Notes: generated from the letters alone by a model not told the origin. DNA of 48,510 bases from an uncultured Rubrobacteraceae bacterium (GCA_902806055.1 CADCVD010000031.1:1-48510), one strand, 5' to 3'. Positions 1 through 48,510 are shown, counted from the first letter of the stretch. Translations and numbers: made by a program.

Positions 1-5
1 AGGTA

Positions 6-233
6 GTGCTGTTTAGCACGTCCACGTGCTCTTGGTGTCGCCGGGCAAAGCGTTACCTAAGGGAGAACCGAGTGCGCTTCAAGGAAGTCAACATAGAGCG
101 TGATCCCAAAGCGGGTCAAGACCTACTCAAGAAGACCGGCCAGATGGGAGTACCGGTATTAAAGATCGGAGGCCGCTGGATAGTAGGCTTCGATCAGCCT
201 GCCATCGAGAAGGAGCTAGCTCGTCTATCGTAA
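6..233 (+). CDS. Glutaredoxin-like protein (5' end may extend beyond the window start)
   Basis: CSWC redox motif, TCSWCRRAKRYLRENRVRFKEVNIERDP and GVPVLKIGGRWIVGFD are typical of the glutaredoxin/NrdH fold. Confidence 0.85.
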   Translation: MLFSTSTCSWCRRAKRYLRENRVRFKEVNIERDPKAGQDLLKKTGQMGVPVLKIGGRWIVGFDQPAIEKELARLS

Positions 234-625
234 GACCGTAGTATCCGGCCTTGCCTGAGACCCACAGTTCGTACAGTAACCCTGTGGTTGCCTGGTTTAT
301 TCGCTCTCCGACACCCCTACCTTTCCTCGAACTTGCCTTTGAAGGAACCCTACACATAGCGGGTTCGTCTCTTTATGTGTGTTGGTCGCGCCTCATTGCC
401 ACAGGTATTTCCTTAGCTCTCCGTCGAAGTGTCCGTGCTCAAAACGCCGGCCGAAACGTGCCACGAGCGCAGCCGCATCTCGTATGAGTCCGTGCTCTCG
501 GAGGGTATAGACCGCATGGCGAAAGCTTGGGACCCGGTTGCGGAGTAAGGATCATCGCGTGACACGTGGACGGGGAAGGGTAAGAGTAGAGCGAGGGGCG
601 ACCGGCGAAGACGGCGAAGGGTACC

Positions 626-1615
626 CTAATCGGGCTCGAAAACCAGCCGGTCTTCATGGCGATCGAACACGCTTCCTATCTCGTTGGACAAGCGCTTCAT
701 CCGGTCGAAGATCACTTCCCGCTCGGCTCCGGCGGCGAGTTCCGTCTGGGCATAGTGGAGCCTGACCGGGAAGAGCTCCAGGCGCCGGAGCTCGCTTTCT
801 TCCAGAGAGATCTTGAAGAGGAAAGATTGGTCGTTGCGCAGCCTCTCGTCGACCGCGTAGTCGTCTATGAAGTCACCCGTGTCGTACAGGATCGGCTTGC
901 TGCGGTAGATCTCCACTCCCTGAAAGACGTGCGCGCTGTGCCCGTAGTAGATGTCCGCTCCCCTGTCCACGACGGAGTGGGCGAACCGGCGAAAGAGGTT
1001 GGAGGGACGCTGCACCATGTTCGGGCCCCAGTGGTTGGAGAACACGACGATCTCCGCTCCTGCCTCGCGCGCGCCCGCTATCACTGCCTCCACCCGATCG
1101 AGGATCTGCGGCTCCAAGGATACCGGGAGGTAGTTCGTTCCAGGACGGTCAGGCCCGGCTGCGAAGGGCGGCTCGTTGTCCGTGAAGGCGACCAGGGCCA
1201 CCCGGCCCGCGCGGTCGGAGCCCTCCTCAAGAATAGCCGGTCGCATGGCCTCCTCCGTGTCGCGGCCGGCCCCCGCGTGTCGGATGCCAGCCGCCTCGAG
1301 GTGCTTGAGGGTATCGAGCAGGCCTCTCTCCTCAAAGTCGAGGGTGTGGTTGTTGGCCAGCGAGCAGGCGTCGATGCGGGCCGCTTTGAGAACCTCGATG
1401 GTGGAAGGGGCGGCGCGGAAGTGGAAGACCTTTGGCGTGCGCGTCCACGGCTGCTCATGATCGGTGACGGCGCACTCCAAGTTGACTATGCGCAAGTCGG
1501 CGGAAAGGAGCAGGGGGAGCACGTCGCCCCACGGCTGCTCGGGAGCGAGGTCGCGGAGCGCCTCGTTAACTCCGCGCCCGAGCATTACGTCGCCGGTCAG
1601 CGCCAGGGTGATCAC
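626..1615 (-). CDS. CapA family (PGA_cap-like metallophosphatase) protein
   Basis: LALTGDVMLGRGVNEAL, NLECAVTD, SLANNHTLDF, FSNHWGPN, YGHSAHVFQGVEIY; GTG start at 1615 overlaps the upstream gene's stop (GTGA), so the track start at 1681 is probably too long. Confidence 0.85.
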   Translation of the reverse strand: MITLALTGDVMLGRGVNEALRDLAPEQPWGDVLPLLLSADLRIVNLECAVTDHEQPWTRTPKVFHFRAAPSTIEVLKAARIDACSLANNHTLDFEERGLLDTLKHLEAAGIRHAGAGRDTEEAMRPAILEEGSDRAGRVALVAFTDNEPPFAAGPDRPGTNYLPVSLEPQILDRVEAVIAGAREAGAEIVVFSNHWGPNMVQRPSNLFRRFAHSVVDRGADIYYGHSAHVFQGVEIYRSKPILYDTGDFIDDYAVDERLRNDQSFLFKISLEESELRRLELFPVRLHYAQTELAAGAEREVIFDRMKRLSNEIGSVFDRHEDRLVFEPD

Positions 1616-2301
1616 TTGAGATCCGATTCGGTTCGACCCGGGTCGTCCTCCGGGGCGGAGCCCAGGTAGCGTGTAAACCATTCAGCGGCGAGCCGGGCGA
1701 CCTCCTGCAGAGCCCCCGGCTCCTCGAAGAGGTGCGTAGCCCCCGGCACGATCTCCAGCTCTTTCTCGGCGCGTATCTGCGTAAGCGCCTCCCGATTCAT
1801 ATCGATCACAGGGTAATCTTCTTCTCCGACGATCAGGAGCGTCGGCGCCGCGACGTGGTGCAGGGCCTCCCCCGCGAGATCAGGGCGCCCGCCACGCGAG
1901 ACAACTGCTCCTACTCTCCTCGGGCGCTCGGCCGCCGCGACTAGAGCGGCCCCGGCGCCGGTGCTGGCGCCGAAGTAGCCGACAAAAAGGTCTCGCGTGT
2001 CCGGGTTTTGCGCCAGCCAGTCGGCGGCGCCAGCGAGCCTTTCGGCGAGCAGCCCGATGTCGAACCGGAGGTGACGTGTCCGCATATCCACCTCTTCCTC
2101 TTCAGGCGTGAGGAGGTCGATGAGCAAGGTTGCCAGTCTCGCTTCGCATAAAGCTTCCGCGACGTAGCGGTTTCGGGGGCTGTGCCGGCCGCTCCCGGAG
2201 CCGTGCGCGAACAGCACGATCCCCTGGGCGTCGTTGGGGATGCACATGTTTCCTTCGAGGATTGTCAACCCCGCCGAGACTTCGACCTCGCGCTCTTGCA
2301 T
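1612..2301 (-). CDS. Dienelactone hydrolase-like alpha/beta hydrolase
   Basis: VLFAHGSGSGRHSPRNRYVAEAL, GYFGASTGAGAAL nucleophile elbow, PTLLIVGEEDYPVIDMNREAL; start moved to the internal Met at 2301. Confidence 0.85.
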   Translation of the reverse strand: MQEREVEVSAGLTILEGNMCIPNDAQGIVLFAHGSGSGRHSPRNRYVAEALCEARLATLLIDLLTPEEEEVDMRTRHLRFDIGLLAERLAGAADWLAQNPDTRDLFVGYFGASTGAGAALVAAAERPRRVGAVVSRGGRPDLAGEALHHVAAPTLLIVGEEDYPVIDMNREALTQIRAEKELEIVPGATHLFEEPGALQEVARLAAEWFTRYLGSAPEDDPGRTESDLK

Positions 2302-2317
2302 CGGATCATGTCCTCCC

Positions 2318-3001
2318 CTATGGGCCGCTTGCGCTGCGCTCCACCTGTTGCTCGCGCTGGGCGCGCTCGAGCAGCTCGATGACTTCCTCATCTTCCACTT
2401 GGTAAAAGTCTTGGTACCAGAGGCTGATGGCCATAAGGTTGGAGGGCCTTTCCAGGCAGATCAGCTCGTCGACCTCCGGGCGTAGCAGCTCAGCCGCTTG
2501 CGCGGCACACACGGGCACGGCCAGGATGAGGCGTCTTGGGTTTCCTTGACGTAGTGCCTCTACCGCCGCCCGGGCCGTTACGCCCGTGGCGAGTCCATCA
2601 TCCACCAGGATTGCGGTCCGCCCCCTAACCTCGGGCTCTGGGCGCCCTTCGCCGCGCAGCAGCCTGAGGCGACGTTCTATCTCCTCTGTCTCCTCTTTTG
2701 CGGTGCGCTCTATGAATTCTTCGGGAATCTCTAGGGCCTCTACAGCACGCGTATTGAGAACACGCACCCCACCCTGCGCTATCGCCCCGATGCCGAACTC
2801 CTCGTGCCCCGGCGCCCCGAGCTTGCGTGCGATAAAGACATCAAGCGGCGCTCCCAAGGAGCGTGAGACTTCATACCCTACCGGTACACCTCCTCGCGGC
2901 AGGGCGAGGATTATCAGGTCTTCGTCTCGGTACCGAGTTAGCTTCACGGCGAGCCTTCGCCCGGCGTCTTCTCGGTCTCTAAAAGAAGTCCTTGTGCTCA
3001 C
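2318..3001 (-). CDS. Phosphoribosyltransferase family protein
   Basis: ALPRGGVPVGYEVSRSLGAPLDVFIARKLGAPGHEEFGIGAIA and PRPP loop TAILVDDGLATGVTARAAVEALR. Confidence 0.9.
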   Translation of the reverse strand: MSTRTSFRDREDAGRRLAVKLTRYRDEDLIILALPRGGVPVGYEVSRSLGAPLDVFIARKLGAPGHEEFGIGAIAQGGVRVLNTRAVEALEIPEEFIERTAKEETEEIERRLRLLRGEGRPEPEVRGRTAILVDDGLATGVTARAAVEALRQGNPRRLILAVPVCAAQAAELLRPEVDELICLERPSNLMAISLWYQDFYQVEDEEVIELLERAQREQQVERSASGP

Positions 3002-3026
3002 GTCAGTCGCCTCTCTCCCGCAAGCC

Positions 3027-3404
3027 TCACCCCTTTACTACGATCAGGGGTCGCAGGCGCGCCACCTTCTTCCCTATCCTAGCCCTGTCGGTGGTATCGA
3101 CGACCTCAGCGGCGTCTTTGTAGGCCTCAGGCATCTCCTCGTCTATGGTGGTCTTGTTGGCCGCGCGTATCAGGATGCCCTTATCCTCCAACTCCCGTCG
3201 CAGGTTTCGGCCCTTGGCAGCCTTCTTGGCGGCCCGGCGGCCTATCTTGCGACCCGCCCCGTGGGCGCTTGATCCGAAGGTCTCCTTCATGGCCCCCTCG
3301 GTGCCGGACAAAACGAAGGAGTAACGTCCGAAGAGGTTCTCGAGCGTCGGGGCCTCCGCCACCTCGAACCCAACGGCAGCGGTGTGGTCGAGCATCCGGA
3401 TCAT
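3027..3404 (-). pseudogene. Archease N-terminus / RtcB C-terminus in-frame chimera (deletion remnant)
   Basis: MIRMLDHTAAVGFEVAEAPTLENLF is archease-like; directly followed by GRYSFVLSGTEGAMKETFGSSAHGAGRKIGRRAAKK...IVRAANKT...EAYKD..EVVDTTDRARIGKKVARLRPLIVVKG, the RtcB C-terminus; most of RtcB is absent. The track ORF extends upstream to 3509. Confidence 0.75.
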
Positions 3405-3807
3405 CGCTTCGCGCGCAAGGTACGTTACCGGCCCTGGGTCCTCGGTTCGCCTTTTTGCTCCTCCAGCCCTCTTACCCGTTCCAAAAGGTCCGTTAACGCC
3501 CCGCCGCACCTTCCTACCCCTGTTCTTCCCCTTACGCTACTCGTGGCGCCGATTATTTTGGACGCTTACTTAGAGCTTGTGCTAATAGGTGTGCAACGTA
3601 GTGCTTATGGGTGAGGCAAGTGCGCTTTAATTACTCGGAGAGCGTTAACCGTTGGGCGGCCATCTCTCTATTGGCGTAGCTTCTTAGAAGTCCTCTAAGG
3701 GAACCCCCGCACGTCTGAGACCTTCCCCGAATGTTTGTGATCAGCGGGCCGGTGTTATCCGGAACTCACACTCGTGGACAAGAACCTCCGGCGCTTGTCC
3801 GCCCCCG

Positions 3808-3987
3808 ACGGTCAACCTCACGGTCACCAAGGCTATAGGCGAGATCCTGAAGGAGTTGGGCGGCCAAGTGCAGCGCGTGTCCGACAAGGGGATGGGGCAA
3901 GTTGGCTTCGCCGGGACCATCGCCGAGAGGCTCAAGACTCTGATCGACTCTCTCGCCAGCGAAGGAAACTCAGCCTCGGGGCGGTAG
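3808..3987 (+). pseudogene. Possible degraded coding fragment without a start, family not identified
   Basis: Reading frame TVNLTVTKAIGEILKELGGQVQRVSDKGMGQVGFAGTIAERLKTLIDSLASEGNSASGR* looks protein-like, unlike the tracked ORF in the overlapping frame. Confidence 0.3.
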
Positions 3988-4067
3988 GAAAGTTCGCCGA
4001 AAGGCTCGCGGGAGCTTACGCGCTTACTCGAGAAAAGCGATGATCCTTTTGGTTCCTTCGGAGGACC

Positions 4068-4721
4068 GTGCATAATTGTGCCATGACGAGTAGCCAGGAA
4101 GACCTCGTCCGGGCAATCGCCGCCCAGGGCGTGCGCGATCCCCGCCTCCTCCGGGCCCTGCTCCAGGTACCGAGGGCCGGGTTCGTCCCGCCCGACCTTA
4201 CCGAGGCGGCCTACCTGGACCGGCCGCTGCCGATACCCCACGATCAGGTGACTACCCAGCCCTCCCTCTCGGCGAAGATGATCGAGGCTTTGGGTCTGGA
4301 GGGGACCGAGCGCGTCCTGGAGGTCGGCACGGGATACGGTTTCCAGACGGCACTGCTTTGCCGCTTGTCCGGTTTCGTGCGCAGCGTGGAGCGCTTTGCG
4401 GACGTCGGCGAAACCGCTAGAGATAACCTGGCCCGTCAAGGTGTCGCAAACGTAGAGGTCGTCGTAGGCGACGGGACCGGAGGGCTCCCCGAGTACGCTC
4501 CCTACGATGCGATCCTCGTCTCGGCGGCGTTCCCTTCCGTCCCGCCGCCCCTGGTGGACCAGCTCGCCTTTAAGGGAAGGCTCGTCCAGCCGATGGGCCC
4601 GGGCGGCCGAGAGGACGTGGTCCTGTTCGAGAAGGGGCTCCAGGGTTTCGAGCGCTGTCGCACCGTCACCGGGGCCCACTTCGTTAGGCTATACGGCACG
4701 CACGCATTCCCAACAGGATGA
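4068..4721 (+). CDS. pcm: Protein-L-isoaspartate O-methyltransferase
   Basis: VPRAGFVPPDLTEAAYLDRPLPI, QPSLSAKMIEAL, VLEVGTGYGFQTALLCRL, VVVGDGTGGLPEYAPYDAILVSAA are PCMT motifs. Confidence 0.9.
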   Translation: MHNCAMTSSQEDLVRAIAAQGVRDPRLLRALLQVPRAGFVPPDLTEAAYLDRPLPIPHDQVTTQPSLSAKMIEALGLEGTERVLEVGTGYGFQTALLCRLSGFVRSVERFADVGETARDNLARQGVANVEVVVGDGTGGLPEYAPYDAILVSAAFPSVPPPLVDQLAFKGRLVQPMGPGGREDVVLFEKGLQGFERCRTVTGAHFVRLYGTHAFPTG

Positions 4722-5047
4722 GCCTTCCTGGACTTCCGGTGGAGCGGGGAACCTTCCCCAGCTCCTATGTTGCCGAGATCGCCTTCGTCGAACCTTTAGA
4801 GGTGGAGCTGTGCTTCGACCACGAGAAGATTATCTCGGACTACGCGAAAGCGTGGATGAGAGTTTTGTGTAGACTGGGAGCGAACCTCCTTAAACGTGTG
4901 CCCATTTTAGCTTGATGCTTTCGTCGGACAACAGGGCGCTGAACCCGAACCCTGAGCGTTTTTGGGTTTCAAAAGCGTGTGTTCGCGCGCCGGCACCAGG
5001 AGCAGGTCTTGGTGCTGAAGAGGACCACCTTCGCCATCCGTCTCTCC

Positions 5048-5746
5048 TTACTTCATGTTGGCTTTGAGCGCCTCCGCGAGATGCTCGACCGGATCGAGCT
5101 TCTTCGGGTTCTCGAGGTCCATGTACCGGACGAACTCTTCCTCGTCTTCGAACAGCATCTTGGGGTTGCTCTTCTTCTCCTCGCCTAGTGTGGAGGAGGT
5201 GCGTCCTTGATAGTCGTGGCCGGGATAGACCTCGAGGCCGTCGGGGAGGCTTCTGTAGGTGTGGTAGAGCGTATGGTATTGCCGGGTCGCGTTGCCGTTG
5301 AGCAGGTCGGTGCGGCCGCAGGAGCCGATAAGGAGAGCGTCGGCCGTGAGGATCCTGCTCGGGAGCATGACGCTGACGAGGTCTTTGGCGTGGCCTGGGG
5401 TGTGCAGCAGCTTTACGGGGAGGTCGCCGAGATGCAGCATGTCGCCGTCCTCGACCCGTACATCCACGGTCCCGCAGGGGGCCTCCCTGTGCATGACTAG
5501 TTTCGCGACGGTCCTGGACTTCAGGATGTGCGCCCCGGATACGTGGTCAGCGTGGGTGTGGGTGTCGATGATGTAAGCTGGGCGTAGACCGTGCTCGAAC
5601 ACGTAGTCGACCATCGGCTCGACCATCTCCAGCTCCGGGTCTACCAGGGCTGTGAGCCTGGTCACCGGATCGGCGACAATGTAGCCTAGGCATCCCCGCG
5701 GCACTCGGAACTGCTTGAAGAGGTAATCTGGGTGCGCTCTCTCCAT
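5048..5746 (-). CDS. MBL-fold metallohydrolase, ETHE1/persulfide dioxygenase-like
   Basis: THTHADHVSGAHILK, LLHTPGHAKDLVSVML, LLIGSCGRTDLLNG, VYPGHDYQGRTSSTLGEEKKSNP. Confidence 0.88.
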   Translation of the reverse strand: MERAHPDYLFKQFRVPRGCLGYIVADPVTRLTALVDPELEMVEPMVDYVFEHGLRPAYIIDTHTHADHVSGAHILKSRTVAKLVMHREAPCGTVDVRVEDGDMLHLGDLPVKLLHTPGHAKDLVSVMLPSRILTADALLIGSCGRTDLLNGNATRQYHTLYHTYRSLPDGLEVYPGHDYQGRTSSTLGEEKKSNPKMLFEDEEEFVRYMDLENPKKLDPVEHLAEALKANMK

Positions 5747-5820
5747 CGTCTACCTCCTCGTCCGCCACCAGAGATCCTTGCAGACTAGAACACGCCTCGT
5801 TTGCCGCCGGGTCTCGTGTG

Positions 5821-5994
5821 TTACTCGCTCTGGTCGAGCTCGGGCAGTCTCTCGCGGGCCTCTCTTACCTCCGTATCGCCCGGGTTCTGGCGCAGGTATC
5901 TGTCCGTGGCGGCAGGTAAGGTAACGTCCTCGGGTTGAGGATCACGCAGCCGTTCCAACAGCTCCTGACGATCCTGATCTCCGTGCGTTCTCAT
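5821..5994 (-). CDS. Small hypothetical protein (57 aa), below the track's length cutoff
   Basis: ATG..TAA frame on minus strand: MRTHGDQDRQELLERLRDPQPEDVTLPAATDRYLRQNPGDTEVREARERLPELDQSE; no alternative gene here. Confidence 0.45.
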   Translation of the reverse strand: MRTHGDQDRQELLERLRDPQPEDVTLPAATDRYLRQNPGDTEVREARERLPELDQSE

Positions 5995-6003
5995 GGCTCT
6001 ATT

Positions 6004-7014
6004 CTACCGGAGGCTCTCCCAGAAGGGGGCCAGCGCCTTCCGAGATGCCTCGACGGGCGTTACGTCTCCAGAGTATCGACAGGTCCCGAACGGCTCCTCG
6101 ACCCCCTTTATGGTGGCGGCGACGCTCCCGGTGAGCGCGTTGAGGTTGTAGCCTCCCTCCAGTACGAGCGCGAGCGGAGCGGACCCGACCTCGCGGGCCA
6201 GAGACGCCAGCCCCGCCGCGAAGCGCCCGAAGGAGGCGGACTCGAGCCGCATCCCTCCCAGCGGGTCTGCAACATGCGCGTCGTAACCGGCGGAGACTAC
6301 GAGAAGGTCGGGACGGAACTCGCTGAGTACGGGAAGGAGGAGGCCCGCGAAGACCTCGGCGTAGAGATCCTCACGGGAGCGCGCAGGCAGGGGAACGTTT
6401 ACCGTGAAGCCCTTCGCGCTGCCCTCTCCGACCTCCCGGGCGGCGCCGGTCCCGGGGTAGAAGGGGCTCTGGTGGACCGAGAGGTAGAGCGCCTCGTCGT
6501 TGGCATAGAAGACGTCTTGCGTGCCGTTACCGTGGTGAACGTCCCAGTCGAGGATGGCCACCCTTTCGGCGCCTTGAGCTAGGGCGTACGCGGCGGCTAT
6601 GGCGGCGTTGTTCAGCAGGCAGAAGCCCATCCCGTAGGCGCGCCCGGAGTGGTGACCCGGAGGACGGGCGATGGCGAAGGCAGCAGCCCCGGAGAGGGCG
6701 CTCTCAACCGCCCCTACGGCGGCTCCGGCCGCGAGCTTGGCTGCCTCCAGGGAGTCCGGCCCGAGGGCCGTGTCGAAATCCACGTAGCCTCCGCCCGCGG
6801 CGGAGAGCTTCTCAAGGCCCTCTAGGTACTCAGGGGAGTGAACCGCCTCAAGGGCGGATCGTGGAGCAACCCGGCAGGGACGGTATTCCACCCGTGCGCC
6901 CGCTCTCCCGGCCTCTTCGGCCCCGGCAAGGGCCGCTCTGAACCTCTCCGGGGCCTCCACGCCCGCCATGTGGTTGACGTGGCGCTCTGAGGCGGGATCG
7001 CTGTAGACATGCAA
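6004..7014 (-). CDS. Histone deacetylase superfamily (AcuC/HdaH-like) protein
   Basis: ARPPGHHSGRAYGMGFCLLNNAAIAAAYAL, ILDWDVHHGNGTQDVFY, SAGYDAHVADPLGGM, LEGGYNLNAL. Confidence 0.93.
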   Translation of the reverse strand: MHVYSDPASERHVNHMAGVEAPERFRAALAGAEEAGRAGARVEYRPCRVAPRSALEAVHSPEYLEGLEKLSAAGGGYVDFDTALGPDSLEAAKLAAGAAVGAVESALSGAAAFAIARPPGHHSGRAYGMGFCLLNNAAIAAAYALAQGAERVAILDWDVHHGNGTQDVFYANDEALYLSVHQSPFYPGTGAAREVGEGSAKGFTVNVPLPARSREDLYAEVFAGLLLPVLSEFRPDLLVVSAGYDAHVADPLGGMRLESASFGRFAAGLASLAREVGSAPLALVLEGGYNLNALTGSVAATIKGVEEPFGTCRYSGDVTPVEASRKALAPFWESLR

Positions 7015-7050
7015 CCTCTACGCTCCTAACTTAGCTGCTTTCGGCGATTA

Positions 7051-7704
7051 CTACGGGTGTCTCTGCGGGTAGCCCAAGACTTCCAGAATATTTTCCGTTG
7101 TCTTCTCGACCTCCTGATCTGCGTCTACAACGGCGAGGGTACCCTTCTCCTCGTAGTATTCCCTGATCTCCCCAGCCTCCTTGCGGTAGGCTTCCAGCTG
7201 CCGGCGGAGGGCCTCCTCGGTGTCGTCTTCTCGCTGCACGAACGGACCGGGGTCCTCGCCTTCGACAGGGTCCGGGGGTGGATCATACTCAAGGTGGTAG
7301 ACCCTGCCGGTTGCGAGGCTCTGCCGCCTGCCGTTGACGACCCGCTCGATAAGCTTCTCGTCGTCCGGGCCTTCCAGCATTATCACCTTGTCGAGGGCTG
7401 TGCCGTGTTTCTCCAACTCCTCATCTAGAGAGCGGGCCTGGTCTACGGTGCGCGGAACGCCGTCCAGTATCCAGGCGCCCGCCGGCTGGAGGTGAACCCG
7501 TATAAGGTTCATGATCGTATCGTCCGGGACCGGATCGCCCCGGTCGCTGTAACCTTTGAGCTCCTGACCGATCTCGGTGTCAGCCTCGATCTGGTCGCGT
7601 ACCAGATCTCCCGTAGAGACGCGCACGTAGTTGAGCCTCCCCGAGACCCTTTGGGCCTGTGTACCCTTGCCTACCCCCGGGGGGCCGAGCAGAGCTATCT
7701 TCAC
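7051..7704 (-). CDS. adk: Adenylate kinase
   Basis: P-loop LLGPPGVGKGTQAQ, YVRVSTGDLVRDQI, WILDGVPRTVDQA, TGRVYHLEYDPP LID region; GTG start near 7704 preceded by AGGAGGTGGCGAG. Confidence 0.92.
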   Translation of the reverse strand: MKIALLGPPGVGKGTQAQRVSGRLNYVRVSTGDLVRDQIEADTEIGQELKGYSDRGDPVPDDTIMNLIRVHLQPAGAWILDGVPRTVDQARSLDEELEKHGTALDKVIMLEGPDDEKLIERVVNGRRQSLATGRVYHLEYDPPPDPVEGEDPGPFVQREDDTEEALRRQLEAYRKEAGEIREYYEEKGTLAVVDADQEVEKTTENILEVLGYPQRHP

Positions 7705-7867
7705 CTCGCCACCTCCTGATTCCTTCCCGATCACGCGTGACCCGCGCCCCCTATATCTTAGCGAGATTGAGAGCCACGAGCATATCTGCCCCCACAGCCC
7801 CGTAACGGTCGCGCTCGCTGGGTTAACATCTGGGTCACATATCCCTCATATCCGCAAGGAGCCCGTG

Positions 7868-8269
7868 ATGCAACAGGAGAACCACCAGATTCTCGGACGC
7901 GAGAGACGAGGACCGATAAGCGCGGAGCAACTCGACACCGTACCGTGGAACCACGCCGACACGGACGCGACGGTCGAGTTCTCCACGAAAGAGCTTACAG
8001 CGATCTGTCCGGTTACCGGACAGCCGGACTTCTACGAGCTTAAACTGACCTACCGCCCGCGCTCCCGCCTTCTTGAGTCGAAAGCGATGAAACTATACCT
8101 GTGGGGCTTCCGTGACAGGGGCATGTTTGCCGAGGACATGGCCGCCTCGCTCTTGAAAGACCTCGTCCTCGCCTGCGACCCCGTCGAGATGACTGTAGAC
8201 CTCACCCAGCAGGTGCGCGGAGGACTGGAGATCCGAACCGTAGTGCGCCATCCCCCGGTACGTGATTGA
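7868..8269 (+). CDS. queF: NADPH-dependent 7-cyano-7-deazaguanine (preQ0) reductase
   Basis: Catalytic-Cys segment ICPVTGQPDFYEL and LESKAMKLYLWGFRDRGMFAEDMAASLLKDL match type I QueF; ATG at 7868. Confidence 0.93.
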   Translation: MQQENHQILGRERRGPISAEQLDTVPWNHADTDATVEFSTKELTAICPVTGQPDFYELKLTYRPRSRLLESKAMKLYLWGFRDRGMFAEDMAASLLKDLVLACDPVEMTVDLTQQVRGGLEIRTVVRHPPVRD

Positions 8270-8396
8270 TGTCGAGCGGTGAGCCCGCGCTCCCGCTTCA
8301 CAGGGCTGCTCCCGGTAACGAGCCTTCGTCAAGTTGTTCGTCGCGCCGGTTCTGAGGATGACCTCTACGCTATCCTCGTTGGTCTAAGAGAGAGCG

Positions 8397-9089
8397 CTAA
8401 CCTACATCCACGTCGGTGACATCCACCTCCAGCACCCCGTCGAGGCCCATGATCTCTTCTATCCTGCCCTCAAGGTCCTCTTGAGCCGCGGCCCTACCGG
8501 TTAGCTCCACGACGCCGTCTTTCGCCGCGCGGACCTCTAGCTCGGTCCCGTTTATGAGATTCTCCACGTCGTCCGCGAGGGTCTCATTGTCCTTCATCGC
8601 CGGATCGAGCTCTTCCTCGCCCGTATCCGGGTCTATATACACGTCGTTGCGCGGGTAGCCTGAGTCAGCGGTGTTCGTGCCCTCGTCTTCGTAGCCGCTG
8701 GCTTCACTCGCCTGACGCTCCAACTCCTCGGGGGATTGTGCCTCGTCTGGGTCTTGCGGCGTGGTCACGAACTGTCCCTCGTGCTCGTAGTCGTTCGGCG
8801 CGTCAGACTGGGCGGGCGCGTAACCCTCCGGCTTCTCCATATCACCGAGATGGTCGCCGGGTTCCTCGTCGGAGGGATCGGCGTGGAACCTGGCGAAGTC
8901 CGCCTCCGGGTCGAGGGTGAGCGAGGATATGGGCATCTCTACCTGCTCCTCCTCGCTGCGCTCTACGATAGCGTGCGTCACCTCACCCGACCTCTCGTCC
9001 GTGATGAGCCCGGAGATCCTGCCGAGTATCTCCCCGTCCGCCGCCCTCGCCTCAAGACCGACCAAACCTCTGTCTTCCATGCCGCTCAA
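8397..9089 (-). CDS. PRC-barrel domain protein with C-terminal BON domain
   Basis: N-terminus GLEARAADGEILGRISGLITDERSGEVTHAIVE (PRC-barrel); C-terminus DNETLADDVENLINGTELEVRAAKDGVVELTGRAAAQEDLEGRIEEIMGLDGVLEVDVTDV (BON); acidic linker. Confidence 0.8.
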   Translation of the reverse strand: MSGMEDRGLVGLEARAADGEILGRISGLITDERSGEVTHAIVERSEEEQVEMPISSLTLDPEADFARFHADPSDEEPGDHLGDMEKPEGYAPAQSDAPNDYEHEGQFVTTPQDPDEAQSPEELERQASEASGYEDEGTNTADSGYPRNDVYIDPDTGEEELDPAMKDNETLADDVENLINGTELEVRAAKDGVVELTGRAAAQEDLEGRIEEIMGLDGVLEVDVTDVDVG

Positions 9090-9186
9090 ACCTCCTTGTA
9101 TCCTCGCACTTCGTTCAGAGATACCTTATTACCCCCTCGACCCGGATGCCACCGCTCACCTTGATCTAAATTGTAAAAGTAATAAA

Positions 9187-9209
9187 ATATGAGCATGTTG
9201 CACTCATAT
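9187..9209. promoter_or_regulatory. Candidate operator upstream of the Clp ATPase gene
   Basis: Perfect 7-bp inverted repeat ATATGAG-N9(CATGTTGCA)-CTCATAT in the AT-rich leader of the Clp gene. Confidence 0.5.
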
Positions 9210-9285
9210 ACTGAAGAGTTAGAGTTTCGCTTTGTTCGGGAATATGAGAAGGAAGACATCTCTATTTTAGGAGGCCTTTTAAACA

Positions 9286-12006
9286 ATGATATGTGAGAAT
9301 TGCAGGTCAAGACCTGCGAGCGTACAGGTGACCCAGCAGCAGGGCGGGCAGAGGGCTTCGGTCTATCTCTGCACGCAGTGCGCGCGGGAGCTCGGTATGA
9401 TCGGAGGGAGCAGCTTCAGCGGCGCGAACCCGTTCGAGATGCTGCACAACCTGGTGCAGCAGCAGAGTCAGGGCCCGAGCAACTTCTTCGAGGCCCTCTC
9501 GGGCGAGGCACGGGAGAGTGTCATGCGGGCTCGAGAGGCGTCGGCCGGAACGACGAAGACCGCTGCTGTTGGCACGGATCACTTGCTGGCTGGTGTCGTT
9601 ACCGGCGAGAACGTCGCGACGGAGGCCTTGAGGCGTGCCGGCGCCAACGTCGACAAGATGCGCTCTGACTTCGGGGGGCAGCTAGGAGATCCGGGCGACC
9701 AGATCTACACCTTCACCCCGAGCGCCAAGCGGGCGTTGCAACTCGCCTTTACGGCGGCGCGGCAGATGGGTTCGGTTCAGGTCGGGAGCGAGCACCTGCT
9801 CCTCGGCCTGCTCGGTGAAGGCGACGGCAACGCCTGCCAGATACTGGCCCGCAACGGCGCCGGGGACGCGGATGCTTTGAGGCGTGAGATCGCGCGTCTC
9901 CTTCAGCAGCGCGGTCAGATGGGGCCGGGTGTTGCGCCCGGCGGACCCGGCGGCGGAGGCTTCGGTCCTGGCGGTGGTGGTTTCGGGGGCGGCGGAAGCT
10001 CCTTTGGTCAGGGCGGCCAGCAGGGCCCGGAGAGCCAGACGCCTACCCTGGATCAGGTAACCCGCGACCTTACCGAGGCAGCTCGCAACGGCGAGCTCGA
10101 CCCGGTGATGGGCCGGGCCGAGGAGATAGCCCGCGCCGTGCGCATCCTCAGCCGCAGGACAAAGAACAACCCTGCCCTTATCGGGGAGCCCGGAGTCGGC
10201 AAGACTGCCATCGTCGAGGGGCTGGCCCAGAGGGTGATCGCCGACGAGGTGCCCGAGACGCTCAAGGACAAGCGTGTGCTCGCCCTCGATACCGGCGCGC
10301 TGGTAGCCGGCACCCGCTTCCGCGGCGACTTTGAAGAGCGCATGAGCCAGATGATCAAGGAACTGCAGTCCGAAGAGAAGAACATCATTCTGTTCATCGA
10401 CGAGCTGCACACAATCGTCGGGGCAGGCGGGGCCGAGGGTGCCGTAAACGCTTCGAACATGTTGAAGCCGGCGCTGGCTCGCGGCGAGCTTCAGGTCATC
10501 GGCGCTACCACGCTCGACGAGTACCGCAAGCACGTCGAGAAGGACCCGGCGCTGGAGCGCCGCTTCCAGCCCGTGCTCGTGAGCGAACCGACAGTGGACG
10601 AGTCCGTGGCGATCCTCTTCGGTCTGCGCGATCGTTACGAGGCGCACCACCGGGTGCATATCTCGGACGACGCTATCATCGCCGCCGCGCAGTTAGGCGA
10701 CCGTTACATCACCGACCGCTACCTGCCGGACAAGGCCATAGACCTCCTCGACGAGGCGGCGGCCGAGGTCAGGCTCCGCTCGACGGTACCGCCGGTTGAC
10801 GTCAGGCGGATCGAGGAAGAGATAGCGCAGTTGGAGCGTGAGAAGGAGGATGCGGTAAGGGCCGAGGACTACGAGCAGGCCGCCGGCTATAAGCAGCGTA
10901 TTGAGCAGCTCAGGGCCGAACTCGACCAGCAGCAGCAGGGCTGGGCCGGCTCTCGCGAGTCGAACGCCCCCGAGGTTACGCGCGAGGACATCGCCCGTAT
11001 CCTCGAGGAGTGGACCGGCGTGCCCGCGACGAACATCGTCCAGGAGGAGGCCGAGAGGCTCCTGCAGCTTGAGTCGGTGCTGCACGAGCGGGTCATCGGG
11101 CAGGAGCGGGCCGTTACGGCCGTCGCGGAGGCGATTCGCAGGGCGCGGGCCGGCATCAAGGATCCGGACCGCCCGGTTGGCAGCTTCATCTTCCTCGGGC
11201 CTACGGGCGTCGGCAAGACCGAGCTAGCGAGAACGCTCGCCGAGTTTCTCTTCGGTGACCAGGACGCCATGATCCGGATAGACATGTCCGAGTTTCAGGA
11301 GCGGCACACGGTCTCCAGGCTCGTCGGCGCGCCTCCGGGCTACGTAGGCTACGACGAGGCCGGCCAGCTCACCGAAGCTGTAAGGCGTAGGCCCTACTCA
11401 GTGGTCCTCTTCGACGAGATCGAGAAGGCTCACCCGGACGTCTTCAACACCATGCTGCAACTCCTCGACGACGGCCGGTTGACGGACGCCCAGGGCCGGA
11501 CGGTCAACTTCCAGAACACGGTCATCATCATGACCTCGAACGTTGGGAGCCAGCACCTCGTCTCGACCAAGCAGTTCGGGTTCACCTCGCGCGACGGTGT
11601 GGACTTCCAGGAGACCGAGCGGCGCGCGATGGATGCTCTTGAGCGTTCCTTCCGGCCCGAGTTCCTCAACAGGATAGACGAGATCATCGTCTTCGAGCCG
11701 CTCACCAAGGAGGACGTGCTCAGCATCGTAGGCATCATGCTCAAGAGGCTCAACAAGCACCTTGAGAGCCAGAGGGTCTCCGTCGAGGTGACCGAGGCGG
11801 CCAAGGAGTTCCTGGCCGAGAAGGGTTACGACCCGAAATTCGGCGCTCGCCCCCTGGCACGGTCGATACGCCGGTACATCGAGAACCCGCTCTCCAGCCG
11901 AATCATCGGCGGCGAGTTCGATCCCGACGATACGGTCATCGTCGACCGTGCCGAGGACGGAACCGAGGACCTTGTCTTCCGCACGAAGGTAGCCGCGCCG
12001 CAGTAA
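9286..12006 (+). CDS. ClpC/ClpE-type AAA+ ATPase with N-terminal zinc finger
   Basis: [15 protein letters not shown]...YLCTQC zinc finger; Clp-N repeats; Gly-rich linker; Walker A GEPGVGKT and [11 protein letters not shown]-like M domain [57 protein letters not shown]. Confidence 0.95.
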
Positions 12007-12038
12007 GCGGCGAATCGCACTCAGACATACGCTCTAAA

Positions 12039-12066
12039 GAGAGGCTCTCCTAGCGGGGAGCCTCTC
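12039..12066 (+). terminator. Candidate intrinsic terminator after the Clp gene
   Basis: GAGAGGCTC-TCCTAGCGGG-GAGCCTCTC stem-loop; weak T tract follows. Confidence 0.6.
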
Positions 12067-12207
12067 CTCTTGTTGGCGGTTGAATAAAAGCTGTTTGAGA
12101 AGCCTCGTAAAAGGCATCTTCACGCAGACCGGAAGGTTTCTCGCTTCTCCTATGTGGATAGGATCAACCCGAAACCTTTTCTACAAGAACAGAGAGAGGA
12201 TGAGAAG

Positions 12208-12465
12208 ATGGGGATTATTACCTGGATTATTGTCGGACTTATCGCCGGTGCTCTAGGCAAGCTGATTATGCCCGGCGACGACCCCGGCGGGATCATCGTC
12301 ACGATCCTGATTGGTATAGCGGGGGCCCTGGTCGGAGGATTTATCACGCAGAATCTCCTCGGCATGGGCGGCGGTGGCTTTATATGGACTATCGTTGTGG
12401 CTACCCTCGGAGCGATTATCTTGCTCGCCATCTACCGCGCTTTCGTGGGGAGCAGAAGAGCCTGA
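12208..12465 (+). CDS. GlsB/YeaQ/YmgE family stress-response membrane protein
   Basis: MGIITWIIVGLIAGALGKLIMPGDDPGGIIVTILIGIAGALVGGFI; start moved to 12208. Confidence 0.9.
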   Translation: MGIITWIIVGLIAGALGKLIMPGDDPGGIIVTILIGIAGALVGGFITQNLLGMGGGGFIWTIVVATLGAIILLAIYRAFVGSRRA

Positions 12466-12486
12466 ACCATACTGGAGAGGTCAACT

Positions 12487-12525
12487 GTCGAGAGGGCTGA
12501 AGCTTGATGCTCCGGCCCTCTCGAC
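12487..12525. terminator. Candidate bidirectional terminator between convergent genes
   Basis: GTCGAGAGGGC-N17-GCCCTCTCGAC, perfect 11-bp arms, followed by TTTGGTTT; between the glsB-like and marR-like stops. Confidence 0.65.
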
Positions 12526-12531
12526 TTTGGT

Positions 12532-13038
12532 TTAGTAGCCTCTTCGACTCCTCAACTCGTGTCCCGTTTGCCTGTTGGGCTTTCGTCCTGACTCCAGCGA
12601 AGCCGCGCAGCGATTCAAGGCCTCAGCAAGCCGGTGAATCTCGTCTCGATCCAACCTCGCTAGCATACGTTCCTCGATAGATTCGACTACGCGGTGTGCC
12701 TTAAAAACCGTTCTCTGACCTTTCTCTGTCAGAGAGGCTTGTAGTACGCGTCCGTGCTCCGGGTGGGACCGGCGGACTATGAGGCTCGCCTTCTCTAATT
12801 TCGTCAAGATCTGATGCATCGTCTGCGGCGTAACGAAACTTCTCCGGGCGAGCTCGGCCCCCGACAGGTCTGGTGCAGCCTGAAGCCCGCTCAGCGCAGC
12901 GTACTGCGGCCCCGTAAGGCCCATCTCCCGCAAAGCCTCGTCCATCTCGGTACGCAGCGCGTGCTGGGCACGCTTCATCTGGTACCCGACCCTGCTCTCT
13001 ACTTCACCCTCGACCGTTCTATCGTCTCTCACGAACAC
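12532..13038 (-). CDS. MarR family transcriptional regulator
   Basis: GLTGPQYAALSGLQAAPDLSGAELARRSFVTPQTMHQILTKLEKASLIVRRSHPEHGRVLQASLTEKGQRTV. Confidence 0.92.
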   Translation of the reverse strand: MFVRDDRTVEGEVESRVGYQMKRAQHALRTEMDEALREMGLTGPQYAALSGLQAAPDLSGAELARRSFVTPQTMHQILTKLEKASLIVRRSHPEHGRVLQASLTEKGQRTVFKAHRVVESIEERMLARLDRDEIHRLAEALNRCAASLESGRKPNRQTGHELRSRRGY

Positions 13039-13065
13039 CTCTTGAAAGATTATCAGTACGCTTAT

Positions 13066-13089
13066 ATAATATCAATATACTGATATTAT
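13066..13089. promoter_or_regulatory. Candidate MarR operator in the divergent promoter region
   Basis: Perfect inverted repeat ATAATATCA-ATATAC-TGATATTAT (9-bp arms); extra half site ATTATCAGTA just upstream. Confidence 0.65.
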
Positions 13090-13106
13090 TTCAGAGGGAG
13101 GTAGAG

Positions 13107-13469
13107 ATGGCGAGGGTAATTGGTCCTGATTTCGTGGCGTTGCAGGTGCTTGATCTGGAGGCTAGCGCGCGGTTCTACGAGGAGAGGTTGGGGTTGGAGA
13201 GAGCCTCACACAGCCCGTCGAACGCGGTGGTGTTCCGCACCGAACCAGTCCCGTTCGCGGTACGGGAGCCGGTTGTGGATCTCGACGAGGTGGAGCGGCT
13301 CGGGTGGGGGGTTGCGCTGTGGTTAAAGTGCGACGATGCTCAGGAGTTGCACGACTCTCTTGATGAAGCGGGCGTACCTACAACTCAGGAGCCCTTCGAC
13401 GGACCCTTTGGCCGGACGTTTGCGTTTATGGACCCGGATGTCTACACGGTCACGGTGCACGGTGGCTAG
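13107..13469 (+). CDS. VOC family (glyoxalase/bleomycin resistance-like) protein
   Basis: DFVALQVLDLEASARFYEERLGLE...PFGRTFAFMDPDVYTVTVHGG. Confidence 0.9.
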   Translation: MARVIGPDFVALQVLDLEASARFYEERLGLERASHSPSNAVVFRTEPVPFAVREPVVDLDEVERLGWGVALWLKCDDAQELHDSLDEAGVPTTQEPFDGPFGRTFAFMDPDVYTVTVHGG

Positions 13470-13470
13470 A

Positions 13471-14394
13471 ATGCCGGAGGTAACAGGCCGATTCGAGATG
13501 CGCCCGGTAGGGCCGTACTCGCTCGCCGCGAGCGTGAGGTTCCTTGAAGGGTTCACGCCTGCAGCTTACGAGGGGGGCGGGAAGGACTATCTTCGCTTCG
13601 CGTTCGTCGCCGACGGGGGCGAGGCGGTCGCCGGGGTATGCGTGAGGGCAGAGGGAGCGGCGGTCGTCGGGGAGGTGTATGGCGAGGCGGATGCAGACAT
13701 CGTGCGCGTTCAGGTTGCGCGCATTCTCTCGCTCGACGTGGACGGTAACGGCTTCGCGGAGGTAGGAGAGCGAGACCCGGTTGTGGGGCGGTTGCAGGAA
13801 CGGTATCCGGGCTTGAGGCCGGTGTGTTTCTACTCGCCGTACGAGGCGGCGGCGTGGGCGCTCATCGGGCAACGCACCAGCATCGTTCACGCCGCAAAGA
13901 TCAAAGCGCGGATGGCGAGGGAGATAGGACCTCTCGTAGAGATACGCGGCGAGAGAGAGCACGCCTTCCCCGGACCTTCACGCCTGGCGAAGCTGGAGGA
14001 CTTCCCGGGGTTGTTCGGGCGCAAGGCCGAGTATCTGCGGCTTCTCGCCGGTAAGACCGCTGAAGGCAGGCTCGACGCGACGTACCTGCGCTCACTACCG
14101 GCTTGGGAGGCGCTAAAAGAGCTTAAAGAGATGCCAGGTATCGGCGACTTCTCGGCGGAGTTGATTTTGCTGCGCGGCGCGGGTAAGCTGGACCATCTGC
14201 CGGCCAACGAGCCGAGGCTGAAACGGGCTGTCGCGATCGCTTACGGGCTCGACAGAACGCCGGTCATGGAGGAGTTAGAGGAGATATCGGAGAGCTGGAG
14301 GCCATACCGAACCTGGGTCAGCCTGTATTTGCGGGCGATGTTGGAGGAGGAGACCGGCGAGATCTTCGGGGGAAGGCGAACGGGTAGTGGATGA
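13471..14394 (+). CDS. DNA-3-methyladenine glycosylase II / AlkA-like HhH-GPD glycosylase
   Basis: FYSPYEAAAWALIGQRTSIVHAAKIKARMA, HhH segment LKEMPGIGDFSAELILLRGAGKLDHLPANEPRL; start moved to ATG 13471. Confidence 0.88.
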   Translation: MPEVTGRFEMRPVGPYSLAASVRFLEGFTPAAYEGGGKDYLRFAFVADGGEAVAGVCVRAEGAAVVGEVYGEADADIVRVQVARILSLDVDGNGFAEVGERDPVVGRLQERYPGLRPVCFYSPYEAAAWALIGQRTSIVHAAKIKARMAREIGPLVEIRGEREHAFPGPSRLAKLEDFPGLFGRKAEYLRLLAGKTAEGRLDATYLRSLPAWEALKELKEMPGIGDFSAELILLRGAGKLDHLPANEPRLKRAVAIAYGLDRTPVMEELEEISESWRPYRTWVSLYLRAMLEEETGEIFGGRRTGSG

Positions 14395-14709
14395 GCTGCT
14401 TGAAGCACGCCTACCGGTAGTGAGACCCGGCGTTCTCCTTCGTGTCCCAGGTAGATCGCACTATCTCACGCGCGGAGCCGATGAGATGCGCTCCTTATCG
14501 GGGGAGAGCCCTGATGAGGTTCCGCAGGGCCTCTACCCTCTCACGCAGACCCTTGCCCTTGCCTATTGCTGACGCTAAGAGGTCTATCAAGGCTTGAGGT
14601 TGTGGTCCTTGAGGGGCGTCTTGGATTGCGGATCTCGACCTAGAGTAGCTCTCGCGCCGCGGTCGCGTACTGTTTGCGTACGCTGGCTAGAGGCGAAACT
14701 CGTGGAGCG

Positions 14710-15759
14710 TCAATGAATTCGGAGTTTTAGCTCGCCGTAGGCGGCGTTGATCTCTTTCATTCTTAACTCGGCCATCTCGCGTACTTCGGGGGCGAGGGTA
14801 GCCACCCTATCGGGGTGGTATGTCTTGGCTTGCTTTTTGTAGGCGGCATCTATCTCCTTGCGGGAGGCGCTTTCGGGGACGCCAAGAATCTTTAGCAGCG
14901 AGCCGATTCTCTCGGCCTCAGCCTCGGCTCGGCGCCTCGCTCGCTCTCTTCTTGCAGAGCCGGCGTGCTGGCGCGGCTCTCCACCTCGCTCCGTGCTAAA
15001 GGCCTGCGCAAACCTGACGGCCGCTGCTTTGTTAGAGACGAGCAGACGTACAGGAGGCTGCGTGCCCGTTATCGAGAGTAGGCCGTACAGGACAAGGTCG
15101 CACCGTTTGTTTTGGGCGTAGCGGAGGTCAGGCGTACCGTCTGCGTTTACGTACGGCCAGGTCTCACCCACTGTCTCCGCGTCCTCCGGAATCTCTCCTT
15201 GCTCGGCTGTACGGGAGGGGCGGTAGATCACGCCTAGCGCGTCGTAGGCTAACGCCCGATAGTAACCGTCTTTGTAGGAGAGTACGGCTTCGGGCAGGAA
15301 GTAGAGGCTCGTTACGCCGGTCTCGATACCCCAGATCTCCACGTTGGCCGAGATGCCGGGCGGCTCCATCACTACTACCTCGGCCGGATGCCTCGACGAG
15401 TTTCCGTCGAACGCGAGCACCGCGCCTTCGGAGGCTCCTGCCGCCGTTGTCGTGTCCTCCTCGATACACCATACCTTCCGCGCGTCCGAGAGCGCCTTGC
15501 AGGCATCTCGCACATCATCGAATAAAGCAGCGGCCTCTCCGTCCAGGCTGTAGGCGAGCTTGGTGATCCGCGCCTCGACCTCTCTCCTATGTATTAGAAG
15601 AGCCCCCGCTCCTCCGACTACGAGCAGGACGGCGGCGGCTACGTACGAGATTAGCGGCCCTGCAGCGGCGGCCACGATCGCCTCGAGCGCTACGTAGGTT
15701 GCCGAACCTCCACCTCGGTGTCGCTCGTTGATCCTGGCGAGTTTGCGTTTGTCTAGCAT
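14710..15759 (-). CDS. Membrane-anchored protein with C-terminal J (DnaJ) domain
   Basis: N-terminal TM stretch ISYVAAAVLLVVGGAGALLI; C-terminal LLKILGVPESASRKEIDAAYKKQAKTYHPDRV with HPD motif. Confidence 0.88.
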   Translation of the reverse strand: MLDKRKLARINERHRGGGSATYVALEAIVAAAAGPLISYVAAAVLLVVGGAGALLIHRREVEARITKLAYSLDGEAAALFDDVRDACKALSDARKVWCIEEDTTTAAGASEGAVLAFDGNSSRHPAEVVVMEPPGISANVEIWGIETGVTSLYFLPEAVLSYKDGYYRALAYDALGVIYRPSRTAEQGEIPEDAETVGETWPYVNADGTPDLRYAQNKRCDLVLYGLLSITGTQPPVRLLVSNKAAAVRFAQAFSTERGGEPRQHAGSARRERARRRAEAEAERIGSLLKILGVPESASRKEIDAAYKKQAKTYHPDRVATLAPEVREMAELRMKEINAAYGELKLRIH

Positions 15760-16054
15760 TTCCTTGTTTATCGGTCATTCTGCCTTAGGACTTAAATTAG
15801 CATTCACCTCACAAGGAACGCGGTTCTCCCACCCGCATAGTCTGATATGACCCGGACCCAAAAGGCCCGCCGCATCTTCTCAGCGGCGACTTGCTAAGGT
15901 TCTGTTTAACCAACATTTAAATAGGATGTTCCACCGCTTTAACCACGGGTAGTTAGCGTCGTCTTACACTTCGTGCTGGTATGGAATTCTTCTCCACACC
16001 GCTGAACATGGTCCGCCCGATTCGACGACCCTCCACCAAAGACGGGAGTACGCT

Positions 16055-16405
16055 TTGAGCTTTATCGCCGAGAAGAGGCAGCTTACCACCGCCGATCCCC
16101 CCGAGGTAGCCGATACGCAGCGCGGGGAGGCTGAGCGTGAAGCCGACGAGCGTAGCGCCCGTAGGGCGGGATACGCGTTCGTGACGGTTGGTTTGCTGCT
16201 GATGTTTCTCTCTTCCGGGGGCTCGCTAGCGGATGTTATGCGGGGCCTGGAGACGGGACTACGTGAAGAGATCGGTCTGGGCCGCCTGCTCGATGTTTCA
16301 GGCTATGGCTTCGCTGATACGGAGGTCGAGCAAGACTTACTCTCCCCCGACTACGAGGAGATATTCCCCGGCGGAGAGACGCTGGACCCCGAGGGATCGC
16401 GTTAG
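16055..16405 (+). CDS. Hypothetical protein with one predicted TM segment
   Basis: TTG start; GYAFVTVGLLLMFLSSGG hydrophobic segment. Confidence 0.5.
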   Translation: MSFIAEKRQLTTADPPEVADTQRGEAEREADERSARRAGYAFVTVGLLLMFLSSGGSLADVMRGLETGLREEIGLGRLLDVSGYGFADTEVEQDLLSPDYEEIFPGGETLDPEGSR

Positions 16406-16413
16406 GTGAGCGG

Positions 16414-16956
16414 TTGGTTGGTCTCTGGCCCGGAGCCCGGCCTCTCGTGACCGCGGAACCTGTCGCCGAGGACACGGTTGGTCTGAGGCCTACGAAAGCT
16501 CGGGAAGATGTATTGGTGAACCGGCCCGCCGGAGGTGCTGCCGTTGAGCCTTCCCGGGTCGGGGTGCCTCGGGCGGTGATCTACGAACCACATCCCGCCG
16601 TGCGGGCCGTGCTCGAGCATCTCTTACTGCGGGAAGGCTACGCGGTCGAGGTCTGCGGTGAGGGCCGCGAGGCCGCGCCGGGGCCGGTGCTTCTCCTCGC
16701 AGGCTCGGAGGACGGGAGCGGACTATACGTGTTTCGGACGCGGGACGCGGCTGGAACACTGCCCCGGCTCTCAGGCGGACCGGATTCGCCGGGGGTATCT
16801 GGCCTCAAGGCTGTGGGCATCCACGCTTTTCTGCCCAAACCGTTCGGCGCCACGGACGTATTGCGGGTCGTCTGGGCCGTGGGCGGCTTCGATGAGCGTA
16901 AGAAGAGTCCGACGGCGGATAGAAGGTCTTCGGTAAGTTCCGCGAAGCTGTCGTAG
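16414..16956 (+). CDS. Degenerate response-regulator receiver-like protein
   Basis: RAVIYEPHPAVRAVLEHLLLREGYAVEVCG...GPVLLLAGSEDGSG...GIHAFLPKPFGATDVLRVV resembles a receiver without the acidic pocket and Asp; exact start unclear. Confidence 0.65.
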   Translation: MVGLWPGARPLVTAEPVAEDTVGLRPTKAREDVLVNRPAGGAAVEPSRVGVPRAVIYEPHPAVRAVLEHLLLREGYAVEVCGEGREAAPGPVLLLAGSEDGSGLYVFRTRDAAGTLPRLSGGPDSPGVSGLKAVGIHAFLPKPFGATDVLRVVWAVGGFDERKKSPTADRRSSVSSAKLS

Positions 16957-17043
16957 CCGTTCGTGTAACAACCTGTCTCCTTGAGCGGGCCGGAGATGCA
17001 TCGGGGAGATCAGAGAGATGTACCAGTACGGCTGCTCCCCTTA

Positions 17044-17175
17044 GAGTGTATTTCAAAACCTGGTGCGACAGGTGAAGTGTGAGCGGTAAGCGGAGGGTAT
17101 TCGGCAGTGGTTGCTCCATTTCGACTCTTCGTTTGTCAGCCTCAGACACTCAAGTAGGGGTTTTAAAACGCACTA
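17044..17175. mobile_element. MITE-like / IS-remnant element, 132 bp
   Basis: Terminal inverted repeats GAGTGTATTTCAAAACC (17044-17060) and GGTTTTAAAACGCACTA (17159-17175), 13/17 matching, flanked by direct TTA at 17041-17043 and 17176-17178. Confidence 0.45.
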
Positions 17176-17293
17176 TTAGTAGTCGTCTCGGCGGTCTTCG
17201 TTCCGGCTATCGCTTTCGGGCGTCCTGCTATCGAAGATCGGAAAGCTGATAACTGAACGCTGCGTCTTCTAGCACTTGATGCGTAGAAGATGG

Positions 17294-17327
17294 AGAGCGT
17301 AGCCCCTGTGAGTAGGGGCTACGCTCT
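17294..17327. terminator. Strong hairpin, possible terminator or leader structure
   Basis: Perfect 13-bp arms AGAGCGTAGCCCC-TGTGAGTA-GGGGCTACGCTCT; no clear T tract. Confidence 0.5.
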
Positions 17328-17521
17328 TCGCTCGCAGGAGAGCCGCCAAGTTCCAGACAGCTCCTCGTCGGTACAAGGTTCTTCGTGCCGCCTCGATACT
17401 CTCTCGTACCACTTGCAGATAACGCTCTCCGGCAGCTCATCACAAAACAGACCACTTGGTCTGAAAGAGGCGCGATTCTGGTAACATGCAGCGGTAGTGG
17501 TGTCGATTAAGGGGAAGTGGC

Positions 17522-17917
17522 GTGGACGTTAGCTCGATGATGGAAAGAGACAGCGTGGTTAAGGACCTCGGGATAGAGTTCGCCGAGCTCGAGCCGGAGA
17601 GGGTGATGGCGACGATGCCGGTGGACGGGAGGCACGTTCAGCCTCTGGGATTTCTGCACGGCGGGATCAGCGTGACGCTCGCCGAGTCGGTGGCGACGGT
17701 CGGGGCCTGGCTCAACTGCCCTGAGGGAAAGATTGCCTTCGGGTCCGAGATCAACGCCAGCCACCTCCGCCCCAAGCGCGAGGGAACCCTTACTGCAGTT
17801 GGGATGCCGGTCCAGATAGGACGCACGAATCAGGTCTGGGAGGTTCATATACGCGACCAGGACAACAAACCCGTGTGTATTTCACGTTGCAGGCTCGCGG
17901 TCGTGGACGCTGAATGA
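17522..17917 (+). CDS. Hotdog-fold thioesterase (PaaI/MenI-like)
   Basis: GTG start; QPLGFLHGGISVTLAESVATVGAWLN, GSEINASHLRPKREGTL. Confidence 0.87.
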   Translation: MDVSSMMERDSVVKDLGIEFAELEPERVMATMPVDGRHVQPLGFLHGGISVTLAESVATVGAWLNCPEGKIAFGSEINASHLRPKREGTLTAVGMPVQIGRTNQVWEVHIRDQDNKPVCISRCRLAVVDAE

Positions 17918-18525
17918 AGAAAGGCGAGAAGACCCGGCGCAGGATCGTCGAACGCGCGGCCGGGGTCTTTAACACGCGTGGCTACTTCGGCTCCTCCATG
18001 AAGGATCTCACGCGAGAGACGGGCCTCGAGAAGGGGGGCATCTACAACCACTTTGTCAGCAAGGAGGAGATCGCTTTAGAGGCGTTCGACTACGCCGCGT
18101 CCCTTATGCGAGCGCGCTTCGAAGCGGCGCTGGTAGGCCGTGACGGGTCGCTGGACCGTCTCTTCGCGATAGTCGACGTGCTCGGCGGCCTCGTCGGAGA
18201 CCCGCCTGTTCCAGGCGGCTGCCCCGTCCTCAATACCGCTGTCGAGGCCGACGACACCCACCCCGCGCTCAAGAAGAGAGCTCAGGAGGCGATGACCGGC
18301 TGGCTCCGGCTCGTCGGTAGCATCGTCAAGGAAGGCATCCGGAACGGGGAGATACGCACCGGTACGGATCCCCGAGAGACCGCGAGCGTAGTCGTAGCGA
18401 CGCTGGAGGGCGCGGTAATGATGAGTAGGCTCTGCGACGAGCCCGCGCACATGGTCAGAGCGGTGGACCATCTCAAGGAGCACCTGAAGTCCATTGCATC
18501 GGAGAGCGAGAGGAGCGGCGCATAG
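17914..18525 (+). CDS. TetR family transcriptional regulator
   Basis: KTRRRIVERAAGVFNTRGYFGSSMKDLTRETGLEKGGIYNHFVSKEEIALEAF; ATGA overlap with upstream stop. Confidence 0.93.
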   Translation: MKKGEKTRRRIVERAAGVFNTRGYFGSSMKDLTRETGLEKGGIYNHFVSKEEIALEAFDYAASLMRARFEAALVGRDGSLDRLFAIVDVLGGLVGDPPVPGGCPVLNTAVEADDTHPALKKRAQEAMTGWLRLVGSIVKEGIRNGEIRTGTDPRETASVVVATLEGAVMMSRLCDEPAHMVRAVDHLKEHLKSIASESERSGA

Positions 18526-18526
18526 G

Positions 18527-19060
18527 ATGGGGGAGACTACCGAAAGGACGCGTACCGTCGTGTGGCAGGATCCGCTGCCCGGGGCCGATGCTGCCAGAGA
18601 GTTGAGCGGGCTCGAGTACCTGCGGGCCATAGCGAACGGGGACTTGCCCGCTCCTCCGATCGCAGATCTCATGGGGTTTGACCTCTCCGAGATCGAAGAG
18701 GGGCGTGCCGTCTTCGAGTGCATGCCCGCCGAGTACCATTACAACCCCATAGGTACCGTCCATGGCGGGCTCGCCTGTACGCTCTTCGACTCTGCGATGG
18801 GCTGCGCCGTTCACACCATGCTCCCCGCCAGCGTCGGCTATACCACCGTCGAGCTAAAGGTCAACTTCTTAAAACCCATCACGGCGGAGACCGGAAGGCT
18901 GTTGTGCGAGGGAAAGACCATCCACGTCGGGGGGCGCATCGCGACCGCCGAGGCGCGGCTCTACGATGAAGGGGGCAAGCTCTACGGTCACGCAAGCACC
19001 ACCTGTATGATCTTCCGCGAGAGCTCGAAGGAACGCTCCGTTGGTGAGAGCCGCCGATAA
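18527..19060 (+). CDS. PaaI-type hotdog thioesterase
   Basis: NPIGTVHGGLACTLFDSAMGCAVHTML, YTTVELKVNFLKPITAETGRL; start moved to 18527. Confidence 0.87.
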   Translation: MGETTERTRTVVWQDPLPGADAARELSGLEYLRAIANGDLPAPPIADLMGFDLSEIEEGRAVFECMPAEYHYNPIGTVHGGLACTLFDSAMGCAVHTMLPASVGYTTVELKVNFLKPITAETGRLLCEGKTIHVGGRIATAEARLYDEGGKLYGHASTTCMIFRESSKERSVGESRR

Positions 19061-19076
19061 ACGAGAGGAGCAGATC

Positions 19077-20063
19077 ATGAAAGCCGTTCGGATCGAGGAG
19101 TTTGGCGGCCCGGAGGTGCTGCAAACGGCGGATATCCTCTTGCCCGAGCCAGAGGAAGATGAGGTTCTTATCGAGCTTCGGGCCTCGGGCGTGAACCGGG
19201 CCGACGTTCTCACCCGCAGCGGCGGTTACCACGTCGCCGGACAGCCCCCGATAGTACCGGGCTTCGAGGGTAGCGGGATCGTCCGAGAGATAGGCCCGGT
19301 GGTAGCGGGCGTGAGCATCGGCGACCGAGTCCTTGCCTTCGGCGGTCGACCGGGCTTCTACGCAGAGTACGTCGCGGTGTCGCAGCGCCGCGTGGTGAAG
19401 GTGCCGGAGGACCTGGACTGGGACTCTGCGGCGGCCCTCCCCGTCGCTCCTCTCTCAGCCTGGTACTGTCTACGGCGGCTCGCCCAACTTAGGAGCGGCG
19501 AATCGGTTCTCATCCGGGCGGCTGCCAGCGGCGTCGGCGACGCGGCTGTCCAGATCTCCAAACACCTCGGCGCCACGGTGATCGCCACCGCCGGATCCGA
19601 CGAGAAGGTCGCCTGGGCCTTAGAGAACGGCGCCGACGAGGGGATCAACCATGCGCGGGAGGACGTCCTCGGGAGGGTGAGAGAGATAGCCGGGGAGGGA
19701 GGCATCGAGGTGGTGCTCGACACCGTGGGAGGAAGGGTCTTCGGCGAGAGCCTCAAGCTGGCCGGCCACGGCGGGCGCGTGGTGGCCCTGGCGAACGTCG
19801 CGCTGGAGGAGAGCACGATAGACACCCGCGACTTCTACCCGAAGAACGTGACGATCTACGGGTTCCAGATCACAAACCTCATGCAACACCTGGGCTACGA
19901 TCCACGAGGCGACCTCGAAGAACTGGCGGGTCTCGTAGCTCGCGGGAAGCTCAAGATCAACGTGGATAAAGCCTTCCCTTTGGAGGAGGCAGGTGACGCC
20001 CATCGCTACCTGGAGGGGCGCCGCAATAAGGGCAAGGTTATGATCCACCCGCAAGGCTTGTAA
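19077..20063 (+). CDS. Zinc-type alcohol dehydrogenase-like / NADPH:quinone oxidoreductase (MDR superfamily)
   Basis: [72 protein letters not shown]. Confidence 0.92.
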
Positions 20064-20082
20064 GGAACCGAAGGAGCTACAC

Positions 20083-20985
20083 GTGGATAGCGCAATCTTC
20101 CCCGCGGAGTCTCCCGATCCGGCGCCCGCTGCGATCGGCATGGATGTTGAGGAACGTGCCGAACATCGTTACGCGGAGAACCAGGGAGTAAGGATTCACT
20201 ACGCGGCTCTAGGTGAGGGACCCCTGATCGTCATGCTCCACGGTTTCCCGGACTATTGGTACACCTGGCGCTACCAGATGGCCTCTCTCTCCAGAGACTA
20301 CCGAGTCGCCGCCCTCGACCTGCGCGGCTATAACCTCAGCGACAAGCCCAAAGGGATAGAGCACTATGGGATGCGGGCGCTTCTCGGAGACGTGGCGGCG
20401 GTGATCCGTTCTGAGCGATACGAGAGTGCCGTTGTAGCCGGTCACGATTGGGGTGGCGCGATCGCCTGGCAACTCGCGACGCGCGCGTCGGAGTTGGTAG
20501 AGAGGCTCGTGATCCTGAACCTCCCGCACCTCTCCGGTCTCACTCGCGAGCTCGCGGAGAACCCGCGCCAGCGCGAGGCGAGCGCCTATGCCCGCGACTT
20601 CCAGGAAGAGGGCGCACATGAGAGCCTCTCCGCCGAACGACTCGCCCGCTGGGTCTCGGAGCCCGAGGCGCGGTTCCGGTACGTCGAGGCTTTAGAGCGG
20701 TCGGATTTTGAGGCGATGCTCTACTACTACAAGCGCCACTACCCGCGCGAACCATACCAGCCGATGGGACCGCTAGGTGAAAAAGTGAGCGTGCCCGTGC
20801 TCCAGATCCACGGCCTGAGAGACCCCTACCTTCTGCCCGGAGCTCTCAACGACGCCTGGGAATGGGTCGACGGGTACTTCACGCTCGTCACCATCCCGGA
20901 GGCGGGGCACTTCGTGCAGCAGGACGCTGCGGAACTGGTGACGTGTACCATGCGCGGCTGGCTGTTGCGGCAACGAAATCTCTAG
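20083..20985 (+). CDS. Alpha/beta hydrolase, epoxide hydrolase-like
   Basis: [62 protein letters not shown]. Confidence 0.92.
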
Positions 20986-20998
20986 GACAGAGATTCCT

Positions 20999-22304
20999 GT
21001 GCGGAAGCCGTTGAACAGGCGGCTCTACTATGGATGGGTCGTGGTCGGGGTCGTATTTCTGGCGTTGCTGGTCTCGGCGGGGTCCGAGCCGCGCCGGCGG
21101 TGCTCATAAACCCTCTCGAAGACGAGCTGGGGTGGGGGCGGGCGACTATATCCTTCGCCGTCTCGGTCGGCCTGCTTATCTACGGCCTCTCCGGCCCGGC
21201 GGCCGGTTGGCTGATGAATCGTCTCGGCCCGAAAAAGGTGACGCTAGCCGGCCTCGCCCTAATCGGGGGCAGCACCCTCGCGGGCGCCGCGATGACCGAG
21301 TATGGCAGTTGAACTTGTTTTGGGGCGTCTTGAGCGGCGTGGGGACCGGCGTCGTGGCCCCCGTCCTGGGCGCTACTGTCGCCAACCGCTGGTTCATCGA
21401 GCGTCGCGGCCTCGTCCTTGGCGTCTTCGGGGCGGCTGCCTCCGTCAGCCAGCTCGTATCCGTACCGGCCCTCATGTGGCTCGTAGTCGTCTTCGGCTGG
21501 CGCGAGGGGACGGTCCTGCTCGCCGTCGCCGTACTGATCGTACTGATCCCGGTGCTGTTCTTTATGCGCGACGACCCGTCGCGCCTGGGCCTGAATCCTT
21601 ACGGTGCCCCGGAGGGCGAAGAACACGGCACCGCCGCAGAGTCGTCGCCTTCTCCCGAGCCGGGCATGGCGGCGAACGCCCCGACGGAGACTCGCGGCGG
21701 CGCCGCCGTTTCGCGTGCCGCGCGTACCCCGGAGTTTTGGCTGCTCTCCGGGAGCTTCTTTATCTGCGGGGCCTCCTCGAACGGTATCATCGGGGTCCAC
21801 TTCGTCCCGCATTCCATAGACCACGGCATCCCGGAGGTCACCGCAGCCGGCGCGCTCGCATTGATGGGGGCTATGAACTTCGTCGGCACCATTACCTCGG
21901 GCTGACTCACGGATCGCTACGACCCGAGGAAGCTGCTCGCGGTCTATTACTTCCTGCGCGGCCTCTCGCTCCTGCTCTTGCCGTTCGTGACAGACTTCGC
22001 GGGGCTCTCTATCTTCGTGTTCTTCTTTGGACTCGACTATATAGCTACCGTACCTCCGACCGTCGCGCTCGTCGCCGACCGGTTCGGCAGGCTGAACGTC
22101 GGCGCAGTCTTCGGATGGGTGTTCTTCTCCCACCAAGTCGGCGCGGCCCTGGCCGCCTACCTGGGCGGCGTCGCCCGCGACTCGTTGGGCGACTATACTG
22201 CGGCGTTCCTCGCGGCTGGAGCCCTGGCCATACTCGCCGCTTTCATGGCCTCTAGCTTAAAGCGAGATCCACCCCCGATCGGCGCCGAAGGCGTCCGTGC
22301 TTGA
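20999..22304 (+). pseudogene. MFS transporter pseudogene (two frameshifts, one in-frame TGA)
   Basis: VRKPLNRRLYYGWVVVGVVFLALLVSAG | VRAAPAVLINPLEDELGWGRATISFAVSVGLLIYGLSGPAAGWLMNRLGPKKVTL | VWQLNLFWGVLSGVGTGVVAPVLG...TITSG*LTDRYDPRKLLAVYYFLRG spread over three frames. Confidence 0.85.
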
Positions 22305-22490
22305 GCAACTCTTCACGACGGTCGGCACGCTTCACAGTCCCGGCCGGCGACGCTTGTGATTCTCGCGAGCGCTACCGCTGGCGTGTAGACTCGCAAGACG
22401 CAGGGTCTAGCAACCCGCCTCGCTTGTCCGGTACGATATCTTCTGGTCTGTGCCGCGCGGGGCCGCCCGCGCGCGAGACCGGATACAAGC

Positions 22491-23459
22491 TTAAGAGGCC
22501 GCTCTCCTCTTCGTGCCTTTGAGAAGAAACCTCTCTACCTCTTCGTTAAAGGTCTCGGCTCGCTCGTCGTGGGGCAGGAGGGCGGCGTTGCGGAATATTT
22601 TCATCTCCGCCCGCGGGTTGAGGCGGACGAAGCGGTTCGCCTGTGAGACCGGCGTGGTACGCGCTTGCTGACCCCAGGCGATTAGGGTCTTGTGGGGCAC
22701 GCGCGGCCACAGGTCCGAGAGCCCAAAGTTCAGCTTGCCGGAGACGAAGGCTGCCGGGAAGTGCTTCGCGCCCGGCTGGTGGCTTGTCTGATAGTAATCT
22801 TCGACGATCTCTTGCGTGACGAACTCCTGGTCGTGATAGGACATGCCGCCGAGGTAGTAGCGGATGCCGCGCCGGGAGACGAGGGCGTTGTAGAGAGCAT
22901 CTCCGAGGACGGGCGCGTAGAAGAGGCTATAGATAGTGTCGCCCAGAGAGCCCGAGGACCTGTCGAGGCTACCAAGCCCGGTCGGACAGATGAGAACGAG
23001 CTTCTTGAAGAGTCTCGGGCTACGTACGGCCGCCGGCACGACGAGCGCCGCCGAGAGCGAGCTCGCCACGAGATACACTTGTCCCCCGATCTCCTCCCGC
23101 GCGAAGTCCTCGACCTGCGCCGCTATGTCTTCCGGTCCGTACGAGCGCCGCGGTCTCTCCGAGAGCCCGCATCCCAACAGGTCCAGGGCGTATACCCGAA
23201 AGTTCTCCGAGAGCTCCTTAAAGTTCTTCCGAAACTCGTAGGAAGACGCCCCCGCATAGACCCCGTGTACCAGCAACACTGGCGGCGCCCCGGCTTCTCC
23301 CGCCACCCGGTAAGCCAGCCTCCAGCCTCGCCAGTTGTAACATCGCTCCTCGCCGTCCGCGAGCCGCGCGGGCTCCCCGACCTTTCTAAGACTCCGGTTC
23401 AACATCGAGAGCCCAACCAAACAACCCGCCATACCCGCGAACGCCGTCCGCAGCTTCAT
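22491..23459 (-). CDS. Alpha/beta hydrolase
   Basis: VLLVHGVYAGASSYEFRKNF, ALDLLGCGLSERPRRSY, YLVASSLSAALVVPAAV; AGGAGG before ATG at 23459. Confidence 0.88.
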   Translation of the reverse strand: MKLRTAFAGMAGCLVGLSMLNRSLRKVGEPARLADGEERCYNWRGWRLAYRVAGEAGAPPVLLVHGVYAGASSYEFRKNFKELSENFRVYALDLLGCGLSERPRRSYGPEDIAAQVEDFAREEIGGQVYLVASSLSAALVVPAAVRSPRLFKKLVLICPTGLGSLDRSSGSLGDTIYSLFYAPVLGDALYNALVSRRGIRYYLGGMSYHDQEFVTQEIVEDYYQTSHQPGAKHFPAAFVSGKLNFGLSDLWPRVPHKTLIAWGQQARTTPVSQANRFVRLNPRAEMKIFRNAALLPHDERAETFNEEVERFLLKGTKRRAAS

Positions 23460-23642
23460 ATTGCCTCCTCTTCGCACAAAGACACTATCCTAGCCTGCGA
23501 TCGGCTCCAGGAGAAGCCCCGAGTAACCTCGTCTGTGTGTTGAAAAAGTCGCTCTTCGAGGTAACCTGCAGACTGTTTACTTCAGCAGGTTGGACGACAG
23601 GAGAGGTTGGTTGGATCACGAGCGGCTGACGATGGGGTCTTG

Positions 23643-23831
23643 ATGCTTCTGCTGGTGCTCGCGCGGGGGAGCTGGCGTGCGATCATCTTCGCCTTCTCGC
23701 CCCTGACTCTGGGCTTATCCGTCGTCAGGAGCCTCCCTACCCCGACCTCACCGACGCTGTTCGTAGTTTCGGGCGGCTACTCTCTCCTCGAAGGCGCCCG
23801 CAGCCGTCGCAACAAGGGGTATACCGGGTGA
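23643..23831 (+). CDS. Possible small membrane protein
   Basis: MLLLVLARGSWRAIIFAFSPLTLGLSVVRSLPTPTSPTLFVVSGGYSLLEG; weak evidence. Confidence 0.3.
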   Translation: MLLLVLARGSWRAIIFAFSPLTLGLSVVRSLPTPTSPTLFVVSGGYSLLEGARSRRNKGYTG

Positions 23832-24346
23832 GTCCCAAGGAGCGGTGCTCGAGAGTAGAGCGGCGAGGGATTTCAAACGCGGAACAGACGATCGGGGCAG
23901 GGGATCGGGTACCTTACTTCAAGGCCTTCGCCGTGGGGTCTGGACGGGAGGTCAGCTCTGGTAACTGCGCGGGACGTCGTCTCGTCCTGATCTTCCACTC
24001 TCAAGACAACGCGTACGTTCTCGAAGACATAAACCGGACGGTGAGGGAACACTACCCTTCAACCGAAGACGTATTAGTTGCGGGCGTCGTGGACTTGAGC
24101 CTCGTACCTCCCATGTACTGGCTCACGGCGAGCCTGGTGGTAGGGCAGGTCCACGGGCAGTCCGTACCCGCCGACGAAGCCTTGGCCCTTCAGGACTGGG
24201 GCGGCCGCATCAGACAGAGGTTCGGCGTACGGGGGGAAGGCCGGAACGTCACCGTCGTAGTCGTGAACGAGCACGCCCGGATCTCCGGCCTGTACAGGGG
24301 ACTAGAGCCCGGCAGGGCCGTGCTCCGCGCGCTCGAAGAAGGTTAG
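23828..24346 (+). CDS. Thioredoxin-fold (redoxin-like) protein without an obvious peroxidatic Cys
   Basis: IGAGDRVPYFKAFAVGSGREVSSGNCAGRRLVLIFHSQDNA...NVTVVVVNEHARISGLYRGL. Confidence 0.5.
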   Translation: MSPKERCSRVERRGISNAEQTIGAGDRVPYFKAFAVGSGREVSSGNCAGRRLVLIFHSQDNAYVLEDINRTVREHYPSTEDVLVAGVVDLSLVPPMYWLTASLVVGQVHGQSVPADEALALQDWGGRIRQRFGVRGEGRNVTVVVVNEHARISGLYRGLEPGRAVLRALEEG

Positions 24347-24388
24347 CGCCGGAACCATTGGGACGTTCTTTAAGTTAACATTCTCCAT

Positions 24389-25957
24389 ATGGCGTCTATC
24401 TTACGTGCGGTGCTCACATTATCGGCGGTAACCGCCCTCTCGCGAATAACGGGGTATGTGCGTACCATGGTGGCAGCGGCGGTCTTGGGGACCGGTATAG
24501 TAGCAAACGCCTACATCGTCGCGAGCGGGCTGCCCACCATGATCTACGAGCTCTTTATGGGCGGCATCCTCTGGTCGATCTTCGTCCCGCTACTCGTCGA
24601 ACGCATGACCACCCACGGCGAAGAGGACGCCCAGAACCTCACTAACGCTCTTCTCACCCTGATCCTGCCGTTCCTCGCGCTGCTCTCCGTGCTCGGCATC
24701 GTCTTCGCCGAACCTCTGGTGAACCTCTCGACGCTCTGGGAGAACTCCTCCCTCTCGGATGAGGAGGAGCAACGGACCTTCGATCTGGCGGTACTGCTCT
24801 TCCGCTTCTCCATCCTGCACGTCTTCTTCTACGGCATCGGCACCATCGGTACCGGCGTCCTGAACGCTCACCGGCGCTTCTTCCTCCCGACCTTCGTCCC
24901 GGTCCTTAACAACGTGTTCGCCATAGCCTGCTTTCTCGGCTACGCTCTGCTCGCCCCGAGGAACCCCGACGCCGCCGTCTACCTGCTCGCCGCCACGACC
25001 ATCGGCGTCGCGCTCATGTCGCTGATGCTGTTGCCGGCGATGTATCGTCTTGGGTACAGGCTACGGCCTGTCTTCGGACACCCGGCTCTCCTCCCCGCCG
25101 CGAAGCTCGCCGGACCTATGCTCATCTTCGTGGCGGCTTCGTTCGGCCTCCAGTTCGTCGTCACCCTGCTCAGCAGCGAGTTCTTCGCGGCGCCGCAAGT
25201 TGGGTACGCCTTCGTCGTCTTCTCGCTCCCCTATGGGATCTTTATCATCGCCCTCGAAACGGCTCTCATGCCGGAGCTCTCCGAGCAGCACGCCCGCGAC
25301 GACCTGGAGGACTATCGGGATACCTTCTCCTTCGGCCTGAGGACGATGGCCTTTATCATGGTCCCTTCCACGGTCGGCCTCATCGTTCTGGCGGACCCCA
25401 TCGTCGGTCTGCTCTATGAGCGTGGGAGCTTCACCCCGGAGGACACGGAACTCGTCGCGAACATCCTCATCGCCTACTCGGTAGGGCTCGTCGCCTACTC
25501 AGCGTACTTCCTGATCGTCCGAGCGTTCTACTCCCGACAGAACACTCGCACCCCTGCCCTCCTGAACGTCGGAGTATTTTTACTCTACGCGGCCCTCGCC
25601 TATGGCCTGTCGGACCTCGTGGGAGTGACCGGTCTTGGGTTCGCCCTCTCGGGGACCAGCACCGTCTTCGCCCTTCTCGGCCTCTGGGCGACGAGAGCCG
25701 AGATCGGGCGGCTCGGCGGGCGGCGTCTCCTACGCTCTCTCTCCAAGGTACTGGCCGCCGGAGCCGTGATGTACGCCTTCGCTCTCGTTGGCATGACCCT
25801 CCTCGGAACCGGCTCAGGAGGCTTCCTCGAACGCATGCTGGTCCTCGCTGTCGTGGGGAGCATCTCCCTCTTCGCCTACCTCGGCGCGGCTTATCTACTC
25901 GGAGCCGAGGAGTTGAAGTCCGTCGTCGCTTTGCTACGTCGGAGGATTAATAAGTGA
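24389..25957 (+). CDS. murJ: Lipid II flippase MurJ/MviN
   Basis: MASILRAVLTLSAVTALSRITGYVRTMVAAAVLGTGIVANAYIVASGLPTMIYELFMGGILWSIFVPLL; multi-TM throughout. Confidence 0.93.
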   Translation: MASILRAVLTLSAVTALSRITGYVRTMVAAAVLGTGIVANAYIVASGLPTMIYELFMGGILWSIFVPLLVERMTTHGEEDAQNLTNALLTLILPFLALLSVLGIVFAEPLVNLSTLWENSSLSDEEEQRTFDLAVLLFRFSILHVFFYGIGTIGTGVLNAHRRFFLPTFVPVLNNVFAIACFLGYALLAPRNPDAAVYLLAATTIGVALMSLMLLPAMYRLGYRLRPVFGHPALLPAAKLAGPMLIFVAASFGLQFVVTLLSSEFFAAPQVGYAFVVFSLPYGIFIIALETALMPELSEQHARDDLEDYRDTFSFGLRTMAFIMVPSTVGLIVLADPIVGLLYERGSFTPEDTELVANILIAYSVGLVAYSAYFLIVRAFYSRQNTRTPALLNVGVFLLYAALAYGLSDLVGVTGLGFALSGTSTVFALLGLWATRAEIGRLGGRRLLRSLSKVLAAGAVMYAFALVGMTLLGTGSGGFLERMLVLAVVGSISLFAYLGAAYLLGAEELKSVVALLRRRINK

Positions 25958-26099
25958 CGTTCAACCGCCGGTGACGCTCCGAGAGACAGCGTATCCCAAA
26001 GGGGGGCCTGACACAGCGATCCGACGCTACGGATGCGGCCTGAATCCGCGCAAAGTAGCTCCGAGCCGGGGGCTGTCTAACTATCGCTGGTTTTGGGGA

Positions 26100-27635
26100 C
26101 TATCCGCCCTGCGCCTGCCAGACGCCCGCAGAGATATCTCTGAGTAGGGCCTTGCCCTCCTCCACGTCCGCCGAGCCATGCTTGCTGAAGATGGCTATGG
26201 TGTAGGGATTGTCCTCGTGGGCGACGATACCGGCCTCGTCGTAGACCTTATAGAGCCAGCCCCCCTTGTTGGCTACCTCCGTACCTTCGGGTAGGCCGTC
26301 TCTGAGAGACGACTGGAGGTCGTTGCTGCGCATGAGGTCGACCATCTCCTGGCAGCTCTCGGGGCTCGCCGCCCGACCCGTGTAGACGTTCTTGAGGATG
26401 CTCGACATGTCGCGGGGAGTGGTACGGTTGTCTAGTTGAGGGATGGCTGCCCGCTCGCTGGTTACCTTCTGGTAGAGCATCGTGTTCGTAGCGCCTAAAG
26501 AGGCGGAGACCGCGTTCACGTACTCAGGGCCGCCGACGAGACGCGTGAGGGCGTTGGTCGCCACGTTGTCTGATTGGGTCATCATTACCCTCAGGTACTC
26601 CTCGACGGTGTGGTAACCTCCGGCCTCCTGAAACTGTAACGTCCCGGCTCCGGCCGCCCAGTCCTCGGGAGCCGTTGGGAACTCCTCCTTCAAGGAGAAC
26701 CTCCCCTCGTCTATCCGCCTGTAGACGGCGACCATTATCGGGATCTTTATGACCGAGGCGCTGAAGAAGGTCTCGTCCGGGTTGACCCCGTAGCCCCAAC
26801 CTCCTTCGAGATCCTGCACGTATACCCCGGCGGTCCCCTCACGGACGTTCCCGTACTTCTCAATAGTCTTGCGCGCCTCTTCGAGCCCCTCCTCGACCCG
26901 CTCGCGGTCCTCCTCGGGCACCTCCTCGGAGGCTGCTTTGGCCGCCGGCGCCTGCGCCGAATCGACGGCGGGCAGGGAACCCGGCTCAACAGGCTGTGCG
27001 AGGAGCCCAGAAGGCTCTGAGATGGCGGCGTTCTGCGGGTAGACGGAGCCTATAAGGTCCTCAGGTACTCCGTCTAGTACGATGTCCTCGTACTCTGGAT
27101 TCTCCGGCTCGTCGGCCCGGATGGACTTGAGGGCCGTCCACGTCTCGTCCTGCCGCTTGAAGAAGAGCATATAGACTCCCTCGTCCTCCGGCCCTTCGAC
27201 GCGCACGGAGGCCCAAGCGGGATCTAGTTTGCTCTTATAGATGCCCTTGATACTCTCGGGGGTCATACCCGGTATCTCGGCGGCTACGGCCTTGTAGGCG
27301 AGGCTCTCCGGCGTCTCCTCCGACTGTTCTGCGGCAGCAGACTCCGGAACAGGTCCCGCCTCCGGGGTGGGAGACTCCGCAGGGGCCGAAGGCTCTTCGT
27401 TCGAGGAAAGGGAGGTTTTGCCGGATAGCGCCGAGAGGTACTCCCCGAAGCTCCCCGTACCGCCCGAGGCAAGGTCGAGGGCGAGAAGGGCACAGGTTAC
27501 GGAGACCAGCAGGATAGCCAGCATGCCCAGAGACCGCCACCGCCTCCGGAGACCGAAGAGCCTGCGGCGGCTCACGTTCCAGCCATTCTCTTCCAGCCGG
27601 CGGCGCGGCCCATAGCTTTTGAAGCGCTTTCTCAC
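26100..27635 (-). CDS. Membrane-anchored class A beta-lactamase-like serine hydrolase
   Basis: N-terminal TM (MLAILLVSVTCALLAL), acidic/Pro linker, SxxK (FSASVIKIP), SDN (MTQSDNVAT), KGG (VANKGGW). Confidence 0.9.
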   Translation of the reverse strand: MRKRFKSYGPRRRLEENGWNVSRRRLFGLRRRWRSLGMLAILLVSVTCALLALDLASGGTGSFGEYLSALSGKTSLSSNEEPSAPAESPTPEAGPVPESAAAEQSEETPESLAYKAVAAEIPGMTPESIKGIYKSKLDPAWASVRVEGPEDEGVYMLFFKRQDETWTALKSIRADEPENPEYEDIVLDGVPEDLIGSVYPQNAAISEPSGLLAQPVEPGSLPAVDSAQAPAAKAASEEVPEEDRERVEEGLEEARKTIEKYGNVREGTAGVYVQDLEGGWGYGVNPDETFFSASVIKIPIMVAVYRRIDEGRFSLKEEFPTAPEDWAAGAGTLQFQEAGGYHTVEEYLRVMMTQSDNVATNALTRLVGGPEYVNAVSASLGATNTMLYQKVTSERAAIPQLDNRTTPRDMSSILKNVYTGRAASPESCQEMVDLMRSNDLQSSLRDGLPEGTEVANKGGWLYKVYDEAGIVAHEDNPYTIAIFSKHGSADVEEGKALLRDISAGVWQAQGG

Positions 27636-28072
27636 GCCCGGCCTCTCCTAAGTATAAGGGCGGGTGCGAGATCTTGAACAAACCCTGCCAACATCGCTGG
27701 CAAGACTACCGTTCCCTCGAAGCTTTCCAGGTAACCGATTCTGTCCCCCAATGTTGCTCTGCGACCATCGCAGTCGTTGCCAACGGGTATCCTAGCACAA
27801 GGGCGGCATCTTGCTCTGGAGTGTTTAATAGATGTGTAAGACCTGCCGCGAGCCACCCCGAGGCCGTAGGGGATAGTCCGGCTTGGACTTTGCGGGGTTG
27901 CTCCTTTACACTCTGGTTCTTATCTACTCCATGCGACAAACCTTGCGGAGCAGATAGTAGAGCTGCGTTACGACGAAGGAGGAAGACAGGTAGTGGAGAC
28001 GGACGGGCGTCTAAACCGGCGCCCAGGCGGAGATCCCGCGCAGAGACCGGAGGGAAGATCGGGGTCCGCGAG

Positions 28073-29314
28073 ATGAGGGCAACGGTCCGGCCGCTCGATG
28101 ACAGCACCAACCTTCGTGAGGGCACGGACAGGCTACGCGCGCTCGTGTATCCCGCCGCGCAGGACTCTCACGACCCGAGATGGCACCGCTTGCTATGGAG
28201 GTGGCTGGAGAGCCACCCGCTGGCGGCGGAGCATATGCACCGTTGGGTACTGGCTACCGAAGCGGATGAGGTGGTGGGGCACCTCGCGGCCACGCCCCAG
28301 TGGTACCGGATCAACGGGCAGAGGGTGATCGCCCACACGCCCGCTGACTACCAGGTGCTCCCCCAGTACGGCTTCCAGGCCCTCCTGCTCATGCGCAAGT
28401 TCTTCCGCACCATCGAGAACTGCGTCTCCATAGACATGCTGCCGTCGGTCATCGCGGTCGAGACGCGGCTCGGCGCCGAAGAGGCGGGGGAGATGCAGTA
28501 CATGGCGAAGCTGCTCAACGTCTCAAGGCTCCCCGCGCCGCCGCTCCCTTCGCGCATAAAGAAGCTCCTCAACCTTGAGGAGCGACCGGTCCTGAACGCG
28601 CAACCCGCCCCGGCGTATGCTGACCGGCCCGGTACGGACCCGCAGGGGTTCCACGAGAACGTCGTACCGCCGCCCAGTCGTCCGCGCGCCCCGATCCCTA
28701 AGCCTGTACAGGGGCTGCTAAACGGGGGGCTCCAGGTCGTCGATAAAGCGCTCGGCAGCGCCTTCGGAGGCGCGTTGAAGGTGGAGGTCCTAGACGAGTT
28801 CGACGAGTCCTTCGACGAGATGTTCGAGAAGGTAGCCGCCGAGGTGCCCGTCTTGCCGGAGAAGAACGCCGAGTTCTTGCGCTGGCGCTATGGGCCCGGA
28901 TCGCCGCAGCACCCGGTGACCATTCTCGGGGTGAGGGGCCGTGAGGGGCTCCTCGGCTACGCCGTGCTCGGGGTGACGATACAGGGGTTCTTCGACGGCC
29001 TGCGAGACGGCTACGTGCTCGACCTAATGACGCTCCCGGGACGCCACGACGTATCGAGGGCGCTGCTCCGGGAGGTAGTTAGTCATTTCAGGCAGTCGGG
29101 GGTGCCGCTCTTCAGATACCGGTTCCTTGAGTCTTCAACCTCGCCGCAGAGGAGCGATCTCCTGAAGCTAGGCTTCTTCCCCCGCAAGGGACGGCGCAAC
29201 AGCCTGCTCGTGAAGTTTGCGGACCCCGGCCTACACAAAGCGGCCCGCGACATAAACAACTGGTCGTATAGCATCGGCGACGGTGAGGCGACCTTCTGGG
29301 TTCGTTTAAGTTAG
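28073..29314 (+). CDS. GNAT-superfamily acyltransferase-like protein with Pro-rich insertion
   Basis: MRATVRPLDDSTNLREGTDRLRALVYPA, HRWVLATEADEVVGHLAATPQWYRINGQ, EFLRWRYGPGSPQHPVTILGVRGREGLLGYAVLGV; start moved to 28073. Confidence 0.7.
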   Translation: MRATVRPLDDSTNLREGTDRLRALVYPAAQDSHDPRWHRLLWRWLESHPLAAEHMHRWVLATEADEVVGHLAATPQWYRINGQRVIAHTPADYQVLPQYGFQALLLMRKFFRTIENCVSIDMLPSVIAVETRLGAEEAGEMQYMAKLLNVSRLPAPPLPSRIKKLLNLEERPVLNAQPAPAYADRPGTDPQGFHENVVPPPSRPRAPIPKPVQGLLNGGLQVVDKALGSAFGGALKVEVLDEFDESFDEMFEKVAAEVPVLPEKNAEFLRWRYGPGSPQHPVTILGVRGREGLLGYAVLGVTIQGFFDGLRDGYVLDLMTLPGRHDVSRALLREVVSHFRQSGVPLFRYRFLESSTSPQRSDLLKLGFFPRKGRRNSLLVKFADPGLHKAARDINNWSYSIGDGEATFWVRLS

Positions 29315-29332
29315 ATATAGGAGGTAACTAGA

Positions 29333-29584
29333 ATGGCGGTTAACACCGAGAACGTGAACACTGAGATACGCGGCTGGCTCCAGGAGAACGTGACGGGGAG
29401 CCGGGACATACCCGACGGCTACGCGCTCATCGAGAACGGCGTTCTAACGTCGCTACAGACTGTCGAGCTGGTCATGTTCCTTGAGGACAGGTTCGGCATC
29501 ACCGTCGAGGACGAGGAGCTAGACGAGGAGAACTTCGGCTCGATCGACGCGATCACCAACCTGGTGGCCGGCAAGTCGGGTTGA
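29333..29584 (+). CDS. Acyl carrier protein-like
   Basis: RDIPDGYALIENGVLTSLQTVELVMFLEDRFGITVEDEELDEENFGSIDAITNLV; AGGAGGTAAC RBS; attachment-site motif reads TSL. Confidence 0.88.
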   Translation: MAVNTENVNTEIRGWLQENVTGSRDIPDGYALIENGVLTSLQTVELVMFLEDRFGITVEDEELDEENFGSIDAITNLVAGKSG

Positions 29585-29586
29585 GC

Positions 29587-31161
29587 ATGCGCCCTGAGTT
29601 TACTTTCAACGATCTGCTCCACAACTCTGTCGAGCGCGACACCGGTAAGGTCGCCATCGTCGACGGCAAGAGCGAGCATACTTACGAGGATCTGTCGCGA
29701 GAGAGCGGCGCCCTCGCCGCCGCGCTTCAGGACGCTGGAGTGAAGAAAGGCGAGCGGGTCGGCATTCTCATGGACAAGTACTGGGAGGCGATAGTGGCGA
29801 TGCTCGCCGCCACGCGGATCGGTGCCGCCTTCGTGAACGTCAACCCCATGCTCAAGCCCCCGCAGGTCCGCTACATCGCCGAGGACTGCGACATCCGCGT
29901 GATGATCGGAGACTCCCCAAAGCTCGACGACATGGAGCCGAAGACGGTCGAGAGGGCATTCTACAGGGGCGAGAAGCCGGATTCGCCCGGCGTCTGCGGC
30001 GAGCTCGTGGACCTCGCGGAGGTCCTGCAAGGAGACGATAAGCCCAAGGACGTGAGCGTCTCCGAGGTCGACCTCGCCACTATCCTGTACACGTCAGGCT
30101 CGACTGGCATGCCAAAAGGCGTCTCGACGAGCCACCGCAACTTCGTGGCGGGGGCTCAGATCGTCTCTACATACGTGGAGAATACCAGCGAGGACCGCAT
30201 CCTCTCGGCGCTTCCGCTGAACTTCGACGCCGGACTCAACCAGTTCACGACCTCGCTGCGCGTCGGCGCGACCCTGGCTCTCCTCCGGTCGAGATTGCCG
30301 GGTGATCTTTTGAAGGGGCTGCGCCGGCACGAGATAACGGGCGTCACCGGGGTGCCGCCGCTGTGGGCGCTCTTGCTCCGGGGCTCGAAGTCGATAGAGG
30401 AGGAGCCGCTCGCGCATCTGCGCTACGTTGCCAACACCGGTGGGCGCATCCCCCAGGCCAACCTCGACGAGCTGAGGCGTCTCCTGGAGCCCTCCGGCAC
30501 GAAGATATACCTGATGTACGGCCTCACGGAGGCGTTCCGCTCCACCTACCTGCCGCCCGAGGAGATAGACCGCGGGACCGAGTGCATCGGTAAGGCTATC
30601 CCGGACACCCAGATCATGGTGATCAACAAACAGGGCGAGGAGTGCGCCCCGGGCGAGGTAGGCGAGCTTGTCCACCGGGGCCCGACGGTCGCGATGGGCT
30701 ACTGGGGCAAGGAGGAGGCGACGCGCAAGGCGTACCGCCCGAATCCGCTCGCCCCGCCCGAACTGTTAGACGTCGAGCGTGTCGTCTACTCCGGGGACCA
30801 GGTCCGGCGCGATGAGGAGGGCTTTCTCTACTTCGTTGGCCGCGAGGACGCGATGATAAAGTCCCAGGGTTACCGGATGAGCCCCGAGGAGATAGAGAAC
30901 CTGCTCATAGGTTCGGGCCGCGTACACGAGGCGTGCGCCTTCGGGGTGCCGGACCCGAACGTGGGCCATCAGGTCATGGCGGTCGTCTCGCTCAACGACG
31001 GCGGCGACGATGGCGTCCTTGACGAGGTCCGGGAGTATGCCGTGAAGAACGGACCGCCGTACATGGTGCCGAAGGAGATAATCGTCCGGGACGAGTTGCC
31101 GAAGACTCCTTCCGGCAAGATAGACCGAAAAGGGATAAGCAATGCTTACGCAAACAGATAA
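29587..31161 (+). CDS. AMP-dependent acyl/aminoacyl ligase
   Basis: ATILYTSGSTGMPKGVSTSHRN, YLMYGLTEAFRSTYLPP, YSGDQVRRDEEGFLYFVGREDAMIKSQGYRMSPEEIE, LPKTPSGKIDRK. Confidence 0.93.
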   Translation: MRPEFTFNDLLHNSVERDTGKVAIVDGKSEHTYEDLSRESGALAAALQDAGVKKGERVGILMDKYWEAIVAMLAATRIGAAFVNVNPMLKPPQVRYIAEDCDIRVMIGDSPKLDDMEPKTVERAFYRGEKPDSPGVCGELVDLAEVLQGDDKPKDVSVSEVDLATILYTSGSTGMPKGVSTSHRNFVAGAQIVSTYVENTSEDRILSALPLNFDAGLNQFTTSLRVGATLALLRSRLPGDLLKGLRRHEITGVTGVPPLWALLLRGSKSIEEEPLAHLRYVANTGGRIPQANLDELRRLLEPSGTKIYLMYGLTEAFRSTYLPPEEIDRGTECIGKAIPDTQIMVINKQGEECAPGEVGELVHRGPTVAMGYWGKEEATRKAYRPNPLAPPELLDVERVVYSGDQVRRDEEGFLYFVGREDAMIKSQGYRMSPEEIENLLIGSGRVHEACAFGVPDPNVGHQVMAVVSLNDGGDDGVLDEVREYAVKNGPPYMVPKEIIVRDELPKTPSGKIDRKGISNAYANR

Positions 31162-32473
31162 GGCCCAGGATCTCGCGAAGCGGTTCGGCGGCTGGCAGGA
31201 CGGCGAGTTCGCCCCAGGCGGCACCCTCGTAGGCCGGATCGCCGAGCAGTACGGTACACCCTTCTACCTCTACCACGGCGACATGATCGTGGACCGCGTC
31301 CGACGCGTGCGGAACGCGCTGGGCGGAGACGTCGAAGTCACCTACTCGGTCAAGGCCAACCCGAACCTAGCCGTCTGCCAGCTCATCGCTCGCGAGCGCC
31401 TCACCGGCGCCGAGGTAGCCTCCTCGGGCGAGCTGGTCGTGGCGCGCACGGCGGGCTTCGACCCTGAAGATATCGTCTTCGCTGGCCCCGCCAAGACCGA
31501 CGAGGAACTCAGAATGGCCGTGGACGAGGGCATTTTCGCGGTCAACGTCGAGTCCGTGAACGAGATCGACCGTCTCGCCGCCGTCGCGAAGCAGCAGGGC
31601 GAGAGGATAGGCGTCGGGCTCCGCATCAATCCCGCCGCCCAGCTTATGGGCTCCCAGATGCGCATGGGCGGGACGGTCGGACAGTTCGGCCTGGACGAGG
31701 CCGACCTCGCCGAAGCGGTCGAGAGGACGCTCTCCCACCCGGATCAGTTGACGTTACGCGGCATCCACGTCTACACGGCCACGCAGGTCTTCGATGCGGA
31801 CGCGCTCCTGGAGCATTGCCGCAACATCTTCGAGCTGGCGCTACAAACCGCCGACCTAGCGGGCAGGCCGCTACAGATGGTCGACTTCGGCGGCGGCTTC
31901 GGGGTGCCGTACTTCGAGAAGATGGAGGACTTCGACCTGGAGAGGTTCGGCCTGGGGTACCAGGAGCTCCTCGCCCGGTACCGTGCCGACCCGCGCTTCG
32001 AAGGCTGCCGCTTCGTCTTCGAGCTCGGACGCTACCTCGTGGCCGATGCAGGCGTCTACGTCACGCGGGTGGTGGACGTGAAGGACATGAAGGGCAAGAC
32101 CTTCGTCACGACCGACGGCGGGATGAACCATCACCTCACCGCAACCGGAAACATGGGGCAGGTCTTCAGGAAGGCGTACCCTATACTAAACCTCAGCAGA
32201 ATGGGAGGGGAGCCGGGCGAGCCGGTAGCGGTAGCGGGGCCGTGCTGCACGCCGCTGGATATGTTCGGGACCAGCATACCCATAGGCGAGCCGCAGCCGG
32301 GCGACCTCGTCGGGGTGTTCTACAGCGGGGCGTACGGTTTCAGCGCCAGCAACCTGGGTTTCTTGAGCCACCCGAACCCGGCTGAGATCTTGATCTGGCA
32401 GGGTGAGCCACGCCTGTTGCGGCCTGTCGGCAGGCCCGAGGACGTGCTCGCGGGCCAGAAGGCGCTCCTCTAG
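31142..32473 (+). CDS. PLP-dependent fold-III (DAP/ornithine-type) decarboxylase
   Basis: VTYSVKANPNLAVCQLIARERLTGAEVASSGEL, VDFGGGFGVPYF, FELGRYLVADAGVYVTRVVDVK, GPCCTPLDMFG; overlaps the ligase stop by 20 bp. Confidence 0.93.
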   Translation: MLTQTDKAQDLAKRFGGWQDGEFAPGGTLVGRIAEQYGTPFYLYHGDMIVDRVRRVRNALGGDVEVTYSVKANPNLAVCQLIARERLTGAEVASSGELVVARTAGFDPEDIVFAGPAKTDEELRMAVDEGIFAVNVESVNEIDRLAAVAKQQGERIGVGLRINPAAQLMGSQMRMGGTVGQFGLDEADLAEAVERTLSHPDQLTLRGIHVYTATQVFDADALLEHCRNIFELALQTADLAGRPLQMVDFGGGFGVPYFEKMEDFDLERFGLGYQELLARYRADPRFEGCRFVFELGRYLVADAGVYVTRVVDVKDMKGKTFVTTDGGMNHHLTATGNMGQVFRKAYPILNLSRMGGEPGEPVAVAGPCCTPLDMFGTSIPIGEPQPGDLVGVFYSGAYGFSASNLGFLSHPNPAEILIWQGEPRLLRPVGRPEDVLAGQKALL

Positions 32474-32521
32474 CGCCCGCAAGATAGATCCCGTTTACTC
32501 GGCACAGGGAGGAGCACACCT

Positions 32522-33622
32522 TTGAACCCGCAGCCCATCCAGGCAACGGCCGTCTATAAGGTCAGAGAGATAGAAGACGCCGGACGGAGCGAATGGGATA
32601 GCTTGCTCGAGGGCGCGCCCGGAGGCGGGCACGTACTGCAGAGCCATGAGTGGGGCGAGTTCAAGAAGCAGATCGGCTGGCAGCCCGTGCGGCTCGTGCT
32701 TGAGAGGGACGAGGAGATCGTCGGGGTCGGGCAGTTTCTCACCTACAACACGGCTCCGGTCCCCGGCAGCCTCTGGTACTGCACCAAGGGCCCCTGGCTA
32801 CCGTGGCACGACGAGGACGCTGTCCGGGCGTTCTTCGAAGGCGTCCGGGACCTCTCCCGGCGCCGGGGCGCGCACACCATCAAGATAGAGCCCGAGGTCC
32901 TCGAAGAAGAGAAGGAAGTAAAGACGCTTCTCCTTGAAGAGATCGGCTTCAAAAAGGCCCGCTACGACCTGAACCACAAGACGACCATGCTGATCGACCT
33001 GAGCGCCTCGGAGGAGGAGTTGCTCGGGAATATGAAGAGCAAGACGCGCTACAACATTCGCCTGGCCGCCAGGAAGGGCGTTGAGGTGATAGAGTCTCCT
33101 TTCGAGGAGGCGTGGGAGGCATTCTTCGACCTGCTGAAGACCACCGCCGACCGGAACGGCTTCCCTATAAGAAGGTCGCCGGAGTACCTGCACGACGTAA
33201 CGCGGAGGATGCACGACGCGGGCAACGGACGCCTGTTCTTAGCTACGCATGAGGGCATGCCGCTAGCGGGTATTTACTCCTTTACCTTTGGCGAGAAGTA
33301 CTGGTACACCTACGGCGCCTCCAGGGACGAGAAGCGTAACCTCATGCCCACCTACCTCTTGCAGTGGGAGGTGATGCGCTGGGCCAAGCGTAACGGTCTG
33401 AGGTACTACGATATGGTTGGGGTGCCCAACCCGGAGAACCTCAACGAGGGCGACTCGCTGTGGGGCGTCTACAAGTTCAAGGTAGGCTTCGGCGGGGAGA
33501 TCGCCGACTCTCTGGGTTGTCTGGATCTACCGATAAGACCTACGCGCGCCTCCGCGTGGTATAGGTTCGAGCCCGTTTATTATCGTCTCTACCAAAAGAT
33601 GAAGAACAACGTATTCTATTAG
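32522..33622 (+). CDS. FemAB/FemX-type peptidyltransferase
   Basis: HVLQSHEWGEFKKQIGWQPVRLVLERDEEIVGVGQFL, WYCTKGPWLPW, MKSKTRYNIRLAARKGVEV, YWYTYGASRDEKRNLMPTYLLQWEVMRWAKRNGLRYYDMVGVP. Confidence 0.92.
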   Translation: MNPQPIQATAVYKVREIEDAGRSEWDSLLEGAPGGGHVLQSHEWGEFKKQIGWQPVRLVLERDEEIVGVGQFLTYNTAPVPGSLWYCTKGPWLPWHDEDAVRAFFEGVRDLSRRRGAHTIKIEPEVLEEEKEVKTLLLEEIGFKKARYDLNHKTTMLIDLSASEEELLGNMKSKTRYNIRLAARKGVEVIESPFEEAWEAFFDLLKTTADRNGFPIRRSPEYLHDVTRRMHDAGNGRLFLATHEGMPLAGIYSFTFGEKYWYTYGASRDEKRNLMPTYLLQWEVMRWAKRNGLRYYDMVGVPNPENLNEGDSLWGVYKFKVGFGGEIADSLGCLDLPIRPTRASAWYRFEPVYYRLYQKMKNNVFY

Positions 33623-33776
33623 CAGTCAGCTCGCGCCCCAGTATAAAGCAAACAGGCTGTTCGTCGGCATGAAACTGGAGTTCCTTACGCGAGTCGCCTA
33701 CGTCTAGAAGCGCGACGACCATTAAAGAGTGACTACCCGGGGGGGGGCAAAGAATTAGGTATAGCTGACTGCTAAC

Positions 33777-35543
33777 CTACGGGTTTACAGGCGCTATCTC
33801 AAGCTCCTCAGCGTCGGCCGCGATGACCTTGCCCTTCTCATCCGTGAGGGGCTTGTAGCTGTCCTTATGAAGCTCGCCGTCGAAGATCACCTCGCCGTTC
33901 TCCGTCACCTTCTGGTAGGTGATCCACTTGGCCTCCTCGGGGGTTCTGTACTCGGGCTCGGAGTCCATCTCCACCTTCTTACCGGTAGGCTTGCCCCAGA
34001 TCTCGGCGTAGATGTAGCCGTCGTCCGCCACACGCTCCTGGAGGAGCACGTAACCGTCCGTGGTATTCTCGAACTTCATGTCCAGTGATCCGAACCACAC
34101 CGTCGCGTCCAGGCCCGGCCTGATGTAGGGTAACTGCGCGTAATGTGGATGGCGCTCTATTATGTCCAGTCCCGCGTAGTTGGCAGCCATATATAGCGTC
34201 GAGGAGACTTGGCACAATCCCCCACCGTCGGCCTTCTCCTCTCTGCCTTCGATGATGACTTTCGTCTTGTTGTACTCCAGTGGAGCGGCGACCTCGTTGA
34301 CGGAAAAAACCTCACCCGGCGCCAGGAACGTTCCGTTTATAGCGCTCGAGGCGATCTCGAGGTTCTCCGCCCGCTCGCCATCTTCGTCGGGTACTATCGC
34401 GTAGTTGGTCCGGTAGCTCCCGATAAGCTCCGTCGGCTTGAGCGCCTCGGCCTCCTCAGTGGTCAGCTCCGGTTCGGTAACCGTAACTGGCACCTGGAAG
34501 TTGCGCTGGCCCTGGAAGAGTCCCGCTTCGACGTTACCGAAGAGCTGCTCTTCCTCGATCTGCTTGCCTGTCTGACCCTCGACGACGGAGACTCCGTTGC
34601 CCTGAACCTCAAACTCAGCCTCTGCCGCCTCGACCGTGAGGTCGTCGAACATATCAGAGGCGACCTCACGGAATCTCTCCTGGTCCAGGCCTACACGCAA
34701 CTCGCCGCCCTCCGGCGTAAAGCTGAGGGTCTGCCCGATCTTCTCTGCTGAGAGCTTCCAGTTCTCGCCGCCGGCGCTCAGTTGGACCGGTCCCGAGGCC
34801 ATCGCCTGCTGTGCCTTCGCTGCAGCCGCCTCTGCGGCGGGGGTTAGGACTGCGGGGGCCTGCCTCTCCCCGACGACCTCGACCTCTCCGCTCATAGCGT
34901 TCAGCGCCTCGTCTACGTTCGCTGCCGTGGCGTCGACGTTCACGTTGTACCCCTCCCGGGACTCAACGACCTCGGCCTGACCTCCACTAATGTTCACGGC
35001 GCCGTCTCTCGGCTCCGCGTTTACCCGCGCGGCGAGGTTCTGGATCTCGCCACGAGCGGCTACACGGTTGTAGTCGACTACGGGCGGGACAGTTACAGTG
35101 CTCCACGCGGCCATCACCCGGTCGCCGAGACGCTTCAGAACGCTGCCCTCGCGCCCGACGCCGTACGCATCGTCCACGGTACCAGCAGCGTCGAAGCTCA
35201 GCCCCAGCCTCTGCGTGCTCAGAGATAAGTCTTCAGGCGCGCCGGTAAAGCGTATCTCCCGCAAGTCACTCGACGCTTGCTCTTCGACTAGCGCGCGTGC
35301 TTCATCCGGGGTTTTGCCGCCCAGGTCTACGCTCCCTACCGCGACGCCACGGTAGATCTCACCACTGTTGGTCCAGTAGTCAGCCGCCACCAGCAGCGCC
35401 AGGACGGCGCACAAGACGAGCACGGGCGCGACGATTCTCCGCTTGCCTCTCTTTCGCCTGTGCTTGTAGGAGCCACTGGCTGTATTCCTAACCCGGAAAC
35501 CCTCCTCTGGGCTTACTCTGACTTTGGATTTTTTGAGGCTCAA
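33777..35543 (-). CDS. VanW family protein with N-terminal TM and PG-binding-like repeats
   Basis: RAENLEIASSAINGTFLAPGEVFSVNEVAAPLEYNKTKVIIEGREEKADGGGLCQVSSTLYMAANYAGLDIIERHPHYAQLPYIRPGLDATVWFGSLDMKFENTTDGYVLL. Confidence 0.92.
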   Translation of the reverse strand: MSLKKSKVRVSPEEGFRVRNTASGSYKHRRKRGKRRIVAPVLVLCAVLALLVAADYWTNSGEIYRGVAVGSVDLGGKTPDEARALVEEQASSDLREIRFTGAPEDLSLSTQRLGLSFDAAGTVDDAYGVGREGSVLKRLGDRVMAAWSTVTVPPVVDYNRVAARGEIQNLAARVNAEPRDGAVNISGGQAEVVESREGYNVNVDATAANVDEALNAMSGEVEVVGERQAPAVLTPAAEAAAAKAQQAMASGPVQLSAGGENWKLSAEKIGQTLSFTPEGGELRVGLDQERFREVASDMFDDLTVEAAEAEFEVQGNGVSVVEGQTGKQIEEEQLFGNVEAGLFQGQRNFQVPVTVTEPELTTEEAEALKPTELIGSYRTNYAIVPDEDGERAENLEIASSAINGTFLAPGEVFSVNEVAAPLEYNKTKVIIEGREEKADGGGLCQVSSTLYMAANYAGLDIIERHPHYAQLPYIRPGLDATVWFGSLDMKFENTTDGYVLLQERVADDGYIYAEIWGKPTGKKVEMDSEPEYRTPEEAKWITYQKVTENGEVIFDGELHKDSYKPLTDEKGKVIAADAEELEIAPVNP

Positions 35544-35875
35544 CGGTTGTCCTCCACACGTGGTCCCATGCCGACCTGCAACTAGCCTTGAGAGTGGTTC
35601 CCCTCCTCCTGCACGTCAAGCAACACCTCGACCCTGCTTCAGCGATGCTTCGTCAGCAAAGGCTAACATGGTGCGGAGGGTTACGCCAGCCTCTGCGGTC
35701 TGTTTACGTCTAAACTAGACGTAGCACCAAGAGTCGAGATCTGATGCTAGAGGAGGTAGTTTGATCTTAAACGAACCACCTGTTGTAACCGTATGTAATT
35801 TATGTGCAAGGCCGCCAATTCATACGGTCGCGTATACGCTCACGGATGTCGCCTCGGGCGCACTCTCTCACTTAT

Positions 35876-37399
35876 TTAGGCTTTGTCTTCCGGATCGAAG
35901 GAGTTCTTCACGTAGACCCACCAGGGACCTATCTTCTCAGCATGGTAACGGGCATTCAGCCGACCCATCAACTCACGTTTGTGCTCGTAGGTGAGGTGCT
36001 GGTTGAACAGGATCTGGCCTTCGGCGAGGAAGGTGAGCACGTCAGGATCGGACGCTTCGAGGTCGTCGAGCCAGCCGTTAAAGCCTCCGGGCGTCTCGCC
36101 CTCTATATACCCGTCTACTCCGGCGGAGAGCCAGAGGTAGGGGCTGGGGTTCTCCAGATGCAGGAGCACCAGAACCTGCGGCGATCCTATGGAGGCTATC
36201 TTTGCGTCCTCTCCGTACCGATCCTCGATCTCCTGTGCCCCCGCCCGCTGGGCCGGCAGGGTCACGCTCGTACCGGTCAACTTCTGGGCGGCGCTCGCGT
36301 TGATCACCTCAAAGGTGTTGCCGATCGCTATCGCGAGGAGGATCACGCCGAGGAGCGCCGCCGGTACCCGCGACGACTCGGCCCGCTTGATCCAGGTAGC
36401 TACGAAAGCGCCGAACCCGATGGCCGCGTACGGGAGGAAAACGTAGAAGTCGTCGGCGAGCTGGAAGTCTCGTATGGACCACAGGATAGGGCCCGGGAGG
36501 GTGATGAGGATCGGGGCGAAGCGGTACTCGAAGGGGCCCTTCACATAGAGGCGCAGGATGAAGAACAGCCCGATCAGGATGGGCACCAGCATCGTAGCGT
36601 ACGGCAAGATAATGTTGCCTGCCGCCCCGGCTAGCTGCGGCCCGAGGTTGAAATTGCCTCGCACCAGGTAGGTGGTGTTGAACACGAGCATCCCGTCGAG
36701 AAGGTACTTCAGGGCGTCGTGATAATAGTAGTACGCCAGGATAGCCAGGAGCGGGACGGATATCCCCGCCGCCGTCCGCAGCGCCGCCCCGGAGCGCTCC
36801 TCCCTCGGGCGCAAAACGGCAAGAAGGAAGGTCACGAACGGGAAGAAGCCCATTAGCTGCCATACAAGGAACGCCAGAGAACCGAAGAAGCCTGACCAGA
36901 ACCACCTCTTCTGGGTTGCGAAGAGCAGGCACAAAACCTCGAAGAGGACCATCGGGGTCTTTGGTTCGGGACCCGAGGAGGCTGGTTGGGCGAAGCCGTA
37001 GAAACCGAGGAAGGTCAGGGCCGCGAAGAGCCCCGCCCTCTCCGATCGGAACACGTTCTTGCCGAGCAGGTAGACCCCTAAGACGGTGAGACAGGCGGAA
37101 GCGAAGAAAACCCCGCGTACCGTATAGATGTCGTCCCAGCCGAAAATCTGAGAGATCACCACGCCGAGCCCGGCGATCATGGGCGCGAGAGGTCCTTTAT
37201 GGTCGAAGATGCCCGCGTAGGGTGGTATGCCTTCGGCTACTCTCTGACCCCCGTAGAGGTAGATGGAGTAGTCGCGGAGCAACACTCCGTTGAACCCGTA
37301 AAGGCCGTAGACGAAGACGGCCAGAGCAAGGATTAGGAGCGGTAAAACTAACTTCCTGGCCCGGGTAAGGCTATCCTTATACGTTGCGCTCTTACTTAT
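35876..37399 (-). CDS. GT39/ArnT-like multi-TM membrane protein; start codon unresolved
   Basis: RDYSIYLYGGQRVAEGIPPYAGIFDHKGPLAPMIAGLGVVISQ; in-frame N-terminal TM segment KLVLPLLILALAVFVYGLYGFNG lies upstream of the track start at 37285. Confidence 0.75.
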   Translation of the reverse strand: MSKSATYKDSLTRARKLVLPLLILALAVFVYGLYGFNGVLLRDYSIYLYGGQRVAEGIPPYAGIFDHKGPLAPMIAGLGVVISQIFGWDDIYTVRGVFFASACLTVLGVYLLGKNVFRSERAGLFAALTFLGFYGFAQPASSGPEPKTPMVLFEVLCLLFATQKRWFWSGFFGSLAFLVWQLMGFFPFVTFLLAVLRPREERSGAALRTAAGISVPLLAILAYYYYHDALKYLLDGMLVFNTTYLVRGNFNLGPQLAGAAGNIILPYATMLVPILIGLFFILRLYVKGPFEYRFAPILITLPGPILWSIRDFQLADDFYVFLPYAAIGFGAFVATWIKRAESSRVPAALLGVILLAIAIGNTFEVINASAAQKLTGTSVTLPAQRAGAQEIEDRYGEDAKIASIGSPQVLVLLHLENPSPYLWLSAGVDGYIEGETPGGFNGWLDDLEASDPDVLTFLAEGQILFNQHLTYEHKRELMGRLNARYHAEKIGPWWVYVKNSFDPEDKA

Positions 37400-37621
37400 C
37401 GGTGCGGCCTCTCAGAGAGCTTGACAAAGCCCGGCTATCATAAACGCCCGTCAAGCCCTCCGCAATCACCGAGCAGGCGGGACTTCATGCCTCCGCGCGG
37501 CTCTGCGAGGTCCGTCGCAGGAGAGCGACCGTTACCCGGAAATGGTGCTTTTGGAGCGATGTGCATCTCTCTGCCGGCTGTTAGGGTTCTGGCAGGATAA
37601 GAACGCCGATAGGAGCAAACC

Positions 37622-40327
37622 ATGAGCGAGCTTGGCACGCTGCAAGCCTTTCTAGAGAAGCTCCCCGAGCGCGGCGACCGGCCGGCCTTGCTGGCGCTGC
37701 GCAAGGAGGACATTGAGCGCTGGTCCTACGCTGATTTGGTCGACCACGCGCGTCGGTTGGCTCGGGGTTTCGCCGAGAGGGGCGTCGGGCGCGGAGACCA
37801 CGTGGCGCTGCTCGCCGTCAACCGGCCCGAGTGGGTAGTGGCGTGTCTGGCGGTCATCGGGGCTGGGGCGGTGGCCGTGCCCCTCGACGCGCAGATCGGG
37901 GACAAGCTGCTCCGCGGCGCTCTGGAGGACAGCGAAGCGAAGCTCGTCTTCACTACGGTGGAGGGGGCTGGCCGGATCGAGGGCCTGGAGATGGAGGCTG
38001 CGCCGGAGCTCGTCTTGCTCGATGCGGAGGACGACGAGAGAGGCTGGCGGCGGCTCCTCTCCGACGGGGGCGGCGAGCTTCCGCGTGTTGAGCCGGAGGA
38101 TCAGGCGGCGCTGTTCTACACCTCGGGCACGACCGGGACGGCGAAGGGCGTGCCGCTCAACCACCGCAACCTCTCCTTTCAGCTCAACACGCTGCTCGAA
38201 ACGGACTTGGTGGCTGAGGACGACCGGGTCATGCTGCCGCTGCCGCTCCATCACGTCTACCCGTTCGTGATGGGGATGCTTACGCCGCTCGCGGCCGGGC
38301 TGCCGATAATCATGCCCCACGCGCTTACCGGGCCTCAGATCGTGCGCGCCCTACAGGAGGGAGAAGTCACCCTGATCGTAGGCGTTCCACGACTCTACGA
38401 TGCGCTCTATTCGGGCATAGAGGATCGGGCCACGTCCGGTTCTCGGATCGTCGCCGGGCTCTTCAAGGGCGGCATCTCTTTGAGCATGTGGCTGCGCCGC
38501 CGGCTTGGCCTGCGCGCCGGCGAGCTACTGCTCCACTCTATACGCCAACGTTTCGGGCCGAACCTGCGTGTCCTCGCCTCCGGCGGCGCCGCGCTCGACC
38601 CGGAGCTGGCCTGGAATCTGGAGTCTATGGGATGGCGGGTGGCGGCTGGGTACGGCCTGACCGAGACGGCCCCGCTCCTGACGCTCAACCCGCCGGACGG
38701 CGAGAAGCTGGGGAGCGTGGGGCGGCCGGTACAGGGAGTGAGGTTGCGCATAGATCCTTCGGCGATACCAGATGAGTCCGAAAACGGGGCGAAGCCGGAG
38801 CAACGCACCGACGAGCCTCAGGAGGAGGGGGAGATCCTGGCCCGCGGCCCGAACGTTTTCTCCGGCTACCGCAACCTGCCCGAGGAGACCGAGAAGGTCT
38901 TAACCGAAGACGGATGGTTCCGCACCGGGGATCTAGGCTACTTCGACGATGATGGCTACCTGTATGTTACCGGTCGGGCCTCCACTCTCATCGTCACCAA
39001 GGGCGGAAAGAATATACAGCCCGAGAACGTAGAGGAGGTCTATACGGCCCACTCGGTTATTCGCGAGATTGGGGTGCTACAGAGAGACGGGCGTCTGGTA
39101 GCGGTGGTCGTACCGGAGGCGAGGGAGATTCAGACCCGCGACACAGAGATCGAGGAGGCGATCCGTGATGCGGTCGAGGAATGCTCGAAGAGCCTGCCCT
39201 CCTACCAGCGCCTCTCGGACTATGCCGTAAGCCGTGAGCCGCTTGAGTACACTCAGCTCGGCAAGCTCCGCCGGCACCTCTTGTCCGATCACTACGATCG
39301 GGCGAAAGAGGGCGAGGAGGGCGAGGCGCCCGGCCCGATCTCGCCGGAGGAGATGTCCGAGGAAGACAGATCCCTCCTTGAGAACGAGGCGGCGGAGAAG
39401 GTCTGGGAGATGCTCGCGAGTCGCTACCCTGATCGGCGCCTGACCCCGGATACGAGCCCGCAGCTCGACCTCGATGTGGACTCGATGGAGTGGGTGAACC
39501 TGACGATGGAGATCGGGGAGAGCACCTGGGTGGAGCTGGACGAGGAGGCGATAGAGCGCGTAGAGACCGTACGCGACCTCTTGCAAGAGGTCGCCGAGTC
39601 TGGCGAGACTGCCTCCGGCGTCTCCCCGATCGAGCAGCCCGACAAAGTGCTCGACGAGGACCAGAAGCGGTGGCTCAGGCCGCTGGGACCGGCGTCGTCG
39701 GTAGCGGCGCGAGCGATGTTCCTGCTCAACCGGACCCTGGTGCGCGGGCTCCTCCGGCTGCGGGTCGAGGGGCTGGAGAACCTGCCCGAGAGAGGGCCGT
39801 TCGTGATCGCGCCAAACCACGTCAGCTACCTGGACTCTTTCGTGGTCGGTGCGGCGCTCGACTATCGTAGGCTACGGGAGACCTACTGGGCGGGCTGGAC
39901 CGGAGCGGCCTTCGGGAACCCCGTCACCCGGACGGTGAGCAGGCTCGCCCAGGTTGTGCCCGTAGACCCCGCCCGGGCCGGCACCTCCAGCCTCGCCTTC
40001 GGTGCCGCGATCTTGCAGCGCGAGAAGAATCTCGTCTGGTTTCCGGAAGGCCAGCGCTCCTCCAGCGGCGAGCTGCAGGAGTTCAAGCGCGGAATCGGGA
40101 TGCTCCTCGACCACTACCGGGTGCCGGTGGTGCCGGTATTTATACGGGGCGCCTATGAGGCGATGCCGCCGGGCAAGGCCATCGTTCGTCCCGGCAAGGT
40201 TACGCTCATCTTCGGAGAACCTATCAGCACGGACGACCTTGAACAACAGGGCGAAGGAGACGGCGCTCAAGCCCGTATCGTCGTCGGCTTGCGCGCCCGT
40301 ATAGCGGAGCTTGGCGACCTTTTGTAA
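37622..40327 (+). CDS. Trifunctional fusion: AMP-forming acyl ligase, acyl carrier domain, PlsC-type acyltransferase
   Basis: ALFYTSGTTGTAKGVPLNHRN and VTGRASTLIVTKGGKNIQPENVEE (ligase); LDLDVDSMEWVNLTMEIGE (carrier); APNHVSYLDSFVVGAAL and VWFPEGQRSSSGELQEFKRGIGMLL (PlsC). Confidence 0.92.
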   Translation: MSELGTLQAFLEKLPERGDRPALLALRKEDIERWSYADLVDHARRLARGFAERGVGRGDHVALLAVNRPEWVVACLAVIGAGAVAVPLDAQIGDKLLRGALEDSEAKLVFTTVEGAGRIEGLEMEAAPELVLLDAEDDERGWRRLLSDGGGELPRVEPEDQAALFYTSGTTGTAKGVPLNHRNLSFQLNTLLETDLVAEDDRVMLPLPLHHVYPFVMGMLTPLAAGLPIIMPHALTGPQIVRALQEGEVTLIVGVPRLYDALYSGIEDRATSGSRIVAGLFKGGISLSMWLRRRLGLRAGELLLHSIRQRFGPNLRVLASGGAALDPELAWNLESMGWRVAAGYGLTETAPLLTLNPPDGEKLGSVGRPVQGVRLRIDPSAIPDESENGAKPEQRTDEPQEEGEILARGPNVFSGYRNLPEETEKVLTEDGWFRTGDLGYFDDDGYLYVTGRASTLIVTKGGKNIQPENVEEVYTAHSVIREIGVLQRDGRLVAVVVPEAREIQTRDTEIEEAIRDAVEECSKSLPSYQRLSDYAVSREPLEYTQLGKLRRHLLSDHYDRAKEGEEGEAPGPISPEEMSEEDRSLLENEAAEKVWEMLASRYPDRRLTPDTSPQLDLDVDSMEWVNLTMEIGESTWVELDEEAIERVETVRDLLQEVAESGETASGVSPIEQPDKVLDEDQKRWLRPLGPASSVAARAMFLLNRTLVRGLLRLRVEGLENLPERGPFVIAPNHVSYLDSFVVGAALDYRRLRETYWAGWTGAAFGNPVTRTVSRLAQVVPVDPARAGTSSLAFGAAILQREKNLVWFPEGQRSSSGELQEFKRGIGMLLDHYRVPVVPVFIRGAYEAMPPGKAIVRPGKVTLIFGEPISTDDLEQQGEGDGAQARIVVGLRARIAELGDLL

Positions 40328-40467
40328 CTATCCGTGCAGGGCAAAGGTATGCTTCAAACCGTCCCTGAACCGGGGCAAGAATAGCGTTTTCGTCTGCCGG
40401 CGGCCCTTGAACAGAGCGCTCTCTTCGATGCTCTTTATCACTTGACGTTTGTTAAACTGCTCCTTCT

Positions 40468-42408
40468 ATGACGCAAGCGCAGGACAACGTCGAGACGCCG
40501 CAAGAAGCATCGCGCTCCCTTCTGAGCAGCCGCGACTGGGTGTACCTGTTGAGCCTGCTAGTCCCCTTCTTCCTGTACGATCTATTGTTGAAGGGCGTTC
40601 TGGTCTTCTCGCGTCCCGAGGACCCCGGTCTCTGGGGAGCCTTGGGGCTAATGCGCTCGGATCTTCTGTTCAACCTGGGATACGCGCTGCTCTGGATCGG
40701 GCTGTTCGCGATAGCCAGGAGGGGCGCTTCGCGTCGGGCCGTCGTCGGGCTCTTCCACCTGTCCACGCTCCTAGTCGCCCTGATAACGACCAGCGCATAC
40801 CAGTATTTCAAGGTTACCGGCTCGACCCTCGACTCTGACTACATCTACCTCTGGCTCAATTCTCCCGAGGGTACAGGGGGGGCTATCGCGAGTGAGCTAA
40901 CCACGGGCATACTCATCTTGCTCGCGGCTGTCCTCGTCTATACGATTCTCGGTCCCTGGTTGGTGACTTGGCTCTTGGGCCGCTGGCGCGGCTGGTCCGG
41001 GGGCCGGACGGCGAGTATCTCATGGCTGCGAGTCGCCGGTGTCGGGCTCGCGGTGTACGCTCTGTTCTCGTTCTCGTTGCTCCCCGGCGGCGGCTCGACG
41101 GGCGCGAGCAAGTCCTTCTCCCGGGACGCCTTCATCAACGTAATCATGACCGCCGCCGAGGTGGCGGATGGCCAGAGTCTCCCCGATCCCGCCTCCCAGC
41201 CCGCCGAGGACTCGTCCGAGGCGAGCCTGAGGCCCCTCGTAAACTCCGGGGAGAAGCGAAACGTCGTCATGATCTTTCTAGAGTCCACCCGCGCAGGCGC
41301 TACCACCGCCTACAACAGCGACCTTAGCACGACGCCGTTTCTAGACTGGTTGGCGGATAGAAGCTTGCTCGTAAACAAAGCGTACACGGTCGTCCCTCAC
41401 ACTCACAACGCCCTCACCGCGACCAACTGCGGCATCGCGCCTCCGTTGGACCCCTGGGGGACAAAGGTGCTCAGCTATTACGAGCCGCCCTCCGACTGCC
41501 TGCCCGAGCTCCTCAGCGAGCAGGGATACAACAGCGCCTACTTCATGTCGCAGGAGGGGAGCTTCGAGAGCAGCCCGAAGATCCTGAAGAACGTCGGCTA
41601 CGAGGAGTTCCACTCGGTCGATACGATGGACACAGAGGGCTTTGAGAAGACGAACTACTTTGGCTACGAGGATGAGGTTATGCTGGAGCCGAGCAAGGAG
41701 TGGTTGGAGGAGAACGGAGACGAGCCTTTCCTCGCCACATACCTCACCTCGGCCCCTCACCACGACTACCTAGCCCCTGAGAAACGTTACGGGAGCAAGC
41801 AGTTTACCAACGACGAGCTGATCAACCGTTACCTGAACAGCGTTCGCAACCAGGACTTCTTCCTGAAGCAACTGTTTGAGCAGTACCAGGAGCTAGGTCT
41901 CTACGAGGACACGGTCTTCGTTATCGTCGGCGACCACGGCGAGGCCTTCGGAGAGCACGGCCGCTACCAGCACGACAACGCGATCTACGAGGAGGGCCTG
42001 AGGGTGCCGCTCCTTGTTCACGATCCACAGCGGTTCCAGAGCGGTGCGCGTCTGCCGGGACCGGTAAATCAACTCGATGTCTTACCGACCGTAGCAGACC
42101 TTCTGGGCTACGAGGTCGAAGGTGGGGAGTATCCGGGTTACTCGCTACTAGGACCGATCCCCACAGATCGCACCCTTATGGCGAGTTGCTGGAACGCGGC
42201 TGGATGCCTGGCGAGCATCAAAGGGACCGAGAAGTACATCTATCATTTCGACGACAAGCCCGAAGAGCTCTTCGACCTCTCCAAAGACTCAGCCGAGAAG
42301 AACAACCTCGCCGCTCAGAACCCCAAAGAGGTCGAGAAGCGTCGCCAGGAGCTACTGGAATGGCGCTCTGAGGTTTACTCGAAGTACGGTATCGAGCCCC
42401 CGGAGTAG
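40468..42408 (+). CDS. LTA synthase/sulfatase-family membrane protein
   Basis: Multi-TM N-terminus; NVVMIFLESTRAGATTAYN, TPFLDWLADRSLLVNKAYTVVPHTHNALTATNCG, VFVIVGDHGEAFGEHGRYQHDNAIYEEGLRVPLLVHDP. Confidence 0.92.
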   Translation: MTQAQDNVETPQEASRSLLSSRDWVYLLSLLVPFFLYDLLLKGVLVFSRPEDPGLWGALGLMRSDLLFNLGYALLWIGLFAIARRGASRRAVVGLFHLSTLLVALITTSAYQYFKVTGSTLDSDYIYLWLNSPEGTGGAIASELTTGILILLAAVLVYTILGPWLVTWLLGRWRGWSGGRTASISWLRVAGVGLAVYALFSFSLLPGGGSTGASKSFSRDAFINVIMTAAEVADGQSLPDPASQPAEDSSEASLRPLVNSGEKRNVVMIFLESTRAGATTAYNSDLSTTPFLDWLADRSLLVNKAYTVVPHTHNALTATNCGIAPPLDPWGTKVLSYYEPPSDCLPELLSEQGYNSAYFMSQEGSFESSPKILKNVGYEEFHSVDTMDTEGFEKTNYFGYEDEVMLEPSKEWLEENGDEPFLATYLTSAPHHDYLAPEKRYGSKQFTNDELINRYLNSVRNQDFFLKQLFEQYQELGLYEDTVFVIVGDHGEAFGEHGRYQHDNAIYEEGLRVPLLVHDPQRFQSGARLPGPVNQLDVLPTVADLLGYEVEGGEYPGYSLLGPIPTDRTLMASCWNAAGCLASIKGTEKYIYHFDDKPEELFDLSKDSAEKNNLAAQNPKEVEKRRQELLEWRSEVYSKYGIEPPE

Positions 42409-42510
42409 CCTCGTTTGTCTACCGCCGCCGGCTTCTGTTGGCGGTCCACAGCTTCTAACGCGTTTGACCGTTCTAGTTGCCTAGCGAGCCGACCGGCCCG
42501 CCAGAAGTCA

Positions 42511-42708
42511 TCACGGACATCGGCTGCCGGGATTGTTGTACTTCTCGTCCTGGCGCTTACGGTAGAACTCGCCGCGACCCAACGGTGGCTTGTCTGGATG
42601 GGTCGCGACGTGAAACGCGAGGTAGCGATCGTAGGCGTTCTCGCCGGAGATTTCCTTTACATACTCCCAGACGTAGCGGAGAAGATTTCTGGCGGGGTGC
42701 TCAGGCAT
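42511..42708 (-). CDS. YbdD/YjiX family protein
   Basis: YVWEYVKEISGENAYDRYLAFHVATHPDKPPLGRGEFYRKRQDEKYNNPGSRCP, immediately downstream of cstA. Confidence 0.88.
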   Translation of the reverse strand: MPEHPARNLLRYVWEYVKEISGENAYDRYLAFHVATHPDKPPLGRGEFYRKRQDEKYNNPGSRCP

Positions 42709-44848
42709 CCGGCCTCGTCCCGCCGCTTCCTGCGCCCGCGCCGACGGGCTCGCGTTCGATCTCGCGGCCTTCGGAGTCGAGGTGCGACTCCTCGTAGGTA
42801 GCCTCGCTCATCTCGGGCTCTTTCGTGCCTCTTATAAGGCCGAACCAGACGCGTGCAGCGTCGGCTATGATGATGATGATCAGGAGCGCGAATAGGATGG
42901 AGAGTACACCGTCTACCGTGGCGTTTGTGATTATCTGCTGGGTCTGCCCGAGAGTCTGGGCTCCGGTGAAGACCTCGCCCGCCTCATAAGCATCCACGGC
43001 GGCGGACCTCTGGGCGAAGAAGCCTATCTTGGGGTCGGCCGAAAAAATCTTGTACCAGCTCGCCGTTAATGTCACGATGGCGTCCCACGCGAGCGGTAAG
43101 AGCGTTACCCAGACGTACTTCAGCTTGCCCATCTTGATGAGGATCGTAGTTGCGACCGTAAGGGCAACGGCGGCCAAAAGCTGGTTGGCGATGCCGAAGA
43201 GCGGGAAGAGCTGATTGATGCCGCCCAGTGGATCGGTCACACCGACTATCAGGAAGTAGCCCCACGCCCCGACTATCAGGGCGCTCGCGATGATGTTGCC
43301 TGGCAGCCAGGAGGTGTTGCTGAAGGGCCGGTAGATATTGCCGACGAGGTCCTGGATCATGAACCGCCCGACGCGTGTCCCCGCGTCCACGGTCGTTAGT
43401 ATGAAGAGGGCCTCGAACATTATCGCGAAGTGGTACCAGAACGCCTGCAGCCCCCCGAGGAAGGCCGTCGCGCTCGCGAAGATCTCTGACATCCCGACCG
43501 CGAGCGTCGGCGCGCCCCCGGTTCGGGAGATGATGCTCGACTCGCCCACGTTGGCCGCCGTGGTCGATAGCGTCTCCGCGGTGACCGAGAACCCGAGACC
43601 CGTGATGGCGGAAGCCGCCGACTCAGGGGTGCCCCCGGTCACGGCGGCGGGCGCGTTCATCGCGAAGTAGATGCCGGGGTCGAGGACGGCGGCGGCGATA
43701 AGAGCCATTACGGCCACGAAGGACTCCATGAGCATCGCCCCGTAGCCGATCATGCGTACCTGCGACTCTTTCTGGATGAGCTTCGGGGTAGTGCCGGAGG
43801 CGATGAGCGCGTGGAAGCCCGAGAGTGCCCCGCAGGCGATCGTTATAAACACGAACGGGAAGAGGGGGCCTACCGGGGCAACGGGACCGCCTGTGGCCGA
43901 AGATGCGAACTCCGTGAGCCGCGGCATCTGCATTACGGGAAGGGTGATGGCTATACCTATGGCCAGGAGCCCGATGGTTCCGATCTTCATGAACGTCGAG
44001 AGATAGTCGCGTGGGGCCAGGAGCACCCACACCGGGAGCACAGAGGCGACGAAACCGTACACTATCAGGGCTATCGCGATCGTGACTCCGCTGAAGGTCC
44101 AAGCGTCGGCGTAGGCGGAGGACTCCGAGATCCAACCGCCCCCGAAGAGCGCCAGAATGAGGAGCCCCACCCCTATGGCCGAGACTTCTAGAATCCGCCC
44201 GGGCCTCAAGAAGCGCAGGTAGAAGCCCATAAAGAGCGCGATCGGGAGCGTCATCGCGATGGAGAAGGCGCCCCACGGCGAGTCGGCCAGAGCGTTAACC
44301 ACGACGAGCGCTAGAACCGCAAGCAGGATAACCATGATCGCTAGGACCGCTATGAGCGCCGCCGCTCCGCCGACAGGCCCTATCTCCTCGCGGGCCATCT
44401 GCCCCAGAGACTTGCCGTCGCGGCGCATCGAGAAGAAGAGGATCGTCATGTCCTGCACCGCGCCAGCGAGGATGACCCCGAAGATGATCCAGAATGTCCC
44501 CGGCAGGAAGCCCATCTGTGCCGCCAACACCGGCCCCACGAGCGGCCCTGCCCCCGCTATCGCGGCGAAGTGGTGTCCGAAGAGTATCCTGCGGTCCATC
44601 GGCTCGAAGTCCTGCCCGTTGTTCAACCGCTCGGCGGGCGTGGCCCGGTTGTCGTCGGTCTCTAGCACCTTGCGCTGGATAAAGCGGGCGTAGAACCGGT
44701 AGGCGATGGCGTAGGAGGCGAGCGCAGCGAAGAGTAGCCACACCGCGTTTACCGACTCTCCCCTGCCGAGGGCCAGCACCCCCCAACACACGGCCCCGAC
44801 GAGGGCTACTGCTACCCAAATAGCGTACCGACCAATACGGCTACCCAT
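42701..44848 (-). CDS. cstA: Carbon starvation protein A (peptide/pyruvate transporter family)
   Basis: GHHFAAIAGAGPLVGPVLAAQMGFLPGTFWIIFGVILAGAVQDMTILFFSMRRDGKSLGQMA; AGGAGGAGTAGGGTCT before ATG at 44848. Confidence 0.95.
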   Translation of the reverse strand: MGSRIGRYAIWVAVALVGAVCWGVLALGRGESVNAVWLLFAALASYAIAYRFYARFIQRKVLETDDNRATPAERLNNGQDFEPMDRRILFGHHFAAIAGAGPLVGPVLAAQMGFLPGTFWIIFGVILAGAVQDMTILFFSMRRDGKSLGQMAREEIGPVGGAAALIAVLAIMVILLAVLALVVVNALADSPWGAFSIAMTLPIALFMGFYLRFLRPGRILEVSAIGVGLLILALFGGGWISESSAYADAWTFSGVTIAIALIVYGFVASVLPVWVLLAPRDYLSTFMKIGTIGLLAIGIAITLPVMQMPRLTEFASSATGGPVAPVGPLFPFVFITIACGALSGFHALIASGTTPKLIQKESQVRMIGYGAMLMESFVAVMALIAAAVLDPGIYFAMNAPAAVTGGTPESAASAITGLGFSVTAETLSTTAANVGESSIISRTGGAPTLAVGMSEIFASATAFLGGLQAFWYHFAIMFEALFILTTVDAGTRVGRFMIQDLVGNIYRPFSNTSWLPGNIIASALIVGAWGYFLIVGVTDPLGGINQLFPLFGIANQLLAAVALTVATTILIKMGKLKYVWVTLLPLAWDAIVTLTASWYKIFSADPKIGFFAQRSAAVDAYEAGEVFTGAQTLGQTQQIITNATVDGVLSILFALLIIIIIADAARVWFGLIRGTKEPEMSEATYEESHLDSEGREIEREPVGAGAGSGGTRPDA

Positions 44849-45052
44849 AGACCCTACTCCTCCTACCTCTTCCCAAAGGCTATTGTGCTGGCATGCTAGC
44901 ATAATAGAAGAGCGGGTTAAACGCGTTCGAGGTAGGGAACCATAAGCCTCTCTACCGCTTTTCCCTACGGAACTCGGACAGCCGGTCTACAGGTAGGCCT
45001 CCCCGACTCAAGCAGCTGCACGAATCTTTCGAGGGCTTTGAGGTGCCGTCAA

Positions 45053-45107
45053 CTATCAGGTATCCCTTCTCGTTAGAGCAGGAATACCTGATAGGAGAAG
45101 GGATACC
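45053..45107. promoter_or_regulatory. Overlapping mutually exclusive hairpins (attenuator/terminator candidate)
   Basis: Hairpin A CTATCAGGTAT (45053-45063)/ATACCTGATAG (45084-45094); hairpin B GGTATCCCTTCTC (45059-45071)/GAGAAGGGATACC (45095-45107); both perfect, sharing 45059-45063. Confidence 0.65.
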
Positions 45108-45116
45108 GCTAACTCT

Positions 45117-45839
45117 CTAGAGCCGGGGTGAGAGAAGCCGTGGGGCGGTCAGGCTGACGCCGAGGGCGAGGACGGCGGCGATAATGCCCGGGTAGAGGAA
45201 AACCTCGAAGGGCGCAGAGCGGGCGGCGAGCCCGAAGACGGCCTGCAAAGCATCGTTCATGTAGGCGAACGGGACGAAGTCGCGCAAGAGCGCGCTTACC
45301 CCGGTCGGGTTCTGGTTTCGGAAGAAGCCCGAGACGTAGATCAGGGGCGCCAGTATCGCCGTGGCGTAGAGGAGCACGTCAGCGGGGGAGGAGGTGAAGT
45401 TCGCGATGAAGATACCGATGCAGTTCGCCGTTACGAGGGTCGCGAACACGCCGAAGGTAGCGGCCAAAATCCACACCAACGGCGCCGGGTTGAGCGCGTA
45501 GACGATGAGCAGGGCGGGCAGGATCTGGATGAAGTCCAGAACGGCGTTGACCGCCAGTATCTCGAAGACTATGCGCCGTGGCGAGAGTGGGGTGAGGGAG
45601 ACGCGCAGGAGGATACCGTCGTTCAGGTCTACCGTAAGGCTCTCGCCGGCCCCGAAGGTCCCGGCCATCACGGCTACTATCCCGATCACCGCCGCCGCGT
45701 ACTGGGCCGGGATGTCGCTCGCCGCTACCGGCACTATAAGCGCTATCGGATATAGCATCTTTATCATCAGCGCGAACCTCTTGCCGAAGAAGAGCGCGAC
45801 ATCCTTTTTCCAGTAGGCGTCCGGCGGGTTAAGCCTCAT
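45117..45839 (-). CDS. ABC-2 type transporter permease
   Basis: Multi-TM protein, translationally coupled to the downstream-adjacent ATPase gene; GESLTVDLNDGILLRVSLTPLSPRRIVFEILAVNAVLDFIQ. Confidence 0.85.
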   Translation of the reverse strand: MRLNPPDAYWKKDVALFFGKRFALMIKMLYPIALIVPVAASDIPAQYAAAVIGIVAVMAGTFGAGESLTVDLNDGILLRVSLTPLSPRRIVFEILAVNAVLDFIQILPALLIVYALNPAPLVWILAATFGVFATLVTANCIGIFIANFTSSPADVLLYATAILAPLIYVSGFFRNQNPTGVSALLRDFVPFAYMNDALQAVFGLAARSAPFEVFLYPGIIAAVLALGVSLTAPRLLSPRL

Positions 45840-46797
45840 CGCGCAAAGCCTCCCCGGTCAGCTTTACGTACACGTCCTCAAGGCTCGGCCTGCGCACCGC
45901 GAGGTCCGTGATGTCCCCGCCCGCGCTGACCAGCCCTGCTACCACGTCGGCGACTAGACCCGGCCTCCCGGCGCAATGGAGCACGAGGTTGCGGCCCTCG
46001 GTAGCTACGCGCTCGACCCCTTCTACCTTTTTCAGAGCTTCGTAGTCGACCGGGTTGCGGAGCGCCGCGACGATGCGCCGCGTACCTTCGAGGGAGGAGA
46101 CGAACTCCTCCGGCGTCCCTTGAGCGATCAGCCTCCCTCTGTGCAAAAAGGCCACCCGGTCGCAGAGGGCTTCGACCTCGTCCACCTGGTTGCTGGCGAT
46201 CAGGATAGCGACGCCGGAATTCGAAAGCTCCCGAATCTTTTTCTGGTAGGCGAGCTGAGAGGTATAGTCGAGCCCGAGCGACGGCTCGTCGAGGAGCAGG
46301 AGATCCGGTCCGTGCGCCATCGCCTCGATTAGCGCGAGCTTCTTCCCCATCCCGTAGGAGTAGGTCTTCGTACGGTCATCTCTGTACTCGTCGAGACCGA
46401 AGTAGTCGAAGAGCTCCGCGAGTACGCTCTCCGCCTTCGCCTCCTCTATGCCGTATGAGCGGGCGAAGAGATAGGCGTTGGCCCAGCCTGTCAGGTCGCC
46501 GTAATGGGTCGGACGGTCTACCATGAGTCCCATCCTCGCGCGCGCCTTACGCTTCTCCCTGACGCCATCCGCGCCGCAGACCCGGAAGGCGCCGCTCTCC
46601 GGCTCGACGGCGGTTGAGAGGACGCGGAGCAGGGTGCTCTTGCCGGAGCCGTTCGGGCCCATCAGGCCGAAGATTTCTCCGGGCCGAACTTCGACGCTTA
46701 CCTCCGCGACGCCGCGCCCGCTGCTCTTGTAGAGGCGCGTAATCTTTTCGGCTGAGAGCGCTGCGGATCTCTCCAAGACTTCCTTCCCAACGGTCAA
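45829..46797 (-). CDS. ABC transporter ATP-binding protein
   Basis: Walker A GPNGSGKST, signature-like YSYGMGKKLALIEAMAHGPDLLLLDEPSLGLDYTS. Confidence 0.95.
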   Translation of the reverse strand: MTVGKEVLERSAALSAEKITRLYKSSGRGVAEVSVEVRPGEIFGLMGPNGSGKSTLLRVLSTAVEPESGAFRVCGADGVREKRKARARMGLMVDRPTHYGDLTGWANAYLFARSYGIEEAKAESVLAELFDYFGLDEYRDDRTKTYSYGMGKKLALIEAMAHGPDLLLLDEPSLGLDYTSQLAYQKKIRELSNSGVAILIASNQVDEVEALCDRVAFLHRGRLIAQGTPEEFVSSLEGTRRIVAALRNPVDYEALKKVEGVERVATEGRNLVLHCAGRPGLVADVVAGLVSAGGDITDLAVRRPSLEDVYVKLTGEALRDEA

Positions 46798-46905
46798 GAT
46801 GGCGCGTTTATTCTAGCGGTGCTCTATAGAGTTCGTTGTTATGCGCATTACCCTAAGGGTCCTACGTTAGAATAAGGCGAGAGATCAGAGAGAAAGGGAT
46901 ACGCT

Positions 46906-47091
46906 TTGGCGGACACCAGGATCACGTGGGACCCGGAGGCTGACCGGCGGATAAAGCGCAGCCCCTTTCTGATGCGCCGCTTTATCCGAAAGCGGATCGA
47001 GGATCGCGTCGTTGGCCGCGGCCGCAACCACGTCACCGAGGCCGACGTGGACGAGAGCGCCGGGATGTACCGCCAGTACCGCTTTAAATAG
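46906..47091 (+). CDS. Stand-alone PCP_red (protochlorophyllide reductase small-domain-like) protein
   Basis: TTG start; ITWDPEADRRIKRSPFLMRRFIRKRIEDRVVGRGRNHVTEADVDES resembles the BchB/ChlB C-terminal PCP_red domain. Confidence 0.75.
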   Translation: MADTRITWDPEADRRIKRSPFLMRRFIRKRIEDRVVGRGRNHVTEADVDESAGMYRQYRFK

Positions 47092-47209
47092 AAGTTTTCA
47101 GCGGTCGCCGATCAGTACTATAGCCGGTATCGCTGGGCGCCGTAGACCTCCGGCCCTGGCTAACGTTCTGACAACACGCCGCCCTAAAAGATAGGAAAAG
47201 CTCCTCGGT

Positions 47210-47632
47210 TTGTCGTTACTTTATTCCTATAGCGCTCTCTTTCTCTGGAGCTTTCTAGCAGCCACGGTGGTGCCGCTTAGCTCGGAGCCGCCCCTGATCC
47301 TACTCATAAGTAGGGAGGAGCTTTTGGTGGTGCCGGTGCTGGTAGGGACGTTGGGGAACGCCGTAGGGGCGTGTACGACGTACTGGATCTCGCGCCGCGC
47401 CGCCCAGGGCCTGGCGAGGCCGCGCAAGGTCTCTAAGAGCCGGCCGGCCCGGTTGTTCAAACGCTACGGGCAGCCGGCTCTGCTGCTCTCGTGGGTGCCT
47501 ATACTCGGCGACGGGCTGGTCGTGCTCGCGGGGGCGACACGGCTGCGTTTCTGGGGTTTCTGCTTCTGGATGACGCTGGGAAAGGGGCTACGCTACCTCG
47601 CGCTCGCGTTAGCCGCCCTGTACTTTCTCTAA
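47210..47632 (+). CDS. YqaA/DedA-like small membrane protein
   Basis: YSALFLWSFLAATVVPLSSEPPLILLI, GTLGNAVGACTTYWISRRA, KRYGQPALLLSWVPILGDGLVVLAGATRLRFWGFCFWMTLGKGLRYLALA. Confidence 0.85.
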   Translation: MSLLYSYSALFLWSFLAATVVPLSSEPPLILLISREELLVVPVLVGTLGNAVGACTTYWISRRAAQGLARPRKVSKSRPARLFKRYGQPALLLSWVPILGDGLVVLAGATRLRFWGFCFWMTLGKGLRYLALALAALYFL

Positions 47633-47849
47633 GCACACAGGGTGTTAAAGCGTACTTTGACCACAATCCCGAAGGACGACCGGAGATTGCGTCACTAAGG
47701 ATAGGGTCGGAGCTCTAAGACCAATGCGCGGAAACATGTACGCTGCCCGGGACGGCGGCGCAAGGTATGAAACCTATTCCCTCGCGCCGCGTTAGAGGGC
47801 AGCGACCGATCAAACTCAAGGTCGGTACGCTCAGGCGCTGGGTAGTGTG

Positions 47850-48510
47850 CTAAGCATCGCCTTTCGCCGCGTTCGCCAACTTCTCCTCGGCGGCGATTAC
47901 CTCTTCGTCTTCCACCCGGCGGAAGAGGGGGGTGGCTCCGGACACGCGGTAGCTCTCCGAAGGGTATAGCTCAGAGATACGCTCCACGGGCCCTTCGAAG
48001 AACGCGCGCAGCCGTTCGACCGCCTCCGGGACGTAAGGGGCGGCGTGGTAGGCGATAGTGCCGAGCAGCACGCAGCAGTAGTATAGCGCTACCCGCGCCT
48101 CCTCCGGGTCCTCCTTACGGCTCTTCCACGGGGCAGAGGCGTCGAAGAAACGGTTGGCCCGCTTGCTCATAGCCATCAGCTCCCCGAGGGCCTCCCTCGG
48201 CCTCCCGGCGTACATCCGCTCTTCGTAGCGAGCTTCGATCTCCTTTAGGTCGTCCAGAGCCTCGCGCGCGTCGTGGGGAACATCTCCAGGACGCTTCACC
48301 TCGCCGTCGAAGTACTTCTCGATAAACGAGAGGGTTCGGTTGATGTAGTTGCCGAGGTTTCCTATGAGGTCGGAGTTGACCCGGCTCTGGAACTCGCGCC
48401 AGGAGAACACCACGTCCCCTGTCTCCGGCAGGTTGGAGGCGAGGTAGAACCGCAAGAGGTCGGCCGGGAAACTGTCCAGCGCCTCGTGCAGCCATACGGC
48501 GAGGTTGCGG
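47850..48510 (-). CDS. metG: Methionyl-tRNA synthetase, C-terminal part (truncated by window end)
   Basis: AVWLHEALDSFPADLLRFYLASNLPETGDVVFSWREFQSRVNSDLIGNLGNYINRTLSFI; ANRFFDASAPWKSRKEDPEEARVALYYC. Confidence 0.92.
   Translation of the reverse strand, partial: RNLAVWLHEALDSFPADLLRFYLASNLPETGDVVFSWREFQSRVNSDLIGNLGNYINRTLSFIEKYFDGEVKRPGDVPHDAREALDDLKEIEARYEERMYAGRPREALGELMAMSKRANRFFDASAPWKSRKEDPEEARVALYYCCVLLGTIAYHAAPYVPEAVERLRAFFEGPVERISELYPSESYRVSGATPLFRRVEDEEVIAAEEKLANAAKGDA

Follow-up and report, generated by a model that had tools for sequence, protein, structure and literature searches.

A four-gene operon core of Rubrobacteraceae predicted to build and transfer an omega-amino-acyl group on a dedicated carrier protein

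Analysis of a five-gene operon in an uncultured soil actinobacterium of the Rubrobacteraceae suggested that its four core genes, encoding a tandem GNAT acyltransferase, a carrier protein, an AMP-forming ligase and a PLP decarboxylase, make an omega-amino-acyl group on the carrier and transfer it. This reading, which was built from sequence comparisons and predicted structures, is given a probability of about 0.6. The operon lies in a stretch of 48,510 nucleotides (the window), and the host genome is a MAG of ~3.1 Mb that is ~92% complete. The operon is probably a variant on the carrier-bound amino acid decarboxylation chemistry known from BtrK and from VinN/VinL/VinO.

The five open reading frames are consecutive, intact and all on the + strand, spanning positions 28073-33622. 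The tandem-GNAT (NMT-like) acyltransferase gene (28073..29314) is followed, after a gap of 18 bp, by the gene for a stand-alone carrier protein (29333..29584). The ligase gene (29587..31161) shares 20 bp with the reading frame of the fold-III PLP decarboxylase (31142..32473), and a gene for a FemAB-family transferase without the coiled-coil arm (32522..33622) lies at the end. When the coordinates were re-derived, this layout, with its gap and overlap, proved to be exactly as the first-pass annotation had described it. The ligase has an alternative in-frame TTG start at 29581, and the start codon of FemAB is a TTG preceded by a GGAGGAG site. Third-position GC was 0.81-0.86 in the five genes, as expected if all are coding, and dN/dS values against three relatives were 0.05-0.45; codon-position GC and dN/dS thus indicate that the five genes are under selection as proteins. 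Family profile searches confirmed the flanking MurJ, class-A hydrolase and VanW genes that had been annotated, and the genes near the operon include ones for a beta-lactamase-fold protein, a VanW/peptidoglycan-binding protein and a membrane sulfatase.

Co-occurrence of the genes, a survey that the first-pass annotation had proposed, was examined in 37 Rubrobacteraceae genomes including the host genome. The set was kept as a unit in 21 of the 37, where decarboxylase orthologues shared 71-96% identity, and 16 genomes were operon-negative; most relatives are incomplete MAGs, which limits the meaning of single absences, though several of the operon-negative ones are complete or almost complete. 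Around these orthologues the order carrier-ligase-decarboxylase was constant, with a GNAT gene in front or close by, and copies of GNAT and FemAB varied in number and position, being duplicated and rearranged around the unbroken carrier-ligase-decarboxylase core. For instance, one locus (L044) reads GNAT-carrier-ligase-decarboxylase-FemAB-GNAT, and another (L061) reads GNAT-FemAB-FemAB-GNAT-carrier-ligase-decarboxylase-FemAB. The GNAT first gene was present in 21/21 operon-positive and 0/16 operon-negative genomes (Fisher p 8e-11, a value that overstates independence, the genomes being related). FemAB in its full operon-type form (identity of 50% or more) was found in 13/21 and 0/16, respectively, so FemAB is linked to the operon but dispensable; it was rejected as a core member, given that 8 of the 21 operon-positive genomes had no full operon-type copy. 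The invariant core is four genes, namely those for the tandem GNAT, carrier, ligase and decarboxylase, and FemAB is accessory. The earlier proposal of five genes as a conserved unit was thereby narrowed: a unit is conserved without exosortase, but it consists of the four-gene core with the GNAT. GNAT and FemAB also form a second pair, on contig C61, where two membrane sulfatase genes flank them and the carrier, ligase and decarboxylase are absent. MurJ was also considered as a common neighbour across the family and was discarded; in operon-negative genomes, MurJ is not flanked by these genes.

The best solved relatives of the decarboxylase were the BtrK entries, annotated as L-glutamyl-[BtrI carrier] decarboxylase, at 282 bits, whereas the best diaminopimelate decarboxylase (DapDC) scored 169 bits. 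The operon enzyme and BtrK have the signature GPxCTPxD ... FLSHP in common; in the DapDC of the host genome, a separate gene on contig C110, the equivalent residues are CESGD ... YNSRP. The CTP motif was found in 82/83 related loci. In sequence the decarboxylase therefore resembles BtrK more than DapDC, and the BtrK match, the signature and the tree described below place it in the BtrK / TIGR03099 group. Because a true DapDC sits elsewhere in the genome, the operon enzyme is not needed for lysine, and lysine biosynthesis was rejected as the role of the operon.

VinN is the 3-methylaspartate ligase of vicenistatin, and in the paper on its structure Arg331 is said to bind the substrate carboxylate. 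It is the best solved match (3WV4) to the pocket region of the operon ligase, a TIGR03098 enzyme. VinN residues Asp230, Ser299 and Arg331 align with Asp, Thr and Arg in the operon ligase, and the loop before the Arg331 equivalent has the shortened length seen in VinN; the roles of Asp230 and Ser299, the residue numbering and the short loop follow the published description (PMC11253843). Among 88 family ligases, the Asp230 equivalent was present in 86/88, Ser or Thr at position 299 in 88/88, and Arg331 in 88/88. Eight acyl ligases of the host genome were taken as controls, 5 of which were alignable over the pocket columns, and neither the Asp (0/5) nor the Arg (0/5) was found in them. From a VinN-like pocket one would expect the ligase to activate an acidic amino acid at its side chain. 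VinN Phe231 is replaced by Ala (the wider family has Ala or Tyr) and VinN Lys330 by Phe; neither residue is conserved, which leaves room for a substrate other than aspartate.

The phosphopantetheine-site Ser of the carrier, located in the motif LTSL, was conserved in all 40 carriers aligned from related loci, the nearest solved relatives are peptidyl carrier proteins, and a phosphopantetheinyl transferase (PPTase) is encoded in the host genome. The first gene product matched no Pfam or NCBIfam family. Its AlphaFold model (pLDDT 80) has two GNAT lobes and gave a full-length Foldseek match to N-myristoyltransferases (E 1e-11, TM ~0.5), and its homologue in L097 has Pfam GNAT matches. A tandem GNAT was also predicted for the alphaproteobacterial operons, whose GNAT model (pLDDT 85) most resembled Eis-like enzymes. 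Profile comparison of the Rubrobacter and alphaproteobacterial GNATs as one sequence family was negative, and the two partners thus appear to be different families with related folds. That two different tandem-GNAT families are joined to the same carrier module fits the GNAT as the user of the carrier-bound group, although acetyl-CoA, rather than the carrier, could be the donor for the GNAT. The FemAB protein matched PF02388 at 149 bits and aligned with FemX structures. FemAB enzymes normally use aminoacyl-tRNA, a point against the pathway proposed here.

From these data we infer the substrate class, the order of the steps, the transfer by the GNAT, the role of FemAB and the acceptor. The carrier Ser would be primed by the PPTase found in the genome. 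The ligase, judging from its residues, would then adenylate the side-chain carboxyl of an acidic amino acid and load the product onto the carrier, with Asp holding the amine and Arg plus Thr holding the alpha-carboxylate; the substrate would most likely be L-aspartate or a methyl-aspartate, and less likely L-glutamate. The BtrK-type PLP enzyme would take off the alpha-carboxylate on the carrier, yielding a beta-alanyl- or GABA-type carrier, as suggested by BtrK homology and by the VinN/VinL/VinO order, in which VinL, the carrier, must first be loaded by VinN before VinO can decarboxylate (PMC11284099). Decarboxylation after loading is favoured because the decarboxylase is closest to BtrK and the ligase has a VinN-type acidic pocket. 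The scheme of activation, loading, decarboxylation and transfer offered by the first-pass annotation still fits the evidence, and decarboxylation, which it had placed either before or after loading, now probably belongs after. The tandem GNAT would move the group to an amine, and FemAB, where present, would serve this pathway too, perhaps with a second residue or a second acceptor as its target, as the pairing suggests. The best guess for the acceptor is a cytoplasmic envelope precursor.

Homologous ligase and decarboxylase genes also occur with exosortase. Exosortase (PF09721) had no match in the host genome (~92% complete) or in 36 further Rubrobacteraceae genomes, in agreement with the exosortase-free gene set noted at first pass. 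The profile comparison proposed there gave a divided result: the ligase barely passed the TIGR03098 cut-off (592.9 bits vs 592.35), but the decarboxylase (421.1 bits vs 478.45 for TIGR03099) and FemAB (50.3 bits vs 260.35 for TIGR03019) fell below theirs. When genome contigs were scanned with the decarboxylase alignment, 80 loci were obtained, with the ligase immediately before the decarboxylase in 62 of them. Exosortase was absent in 18/29 of the ligase-decarboxylase genomes searched, including those of Pseudolabrys, Methylobacterium, a Hyphomicrobiales bacterium, Shinella, Henriciella, Nocardioides and Actinoplanes, and the GNAT-carrier-ligase-decarboxylase layout recurred in Pseudolabrys, Hyphomicrobiales, Shinella and Henriciella. 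In an ML tree of the decarboxylase, in which BtrK, SbnH and two other rows were long branches of unsure placement, the Rubrobacteraceae clade grouped with a Sphaerobacter-labelled contig and Archangium, beside and not inside a group made up of an alphaproteobacterial/acidobacterial clade and the exosortase-linked proteobacterial clade. Given that the operon decarboxylase falls outside the exosortase-linked clade and that alphaproteobacteria without exosortase have similar operons, the module does not appear to be an exosortase part. As judged from sequence, the gene set is not a displaced exosortase set, and a "replaced exosortase" reading was disfavoured by the tree. Relatives of the decarboxylase were sought in viral contigs, and none were found. 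It is most improbable that the operon is a remnant or relocated exosortase/PEP-CTERM set whose exosortase has since been lost; the narrow pass of the ligase, and the presence of ligase, decarboxylase, GNAT and FemAB in exosortase clusters too, would agree with such an origin, but the tree position, the two scores below cut-off, the 37 exosortase-free family genomes and the exosortase-free alphaproteobacterial operons argue against it. It is also very unlikely that the operon enzyme is a conventional lysine, ornithine or diaminopimelate decarboxylase that releases a free amine while the ligase and carrier take part in an unrelated fatty-acid step. The same overall fold and generic DapDC similarity would allow this, but the CTP/FLSHP signature, the BtrK best match and the separate DapDC oppose it, as do a ligase pocket that differs from those of fatty acyl ligases and the adjacency of ligase and decarboxylase in 62 of the 80 scanned loci.

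For the acceptor, a search of the host genome for MBOAT DltB-type proteins (PF03062) gave no match, with a control match found in B. subtilis, so any transfer would be cytoplasmic. An envelope role is suggested by the neighbours (MurJ, VanW, membrane sulfatase) and by FemAB. In a narrower form of the main proposal, which we hold tentatively, the omega-amino-acyl group would be added inside the cytoplasm, prior to export, either to the stem peptide of peptidoglycan or to a lipid-linked amino sugar or polymer precursor. The FemAB paralogues, the nearby MurJ, beta-lactamase-fold, VanW/peptidoglycan-binding and membrane sulfatase genes, the sulfatase-flanked GNAT-FemAB pair of contig C61 and the location of exosortase-type homologues in polysaccharide loci are consistent with this, but neighbourhood is weak evidence, FemAB is missing from 8/21 operon-positive genomes, and the alphaproteobacterial four-gene versions lie away from obvious envelope loci. 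Those self-contained four-gene operons, and the closest enzyme precedents, BtrK and VinN/VinO, which belong to antibiotic pathways, would fit a reading in which the GNAT hands the carrier-bound group to a soluble amine; the product would be a specialised metabolite or resemble an osmolyte, by analogy with the biosynthesis of butirosin or of a macrolactam starter. Nevertheless, a small-molecule product seems unlikely, given that polyketide, glycoside and transporter genes are absent beside the operon and that family-wide conservation and duplicated FemAB point to a macromolecular acceptor.

The TIGR03098/TIGR03099 pair is named solely by its exosortase association; Haft 2006 (PMC1569441) does not mention the ligase and decarboxylase, and no paper assigning the pair a reaction was found in the literature searched. 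The key residues described here suggest its function in many other bacteria. Its relatives here occur in self-contained exosortase-free operons, with the BtrK-like decarboxylase and the VinN-like acidic pocket conserved in all groups sampled, and the chemistry of the pair thereby becomes directly testable. A broader and somewhat doubtful possibility is a widespread exosortase-independent pathway in which beta-alanyl or GABA groups are formed on a carrier of their own before tandem-GNAT/FemAB enzymes join them to an envelope precursor, the same chemistry being the function of the exosortase-associated ligase/decarboxylase genes. If the group does end on an envelope precursor, the pathway would represent a new type of surface modification by amino-acyl groups.

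Compared with known systems, the operon shares with the exosortase A-associated TIGR03098/TIGR03099/TIGR03019 genes a homologous adjacent ligase-decarboxylase pair, and FemAB and GNAT occur in the wider clusters there; it differs in having no exosortase, in its decarboxylase and FemAB scoring below the cut-offs, in its sister position in the tree, in a carrier directly upstream and in a different tandem-GNAT family. Dlt D-alanylation likewise combines an amino-acid ligase with a stand-alone carrier, but here a decarboxylase is added, no MBOAT DltB was found in the genome and the transferases would be cytoplasmic. The FemAB protein has the fold and family of the FemX/FemAB peptidoglycan bridge enzymes, but its gene, unlike theirs, is linked to a carrier operon and occurs in pairs with GNAT genes. 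The BtrI-BtrK system of the butirosin side chain provides a carrier and the closest solved fold-III decarboxylase relative. In butirosin, glutamate is loaded by an ATP-grasp ligase, whereas the ligase here is AMP-forming. VinN-VinL-VinO (vicenistatin starter) and FlvN-type systems resemble the operon in the stand-alone AMP ligase with an Asp + Arg pocket and short loop and in the stand-alone carrier, and probably also in a PLP decarboxylase acting after loading. Unlike VinN, the operon ligase has Ala at the position of Phe231, Thr at that of Ser299 and Phe at that of Lys330, and, unlike in VinN-VinL-VinO, the partner is not a polyketide synthase but a tandem GNAT (plus FemAB).

The MurJ gene adjoining the operon lies at window 24389-25957. 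Because several operon-positive relatives (G002, G004, G009, G011, and G017) carried two MurJ copies, one of which was the operon-adjacent copy, the MurJ beside the operon may be a dedicated flippase. At window 26100-27635, a minus-strand gene encodes a class-A beta-lactamase-fold protein whose N-terminal extension is long; this gene was syntenic with the operon across Rubrobacteraceae. As for the large fusion of an acyl ligase (PF00501) and a PlsC-type acyltransferase (PF01553) at window 37622-40327, genes of this type were found near the operon in several relatives. The window also encoded a homologue of PGA_cap capsule-synthesis-type metallophosphatases (PF09587; 626-1681, minus strand).

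Separate from the operon, an additional GNAT-FemAB pair was found at L172:6586-8940 (contig C61 of genome G000). On both sides, this pair was flanked by membrane sulfatase genes (LtaS-like, PF00884), each a paralogue of the one at window 40468-42408.

In Actinobacteria, ligase-decarboxylase pairs of the exosortase clade were present at three loci (L147, L159, and L160; Actinoplanes and Nocardioides); no exosortase was found in the searched genomes of these organisms. A GNAT-carrier-ligase-decarboxylase operon was also detected on L097, a contig labelled Sphaerobacter (Thermomicrobiota), with a decarboxylase identity of 66%; this operon would reflect either horizontal transfer or a misbinned contig.
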